A stretch of DNA of 24,622 nucleotides, from positions 1-24,622 of the IMG/VR virus record IMGVR_UViG_3300021185_000129; one strand, written 5' to 3'. Of the stretch, positions 1-24,622 are shown piece after piece (within the stretch, counting starts at the first letter, position 1; each line of letters starts with the position of its first letter). The DNA comes from a virus. The position numbers and the translations under genes are program-made. The notes beneath the pieces were generated by a model. That model was not told where the DNA came from. It saw only the letters and a list, made by a program, of their open reading frames with translations, and did no database searches.

Positions 1-62
1 TAGATAATGCAGTCTACAATAGCTATTCGGGACACTATCATGTTGAGTCAGATATCGGATAA
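1..62 (+). CDS. 3' end of an upstream gene (partial, function unknown)
   Basis: Frame 3 is open from the first base to a TAA at 60-62 and encodes 19 residues ending in SGHYHVESDIG. No start is in the window, so only the C-terminus is seen. Codon choice (AAT, TAT, GAT rich, ending in TAA) matches the genes downstream. The fragment is too short to assign a family. It is followed by a long non-coding stretch with an intrinsic terminator, which fits it being the last gene of an upstream transcription unit. It could also be a chance open frame, as only about 60 bases are visible. Confidence 0.5.
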   Translation, partial: DNAVYNSYSGHYHVESDIG

Positions 63-201
63 AAAAAATAAATCAATTATTAACTAAAATTAACGCCAAT
101 GATAAAACACTTTTAACAACTTTGATAAGATACCATTAAACGATTTAACAATAACAATTTTATTTATACTTTTTTTAGTTTGTTGTTAACTTAAAAAAAT
201 T

Positions 202-252
202 GCAGATAGTTGAAATAATTTTAATAAAAACCTTTTAATTATCTGCTTTTTT
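202..252 (+). terminator. Intrinsic terminator, possibly bidirectional
   Basis: The arm at 202-215 (GCAGATAGTTGAAA) pairs with the arm at 233-246 (TTTTAATTATCTGC) over 14 positions, two of them G-U, around a 17-base loop. Six T residues follow at 247-252. An A run lies just before the hairpin at 193-199, so the complement also shows a hairpin followed by a T run, and the element could work in both directions. It lies about 140 bases after the end of the upstream gene. Confidence 0.65.
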
Positions 253-683
253 CCTTCTTTTACGCAAGTTTTTCAATAAAAAGTTATAAAAAAGATTTTA
301 AAAGTAAATATTTATAAAAAAAAGTTGTTTTTCTCATTCTTTAATCTGAAAAATGGGTTAAAAATGCAAATTCCGTCGATTTGGGAAAAAGCTATTCTTA
401 AGACTCCACACATACATAGAAGTATTTCAAATCCAATTTCATAATTAAAGTTTCCAAGTTATTTTAGGAGGAAGAAGTTGTATTGTAAGTTTTCCAAATG
501 TAAATTTAAACATAGTGTATATTTTGTTTAGAAGGTTATCAAATATGCTAGTTGCGATATGAGCAACAGTATATTCTATAGGAAGTAAAGGTATAGTAAA
601 AAAAATTAAATATTCAGAAGTTTTTGGAAGCAAAAAAAAATTATAAAAAATTTTGAAATGGGATTTAATTCAATTTCATATAG

Positions 684-710
684 ATAGGGTATGTATAGGG
701 TATACTATAC
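684..710. repeat. 9-bp direct repeat pair with overlapping hairpin; operator candidate
   Basis: ATAGGGTAT occurs at 684-692 and again at 695-703, so the copies are 11 bp apart, close to one helical turn. The second copy overlaps an inverted repeat, GTATAG (693-698) and CTATAC (705-710). Helically phased repeats of this kind are typical of sites bound by a protein dimer. The position, about 120-145 bases before the first gene of the packaging block, would suit a late-gene operator or a packaging recognition site. The role is inferred from position and spacing only. Confidence 0.4.
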
Positions 711-714
711 TCCT

Positions 715-744
715 AAAGATAAGGTAAAAGATAAAGATAAAGAT
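715..744 (+). repeat. AAAGAT hexamer tandem array
   Basis: AAAGAT occurs in phase at 715, 727, 733 and 739, with a degenerate copy (AAGGTA) at 721, giving about five hexamer units on a purine-rich strand. It follows the 9-bp direct repeats after four bases. It may be a simple microsatellite, a protein-binding array or an easily melted segment. Confidence 0.5.
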
Positions 745-829
745 ATGAAGAAAGAAAGGTTAATAAATTTTCTGTAAACTTCGTAGGATATAAAATATAT
801 TTTGTTTAATTTGTAAAAAAAGAAAAGTT

Positions 830-1186
830 ATGCCTTGCGAGGAATGTGAAGAAGGAAAATATAAATGGGGAGAGACAGGAGAGTGTAGATACGATACTCT
901 TGAAGAATGTCAATTAGATAATAAAGATGCATATAATCACGAAGCAGATGTAGATTATACTATGAACTTTACTCAAGAACAAATGGAGGAGCTCCATACT
1001 AATGGAGAGGTTATAATCCATCTTGAAGAAGATGGTAAAGAGATGGTAATTAAATTTACTTATACTCCTGAAGAAGTTGATGCAGAAGAAATGGAAAGAG
1101 AATATTCAGACCTTACAGAATCACTTTTGAATAGTGAGTTAGATGAATATATAGATAAGCTTACGGACTCTATAAAAAGATTATAA
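830..1186 (+). CDS. Small acidic protein with N-terminal Cys-rich module
   Basis: A 118-residue protein whose first 30 residues carry four cysteines (C3, C6, C19, C27) around a G-K-Y-K-W-G-E-T-G-E-C core, a pattern compatible with a small metal-binding or disulphide-stabilised fold. The rest is strongly acidic: 36 Asp/Glu against 10 Lys/Arg overall. From memory, very similar Cys-rich leaders are found at the N-terminus of prohead proteases or other virion proteins of Bacteroidota phages; that is recall, not a search. It is the first gene of the packaging cluster and its TAA overlaps the next ATG as TAATG. No SD is seen; the start is preceded by an A-rich stretch. Function is unknown. A head-associated accessory role is the best guess. 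Confidence 0.75.
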   Translation: MPCEECEEGKYKWGETGECRYDTLEECQLDNKDAYNHEADVDYTMNFTQEQMEELHTNGEVIIHLEEDGKEMVIKFTYTPEEVDAEEMEREYSDLTESLLNSELDEYIDKLTDSIKRL

Positions 1187-1554
1187 TGGCAACTTACAAT
1201 GACTACCCTCAGTCAGCAACTAATAATGCTAAGAGGGCAATAAAATATAAAGAAGAAAATGGTAGTAGCTGTGGTACTAACGTAGGTTGGACAAGAGCAG
1301 GACAATTAGCTCGTAGAGAAAAACTATCAAGAGATACTATAGCTAGAATGGCAAGTTTCAAAAGACATCAGCAACATAAAGACGTACCATATGATGAAGG
1401 TTGTGGAGGTATAATGTGGGACGCTTGGGGAGGAACAAGTGGTGTTGAATGGGCTATAAAAAAATTAGCACAAATAGATAAAGAGAAATCTCAACTAGAT
1501 AAAGAGCTAGATGGATTAGTTGATGAGCTAGTAAATAAAATAAAAGAACTATAA
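1186..1554 (+). CDS. Free-standing prohead-protease-associated domain protein
   Basis: A 122-residue protein built around a pattern I recognise from modules fused to phage capsid-maturation proteases: N-A-K-R-A near residue 14, then G-T-x-V-G-W-x-R-A-x-Q-L, an L-S-x-D-T-I-x-R-M-x-S-F-x-R-H segment, and a W-x-A-W-G-G-T-x-G-x-x-W-A box. Here it stands alone with a Lys/Glu-rich helical tail from about residue 93. Cysteines lie at 29 and 73. It starts in a TAATG overlap with the preceding gene and is followed after one base by the putative small terminase gene. The role is not established; placement suggests head assembly or packaging. Confident as a gene and family resemblance, unsure of function. 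Confidence 0.8.
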   Translation: MATYNDYPQSATNNAKRAIKYKEENGSSCGTNVGWTRAGQLARREKLSRDTIARMASFKRHQQHKDVPYDEGCGGIMWDAWGGTSGVEWAIKKLAQIDKEKSQLDKELDGLVDELVNKIKEL

Positions 1555-1555
1555 T

Positions 1556-1960
1556 ATGAGTGAAGATAAGAGACATAAACTTAGAGAAAGTAATCTTAAT
1601 AAACTTAACCCATATAAAGAAACTTCTGAAAAATATTTTCCAAATGGTGGTAAAATAAATACAGAAGGAAGAAAGAAAGGAGAAAAAAATAATGTAGTAG
1701 TAAATAAAATTAGCAGAAATGCTTTGACTTGGGCACTAGAAGGTCATTCTACTAAAATCAGAATGGCATTAGATAAATTATTTGACCAAAATCCTGAAGC
1801 ATATATAAATGCAGTTTCAAAACTACTTAACTATACAGTTCCAAAATTATCATCTTCTGAAATTAACGATAACACAACTAAGAAAGTAAAAATTGAGTTG
1901 AATGATGATGTAAGCATTGAGGAGCTAAGAGCAAAACTTGATGACATTGAAAGCAACTGA
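1556..1960 (+). CDS. Putative terminase small subunit
   Basis: A 134-residue basic protein placed directly before the large terminase, with its last 20 bases overlapping that gene's ATG. The N-terminal third is rich in Lys, Asn and Gly (G-G-K-I-N-T-E-G-R-K-K-G-E-K-N-N), consistent with DNA contact. The middle holds predicted helices (NALTWALEGHSTKIRMAL, then PEAYINAVSKLLNY), and the end is acidic, as is common for a segment that docks on the large subunit. In tailed phages the small terminase recognises the packaging site and loads the large subunit. The assignment rests on position, size and this helical, Lys-rich layout. No specific helix-turn-helix can be proved by eye. It could be an unrelated packaging accessory protein. 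Confidence 0.6.
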   Translation: MSEDKRHKLRESNLNKLNPYKETSEKYFPNGGKINTEGRKKGEKNNVVVNKISRNALTWALEGHSTKIRMALDKLFDQNPEAYINAVSKLLNYTVPKLSSSEINDNTTKKVKIELNDDVSIEELRAKLDDIESN

Positions 1961-3398
1961 TGAAGCACTTAGATTTGCATTAGAAAAGAAGTTATGCGAA
2001 TTATCATTTTATGAATTTTTTAAAAAGGCCTGGCACGTTGTTGAACCTTCTATTGAGCTATCTACTAATTGGCATCATAAATATCTATGTGATATTTTAC
2101 AAGAAGAAGCAGAAAGAATAATTGCCAATAAACCTAAAACGAAAGATATTGTTATAAATATACCCTTTCGTTCTACAAAATCACTATTAGTTACAGTTAT
2201 GTTCCCTGTATGGGCTTGGATAAAGAATCCTAAGTTCAGATTCATAACAGCATCATACTCTGCAGACCTTTCAATAGAACACTCTACAAGAAGTAGAGAT
2301 ATAATAAACTCAGAATGGTTTGCAAATAGATGGGGAGATATTTTTCACATCAAAAAAGACCAAAATCTAAAATCAAGATACGAAAATAACTTTTTAGGAG
2401 TAAGAAGAGCAACATCTGTTGGTGGTACTGTTACAGGACAAGGGGGAGATTTCTTAATTGTAGATGACCCTGTATCACCTCAACACGCAGCTTCAGAAAT
2501 AGAAAGAGAAAATGCTAATGAATGGTATAGAACAACATTCTACTCAAGACTTAATAACCCACTCACAGGAATTAGGATAGTTATTATGCAAAGAATACAC
2601 GATAACGATTTAAGTGGATTTTTATTGTATGGAGACGAAAGTAGACTCAAGCATCAACACATTTGCATACCTGCAGAGCTATCAGATGACATTAAACCAA
2701 AAAAATTAGAGAAATATTATGATGAAGATGGCTTGTTTTGGACAGATAGGTTTAGTAAGTCAATTCTTGATGACTATAAACAAGCTTTAGGTAGTTATGG
2801 ATACGCAGGTCAGCTTATGCAAACACCTACACCTCTAAACTCAGGAATGATAAAAGCTGAGTGGCTTAAAATAGACCAATTCAAAATGATAGACATTGGA
2901 GAGCAAGTAACAGTTGATTTTGTTATAGACCCTGCATATACTGCAAATGAAAAAAATGACCCATCAGCACTACTAGCTTATATATTTAAAGATAATAAAT
3001 GGCAAATCATAGATTGTGTTAACGTATATAAAGAATTTCCTGATTTAGTAAGGTTTATAACACAATGGGTAACTAAAAATGGCTATACAAATAGAAGCAG
3101 GATATATGTAGAGCCTAAAGCATCAGGAAAATCAATAGTACAGACACTAAAAAAAGAAACAGGGCTAAATGTAAGAGAAGATAAACCACCATCTAAAGAC
3201 AAAGTAGCTAGAGTACAAGATATCTCTGCGTCTTTAGAATCAGGTAGAGTAAGTTTACTCAATGGGAAATGGAACGAAGAATTTATTCAGCAGTTAGTGA
3301 GGTTTCCCTCTGCTAAACACGACGATATGGTAGATTGTTTAGTAATGGCTATAAATAAAAATATGTGGAATGGCAGTAAAATAGTTTATTTTTCTTAA
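1941..3398 (+). CDS. terL: Terminase large subunit (ATPase and nuclease)
   Basis: A 485-residue DNA packaging motor. The N-terminal ATPase shows a Walker A-like loop at about 75-81 (PFRSTKS, a variant of the usual R-x-x-x-x-G-K-S), a Walker B strand with acids at D175-D176 (FLIVDDP), and a coupling segment IVIMQRIH near 213-220. The C-terminal RNase H-like nuclease shows its acidic residues at D330 (VDFVIDPAYT), E391 (YVEPKASGKS) and D461/D462/D465 (KHDDMVD). Length is normal for the family. I chose the ATG at 1941; a TTG at 1938 would add one residue. The protein cuts concatemeric phage DNA and pumps it into the procapsid through the portal, here encoded 16 kb downstream. Confidence 0.95.
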   Translation: MTLKATDEALRFALEKKLCELSFYEFFKKAWHVVEPSIELSTNWHHKYLCDILQEEAERIIANKPKTKDIVINIPFRSTKSLLVTVMFPVWAWIKNPKFRFITASYSADLSIEHSTRSRDIINSEWFANRWGDIFHIKKDQNLKSRYENNFLGVRRATSVGGTVTGQGGDFLIVDDPVSPQHAASEIERENANEWYRTTFYSRLNNPLTGIRIVIMQRIHDNDLSGFLLYGDESRLKHQHICIPAELSDDIKPKKLEKYYDEDGLFWTDRFSKSILDDYKQALGSYGYAGQLMQTPTPLNSGMIKAEWLKIDQFKMIDIGEQVTVDFVIDPAYTANEKNDPSALLAYIFKDNKWQIIDCVNVYKEFPDLVRFITQWVTKNGYTNRSRIYVEPKASGKSIVQTLKKETGLNVREDKPPSKDKVARVQDISASLESGRVSLLNGKWNEEFIQQLVRFPSAKHDDMVDCLVMAINKNMWNGSKIVYFS

Positions 3399-3464
3399 CT
3401 TCTAAAAACTTCTAGTACAATATAAAAAAAATCCATATAATTGCGAAATAATAAGAAAATCTTT

Positions 3465-3893
3465 ATGAAACTTAATAGTCTGAACCAAAATCACGAAGAT
3501 ATACTCAAAAAGTATATAAGTTTTGTTCAAAAAACAGTCTATAAGGCTACTGAAGATTATGATGCTAAAAAATTCTTAGATTTTAACGAGGTATTAGAAA
3601 ATATTGTAGATTACACAAATGCTTTTAACAAAATAGTCAAAACATCTAGCAGAAGGACTGAATGGGCTTATATGACTCCAAATTTGATACTTTATTCTTG
3701 CATTGGATTCATTTCAGGACTTAGAAATAAGAAAAATAATGACTTTATGGACGCATTGTCTGAAAATTTATTTGAAAGAACAGTTGACTTCATAGGAGAA
3801 ACTACAGATATACTTGAAGATATAAATATTAAAGAAAATATACAGAAGGAGATACTAACTAACTTAAATAAAATCAATGAGCATAACAATTAA
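3465..3893 (+). CDS. Hypothetical helical protein
   Basis: A 142-residue protein from the ATG at 3465. A TTG at 3441 would add eight Lys/Asn-rich residues, but ATG is preferred. The sequence is mostly amphipathic helix, rich in Lys, Asn, Asp and Glu, with one mildly hydrophobic stretch (NLILYSCIGFISGL, about residues 72-85) that is too short and mixed to call a membrane segment confidently. No family is recognised. Its stop overlaps the next gene's start by 17 bases, so it is probably co-translated with the chaperone-like gene. A role in head-tail joining or tail assembly is possible from context only. Confidence 0.65.
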   Translation: MKLNSLNQNHEDILKKYISFVQKTVYKATEDYDAKKFLDFNEVLENIVDYTNAFNKIVKTSSRRTEWAYMTPNLILYSCIGFISGLRNKKNNDFMDALSENLFERTVDFIGETTDILEDINIKENIQKEILTNLNKINEHNN

Positions 3894-4587
3894 TATTAAA
3901 AGCCAGAATATTGATAGAGATGTTGTCATTCCTGTTGAATGGAAAGACATAACTGTAAAATATTGGGGTGAGCTATCTACTATTATAAAAAAACACTACA
4001 CAGAAGCAACTAAAGATGTAGAAAACAAGGAGAGTCAAAAGCACGACCTTCTTAAAAAGGACTTACTTTCAGATATTACTAAAGATATAAAGCTTACAGA
4101 TGCTCAAACTGTGAAAATGAACTCAGATATATTTAGCTATATCACAGGACTAACCAAAGAGGAGACTTCTTGGGTAGATATAAACCAAGTAAACAAGGTT
4201 TTGTCCTTAGTAAACACTTTAACAGAGGAATACAAGCCAAAAGGACTTAGGTCTTTTGAATTTGAAGGTTCAACATACTACTTTCCATCAGAATACTTTA
4301 GAAAATCAACATATGGCGACTTTATAGAGTCTACTCAGCTAGATATGTATATAAAAGATATGGAAAATGGAAGGTTTGACGTTCTACCTGAACAAATGGC
4401 TATACTATGCAGAAGGCTAGACGAAGAATATGATGATGATGTTATATCTCAAAAAACAGAAAAGTTTAGAGGACTTACAATGGACATCATTTGGGAGTTC
4501 AGTTTTTTTTTGACTCTGCAAACCGAAAAATTAGTGAAACTTACCCCTTCGTTTTTGGGGAAACAACAACAAGTACAGGAGCAGTGA
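3877..4587 (+). CDS. Tail assembly chaperone-like protein (frame-0 product)
   Basis: The frame-0 product has 236 residues and ends at TGA 4585-4587. It begins with a P-V-E-W-K-D-I-T-V-K-Y-W-like segment (residues 19-30), followed by Lys/Glu-rich helices and an acidic patch (RRLDEEYDDD, about 178-187). Near its end lies a run of nine T residues read as agT TTT TTT TTG, a perfect X-XXY-YYZ slippery heptamer at 4503-4509. A -1 shift there leads into the overlapping frame that continues to 4814. Short and frameshift-extended products from one start are the hallmark of lambda gpG/gpGT-type chaperones, which coat the tape measure during tail assembly. The chaperone name is inferred from this arrangement and the tail-gene neighbourhood, not from sequence similarity I can prove. 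Confidence 0.7.
   Translation: MSITINIKSQNIDRDVVIPVEWKDITVKYWGELSTIIKKHYTEATKDVENKESQKHDLLKKDLLSDITKDIKLTDAQTVKMNSDIFSYITGLTKEETSWVDINQVNKVLSLVNTLTEEYKPKGLRSFEFEGSTYYFPSEYFRKSTYGDFIESTQLDMYIKDMENGRFDVLPEQMAILCRRLDEEYDDDVISQKTEKFRGLTMDIIWEFSFFLTLQTEKLVKLTPSFLGKQQQVQEQ
4503..4509 (+). promoter_or_regulatory. Programmed -1 ribosomal frameshift site (T TTT TTT)
   Basis: Nine consecutive T residues (4503-4511) place T-TTT-TTT exactly in the zero frame of the chaperone-like gene. After a -1 slip, translation continues from base 4509 for 101 codons to TAA 4812-4814. Possible stimulatory stems share the G run at 4557-4560: CCCC at 4544-4547, or CCGAAAAA at 4523-4530 with TTTTTGGGG at 4552-4560 (one mismatch). 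Both lie rather far downstream, so their role is doubtful. Confidence 0.7.
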
Positions 4588-4814
4588 ATACAAAAGGACT
4601 ATACAGAACTTATATAAAGCCATTTGGGTGGCTTAACAGCCTTTATATGTTGGCAGAGAAGCAAGTATTCAATATTAGTGGTAAAAACGCCATAGACAGC
4701 GTTAAATACACTAATCTGTACAATGTTCTTACATATTTAAGTTGGATAACAGCAAAAAACACTTATGAGAACAAAGTACAAGAGAAAATACATAATCCAA
4801 ACAAAATAATGTAA
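4509..4814 (+). CDS. Tail assembly chaperone extension (-1 frame part of the fusion)
   Basis: This is the downstream half of the frameshift product. Joined to residues 1-211 of the frame-0 protein it adds 101 residues, giving about 312 in total. The open frame upstream of the slip begins only at a TTG (4491), and its first ATG lies at 4647, deep inside, so independent initiation would lose half the conserved-looking sequence. The segment is Tyr/Asn-rich with a hydrophobic helix pair (FGWLNSLYMLAEKQVF and LYNVLTYLSWITAKN). In lambda the equivalent T region contacts the tape measure. The stop forms TAATG with the next gene's start. If the T run were a sequencing error, this would simply be the true C-terminus of one longer protein. 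Confidence 0.7.
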   Translation, partial: FDSANRKISETYPFVFGETTTSTGAVNTKGLYRTYIKPFGWLNSLYMLAEKQVFNISGKNAIDSVKYTNLYNVLTYLSWITAKNTYENKVQEKIHNPNKIM

Positions 4815-6019
4815 TGGCAATAATAAGATTAACAGATATAGTAGCAACAATGAAGAATAAATGGACTTATGGAGATAAGTTCTTTGGATATACAGATGAG
4901 TTTAACGATAATCATAACACTAGATACCCATCATTACTTATAACACCTCCTGATTCAGTATATCCTGAGGTAACACCAAGAAATGGTTGGGAAGAATACG
5001 CTTTTGAAGTTTATTTTTCAGATTTATACAACAGAACACAACAGCAAAACGAAAGTATTGAGCAGAGATGGGATAATTTACAAGATTTAGCTAACGAATG
5101 GCTAGATATGTTCTTAAAATCATATATAGGCAAACAAGCAGGTAGTACGACAATATCATACCTTACTGACGGCAGTTTAACAATAGAAAGAAACAAAGAG
5201 GTGGCTAATGACCAACTTCTACAAATAAAAATGAATTTTAATTGGAAGGTGTTTAGCAAATGCTTTACTCCTGTGTCAAATTACCCTAATCAGATAAGTG
5301 GATTGACATCTTGGCTAAGAGCAGATAGTAACGCTACATTTAGCATACCTACTAAAAAGGTAAGTGTTTTAGGAGATGGCTCAGGAAATACAAATGGAGC
5401 AGGACAAACAAACAATACTTTACAGCCTTTAAGATATACTTATGGTGGTGGCACTTTAGATAAAACACAATTTACTTTTGATAGCGATTCTTTAGTTTCA
5501 GACAATAACTTTATTACAAGTCAAGAGGTAAACGCACAATTTACAATATTTGAGGTAAGTAAGATTAATGCAGTAGATAATGCTGTATTTGGCTACTATG
5601 ATATGGATACAGGTGCACTTTTAGAAATGGGAACTAACTCTGGAGGTTATTATGAAGTAAAAATGAGTGACGGAACGACAGTAGTTTCTGAAGCGTCATC
5701 AAAAACTCAATTAGGACATTATCATATTGGAGTATTTAGAAAAACATCTAAAAATGTTCATCTTAATTATTATAGTTCTTCAGAGGTTTCTGAGGGAGCA
5801 CACGCTGAAGGAGCTTTTAACATCTATACATCTTTTGAGAATAACAAATTTAGAATTGGCTGTACAAGAACCTCTGATGGACGTATACCTCCTACAGAAA
5901 TAGACGCTAAATATTTAGACGGTAACTTTCAAGAGGTCATAATTTACGATAAAAAATTAACAGATACAGAAACAGCTCAAGTAGTAGACTACTTGAATAA
6001 GAAATATAAAATATATTAA
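4814..6019 (+). CDS. Virion protein with C-terminal LamG-like lectin domain
   Basis: A 401-residue protein with two parts. Residues 1 to about 150 form a mixed alpha/beta domain (YPSLLITPP, then an E-V-Y-F-S-D-L-Y segment and a long helix DNLQDLANEWLDMFLKSYI) that resembles a small tail-completion or neck-type protein, though I cannot name its family. Residues about 160-401 look like a concanavalin A/LamG beta-sandwich: ISGLTSWLRAD at its start and the typical closing strand and helix FQEVIIYDKKLTDTE followed by V-V-D-Y-L-N-K-K-Y. Such domains bind sugars, so this part may decorate the virion surface and hold host or algal polysaccharide. It starts in a TAATG overlap with the chaperone extension. 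Confidence 0.75.
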   Translation: MAIIRLTDIVATMKNKWTYGDKFFGYTDEFNDNHNTRYPSLLITPPDSVYPEVTPRNGWEEYAFEVYFSDLYNRTQQQNESIEQRWDNLQDLANEWLDMFLKSYIGKQAGSTTISYLTDGSLTIERNKEVANDQLLQIKMNFNWKVFSKCFTPVSNYPNQISGLTSWLRADSNATFSIPTKKVSVLGDGSGNTNGAGQTNNTLQPLRYTYGGGTLDKTQFTFDSDSLVSDNNFITSQEVNAQFTIFEVSKINAVDNAVFGYYDMDTGALLEMGTNSGGYYEVKMSDGTTVVSEASSKTQLGHYHIGVFRKTSKNVHLNYYSSSEVSEGAHAEGAFNIYTSFENNKFRIGCTRTSDGRIPPTEIDAKYLDGNFQEVIIYDKKLTDTETAQVVDYLNKKYKIY

Positions 6020-6022
6020 GAT

Positions 6023-7837
6023 ATGGCAGCAATAAATGGAAGCATAGTATGGGGTCAGTTACCTTTATGGTTTAATGACAATACTTATGAAATGCAAAAC
6101 CAACAAAGAAGATTTAATGGAAATTACTTAGTTTGTGCAAATGAGCCAATGATATATCAAGCTATGTGGACATCTACAGGTGTAGATGAAATGTATGTTC
6201 CATCTGTATATAAAGATGTTGTTAATGTTATATTTAAAATTTATGCGACTACTGATTATCCTACTCCTGCTGCTTCTGCTGATTGGGACTTAATCGGTCA
6301 AATTAAAAAATCTAGGGACATACCAAATAATAATATAGTAAATTCTTCTGTATCTGCTTCTCAGAGGTTTACTGTTGATATCTCAAGAATAGTTGCAGAC
6401 CAATTATCTTACTCTTTAGTGCCTATAAATAAGGGTTCTTGGCAGAATCAAGAGTATGGAGGTATGAATGGTGGTGCTCAAAAGCAAGACAATATAACTG
6501 AAACAGTTAGCCCATATAATGTAACTAGAAATGGAGCATACAGAGCTATTAGAGTTAGGGCTGAAGTTGAAATGCTAGGAACTACAGGTGCTATAGAATT
6601 GTCATCTACTACAATATCATCTGCACCTCATGTAAGAGTTATAAATTCTGCACCGTCTATTAATTTAAAATCATACTACAATCAGGTTTTTACTTTACAA
6701 CAATGGACTGCTACTCAAAGTAATCAAAGAAGGGCATTAACAAATTGTCCTAATTCTACTCTTAATACAGTTTCAGTGCCTTTATATAAAAAAAGTGTTA
6801 GTATTTCAGATGAAGCAGAGTTTCTGCAATTCTTTGTAAGGACTAGCTATAATGGTAATGATGATACTGACTATTATAATCTATACGAGGTTTATGGCAG
6901 AGCATATAACAAAGATGGAAGTCAAGGATTAGATTTTGTTTTAGGTTCTGAATGGGAAAACTCTTTAGGTACCACTGCTATTTGTTCAGATATATCTCAT
7001 AACTTTCAGAAAGAAAATGCAACTACATTTGCTCATACACAAGAGCAATTATGTGTTCAAAATGTTTCTCCTGCATATATAAATTCTCACGCTTATGCTC
7101 CTCAAGAATCTGATTATCCTTATGTAACTGCTAGAACTCCAATAACTTCTAATACAGCATATTACAGGGTTTATGTTAGAGGGTTTTATAATGCAAATAA
7201 TCCTGCTCCAAATGATTGGGTAAACATAAGACACTCTAATGTGTATTGGTACTCTATCAATGATGAAGAACAAAAATCAGTATATGAAAATGTTAGATTT
7301 CATTGGCTTAACACTGCAGGAGGTATAGACTCATATACAGCAAGAAGAAATGTGATGGAATCGATAAGCATTAGCAAATCTTTAATGGAAACAAAATTGC
7401 CTAACAAAAGATATATGCAGGATAATGTTGATTCAGCAGGAGCTTCATTAGCAAATTCAGAATATTATAGTGATACAATGAGAGGGTATGATACTTATAG
7501 AGGTGGAACTGAGGTATTAAGCTCTGATGCTAAGGTGAATAATAGTGTTTATACAGAGCCATTGAATAATGTAGAAGCTAAATGGCTTAGGGAAATATTT
7601 CAATCTCCAAATGTTTGGATAGAACAAAAAACTGATAGTTCTGACCAAGAAAATTATGAGATGGATGAGGCATATCTTATGAATAATCTAAATTCTTACT
7701 TAAGGCCTGGAACATCAATATACAAACCTGTCATATTGACTAACTCAGAAATTGTGTCTTTAGACCAAGAAAATGGATTAGTAATGTATAATATTGAATA
7801 TACTGAATCTCAAGGGATTATAACACAAAGGAATTAA
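6023..7837 (+). CDS. Tail/baseplate structural protein
   Basis: A 604-residue beta-rich protein without signal peptide or membrane segment. It begins W-G-Q-L-P-L-W-F near residue 10 and contains, at about 423-440, the segment FHWLNTAGGIDSYTARR; I recall a W-L-N-x-x-G-G-x-D-S-Y pattern in large tail proteins of Bacteroidota phages and prophages. The many Ser, Thr, Asn and Tyr residues are typical of tail surface proteins. It lies between the LamG-bearing gene and the 888-residue tail protein, separated from the latter by a single base, so the two are probably made together. I infer a distal-tail or baseplate role; the family and exact position in the virion are not proved. Confidence 0.7.
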   Translation: MAAINGSIVWGQLPLWFNDNTYEMQNQQRRFNGNYLVCANEPMIYQAMWTSTGVDEMYVPSVYKDVVNVIFKIYATTDYPTPAASADWDLIGQIKKSRDIPNNNIVNSSVSASQRFTVDISRIVADQLSYSLVPINKGSWQNQEYGGMNGGAQKQDNITETVSPYNVTRNGAYRAIRVRAEVEMLGTTGAIELSSTTISSAPHVRVINSAPSINLKSYYNQVFTLQQWTATQSNQRRALTNCPNSTLNTVSVPLYKKSVSISDEAEFLQFFVRTSYNGNDDTDYYNLYEVYGRAYNKDGSQGLDFVLGSEWENSLGTTAICSDISHNFQKENATTFAHTQEQLCVQNVSPAYINSHAYAPQESDYPYVTARTPITSNTAYYRVYVRGFYNANNPAPNDWVNIRHSNVYWYSINDEEQKSVYENVRFHWLNTAGGIDSYTARRNVMESISISKSLMETKLPNKRYMQDNVDSAGASLANSEYYSDTMRGYDTYRGGTEVLSSDAKVNNSVYTEPLNNVEAKWLREIFQSPNVWIEQKTDSSDQENYEMDEAYLMNNLNSYLRPGTSIYKPVILTNSEIVSLDQENGLVMYNIEYTESQGIITQRN

Positions 7838-7838
7838 A

Positions 7839-10505
7839 ATGATTAAAATACAGTTACTAGACTATAAGTATGTATCAGCAGGAGTTATTAATTGGGACGA
7901 AAGTGTTATTGGAGATTTAGACGTTGGAGACTCAGATGAATTCCCTTTAGCTATGAGTTTTTCAGTAGCAGATGTTAGGAATTTAAACTCAAGAACAGGT
8001 ACTTACAGCAAGACATTTAAAATACCTGCAACTAAAAACAATAACAAAATCCTAAAGTCATCTTACGTTGAAGGCTCTTATATAGAAACAAATACAATCT
8101 CAAATCAAAAACAATGCAGAATAGAGGTAGACGAATCTTTAAGTATAGTAGGGCTTCTTCAATTAACTGCTGTTGGAAAATCTACTGAGCCATTATATTA
8201 TTCTTGTGTGTTTTATGGTAATAATGTTGATTGGGCATCAGCATTAGATAATAAACTATTAAAAGACTTGAGTGTAAATAGTGTTGAAGATGGGAGTGGT
8301 TGGGATAATCTTAATAGCAAAGGAGCAGGTACAGGTATTGGATTACAAGCAAACAGAGATTCTATAATTTCTACTTGGGACGTAGATAATGCAGTTTACA
8401 AGACTCCTTACGGAGGAAGTCAAGCGGCAAGTGATAAGCCTATAGTTTATCCTATTGTAGGTTATGGAGAAAATAATGAAGGAGGTTCTGATGGGACATT
8501 ACAACTACTTAAAACTAAGTGGGACGCTTTAGGAACAGGAAATTCAGGTAATATAGGGTATAGTGGTTGGTTCGATAATGGAGATGAATATCCAACTCCA
8601 ATACCTAGTATGGATTTTAGACCTGCTATATTTGTCTATGACATTATAAAGCAATTATTCAATCAAGAGAACTATACTATTGTATCTACATTTATTGAAA
8701 GTGATTTTTTTAAGGGAATAACAATGCTACTTCCTAACTTTAAACACAATAACGTAACACAAAGAATAGCTGAAAATAGTTTTTATGGTTCTTTTTCAGA
8801 TAAAGCATATGTTGGAAGCTTTCCTTATACTACACCCTCAATACTTGCAACTCAAGATTATTGGCCTTCATTTGTAATTAAATGGAATGGTAATGGAGTT
8901 TCAGGAACAAATAGTTTTGTTGTTGACGACCCTTCCTCAATGTATAGTGATAGTTCAGGGTATTTTACAATACAAGAATATGGTTTTTATGATATAAATG
9001 TGAGTAGTATTGGGGGTTGGCTAGATTCTGTTTGTGCAGGAACATCTGACAGGAATGAAGTTGATTACATTAGAATAAAATGCGAAGTAAGAACTGCAGG
9101 TCAGCAAAGTTGGAACAATATAGGAAATGCTTATGGACTTCCTGATGACAATGGAAGAATATATTATTCTTGTCCTGCTCCTCCTGTAGCTGACAAGCCA
9201 TATGACTTTGAAGATTTGCAAATAGAAAACCAATGGTTAAATAAAAATGATACTATTAGATTTAGACTATCTTATAAGATGGGTCACGGAAATAGTGGTA
9301 GCAGAACTATAGGTTGGGAAAACTATTTATATGGAGGAACAGGGGTAACAGGTATACCAACAGGAGGAACGTCAGGCTCTAATGGAAATATTTCTATAGT
9401 TCATAAGGGAGAAAATGTTGAGTACGGACAGACATTTGACTTGAAAAATGTTATAGACAATGAAAGCACACAATTAGGATTCTTAAGAGGTATTATCCAC
9501 GCTTTTAATCTTCAATTTACAACAGATACAGTTTCAAGAGCTGTTTATATAGAGCCATATAATGATTTTTACAAGAATCAAAACGAAGCAATAGATTGGA
9601 CTTATAAGGTAGACCAATCCCTAAGTCAAGAGGATAAATGGATTCAATCAGACTTAAAAAGAGAAATAATATTTAAGTACAAAACAGATTCTAATGATAA
9701 GGTAGTAGAGCATAGAGGTTTAACATATTGGGACGGAATACTAGATGAATATCCATACAGAGAGTTTTTAAGCAGTGAATTTGAAGTAGGTAAAAGTGTT
9801 TTTGAAAACCCATTTTTTGCAGGTTCTTACAACTCAAGAGATGGCCAAACCTTTGCAGGTTCTGCAACTGTACTGCAAACACCATACAGAGCAAATCTTT
9901 GGGGTCTTTGCGAGTCAGGAGCTGTGCCTACACAGGGTAGTGCCTGTAGACCTGATAAAGGATATAATTTTTTACCTAGATTAGTAAATTATGTTAAAAG
10001 TGCAACTTTTAATACATCATCACCTTCAAGATTTACTGCAGCAGTACAAGGTTGGAGTTCTTCTGATATAACGGTTATAATTCCAGGACTTTCGCAGACT
10101 AATATAAATCCATTCTTATGCTATGCTAATAGTATAGATAATGCCACTTTTATATCATCTCCTAGACAGCCATTGTCTTATGCTAGTGTAACTCAAGGTG
10201 GCTACGATGCTACTAATAATGTTATAAGCACTCCAACTGCTTACAAAGGGCTATATCAAACATATTACCAAGCTATGATTGAGCAATTAAAGTCTAATCC
10301 TAGAATAAAAACAATTTATGTTAATTTAAAATTATCTGATATAACAAATCTTGATTTAAGAAAATTAGTTTATATTGATGGCTATTACTATAGAATAAAC
10401 AGGATTATAGATTACAAGCCAAATAACAATGAAGTAACAAAAGTTGAACTTATGCTATGGTTAGATAAAGGGTATATTCCTGTAGATACAAGTTTTAATA
10501 GTTAA
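7839..10505 (+). CDS. Large tail/baseplate protein (IPATKNN motif)
   Basis: An 888-residue protein. The N-terminal domain includes FSVADVRNLNSRTGTYSKTF followed by K-I-P-A-T-K-N-N (about residues 41-68), a segment I associate with baseplate-hub or tail-associated proteins of Bacteroidota phages. The middle is Gly/Ser/Asn-rich beta structure with several aromatic clusters. The C-terminal part (LKLSDITNLDLRKLVYIDGYYYRINRI, about 825-851 in pieces) resembles the closing beta-barrel of tail hub proteins, where the chain refolds onto the tail tube. No lytic enzyme motif is seen. It is likely the tail-tip or hub component that anchors fibres. The tail assignment is fairly sure; the hub role is inferred. 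Confidence 0.7.
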   Translation: MIKIQLLDYKYVSAGVINWDESVIGDLDVGDSDEFPLAMSFSVADVRNLNSRTGTYSKTFKIPATKNNNKILKSSYVEGSYIETNTISNQKQCRIEVDESLSIVGLLQLTAVGKSTEPLYYSCVFYGNNVDWASALDNKLLKDLSVNSVEDGSGWDNLNSKGAGTGIGLQANRDSIISTWDVDNAVYKTPYGGSQAASDKPIVYPIVGYGENNEGGSDGTLQLLKTKWDALGTGNSGNIGYSGWFDNGDEYPTPIPSMDFRPAIFVYDIIKQLFNQENYTIVSTFIESDFFKGITMLLPNFKHNNVTQRIAENSFYGSFSDKAYVGSFPYTTPSILATQDYWPSFVIKWNGNGVSGTNSFVVDDPSSMYSDSSGYFTIQEYGFYDINVSSIGGWLDSVCAGTSDRNEVDYIRIKCEVRTAGQQSWNNIGNAYGLPDDNGRIYYSCPAPPVADKPYDFEDLQIENQWLNKNDTIRFRLSYKMGHGNSGSRTIGWENYLYGGTGVTGIPTGGTSGSNGNISIVHKGENVEYGQTFDLKNVIDNESTQLGFLRGIIHAFNLQFTTDTVSRAVYIEPYNDFYKNQNEAIDWTYKVDQSLSQEDKWIQSDLKREIIFKYKTDSNDKVVEHRGLTYWDGILDEYPYREFLSSEFEVGKSVFENPFFAGSYNSRDGQTFAGSATVLQTPYRANLWGLCESGAVPTQGSACRPDKGYNFLPRLVNYVKSATFNTSSPSRFTAAVQGWSSSDITVIIPGLSQTNINPFLCYANSIDNATFISSPRQPLSYASVTQGGYDATNNVISTPTAYKGLYQTYYQAMIEQLKSNPRIKTIYVNLKLSDITNLDLRKLVYIDGYYYRINRIIDYKPNNNEVTKVELMLWLDKGYIPVDTSFNS

Positions 10506-10514
10506 ATAAAAAAA

Positions 10515-11246
10515 ATGGATAGACAAATAAATGATAATGGACAGGCTTTACAAAGAGGTTTAGATGTTTTTATATCTGTACCTATATTATCTAATGAATA
10601 CCTTTCATATGGAGATTCTTTTGTGTCTAGTACATTAAGCACAACAACTATAGACACCTCAACTGCAGATTATGCAACTGAAGCAGTAACCTCAGCAAGT
10701 ATGCCTACTTACTCTAACTCTAATTGGCAGAGATACGGAAGTGATGGGACTATATATCCCTCTGTTACTGAGGTTGAGCCATTTTCATCTAACAACATTA
10801 TAGGTATAAACGCAAAAGTAACATCAGGTGTGAGTTCTCATTCAGGAATTTTTCAAGAACTAAAAACACTTATAATAGGTAAAGAATATAATATTAAAAT
10901 AAGTTTTCATCAAGCAAATATATTAGGAACTATTGCTATTTCAAGATTATATAATTCTAATACGTTTCCATCTGTATTGACTCAATCTGATGTAACAAGT
11001 TATGATTTACCTGTAAGTGAGATAAGTCTTGACTTTATAGCTTATAGCGTAAGTGATATACTATTTATAGATTTCTCATCATCTGTAAATGATTCTCAAG
11101 TAAAAATATCATCTATATCGGTTAAAGAAAAGAATAGCTATAGCTTACCTGTTATAGCTGAAATGCCAAGAATAGGATTTTCTAAAGTATTAAGGAGAGT
11201 TTATGACCAATCAATACCTCTTGAGGAGGGAGAAACTATTACATAA
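10515..11246 (+). CDS. Small tail protein with carbohydrate-binding-like domain
   Basis: A 243-residue protein. Residues about 70-200 resemble a CBM4/9-like beta-sandwich: a segment ending G-I-F-Q-E-L, the strand IIGKEYNIKISFHQ, and a closing strand VKISSISVKEKN. The same layout appears twice in the tail-fibre gene at 23168 (GKTYEFSYEI and NVSVREF; GKTYIASVDL and NVSVKEV), which suggests shared ancestry of the module. The C-terminus (PRIGFSKVLRRVYDQSIPL) is unrelated and may dock onto the tail. It follows the 888-residue tail protein and ends in TAATG with the next gene. A glycan-binding decoration of the tail tip is the likely role. Confidence 0.65.
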   Translation: MDRQINDNGQALQRGLDVFISVPILSNEYLSYGDSFVSSTLSTTTIDTSTADYATEAVTSASMPTYSNSNWQRYGSDGTIYPSVTEVEPFSSNNIIGINAKVTSGVSSHSGIFQELKTLIIGKEYNIKISFHQANILGTIAISRLYNSNTFPSVLTQSDVTSYDLPVSEISLDFIAYSVSDILFIDFSSSVNDSQVKISSISVKEKNSYSLPVIAEMPRIGFSKVLRRVYDQSIPLEEGETIT

Positions 11247-11764
11247 TGGCTAAAGATTTACAAATAATAAGAGAAAGTCTGCACAAGGTAGGGCAAAAGT
11301 ATATTTTAGCTTTACAACAAGAACTTGAGTTTCAAAAACATATTGCTTCAGGAAATTTGGCTGAAAGTTTTTTTACAAGAGTTCATAAAGCTAGAGGAAG
11401 CTTAATAATGGATGTGATGAATAATACTCCATATATGTGGATTGTAAATAATGGTTCTTCTCCATTTGAGCCTAGCTATAATGAGATTGCTAAATGGGTA
11501 GAAGAAAAACAATTTAGCTTTGAGAATAAAGAGCATAAACATAATGTAGTGGCTCATATAGTAAGTGAGATAGCTACAAGTGGTTTGCCTACTCCTATGG
11601 GTAAGCTAGTATCATCAAGAAGAAAATTCTTTATAGAGTCTGCGTTTCAAATGGCTAATTCTAGTGGGTTGCAAGAAGCAATGGAACAAGATATATTAAG
11701 ACAGATAGACAAGGAGATAGGAGAGGTAGGAAAAAGTAAGGCGATTCAATTAACAATAAGCTAG
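11246..11764 (+). CDS. HK97 gp10-like head-tail/tail completion protein
   Basis: A 172-residue protein with the general plan of HK97 gp10 / minor tail proteins: an N-terminal helix, then S-G-N-L-A-E-S-F (about 35-42), the strand YMWIVNNGSSPFEPS (about 69-83), a helix containing I-A-K-W-V-E-E-K, and a C-terminal helical region preceded by S-S-R-R-K-F-F-I-E-S-A. Members of this group join the head to the tail or close the tail end. It sits directly before the tape measure gene and begins in a TAATG overlap with the gene before it. The resemblance is by pattern only, so the specific family is moderately sure and the tail role more so. Confidence 0.6.
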   Translation: MAKDLQIIRESLHKVGQKYILALQQELEFQKHIASGNLAESFFTRVHKARGSLIMDVMNNTPYMWIVNNGSSPFEPSYNEIAKWVEEKQFSFENKEHKHNVVAHIVSEIATSGLPTPMGKLVSSRRKFFIESAFQMANSSGLQEAMEQDILRQIDKEIGEVGKSKAIQLTIS

Positions 11765-11773
11765 AACAAACAT

Positions 11774-14700
11774 ATGACATTAAATAGTAAAGTAGCAATA
11801 GAGGTAGAAATCAAAAACATTAAAAAAGTTGCTGATTTAAAAAAAGAGTTAAAGGATTTAAGAAAAGAACAAAGAGAATCTGAAAAACAAGCTAAGACAG
11901 GTCAGTTTACCTCCAAGAAAGCAGAAAAGCAATACATTGCAAATGCTAAAGCTATTAAAACAAAATCTAAAAGCTTAAGAGATTTAAACAAAACCTTAAG
12001 TACAACAGAAAAAGAAACAAAAAAAGTTACAAAAGCTAACAATGGTATGGCAAAGCAGTTTGTCAAAGGAGCTGCGGCTATTGGAATTGTAGTTGGTGCT
12101 TTTAGAGCTGTTACTAGAGTTATAAGCTCTGTAGTAAGTGTGTTTACAGAATTTGAGTTTGTAATGGCTAAAGTAAATGCTGTTTCTGGAGCAACTGAAC
12201 AAGAATTTAAAGCATTGACTAAAACTGCTGAAGAATTGGGTAGAACAACATTCTTTACTGCTACTCAGGTTGGAGAGCTTATGTTAAACTTCTCTAAGCT
12301 TGGTTTTTCAGCACAAGAGATACAAAATGCAGTTGAGCCTACTCTTAATCTAGCAACTGCAACAGGTAGTGATTTGGCTAGAGCAGCAACAGTAGCAGGT
12401 TCTGCTATTAGAGGATTTGGATTAGATGCTGACCAAACAGCAAGAGTTACAGATGTAATGGCTGTGTCTTTCAGTAATTCTGCTATGGATATTGAAAAGT
12501 GGCAAACGTCTATGACGAAAGTTGCTCCTATTGCTAAAGAAGCAGGATTCTCTATTGAAGATACTGCAGCTATTATGTCTCAATTAGCAGATTCAGGTAT
12601 TGAAGCTTCTATTGCAGGTACATCTTTAAGAAACATATTGCTTAAAATGCAAGACCCTGCATCTGATTTATCACAAGCATTTGGTGGTACTATTCACTCT
12701 TTAGACGAGTTGATACCTGCCTTTCAAAAGTTTAGAGAAGAAGGTGGTGGAATGGCTGAAATACTAAGAGTTGTTGATTTAAGACAAGCTGCTGCTTTTG
12801 AGCAAATGCTTAGTAATGTAGATAAGATAGAACAACTTAGAAATAAAATGAACGAAGCTAATGGAGAGTCTGCTAGAATGGCTAAAGTCATTGGAGATAC
12901 ACTTCAGGGTGCTTTTTTAAAGTTTACTTCTGCCGTTCAAGGACTATCTATATCTATAATGAAAGACTTTGCAAAAGGATTTCAAAATGCCATAGAAAAT
13001 GTATCTAAATTTATTACTGTTCTTTCTGAGAATAGCGAAATTATAACAAAAGTAATTAAGGGTATAGCTACTCTTGCTAAAGGATTTGCTGCAGGTTTTT
13101 TAGCTTTAAAAACATTAACTGCAGGTATGTGGCTTTACAGAGCAGGTGTGACTGCTGTTTCGGTAGCAACAGGAACTGCTACTATAGCTACAAAAAGATT
13201 TATTGTAAGTCTTACAGGTCTTAAGGTTGCTATTGCCAAAACAGGTTTAGGACTGTTTGTTATTGCATTAGCAGAAGTGGCTTCTAATTTTTTATTTGCT
13301 AATGATGAAGCAGAAGATTTTAACGAAACTATGGACGTTAGTCTTGACCAAGCTGCTAGACTTAAAAAAATAGAGGAGGACTTGAACAAAGTTATGGTCA
13401 AAAGACTTGCAGATACAAAGAAAGGTGCAGAAATTAATATAGGCTTAATTAGGAGTGAAATACAAGAAAGGAGGAATCTATTACACCAATCTACACTTAA
13501 TTTAGGGGAGTTTGTAGGTAACATAAAAACGATTTCAGAAGAAGAAGAAAAAGCTCTTAATAAAGCTATTAAAAGACTTGAAACAAGGCTAGAGCTTGAA
13601 ACCGAAAACCTAAAACAAATAAAACAAAGACTTGCTGATGAAAAAGCAATGGAGAATGATTTATTAACTATTCAGAAAAAGAAATTAGATGATGCCAATA
13701 AAATGGCAGCAACAACTGAAGAACAGCAAACAGCTAAAAATAAGTTAATAACCACTATACAAAAAGAAATTGACAGGCTTAATGCTTTAGGAAAAGCTGA
13801 AAAAGAAGTAAAAAAAGAAAAGGTAGACAATACAGATGCTGATTGGGAGAGAATAGAGGTGATGAAAACTGTATTGTCAGGAGCTAGAGAATTAGAAGAA
13901 GCAGAAAAGCTATTAAGGGATTTAGCTATAGAGAGAGCACAAGCAGAATTAGATGCTATACCTATTACTATTATGAACGGAAATATTCGTTTAGAGCTTG
14001 AGCAAAAAATACTAGACTTAAAGCTTAAAAACCGAAAAGAAAGTGAAAAAGGAGAAAAACAAGATGAGAAATCTTTAAAGAAAGGTATAAAAGCATATTC
14101 AGATTTAGGTAGTGCATTACAAGAGGTGGCAGGAGAAAATGAAAAGTTAAATGGAATTAGAAAAGCAGGGGAAGCTATTACTAAGGCAGCGGCAATAGCA
14201 GAGTCTATTTTAAATTTACAAAAATCTATAGCACTTGTTACTGAAGGAAAATTGACTATAGCAAAGTTATTAGGCACAAAGGCTACAATAGCAGGTACAG
14301 CAGCTACAATAGCTGATACTATAGCAGAAGTAGTAAGTATAATACCTAAAGCAATATCTGCAGTTTTAAGTTCTATGAAAGGGCCTTTTGGTTTGTTCGC
14401 AGGTATAGCGGCATTTGCATTTATCTCTAAACTTTTAAAAATGAAGTTTGAAGATGGAGGTATAGTTGATGATGGTAGTAAGTTTGCAGATGGTGGAATG
14501 GTACACGGCCCTAGCCACGCACAAGGAGGTGTTAAGTTTGCTGTAGGAGGTAGAGTAAATGAATTAGAAGGTGGAGAAGCAGTTATCAATAAAAGGAGTA
14601 CAGCAATGTTTAGAAATCAACTTTCAGCTATGAATCAAGCAGGTGGTGGTGTTAAGTTTGCTGATGGTGGTTTATTAAGCTCTCCTCAATTTACTGAAGC

Positions 14701-14833
14701 TCAATTTGGTGCTACTAATCAATCACAAATGCTAGGAGCTATGCAAGGTCAAAGAAAGGTAGTAGTAGTAGAATCAGACATAACAGACAGTCAGTCAACT
14801 GTTAGTGTAATACAATCTAATGCAACATTTTAA
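11774..14833 (+). CDS. Tail tape measure protein
   Basis: A 1019-residue protein that sets tail length and is probably ejected with the DNA. Residues 10-100 are a Lys/Glu-rich coiled coil. Residues about 120-300 match the TP901-type tape-measure core (FEFVMAKVNAVSG, TFFTATQVGELMLNFSKLGF, then A-G-T-S-L-R-N-I-L-L-K-M-Q-D-P). Hydrophobic, potentially membrane-inserting stretches lie at about 420-510 and 835-890, separated by more coiled coil. The C-terminus has four K-F-x-x-G-G repeats (KFEDGG, KFADGG, KFAVGG, KFADGG) and an E-L-E-G-G-E-A-V-I motif common at tape-measure ends. At roughly 0.15 nm per residue, a rule known for this family, the tail would be about 150 nm. The start has an ACATATG context and no SD. 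Confidence 0.95.
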   Translation: MTLNSKVAIEVEIKNIKKVADLKKELKDLRKEQRESEKQAKTGQFTSKKAEKQYIANAKAIKTKSKSLRDLNKTLSTTEKETKKVTKANNGMAKQFVKGAAAIGIVVGAFRAVTRVISSVVSVFTEFEFVMAKVNAVSGATEQEFKALTKTAEELGRTTFFTATQVGELMLNFSKLGFSAQEIQNAVEPTLNLATATGSDLARAATVAGSAIRGFGLDADQTARVTDVMAVSFSNSAMDIEKWQTSMTKVAPIAKEAGFSIEDTAAIMSQLADSGIEASIAGTSLRNILLKMQDPASDLSQAFGGTIHSLDELIPAFQKFREEGGGMAEILRVVDLRQAAAFEQMLSNVDKIEQLRNKMNEANGESARMAKVIGDTLQGAFLKFTSAVQGLSISIMKDFAKGFQNAIENVSKFITVLSENSEIITKVIKGIATLAKGFAAGFLALKTLTAGMWLYRAGVTAVSVATGTATIATKRFIVSLTGLKVAIAKTGLGLFVIALAEVASNFLFANDEAEDFNETMDVSLDQAARLKKIEEDLNKVMVKRLADTKKGAEINIGLIRSEIQERRNLLHQSTLNLGEFVGNIKTISEEEEKALNKAIKRLETRLELETENLKQIKQRLADEKAMENDLLTIQKKKLDDANKMAATTEEQQTAKNKLITTIQKEIDRLNALGKAEKEVKKEKVDNTDADWERIEVMKTVLSGARELEEAEKLLRDLAIERAQAELDAIPITIMNGNIRLELEQKILDLKLKNRKESEKGEKQDEKSLKKGIKAYSDLGSALQEVAGENEKLNGIRKAGEAITKAAAIAESILNLQKSIALVTEGKLTIAKLLGTKATIAGTAATIADTIAEVVSIIPKAISAVLSSMKGPFGLFAGIAAFAFISKLLKMKFEDGGIVDDGSKFADGGMVHGPSHAQGGVKFAVGGRVNELEGGEAVINKRSTAMFRNQLSAMNQAGGGVKFADGGLLSSPQFTEAQFGATNQSQMLGAMQGQRKVVVVESDITDSQSTVSVIQSNATF

Positions 14834-14844
14834 AATTTAAACAT

Positions 14845-15045
14845 ATGTTTGTTGATAAAAAAGTAAAGAAAGATAGGCTAGATACTTGTAAAAAGTGCGA
14901 CTTTTACAGAAACCTATTAATGTTAAAATATCCTAAATGGACTAAAGGAGCAAGGTGTGGAAAGTGTACTTGTTTCTTAGACGCTAAAGCTACTCTCACT
15001 AAAGAATATTTTGGAGAGTGCCCTTTAGGTAAGTGGAAAGAGTAA
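14845..15045 (+). CDS. Small Cys-rich zinc-ribbon-like phage protein
   Basis: A 66-residue protein with cysteines at 15, 18, 38, 41, 43 and 59. The motif R-L-D-T-C-K-K-C comes first, then R-C-G-K-C-T-C-F-L-D-A-K-A-T-L, and it ends in C-P-L-G-K-W. I recognise this layout from small phage proteins of unknown function that lie among structural genes of many tailed phages. Four or more of the cysteines probably bind one zinc ion. The gene starts in an ACATATG context 11 bases after the tape measure stop and is followed by another Cys-bearing gene. No role has been shown that I can name; a tail or assembly accessory role, or nucleic-acid binding, are both possible. Confidence 0.75.
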   Translation: MFVDKKVKKDRLDTCKKCDFYRNLLMLKYPKWTKGARCGKCTCFLDAKATLTKEYFGECPLGKWKE

Positions 15046-15062
15046 TAACTAAACCTAATAAT

Positions 15063-15314
15063 ATGCAAAATCAATTTGATGTAGTTTTGTCTAAACTAAC
15101 AGAAGATGAAAAAGATGAAATAGTAAAATTAAAGGAGCAGAATCTTAAAGATATGAACTCTAAAAATACTTACAATAATACAGCTTTAAATCATTTTTTT
15201 AATTTATGGTCAAGGCATTTCCCTCAAGTAAGACAAAGTAAAAATTGCAAAGGATGTAGAAAAAGTGTAGTTGCATTTTATCATAATCTTGCTGACGTAA
15301 TAACAAAAAAATAA
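15063..15314 (+). CDS. Small CxxC protein, function unknown
   Basis: An 83-residue protein from the ATG at 15063. A GTG at 15033 in the same frame would overlap the previous gene and is less likely. The N-terminal half is a charged helix. The C-terminal half has H52, then N-C-K-G-C-R-K-S (C62, C65), and H74, which together could hold a metal ion. It lies between another Cys-rich gene and a helix-turn-helix-like gene, all tightly spaced between the tape measure and the prohead protease. I do not recognise a characterised family. Its position in the late operon suggests a virion-assembly or regulatory accessory. Confidence 0.65.
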   Translation: MQNQFDVVLSKLTEDEKDEIVKLKEQNLKDMNSKNTYNNTALNHFFNLWSRHFPQVRQSKNCKGCRKSVVAFYHNLADVITKK

Positions 15315-15317
15315 CAT

Positions 15318-15638
15318 ATGGCTAAGAAACAAAATGACATTCAAGTTGTTGAAGAATATTTAGAAGTTTTAAATGATGAAGTTAGTTTAAGGTTTGATAA
15401 TCCAACATCAAAAGATACCATAAGACATCTAATTGAAAAAGGTATTATATCTCCAAAAACTTTAAGAAACTATATGATAATATATGACTTTGATACTATA
15501 CTAGAATTCAATGAAGGCAACAGAACTCATACCTTTATGGACATATCTATTAAGTATGAAATCTCAGAAAGACAAGCACAAACTATAGTTTACAAAGAAA
15601 GGAAAAAACAAGAGATATCTTCTAATATAACTTATTAG
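15318..15638 (+). CDS. Small protein with C-terminal helix-turn-helix-like segment
   Basis: A 106-residue protein starting in an ACATATG context three bases after the previous stop. Residues about 70-97 (T-F-M-D-I-S-I-K-Y-E-I-S-E-R-Q-A-Q-T-I-V) read as a helix-turn-helix: a first helix, a turn at E-I-S, then a recognition helix followed by basic K-E-R-K-K. The N-terminal part (VVEEYLEVLND, DTIRHLIEKGIISPKTLRNY) is also helical. It could be a DNA-binding regulator of late genes or a small terminase-like protein. Small terminases share such a fold, but the gene next to the large terminase is the better candidate for that role. A TAnnTTTG element follows the gene. Confidence 0.6.
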   Translation: MAKKQNDIQVVEEYLEVLNDEVSLRFDNPTSKDTIRHLIEKGIISPKTLRNYMIIYDFDTILEFNEGNRTHTFMDISIKYEISERQAQTIVYKERKKQEISSNITY

Positions 15639-15681
15639 TAATTTATTCCTAAAACTGCGTAAGTTTATTATAACTAAAATC

Positions 15682-15689
15682 TATTTTTG
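15682..15689 (+). promoter_or_regulatory. Possible Bacteroidota -7 promoter element (TATTTTTG)
   Basis: TATTTTTG matches the TAnnTTTG consensus of Bacteroidota housekeeping promoters and lies in a 56-base gap just before the prohead protease gene. No TTG -33 element is seen at the usual distance, and transcription would begin about at the ATG itself, giving almost no leader. It may be a chance match in AT-rich DNA. Confidence 0.2.
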
Positions 15690-15694
15690 TTTTT

Positions 15695-16702
15695 ATGAAT
15701 GAAAAATGGTATAACATAAATGGAAAATCAACAGAAGGTATTGTTGATATTTACATATTTGACGAGATAGGCTCTTACGGAGTAAACGCACAATCTTTTA
15801 TAGAGGAAGTTAAAGCTTACAAAAAACGACCAATGAATCTTCACATTAACTGTGTAGGTGGTGATGTTTTTGATGGAATGGCTATATATAACATTCTAAA
15901 GAAAAGAACTGCAGAGACTACTGTTTACATAGAAGGTATAGCTGCAAGTATGGGTAGTGTTATTGCTTTAGCTGCAGATAATGTAGTTATGGCAGAAAAT
16001 TCTCTTTTTATGATTCACAACGCTTGGGGTGGTGCAATGGGAGAAGCTAAAGAAATGAGAAAGACAGCTAAATTACTAGAGAAAATTAGTAATGAGATAG
16101 CTGATATATATGTTAAGAAAACTAAAATGCCTTATGATAAGGTAAAAGAAATGATGGACGAAGAAACTTGGTTAAATGCTGAAGAAGCATATAGTCTTGG
16201 GTTTATAGACTCTATCTCGGATGCTATTAAAGTAGCAGCCAAATATGATGTTTCTAAGTTTAAAAATATAACAAACGAAGAAATTAAAAATAAATTAAAT
16301 ATTAATCTAAAGAGTAAAAAAATGACTGATGAGTTAAAAACTTGGTTCAATGGTAAAGTTGAAGAAATTATCGCTAAAGTAAAAAATGATAATTCTTCTG
16401 AAACTGTTGAAGCTAAATCGGAAGTTGAAGTGAGTATTGCAGATGAAGCTGAAATTTTAAACAAATTTTCAAATTTAGAAACAGAAATCACTACAATGAA
16501 TGGGTCTATTGCTGAATTAGAAGGAGAAAAATTAACTCTAACTGAAGAAGTAGAAAGACTTAATGCTTTATTAAGTAAAGCAAATGCAAAGGGAACTGAA
16601 ATTTCTACAGACGGAGACCCTGCAGTAGTAGTAGAAAATAAAGTAGAAGATAATGATGCTAAATTCTGGAATGGAATGTTAGCTAAAATAAATTTAAAAT
16701 AA
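15695..16702 (+). CDS. ClpP-like prohead protease with C-terminal scaffold-like coiled coil
   Basis: A 335-residue protein. Residues 1-180 form a ClpP/S14-like serine protease: the oxyanion segment CVGGDVFDGMAIYN (53-66), nucleophile S85 in G-I-A-A-S-M-G-S, and base H108 in L-F-M-I-H-N-A. The third position, Asp185 in E. coli ClpP, aligns with E157 in D-E-E-T-W-L-N-A-E-E-A; I recall this E-T-W form from other phage proteases. Residues about 205-335 are Lys/Glu-rich and include a coiled coil (LETEITTMNGSIAELEGEKL, 261-280, and onward) typical of a built-in scaffold. No separate scaffold gene is seen before the capsid gene, which follows after 19 bases. The enzyme would cleave scaffold and perhaps itself during capsid maturation. 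Confidence 0.9.
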   Translation: MNEKWYNINGKSTEGIVDIYIFDEIGSYGVNAQSFIEEVKAYKKRPMNLHINCVGGDVFDGMAIYNILKKRTAETTVYIEGIAASMGSVIALAADNVVMAENSLFMIHNAWGGAMGEAKEMRKTAKLLEKISNEIADIYVKKTKMPYDKVKEMMDEETWLNAEEAYSLGFIDSISDAIKVAAKYDVSKFKNITNEEIKNKLNINLKSKKMTDELKTWFNGKVEEIIAKVKNDNSSETVEAKSEVEVSIADEAEILNKFSNLETEITTMNGSIAELEGEKLTLTEEVERLNALLSKANAKGTEISTDGDPAVVVENKVEDNDAKFWNGMLAKINLK

Positions 16703-16721
16703 TAATTAAAAAAACAAAAAA

Positions 16722-17831
16722 ATGGCAAATGTAGCATTACAAGCGGGAGGTACTTTAGCATATAACGGTACTTACGCTTCTAAAATTCTTTTAGAACCAA
16801 TGTTTCACTCAGATGATATTATGAGAAATTATACTATCTACCCTAATGTGAAATACAAACAAAATATAGTTATGGCTCCTTCATTAAGCAGTATTACTGC
16901 TGTAAATGACGGATGTACTGCAGTAAACGCAAATTGCGACCCTGCAGGATTCACGGTAACTCAAAAGCAGATTGAAGTATCAAATGTGGCTGTAAAACAA
17001 ACTCAATGTTGGACAGAGTTTAAAGATTCAGTAATTGTAGAGTCTTACAAAAATGGAGTTAATATGCCTGACTTGACAGGAACTCAATTAGCAGAAGTAA
17101 TCATAAACAGAGTAAGAAATGGTATTCAGTCTGATATGGTTAGAAATATGTGGGCAGGAGATACAGCAGCAGGAGTAATTGCTATTGACTGTACTTACGA
17201 CTCAATGGGAGACGGACTATGGAAAAAATTATCAGCAGGAAATGCTATTAATGCAGGAACTCAATTAAGAGAAGTAACAGGGACTTTAGGTGCAGCAGCA
17301 GCTGAGTATATTACTGTAGGAGCTACTTTACCTGCAGCAGATGCTGTATTAGTATTAGAAGATGTATTTAACACAGCTTCTTCTGCATTACAACAAGTAC
17401 CTGCTTCAGAGAAAAGAATTTTCTGTACTCCAAACATCTATAACGCTTGGTACAGTGCATTAACTCAAGTTGCTTCGGCAGGTGCAGTTGATTACGGACA
17501 TTCAGAAGCTCAGTCAGGTAAAACAAGATTATACTTCAGAGGTATTGAGTTAGTTCCTATGTATGAGTGGGATACAGCTTTAACTACTTTAGCAGGAGCA
17601 ACTTTCCCTGCATTATTTACTGCAGCAACTGCAGGTATTGACGCAACAGCAGGTTGTATATATGTTGCTAAAGAAAACTTACTTATTGGAACTGATGTTT
17701 CTTCTCCTGAGAACGAAATGAAAATGTTCTATGATGAAGTTTCTGATAATGTTTATATCAGAGCAGGATTTACTATGGGCTTCCAATATGGTTGGGACTC
17801 TTTAGTTAATGGTTCTATGTTAGTAGACTAA
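16722..17831 (+). CDS. Major capsid protein (HK97-fold expected)
   Basis: A 369-residue Ala/Thr/Gly-rich protein directly after the protease-scaffold gene, as expected for the main shell protein. Features include the early LLEPMFHSDDIM segment, a long middle helix (GTQLAEVIINRVRNGIQSDM), the KRIFCTPNIYNAWYSAL segment, and the ending VYIRAGFTMGFQYGWDSLVN, which resembles the closing P-domain strand of HK97-type capsids. Its start is in an A-rich context (AAAAAACAAAAAAATGG), favourable for strong translation in Bacteroidota. Codons are noticeably more regular (GCA, GGA, ACT, TAC) than in its neighbours, in line with high expression. A hairpin terminator follows at once. The fold is inferred from context and pattern, not shown by search. 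Confidence 0.9.
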   Translation: MANVALQAGGTLAYNGTYASKILLEPMFHSDDIMRNYTIYPNVKYKQNIVMAPSLSSITAVNDGCTAVNANCDPAGFTVTQKQIEVSNVAVKQTQCWTEFKDSVIVESYKNGVNMPDLTGTQLAEVIINRVRNGIQSDMVRNMWAGDTAAGVIAIDCTYDSMGDGLWKKLSAGNAINAGTQLREVTGTLGAAAAEYITVGATLPAADAVLVLEDVFNTASSALQQVPASEKRIFCTPNIYNAWYSALTQVASAGAVDYGHSEAQSGKTRLYFRGIELVPMYEWDTALTTLAGATFPALFTAATAGIDATAGCIYVAKENLLIGTDVSSPENEMKMFYDEVSDNVYIRAGFTMGFQYGWDSLVNGSMLVD

Positions 17832-17838
17832 TTTAATT

Positions 17839-17877
17839 GTATATAGGGTGGGAGCAATCTCACCCTAAATACTTTTT
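17839..17877 (+). terminator. Intrinsic terminator after the major capsid gene
   Basis: GTAT (17839-17842), an A-A mismatch, and TAGGGTGGGA (17844-17853) pair with TCTCACCCTA (17858-17867) and ATAC (17869-17872) around a GCAA tetraloop, giving 14 pairs with one G-U. Five T residues follow immediately (17873-17877). This is a near-ideal terminator. Only 20 bases separate it from the next ATG, so the tail-tube genes downstream probably depend on read-through. Confidence 0.85.
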
Positions 17878-17897
17878 AACTTTTAAAACAATAAATA

Positions 17898-18476
17898 ATG
17901 GCAATAACAAATGGAATAAATATAGCTTGTGATGATTTACAAGCATCAGGTGGGATAAGAAATATTCTTATTAGGACTTGGGCAACAGGAGATGCAATTA
18001 CTTATGTAAATAGTGCTACTTCTCACTCGATATCTAGCATTACTAATGGTGGTTCTGATGCTACTTGGTTTAATTATGAGTTTAAGAATGAATTACCATC
18101 TCTAACTGTTACTGCAGCTAAAGAAAATGGTTCTACTTCTTATGAATGTGCTTTAAGTTTTATGATGCCTGAGATGGATGACTCTAAAGCAGCGGCTTTG
18201 CAATCACTTATGGATACTTGTATGATGGTAATTGCAGTTGGAAACAATGGTAAAAATTATGTATTAGGTGTAAGCCAAAAGTATAGTAATGAAAAAGCAA
18301 CTCTTAGAAATCAAACTTATGCTAGTATGACAGGAGCAGAGGGTGCTTCAGGAGCTGCTTATAATGATGATAATGGTTGGACTGTAACTATGGGCTGTAA
18401 GCAATGGGAAGCTCCAAGATTATATACAGGAACTATAAATTTATTTACTGCAACAAGCACGTCTACTACATCTTAA
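17898..18476 (+). CDS. Tail-tube-like protein, copy 1
   Basis: A 192-residue protein, beta-rich, with small and polar residues, directly after the major capsid gene. It shares a plan with the next gene: M-A-I-x-x-G-x-x-I-x-C-x-D-L-Q-A-x-G-G at the start, S-L-T-V-T-A near the middle, and G-W-T-V-T-M-G-C-K-Q-W-E-A-P-R-x-Y-x-G-T-I near the end. Major tail proteins that stack into the tube are of this size and sit downstream of the capsid gene. A decoration or head-fibre protein is the main alternative. The start is in a strong A-rich context (AATAAATAATGG). Expression probably requires read-through of the hairpin upstream. Confidence 0.65.
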   Translation: MAITNGINIACDDLQASGGIRNILIRTWATGDAITYVNSATSHSISSITNGGSDATWFNYEFKNELPSLTVTAAKENGSTSYECALSFMMPEMDDSKAAALQSLMDTCMMVIAVGNNGKNYVLGVSQKYSNEKATLRNQTYASMTGAEGASGAAYNDDNGWTVTMGCKQWEAPRLYTGTINLFTATSTSTTS

Positions 18477-18504
18477 TTAATAATAATATAAAAAATAAAA
18501 TAAA

Positions 18505-19143
18505 ATGGCAATAGCAGATGGAATGGCAATAAATTGTTCAGACTTACAAGCAGTAGGAGGTACAAGATTTATAGCAATTAGAAAATGGATTGATACTGAC
18601 ACAGTTGAGTTTGATGATACTGAACACGATATAACATTTATAAAACAAGATTCAGCAACACCAGGAACAGCTGAACCTGCAGAATGGGGAGTATATGAAA
18701 GCAGAATAGAATCTTCTTCTTTAACAATTTCAGCAACAAATGAGGGTAAAGAATTTACTACTTATGATTGTGCAGTTTCTTGGTTTATACCTGGACTTAC
18801 TGCAGCACAATTTAAACAACTTCATTCATTTGAAGGTGGAGATTGCTTAATGGTTATGGTTATTGATAACAATGACAATACTTCAGGCACTACAGCTCCT
18901 TCAGCTAGTGAAGCAAGTAATAAAGTTATTGGAGTTTCAAACACTTTACAAAATCAAGACAAGCCTTCAAGAACTCAGCAGTATTGTACTTTAAGGTCTA
19001 TTGAAGGTGGAACAGGAGCTGCTTTTTCTGATGAGATAGGAGTAACTGTAACTGTAGGTTGTATGATGTATGAAACGCCTAGAAACTATGCAGGTACTAT
19101 AGCAATAGATTCTGATGGTTTAGGATTAACTACAACATCATAA
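18505..19143 (+). CDS. Tail-tube-like protein, copy 2 (paralogue)
   Basis: A 212-residue paralogue of the preceding protein. It keeps MAIADGMAINCSDLQAVGG at the start, the R-I-E-S-S-S-L-T-I-S-A strand, a Y-D-C-A-V-S strand, and G-V-T-V-T-V-G-C-M-M-Y-E-T-P-R-N-Y-A-G-T-I at the end. Extra residues lie in the region around 120-140 (DNNDNTSGTTAPSASEASNK), which may form a surface loop. The pair arose by tandem duplication. One may form the tube and the other cap it or decorate it, or both may mix. The gene has an A-rich start context (AATAAAATAAAATGG) and is followed by an intrinsic terminator. Confidence 0.65.
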   Translation: MAIADGMAINCSDLQAVGGTRFIAIRKWIDTDTVEFDDTEHDITFIKQDSATPGTAEPAEWGVYESRIESSSLTISATNEGKEFTTYDCAVSWFIPGLTAAQFKQLHSFEGGDCLMVMVIDNNDNTSGTTAPSASEASNKVIGVSNTLQNQDKPSRTQQYCTLRSIEGGTGAAFSDEIGVTVTVGCMMYETPRNYAGTIAIDSDGLGLTTTS

Positions 19144-19156
19144 TAACAATATATTT

Positions 19157-19201
19157 ATAAGAGAGTGTTAGTTAATAACACTTTCTTATTAATATCTTTT
19201 T
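19157..19201 (+). terminator. Intrinsic terminator after the tail-tube genes
   Basis: The arm at 19157-19170 (ATAAGAGAGTGTTA) pairs with 19176-19189 (TAACACTTTCTTAT) over 14 positions with one G-U, around a five-base loop. A T-rich tail with five T residues (19197-19201) follows after seven bases, so it may be somewhat leaky. It closes the capsid and tube segment. Confidence 0.7.
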
Positions 19202-19233
19202 GATTATGTGCGACTGTAATAAAGAAAGAAGTG

Positions 19234-19241
19234 TAATTTTG
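19234..19241 (+). promoter_or_regulatory. Possible Bacteroidota -7 promoter element (TAATTTTG)
   Basis: TAATTTTG matches TAnnTTTG. It lies just after the intrinsic terminator and about 18 bases before the ATG at 19260, leaving a short leader. A TTG lies at 19200-19202, but 31 bases upstream, more than the usual 17-23, so the -33 match is poor. Its place after a terminator supports a promoter for the portal genes. Confidence 0.35.
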
Positions 19242-19259
19242 ACAAATATATATTTAACT

Positions 19260-19481
19260 ATGGCAGAATATAAAGTAAATAGCAAGTTGGTTAAGGGAGT
19301 TAGACTTGTAGGTAAAAAAAGTGTAGATTTTAGAAAAGAATTAAGCCAAGCTGATTTAGCTTATGCTTATGAAGAATTGAATATAAAAGATTGTATAGAC
19401 AAAATAGAGAAATCAAATGAAAAAAGCACTAGCAAAAAATCCAAAGAAAGCTCAAGTAAAGAGAAAAAATCAAAAGACTAA
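19260..19481 (+). CDS. Small basic protein upstream of the portal, function unknown
   Basis: A 73-residue protein from the ATG at 19260 (MAEYKVNSKLVKGVRLVGKK). In-frame starts at 19206 (ATG) and 19200 (TTG) exist but would overlap the terminator tail and the possible promoter. The N-terminal half looks like a small beta domain followed by a helix (QADLAYAYEELNIKDCIDKI). The last 20 or so residues are nearly all Lys, Ser and Glu, a disordered charged tail. The tail's coding region overlaps the portal start by 65 bases in another frame. It may be a small virion or head-joining protein; no family is recognised. Confidence 0.6.
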   Translation: MAEYKVNSKLVKGVRLVGKKSVDFRKELSQADLAYAYEELNIKDCIDKIEKSNEKSTSKKSKESSSKEKKSKD

Positions 19482-20736
19482 CACTTTTGAATTTGGAGTA
19501 TTTGACTTAACTGTACCTCCAAGTATTACTGAAGTAAAAGACCTTAAAACTCTTAATCACGATTGGGTTCCTTTTGGTGATGATAACCTATTTCCTCAGT
19601 ATTTAGCAGAATTAAAACGTAAATCTTCTACACATAGAAGTGTATTAGCTCAAAAAACTGTATTCACAAGTGGAGCTAAATTTGTTTGTGAAGATGAATC
19701 CTTAAGAGAATTTATTGAAGATGTTAATGCAGATAAAGAATCTTTAAGAGATGTATTTAAAAAACTAGCTGACGACTACTATACTTTTGGTAACGCTTAT
19801 ATGGAGTGCGTTATTTATGATGGTGGTGTAAACTTGTATCATTTAGATGCTACAACAGTTAGAATGTCCAAGACTAAAAAAGAGGTTTATGTAAACCCTG
19901 ATTGGTGTAAGTATTGGAATGAAGATAAAAAAATAAAAAGGATACCTATATATCCTAGAGTAGCACACAATAAGTTTGTAATTCATTTTAAAGATTACGA
20001 ACCTACATTTAACTTTTATGGACTTCCTGACTATGTTGCTGCTTTAGAGCACATATGTGTGGATTACGAAATAGGTAAATGGAATCATACTAAATTCTTA
20101 AATGGATTTCAGCCATCTGCAATAGTTGAGATTAATGGAGATATGGGAGAGCAAGAAGCTCAAGCAATGGTTAGAGAAGCGCAAAAGAAATTTGTTGGAG
20201 AAGGAAATAATGGTAAGATATTATTTATAGTTAAAAATGGGGATACGTCTCCTGCTAATGTACAGATAATAAAAGACGACCAAGAAGGCAGTTGGATAGA
20301 ATTACAACAGATAACTGACCAAAATATTATAACTGCAAACAGATGGCAACCATCACTTTCAGGTATTGTTAGTTCAGGTAAGATGAACAACACAGGAAGT
20401 GAAATTAGAATTGCTTATGACTTAGTAATGACTACGGTAATTAGAGATACTTCTGAGTTACTGTTAAATGGCATAAGAACTGTTCTATACAATGAGTTAG
20501 GATATGACCCTAAAGACTTAAGAATACATTACGAACCACCAATTTCTTATGCTAATGATGTAGATATTAGAGAGGTTCTTACTATAAATGAGCAAAGAGC
20601 ATTGATAGACGAGGACTTACCTTTACTAGAAGATGGGGATATGTTTGTTGCAGACAGAGAGGTAATAGTTGTTGAGAAAGATGAAGATGGAGATGGAGAA
20701 GTAGATGAATCTAAAGAAATAACAGTAGAACAATAG
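19417..20736 (+). CDS. Portal protein
   Basis: A 439-residue portal protein. The N-terminus is basic, followed by W-V-P-F-G-D-D-N-L-F-P-Q-Y (about 49-61). The core contains YYTFGNAYMECVIYDGG, NFYGLPDYVAALEH, FLNGFQPSAIVEINGDMGEQ and a long helix E-A-Q-A-M-V-R-E-A-Q-K-K-F; these are typical of portal stems and clips. A run near 325-345 (QPSLSGIVSSGKMNNTGSEI) matches the portal crown region. The C-terminus is acidic, with a D-E-D-G-D-G-E-V-D loop (422-430) that resembles a calcium-binding loop. Twelve copies form the channel for DNA entry at one capsid vertex. The start overlaps the preceding gene by 65 bases; no later ATG would keep the conserved start. Its place after the tail-tube genes is unusual. 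Confidence 0.88.
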   Translation: MKKALAKNPKKAQVKRKNQKTNTFEFGVFDLTVPPSITEVKDLKTLNHDWVPFGDDNLFPQYLAELKRKSSTHRSVLAQKTVFTSGAKFVCEDESLREFIEDVNADKESLRDVFKKLADDYYTFGNAYMECVIYDGGVNLYHLDATTVRMSKTKKEVYVNPDWCKYWNEDKKIKRIPIYPRVAHNKFVIHFKDYEPTFNFYGLPDYVAALEHICVDYEIGKWNHTKFLNGFQPSAIVEINGDMGEQEAQAMVREAQKKFVGEGNNGKILFIVKNGDTSPANVQIIKDDQEGSWIELQQITDQNIITANRWQPSLSGIVSSGKMNNTGSEIRIAYDLVMTTVIRDTSELLLNGIRTVLYNELGYDPKDLRIHYEPPISYANDVDIREVLTINEQRALIDEDLPLLEDGDMFVADREVIVVEKDEDGDGEVDESKEITVEQ

Positions 20737-20739
20737 TAT

Positions 20740-21348
20740 ATGGCTAACACTAAACAATATAAAACATTAGTATCTGCAGGAGAGGTTATTGACAAAACTT
20801 TTACTAATAAAAATACAGACCCTATTTTAGTTTCTGAAAACACTATTGTTTTAGCAGAACTTGCTCATATAAGACCTTTGCTTGGAGAAAAGTTTTACGG
20901 AGAATTAAAGCTTCAGCACGACAATGGAACTTTAACTGCTCAAAATCAAGAGTTTATGCAATATTATTTAGAAGATTGCTTGTCTTGGTTTGTTAGATTT
21001 GAAGTTGTCAATGATATTATGAGTAACATATCTTCTAGTGGAGTGGTTCATAATACAGATGAGTTTTCTAGAATTATAAGTCAAGACACTTATAATACTT
21101 TTAAGCAAGATACATACAGAAAAGCAGAGATTTTTTCAAGAGATATGATGGATTTTTTAAATTCTACAGACCAGAAAGGTTTATATCCTACTTTTGAAAA
21201 CAATAAACCAAAAAGTATGAGTGATACTTATAAAAATCACGGTATGATATTTTATGATAGTATATATGGATATAATGGTGTAGATGGTTGTTTTAGTTGT
21301 GGAAATCCATATGTAAAAGGAGAATCAAATTGTAATTGTAATTGTTAA
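20740..21348 (+). CDS. Head-tail connector (DUF6712-like) with Cys-rich tail
   Basis: A 202-residue mostly helical protein three bases after the portal gene. The segment NTIVLAELAHIRPLLGEKFY (about 34-53) matches what I recall of DUF6712-type proteins, seen beside portal genes in Bacteroidota phages and thought to act as gp6-like connector rings. Helices continue with YLEDCLSWFVRFEVVNDIM. The C-terminus departs from that family: cysteines at 184, 187, 198, 200 and 202 in C-x-x-C ... C-x-C-x-C, suggesting a metal site or disulphides. It likely sits under the portal and joins the tail. The connector role is inferred from position and pattern. Confidence 0.65.
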   Translation: MANTKQYKTLVSAGEVIDKTFTNKNTDPILVSENTIVLAELAHIRPLLGEKFYGELKLQHDNGTLTAQNQEFMQYYLEDCLSWFVRFEVVNDIMSNISSSGVVHNTDEFSRIISQDTYNTFKQDTYRKAEIFSRDMMDFLNSTDQKGLYPTFENNKPKSMSDTYKNHGMIFYDSIYGYNGVDGCFSCGNPYVKGESNCNCNC

Positions 21349-21358
21349 AATAATATAA

Positions 21359-22009
21359 ATGGCTGCAAACGAACATAAAAATTTACAAGACGCTAACAGG
21401 CACAATCCTTTAGGTTACGAAAGTGCTAATAACGAAACAGTATTATCTAAAGGTGCAGGTTCAAGTGCTGACGCTAGAGATGGTGTGCTTCAGTGGGCAG
21501 CTCGTTCTACAATGGGTGTAACTAATTATAAAATGCAGGGATACACAACAGGAACTGCTAACTTTCAACACGGAGAGGATGTAGCTGATAATAAATCTCC
21601 ATTTTTAATAGATGTTGATTATGGTAGCACTACTGTAGCAGGAGGGTCTTTATCTCCTTCAGCTTTTTTTAGAATGGGTCAAGGTTATGTTGCTCCTGAA
21701 AATGCTAACGTATCATCTATTGATGGTTGGCTTACAAGTAATACTGCCAATGTAGTGGTTATTGCTATATGTAAGGTTACTCCTAGTCCTTCTTCCACAG
21801 CAAATGTTGTTCCTACTATAATAGATGAGTTTGAGGTAACAGGAGGAGCTAATAATAGTTTGCTTGTAAGTATAAATCAAACAGAAATAACAACACCATT
21901 AATAAGACAGGGAGATATTATATTTCCAATGATTAAAGATTCGTCAGGGTCAAGTATATATATGAATTTAACTATACAGACAATGACTTTTACACCACAA
22001 ATAAGCTAA
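21359..22009 (+). CDS. Putative virion protein, family not recognised
   Basis: A 216-residue protein. The N-terminus MAANEHKNLQDANRHNPLGY is polar and probably extended, like an anchor to the head or tail. From about residue 80 it is beta-rich (FLIDVDYG, SAFFRMGQGYVAP, VVIAICKVTP, LLVSINQTEIT, DIIFPMIKDS), a likely jelly-roll or beta-sandwich with an exposed surface. It has no Cys pair, signal peptide or membrane segment. The start has an AATATAAATGG context. The stop forms TAATG with the small membrane-protein gene downstream. A head decoration or fibre-attachment protein fits both the fold and the place between connector and lysis genes. I am sure it is a gene, but not of its role. Confidence 0.7.
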   Translation: MAANEHKNLQDANRHNPLGYESANNETVLSKGAGSSADARDGVLQWAARSTMGVTNYKMQGYTTGTANFQHGEDVADNKSPFLIDVDYGSTTVAGGSLSPSAFFRMGQGYVAPENANVSSIDGWLTSNTANVVVIAICKVTPSPSSTANVVPTIIDEFEVTGGANNSLLVSINQTEITTPLIRQGDIIFPMIKDSSGSSIYMNLTIQTMTFTPQIS

Positions 22010-22182
22010 TGAAAAATACAATAAAAGACACAATGAAAGACACAACAGAAGTTTTACTTGCAAATGGAGGGGTATTAGGTTTAAGTTTAAGTCAATGTAA
22101 TGACATTTTATTGTTAATATCAACATCTTTAGCTATAGTTTTTACTTGCTATAAGTTTTATAAACTTTCTTTAAAAAAGTAA
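22009..22182 (+). CDS. Small membrane protein, holin candidate
   Basis: A 57-residue protein. After a polar N-terminus (MKNTIKDTMKDTTE) come two hydrophobic stretches, at about 15-28 (VLLANGGVLGLSLS) and 33-48 (ILLLISTSLAIVFTCY), then a basic end (KFYKLSLKK). The second stretch is a good transmembrane helix. The first is weaker, so the protein has one or two passes. Size, charge pattern and place two genes before a putative peptidoglycan-active protein fit a holin, which would make holes in the inner membrane at the end of infection. The start overlaps the preceding stop (TAATG). It might instead be a tail-anchored membrane peptide. Confidence 0.6.
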   Translation: MKNTIKDTMKDTTEVLLANGGVLGLSLSQCNDILLLISTSLAIVFTCYKFYKLSLKK

Positions 22183-22183
22183 A

Positions 22184-22309
22184 ATGGCTAAGATAAAAGC
22201 AAGTGGATATAATAAAAAAGTTAATAAAAAAAGGAAAGGAATACATTCTAAGAATGCTTCTAAAACACAAAATGGATATAAAAAGAAATATAGAGGACAA
22301 GGCAGGTAA
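22184..22309 (+). CDS. Very small basic peptide (YKKKYRGQGR motif)
   Basis: A 41-residue peptide with 15 Lys/Arg and no acidic residues, starting one base after the previous stop. It has K-K-R-K-G-I-H-S-K-N-A-S-K and ends Y-K-K-K-Y-R-G-Q-G-R. I recall closely similar peptides (K-R-K-G-V-H-A-K ... Y-K-K-K-Y-R-G-Q-G) in many Bacteroidota phages, including crAss-like ones, usually near lysis or virion genes. The role is not known to me; RNA or DNA binding is possible from composition. Its end overlaps the next gene by 38 bases in another frame. The conserved motif makes it a likely real gene despite its size. Confidence 0.75.
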   Translation: MAKIKASGYNKKVNKKRKGIHSKNASKTQNGYKKKYRGQGR

Positions 22310-22721
22310 GGCTAACTTATTGTTAATCAGAGATTATTTTTCAGATAAGTCTGTTATGGGTAAGCTTTATTGTAATGGAGAATTTATTTCGCATACTTTA
22401 GAATTAGCTTGGAAAGATAACCAAAAAAGCATATCTTGTATCCCTAGAGGAGAGTACAAGTGTAGGGTTAGATTAGCAAGAGAAAGTGCTACAAGAGATT
22501 ACATTCACTTGTTAGTTGAGAATGTAAAAGATAGGTCATACATCCTTTTTCATCGTGGGAATTATCCTTCTGATAGTAAAGGGTGTATTTTAACAGGAAC
22601 ACACAGAGGTATAGATGCTGATAAAATTTTAGAAAGCAAAATAGCTCATACTTATTTGATGAACTATTTATTAGAAAATCAATTAAGTGAAAACATAAGT
22701 TTAACAATTAAAAATAGATAA
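22272..22721 (+). CDS. DUF5675-type protein, possible lytic enzyme
   Basis: A 149-residue protein from the ATG at 22272. A GTG at 22203 in frame would almost wholly overlap the basic peptide gene and adds only a Lys-rich leader, so it is rejected. The layout matches DUF5675 as I know it: G-K-L-Y-C-N-G (30-36), H-T-L-E-L-A-W (41-47), S-C-I-P-R-G-E-Y (55-62), a central R-D-Y-I-H-L-L-V strand, then I-L-F-H-R-G-N (91-97) and D-S-K-G-C-I-L-T-G (101-109). The H94 ... S102-x-G104-C105 set together with the I-P-x-G-x-Y segment resembles the YkuD L,D-transpeptidase active site. With a holin candidate upstream, an endolysin or cell-wall role is attractive but unproved. Confidence 0.75.
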   Translation: MDIKRNIEDKAGKANLLLIRDYFSDKSVMGKLYCNGEFISHTLELAWKDNQKSISCIPRGEYKCRVRLARESATRDYIHLLVENVKDRSYILFHRGNYPSDSKGCILTGTHRGIDADKILESKIAHTYLMNYLLENQLSENISLTIKNR

Positions 22722-22724
22722 AAG

Positions 22725-22994
22725 ATGAGGACAAATATTGCAGATAACACACTATTCCTTGAGATGCTAGGGAAGGGTAATGGAACAGAAGTTTTTACAA
22801 CTGCCGCACAAACAAGTAAAGATTGGTATTGTGTATTTTTTCCAATTGATTCGGTAATTACAACTATAGCAGGAAATGCTACAAATATTACAGCTTTAAA
22901 CGGACAAAGTATAAGTGCAGGAAGCACATTATTTCTTAATATCACAGCCATAACTTTGACAAGTGGTATTGGAATTGGTTATCCTAACCATTAA
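22725..22994 (+). CDS. Small beta-rich virion-type protein
   Basis: An 89-residue protein three bases after the DUF5675 gene. It has the pattern of small phage proteins found next to tail fibre genes: W-Y-C-V-F-F-P-I-D-S-V-I-T-T-I-A-G near 34-50, A-L-N-G-Q-S-I-S-A-G-S-T-L-F near 57-70, and I-T-L-T-S-G-I-G-I-G-Y near the end. Such proteins probably form a short beta-sandwich in the tail tip or fibre base. No cleavage signal or membrane segment is seen. The role is unknown; tail association is inferred from this pattern and from the fibre gene 170 bases downstream. Confidence 0.65.
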   Translation: MRTNIADNTLFLEMLGKGNGTEVFTTAAQTSKDWYCVFFPIDSVITTIAGNATNITALNGQSISAGSTLFLNITAITLTSGIGIGYPNH

Positions 22995-23003
22995 TATATA
23001 AGA

Positions 23004-23171
23004 ATGAGATTAACACTAGGAATATCATTACCTTCAAGCAATAAAGGAAATTTAACTCCTGTTCAAAAGCAAACTAATGACTTTAAAGCAAGAGTTATTG
23101 CTGATGGTGGAGTATTTGAGGCTAAGGCTTGTTTAGAAGCACAATTAACAACTTTAAATAATATAGAATGA
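23004..23171 (+). CDS. Small phage protein (DGG-x-x-EA motif)
   Basis: A 55-residue protein from the ATG at 23004. It contains F-K-A-R-V-I-A-D-G-G-V-F-E-A-K-A-C-L (27-44), a pattern (R-V-x-A-D-G-G-x-x-E-A, then C-L) that recurs in small phage proteins and as the first segment of fibre or tail proteins. Its TGA overlaps the next gene's ATG as ATGA (23168-23171), a classic coupling of translation. It may be a small partner or detached N-terminal module of the fibre protein that follows. Function is unknown. Confidence 0.6.
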   Translation: MRLTLGISLPSSNKGNLTPVQKQTNDFKARVIADGGVFEAKACLEAQLTTLNNIE

Positions 23172-24622
23172 GTTTATTAGATGATGTTAGTATAGTAGTA
23201 ACTCCTAACGGATATAAGGCAGGAACTTTATTTGCAGTAAAACCTACTATTGCTTATGGTAGCGAATTAGTAGTAAATGGAGATTTTAGTCAAGGTAATA
23301 CAGGATGGACTATTGAAGCAGTATGGACTATAAGTGGCGGTGCTGCTCACGGTAATGGTGCTAGTGGCTCATCTCAAGAATTAAAACAGGCTATATTAGA
23401 AGTTGGCAAAACTTATGAATTTTCTTATGAAATTAGAAATAGAGTAAGTGGTTCAGTAGAACTTTTAAATAGTGGATTGGGTTCTACAAGTTCTAATGAA
23501 GTTTATAAAAGCATAGGAATAGCAACATCTACTGAATTAAGATTTAGACCATCTTCTTTTAATGGTGATATTTATAATGTATCAGTTAGAGAGTTTACAG
23601 GTGCAGATATGGATGTTACTAGAGCAACTGCTGGTACAAGAGTAGATGAAGATGGATTAGTAAATTATGCTGAGGTTATAGGAGATGAGTTAGTTACTAA
23701 TGGAGATTTTGCTACAGATAGTGATTGGTCTGTTACGCAATCAGGCAACGATACCATAACAATTGAGAATGGTTATGCTTTGTTTAATTGTCCAGATAAT
23801 TCAAACATTTACATATCACAAGGAGGTTTATTAACAATAGGCAAAACATATATAGCCTCTGTTGATTTACTTTCAATTGATAGTGGTAGTTTACAATTTG
23901 CACAAGGTGGTGGTGGTACTATAACAGGTAGTCCATCAATAAACACATTAGGAACACATACTTTTACTTTTATTGCTGCAACTGCAACTTTTGCTGTAAA
24001 AAGAAAATTAGGCGCACCAAATTTATTAAATGCAAAAATAGACAATGTATCAGTAAAAGAAGTTACAAGAGATAACGTACCTCGTATAGACTACACAGGA
24101 GGAGGTTGTCCACATATATTATCAGAGCCACAGAGGACTAATCTTTTGACTTATTCGAGTGATTTTAGTCAAAGTTATTGGACTAAACAATCAAACATAA
24201 CTCCTACCTATAATACTACCGAAACATTAAGTCCTGATGGAACTTACAATGCTACTAAACTTGTAGGGAATGGAACTGATGGTATTTATAAGGCAAGTAT
24301 TAGTATAACAGGAGTTGCTGCAAGGTCGGTATATTTAAAAAGTGTAACAGGAACAGTAAATGTTATTTTAAAAGACCCTAATCTAACTGTTACTTCTCCA
24401 ACATTAGATGTTACTACTGAATGGCAAAGATTTGAATTAACTGCAGATAATGGTTCTGGTGGACAAGGTATATGGGTAGATGATATACCTGCAAGTGGTA
24501 TTTATATTTGGGGCGCACAAGTAGAAGAGTCATATCCAACAAGTTATATTCCAACATCAGGAGGTACAGTTACAAGAAACCAAGACCAATTCACAAGAGA
24601 TGGTATAGGTAGTTTGATTAAT
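23168..24622 (+). CDS. Tail fibre / receptor-binding protein with carbohydrate-binding-like modules (partial)
   Basis: The frame is open from the ATG at 23168 to the last base, 485 residues with no stop, so the 3' end lies outside. Three beta-sandwich modules are visible. Module 1 (about 36-155) starts N-G-D-F-S-Q-G-N-T-G-W, has V-G-K-T-Y-E-F-S-Y-E-I, and ends N-V-S-V-R-E-F. Module 2 (about 177-300) starts N-G-D-F-A-T-D-S-D-W, has I-G-K-T-Y-I-A-S-V-D-L, and ends N-V-S-V-K-E-V. Module 3 (about 318-470) has the typical fibre sequence E-P-Q-R-T-N-L-L-T-Y-S, D-G-T-Y-N-A-T-K-L and I-W-G-A-Q-V-E-E, followed by T-S-Y-I-P-T. These resemble CBM4/9-type sugar-binding domains. The protein likely binds host surface glycans. 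Confidence 0.85.
   Translation, partial: MSLLDDVSIVVTPNGYKAGTLFAVKPTIAYGSELVVNGDFSQGNTGWTIEAVWTISGGAAHGNGASGSSQELKQAILEVGKTYEFSYEIRNRVSGSVELLNSGLGSTSSNEVYKSIGIATSTELRFRPSSFNGDIYNVSVREFTGADMDVTRATAGTRVDEDGLVNYAEVIGDELVTNGDFATDSDWSVTQSGNDTITIENGYALFNCPDNSNIYISQGGLLTIGKTYIASVDLLSIDSGSLQFAQGGGGTITGSPSINTLGTHTFTFIAATATFAVKRKLGAPNLLNAKIDNVSVKEVTRDNVPRIDYTGGGCPHILSEPQRTNLLTYSSDFSQSYWTKQSNITPTYNTTETLSPDGTYNATKLVGNGTDGIYKASISITGVAARSVYLKSVTGTVNVILKDPNLTVTSPTLDVTTEWQRFELTADNGSGGQGIWVDDIPASGIYIWGAQVEESYPTSYIPTSGGTVTRNQDQFTRDGIGSLIN

Follow-up and report, generated by a model that had tools for sequence, protein, structure and literature searches.

The viral DNA analyzed here (the window, a stretch of 24.6 kb) contains two overlapping reading frames that are joined at a run of nine Ts, which raises the question of whether one start gives two proteins through a programmed change of frame and, if so, what these proteins do and which machinery slips. 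We consider it quite probable that programmed slippage from one start does produce two proteins and that they have a chaperone-like role, whichever agent slips.

Organization of the overlapping reading frames

The zero-frame ORF (positions 3877-4587, plus strand) encodes a 236 amino acid G-like protein, identified in the ORF list and supported by relatives and profile analysis. It contains the nine-T run at positions 4503-4511, read in this frame as AGT TTT TTT TTG, and, as pointed out in the initial annotation of this DNA, a T_TTT_TTT heptamer (4503-4509) lies in the zero frame within the run. The -1 frame is uninterrupted from upstream of the run to a stop codon at 4812-4814; past the slip it is open for 101 codons, also as described earlier, and these codons and the stop form the T-like extension (4509-4814, plus strand; ORF list, dN/dS, and profile analysis). 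In contrast, the opposite slip would terminate immediately at a +1-frame TGA at the end of the run (4511-4513).

Normal decoding would yield the 236 amino acid G-like protein, and a shift to the -1 frame on the T run would yield a 312 amino acid G-T fusion, consisting of zero-frame residues 1-211, common to both products, followed by 101 residues (...EFSFFFDSANRK...). The addition of one U to the mRNA leads to the same 312 amino acid product as the -1 slip. The initial annotation had joined the entire 236-residue protein to the 101-residue extension; both frames stand, but the size of the product is 211 + 101 = 312 residues, and not 337.

Conservation of the T run and of the frame relation

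We looked for the same T run and frame relation in related phages, as the initial annotation had proposed, in a tally that took in only junctions with at least seven Ts. The 228 distinct junctions collected from relatives comprise 226 with T9 and two with T10 (none with T7 or T8), and all 228 show the -1 relation. The codon phase of the run differs between junctions, with 119 and 108 in the two main phases and one in the third. In 226 of the 228, the +1 frame closes no more than 2.7 codons from the run, so that slips in the opposite direction end at once. Two further scans located the extension by tblastn instead of by the T run, which shows that the constancy of the run is not a search artefact: close relatives from IMG/VR had T9 and the -1 relation in 112/112 distinct junctions, and a second set of 85 distinct junctions, obtained by searching viral contigs and bacterial genomes with the extension, was -1 throughout (84 T9 and one T10). 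The window has no T9 run besides that at the junction, and outside the junctions only 13 runs (12 T9 and one T10) occur in 1.87 Mb of related sequence, against T9 or T10 in 228/228 junctions. The nine-T junction is therefore not a product of chance, and the earlier observation of it is confirmed as correct, far beyond chance.

The extension itself is under strong purifying selection, as judged from dN/dS values of 0.03-0.11 past the zero-frame stop in the comparisons where they were calculable; no such pattern was seen in the remaining two frames. Where the frames overlap just past the run, conservation is also better in the -1 frame than in the zero frame, indicating that selection switches frame at the run. 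The initial annotation had held that a downstream frame lacking conservation would speak against programmed slippage, and the opposite was found.

Distribution of the family

The zero-frame protein was conserved in 23 relatives at the first search, and a search of viral contigs with the extension returned at least 575 relatives. A Foldseek search with the predicted model of the 236 amino acid protein matched uncharacterised phage proteins, including gp38 of Nonlabens phage P12024S, which was picked out in its record by protein length and place. The gp38 gene has the T9 run and an unannotated -1 extension. The junction is present in the cultured phages P12024S/L, and P12024S-type relatives share the design (41 T9, one T10). 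Profile comparison showed that the window and P12024S-type families are homologous in both their N halves (E 2.6e-9, probability 96) and their extensions (E 1e-10, probability 97). In the P12024S record (NC_018271, locus L227, 23136-23900), the -1 extension of gp38 ends in ...SDLGKVMNPKR, and GenBank lists only hypothetical proteins there.

In bacterial genomes, the extension search gave nine matches, including Galbibacter pacificus and Dysgonomonas sp., whose pairs are homologous in both halves by profile comparison and carry T9 in every case, the Dysgonomonas N half matching both families; no member of the close family was found in bacterial genomes. The Dysgonomonas copies of the pair (L299, 2260-5276; L300, 4372-5180) adjoin ordinary bacterial genes; a 701 amino acid coiled-coil-like ORF lies immediately upstream of the pair in L299, and L300 has an ORF that by eye resembles DUF6712. 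This suggests that the copies are prophage remnants or edges. Judging from these relatives, the host of the window's virus would be a Bacteroidota bacterium.

Sequence searches of named phages with the window's own protein gave no match; there were two sub-threshold hits, and the stronger of them, which came from a faecal phage, turned out to be unrelated. A weak fold match to gp10 of Flavobacterium phage 6H (NC_021867, locus L228) was set aside, as the downstream frames join uncleanly: on the minus strand at 9586-10927, some 300 unannotated bases come after gp10, with seemingly more than one frame change and no T9 run.

RNA polymerase or ribosome as the slipping agent

Two mechanisms could produce the same two proteins. 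In transcriptional slippage, the RNA polymerase would add one U on the T9 run, which we put at about an even chance. A conserved run of at least nine A/T at an ORF junction, the threshold for such slippage taken from PMC1088944, is present here (226 T9 and two T10 among 228), and in many bacterial genomes selection against slippage becomes evident at a run length of nine (PMC1088944). In a purely ribosomal mechanism of the type described for lambda gpG/gpGT, to which we give somewhat less than an even chance, tandem tRNA-Phe slippage would take place on U_UUU_UUU, and the extra Ts would simply follow from encoding F-F-F or F-F-L in both frames. A small chance is left for both agents acting or for some other one.

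The ribosomal mechanism gains from the T_TTT_TTT heptamer, which is correctly phased in every junction, from the description of the tailed-phage G-T frameshift as ribosomal (PMC5009743), and from the shift-prone behavior of UUN codons in E. coli (PMC4066793). It is at odds with the length of the run, since a phase-2 site needs seven Ts, yet T7 or T8 occurs in 0/228 junctions of a tally that required at least seven. Nor did we detect a stimulator, which is common at ribosomal -1 sites but not obligatory: no stable or covarying downstream RNA structure was found (mean z-scores near zero), the consensus RNA fold contained 12 weak pairs without two-sided covariation, and an SD-like GGGAG is not present in all relatives. 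Moreover, SD-like stimulation is unlikely in Bacteroidia, whose ribosomes are blind to SD sequences (PMC9976891).

Part of the T run could be fixed by nothing more than coding in two frames. When the codon of the third Phe was used to examine the extra Ts, TTT was found in 8/8 cases versus 29/37 elsewhere, a difference that is not significant at cluster level; at that level, the argument from exactly nine Ts against dual coding is suggestive, not decisive.

Just 5' of the slip site, a GAGTTC element (4495-4500, plus strand) is frozen at synonymous sites across 58 nucleotide clusters: GAG, which makes up approximately one third of the gene's Glu codons, is kept in 58/58, and TTC, approximately one fifth of its Phe codons, in 57/58. 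The element is also frozen in loci with a -1-frame stop there. Its position directly upstream of the heptamer speaks for a ribosomal slip, but its conservation fits either mechanism. A weak 5-bp pairing (UGGAY/GUUCR) is possible near GAGTTC, with no two-sided covariation.

Taken together, the invariant nine Ts in two codon phases, the lack of a detectable stimulator, and the SD-blind hosts lead us to lean slightly toward the RNA polymerase. The wider proposal is that polymerase slippage on T9, and not ribosomal frameshifting, would determine the ratio of short to long chaperone in a large family of tailed Bacteroidota phages; it is put forward tentatively, as its probability falls distinctly short of even.

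Genomic context and putative function of the pair

The genes around the pair, all on the plus strand, place it at the head of a tail module. The window encodes, in order, the terminase large subunit (1938-3398; PF17289, E 2.4e-13), a small uncharacterised gene known from the ORF list that overlaps the start of the G-like ORF (3468-3893), the pair, a virion protein (4814-6019; phrog_10356 virion structural protein, E 1.8e-4, and synteny), a tail completion/Neck1-like gene (11246-11764; phrog_5, E 1.9e-5), and the tape measure protein (11774-14833; PF10145, E 9.6e-38). Close relatives keep this order in the portion that fits within the fetched loci. In P12024S and Galbibacter, the order is terminase, pair, two small genes, and tape-measure-like proteins, the second small gene being neck-like in P12024S. 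The initial annotation had placed the gene right after the large terminase and far upstream of the tape measure. It is indeed near the terminase, although the 3468-3893 gene intervenes, and it does lie 7 kb before the tape measure on the same strand; this position, puzzling at first reading, is the rule across the phage group, as seen from the synteny of relatives.

Two observations concern other genes of the window. The 401 amino acid product of 4814-6019 appears to combine a small N-terminal part resembling tail proteins with the C-terminal phrog_10356 match, and its N-terminal part may replace the small tail gene located after the pair in P12024S. In addition, the adjacent genes 17898-18473 and 18505-19140, located between capsid and portal genes, have similar starts, and the product of the former weakly matches phrog_19091, as does P12024S gp3; the two genes probably encode duplicated tail-tube-like proteins.

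From its architecture, we infer that the pair works like gpG/gpGT and represents a new protein family that follows the same logic. This reading is based on a short and a long frameshifted protein, a small extension that is mostly helical in the predicted model, a conserved location between the terminase and the tape measure at the start of the tail module, and the finding of no other recognisable chaperone candidate among the tail genes. The overlapping frames and conserved frame change of gpG/gpGT genes are found here, with the -1 relation in every junction and purifying selection on the extension. In such a system, the G-like protein would coat the tape measure, with the tail-tube protein being recruited by the T domain.

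Membership of a known chaperone family found no support in sequence or solved-fold searches. The initial annotation could name no similarity to known chaperones, in agreement with our profile searches of both frames, in which the pair had no significant match to chaperone families (Pfam, PHROG, and NCBIfam, as well as lambda gpG and HK97 gp13); the window's own protein likewise matched no significant family in Pfam, PHROG, NCBIfam, or PDB sequences. Predicted models of the two halves, folded separately with moderate confidence (pLDDT 68 and 65), found no match in a PDB fold search, and a search of viral folds with the extension model was almost empty. Two viral models named tail assembly chaperone matched weakly in Foldseek (E 0.37, with a query of moderate pLDDT).

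These results also bear on a second reading, in which recoding does occur but the two products serve as something other than chaperones, for instance as a virion protein of which a minority of copies carry a C-terminal extension. The lack of a family or solved-fold match to chaperones speaks for this reading, and so does the location of the gene, which in the window and its relatives is not between the major tail protein and the tape measure; other phages also have capsid and tail proteins that arise by frameshifting (PMC5009743). This reading accounts less well for a small, mostly helical extension attached by a frame change late in the first protein, for a position that is conserved along with the neck-like and tape measure genes, and for the lack of any other recognised chaperone candidate among the tail genes. 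We regard it as rather unlikely and favor the chaperone-like role.

Need for slippage

The extension could also be a separate protein produced by internal initiation, either at the TTG at 4491-4493 or at a later codon. This TTG, which the initial annotation did not mention, is the sole conventional alternative start in the -1 frame before the run, and a TTG precedes the run in many close relatives as well as in the window. Nevertheless, at least 20 of the 112 close relatives, for which internal initiation is thereby excluded, and 72 of the 85 others lack any -1-frame start codon (ATG, GTG, or TTG) before the run. In 12 of the initial 85 loci, moreover, a TGA is found two codons ahead of the run; internal initiation is thus not the general route. 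The first ATG in the downstream frame is at 4647, as noted previously, and a start there would halve the conserved domain. Internal initiation was therefore rejected as very improbable, and the earlier preference for a fusion by slippage over a separate start is borne out.

Finally, the least probable reading, that the junction is a sequencing or assembly error (homopolymers are prone to error, and a tenth T would join the frames) or a broken gene whose true sequence is a single ORF, is for practical purposes refuted by the tblastn-located sets and the tally of 228 concordant junctions: no single continuous frame, which the initial annotation would have taken as a sign of such an error, was found among the related junctions examined, the T10 relatives (L240 and L295) retain the -1 relation, and conservation extends to the zero-frame product as well as to the -1 product.

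Novelty and implications

No report of this frameshifted pair was found in the literature searched, most subscription journals lying outside its coverage. A programmed frame change in a tail chaperone-like gene is of a known kind; what is new is the protein family, along with an unusually rigid T9 signal. The analysis points to a likely pair of tail assembly chaperones in common and poorly annotated Bacteroidota phages, and reveals a recoding signal that annotation has overlooked even in the cultured phage P12024S. If polymerase slippage were the mechanism, the G:GT ratio would be set in a manner new for tail chaperones, and tail building would be tuned at the level of transcription. The retention of T9 over deep divergence makes transcriptional versus ribosomal control of this ratio directly testable in SD-blind hosts.

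Comparison with known systems

Among characterized tail chaperones, lambda gpG/gpGT and HK97 gp13 with its -1 product resemble the pair in having overlapping ORFs linked by a -1 change late in the first, in lying on the strand of the tape measure gene, and in sharing an N-terminal part between the short and long products. The pair differs from them in showing no sequence similarity, in its invariant T9 run and larger G-like part, and in its location after the terminase, whereas the lambda and HK97 genes directly precede the tape measure.

Another close counterpart is P12024S gp38 (phrog_32199 for the N half), which is homologous in both halves and shares the T9 run, the -1 relation, and a place adjoining the terminase. 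Its T run is in codon phase 1 (phase 2 in the window), its zero-frame product has 175 amino acids, and it is annotated as a hypothetical protein only.

With respect to the slip itself, Shigella mxiE, Thermus dnaX, and IS-element sites have A/T runs like that of the window, at which the polymerase adds bases. These are unrelated genes in which slippage has been shown experimentally, whereas that of the window is deduced from sequence; mxiE, where an added U gives the longer product, provides a precedent for slippage of the RNA polymerase at the T9 junction.
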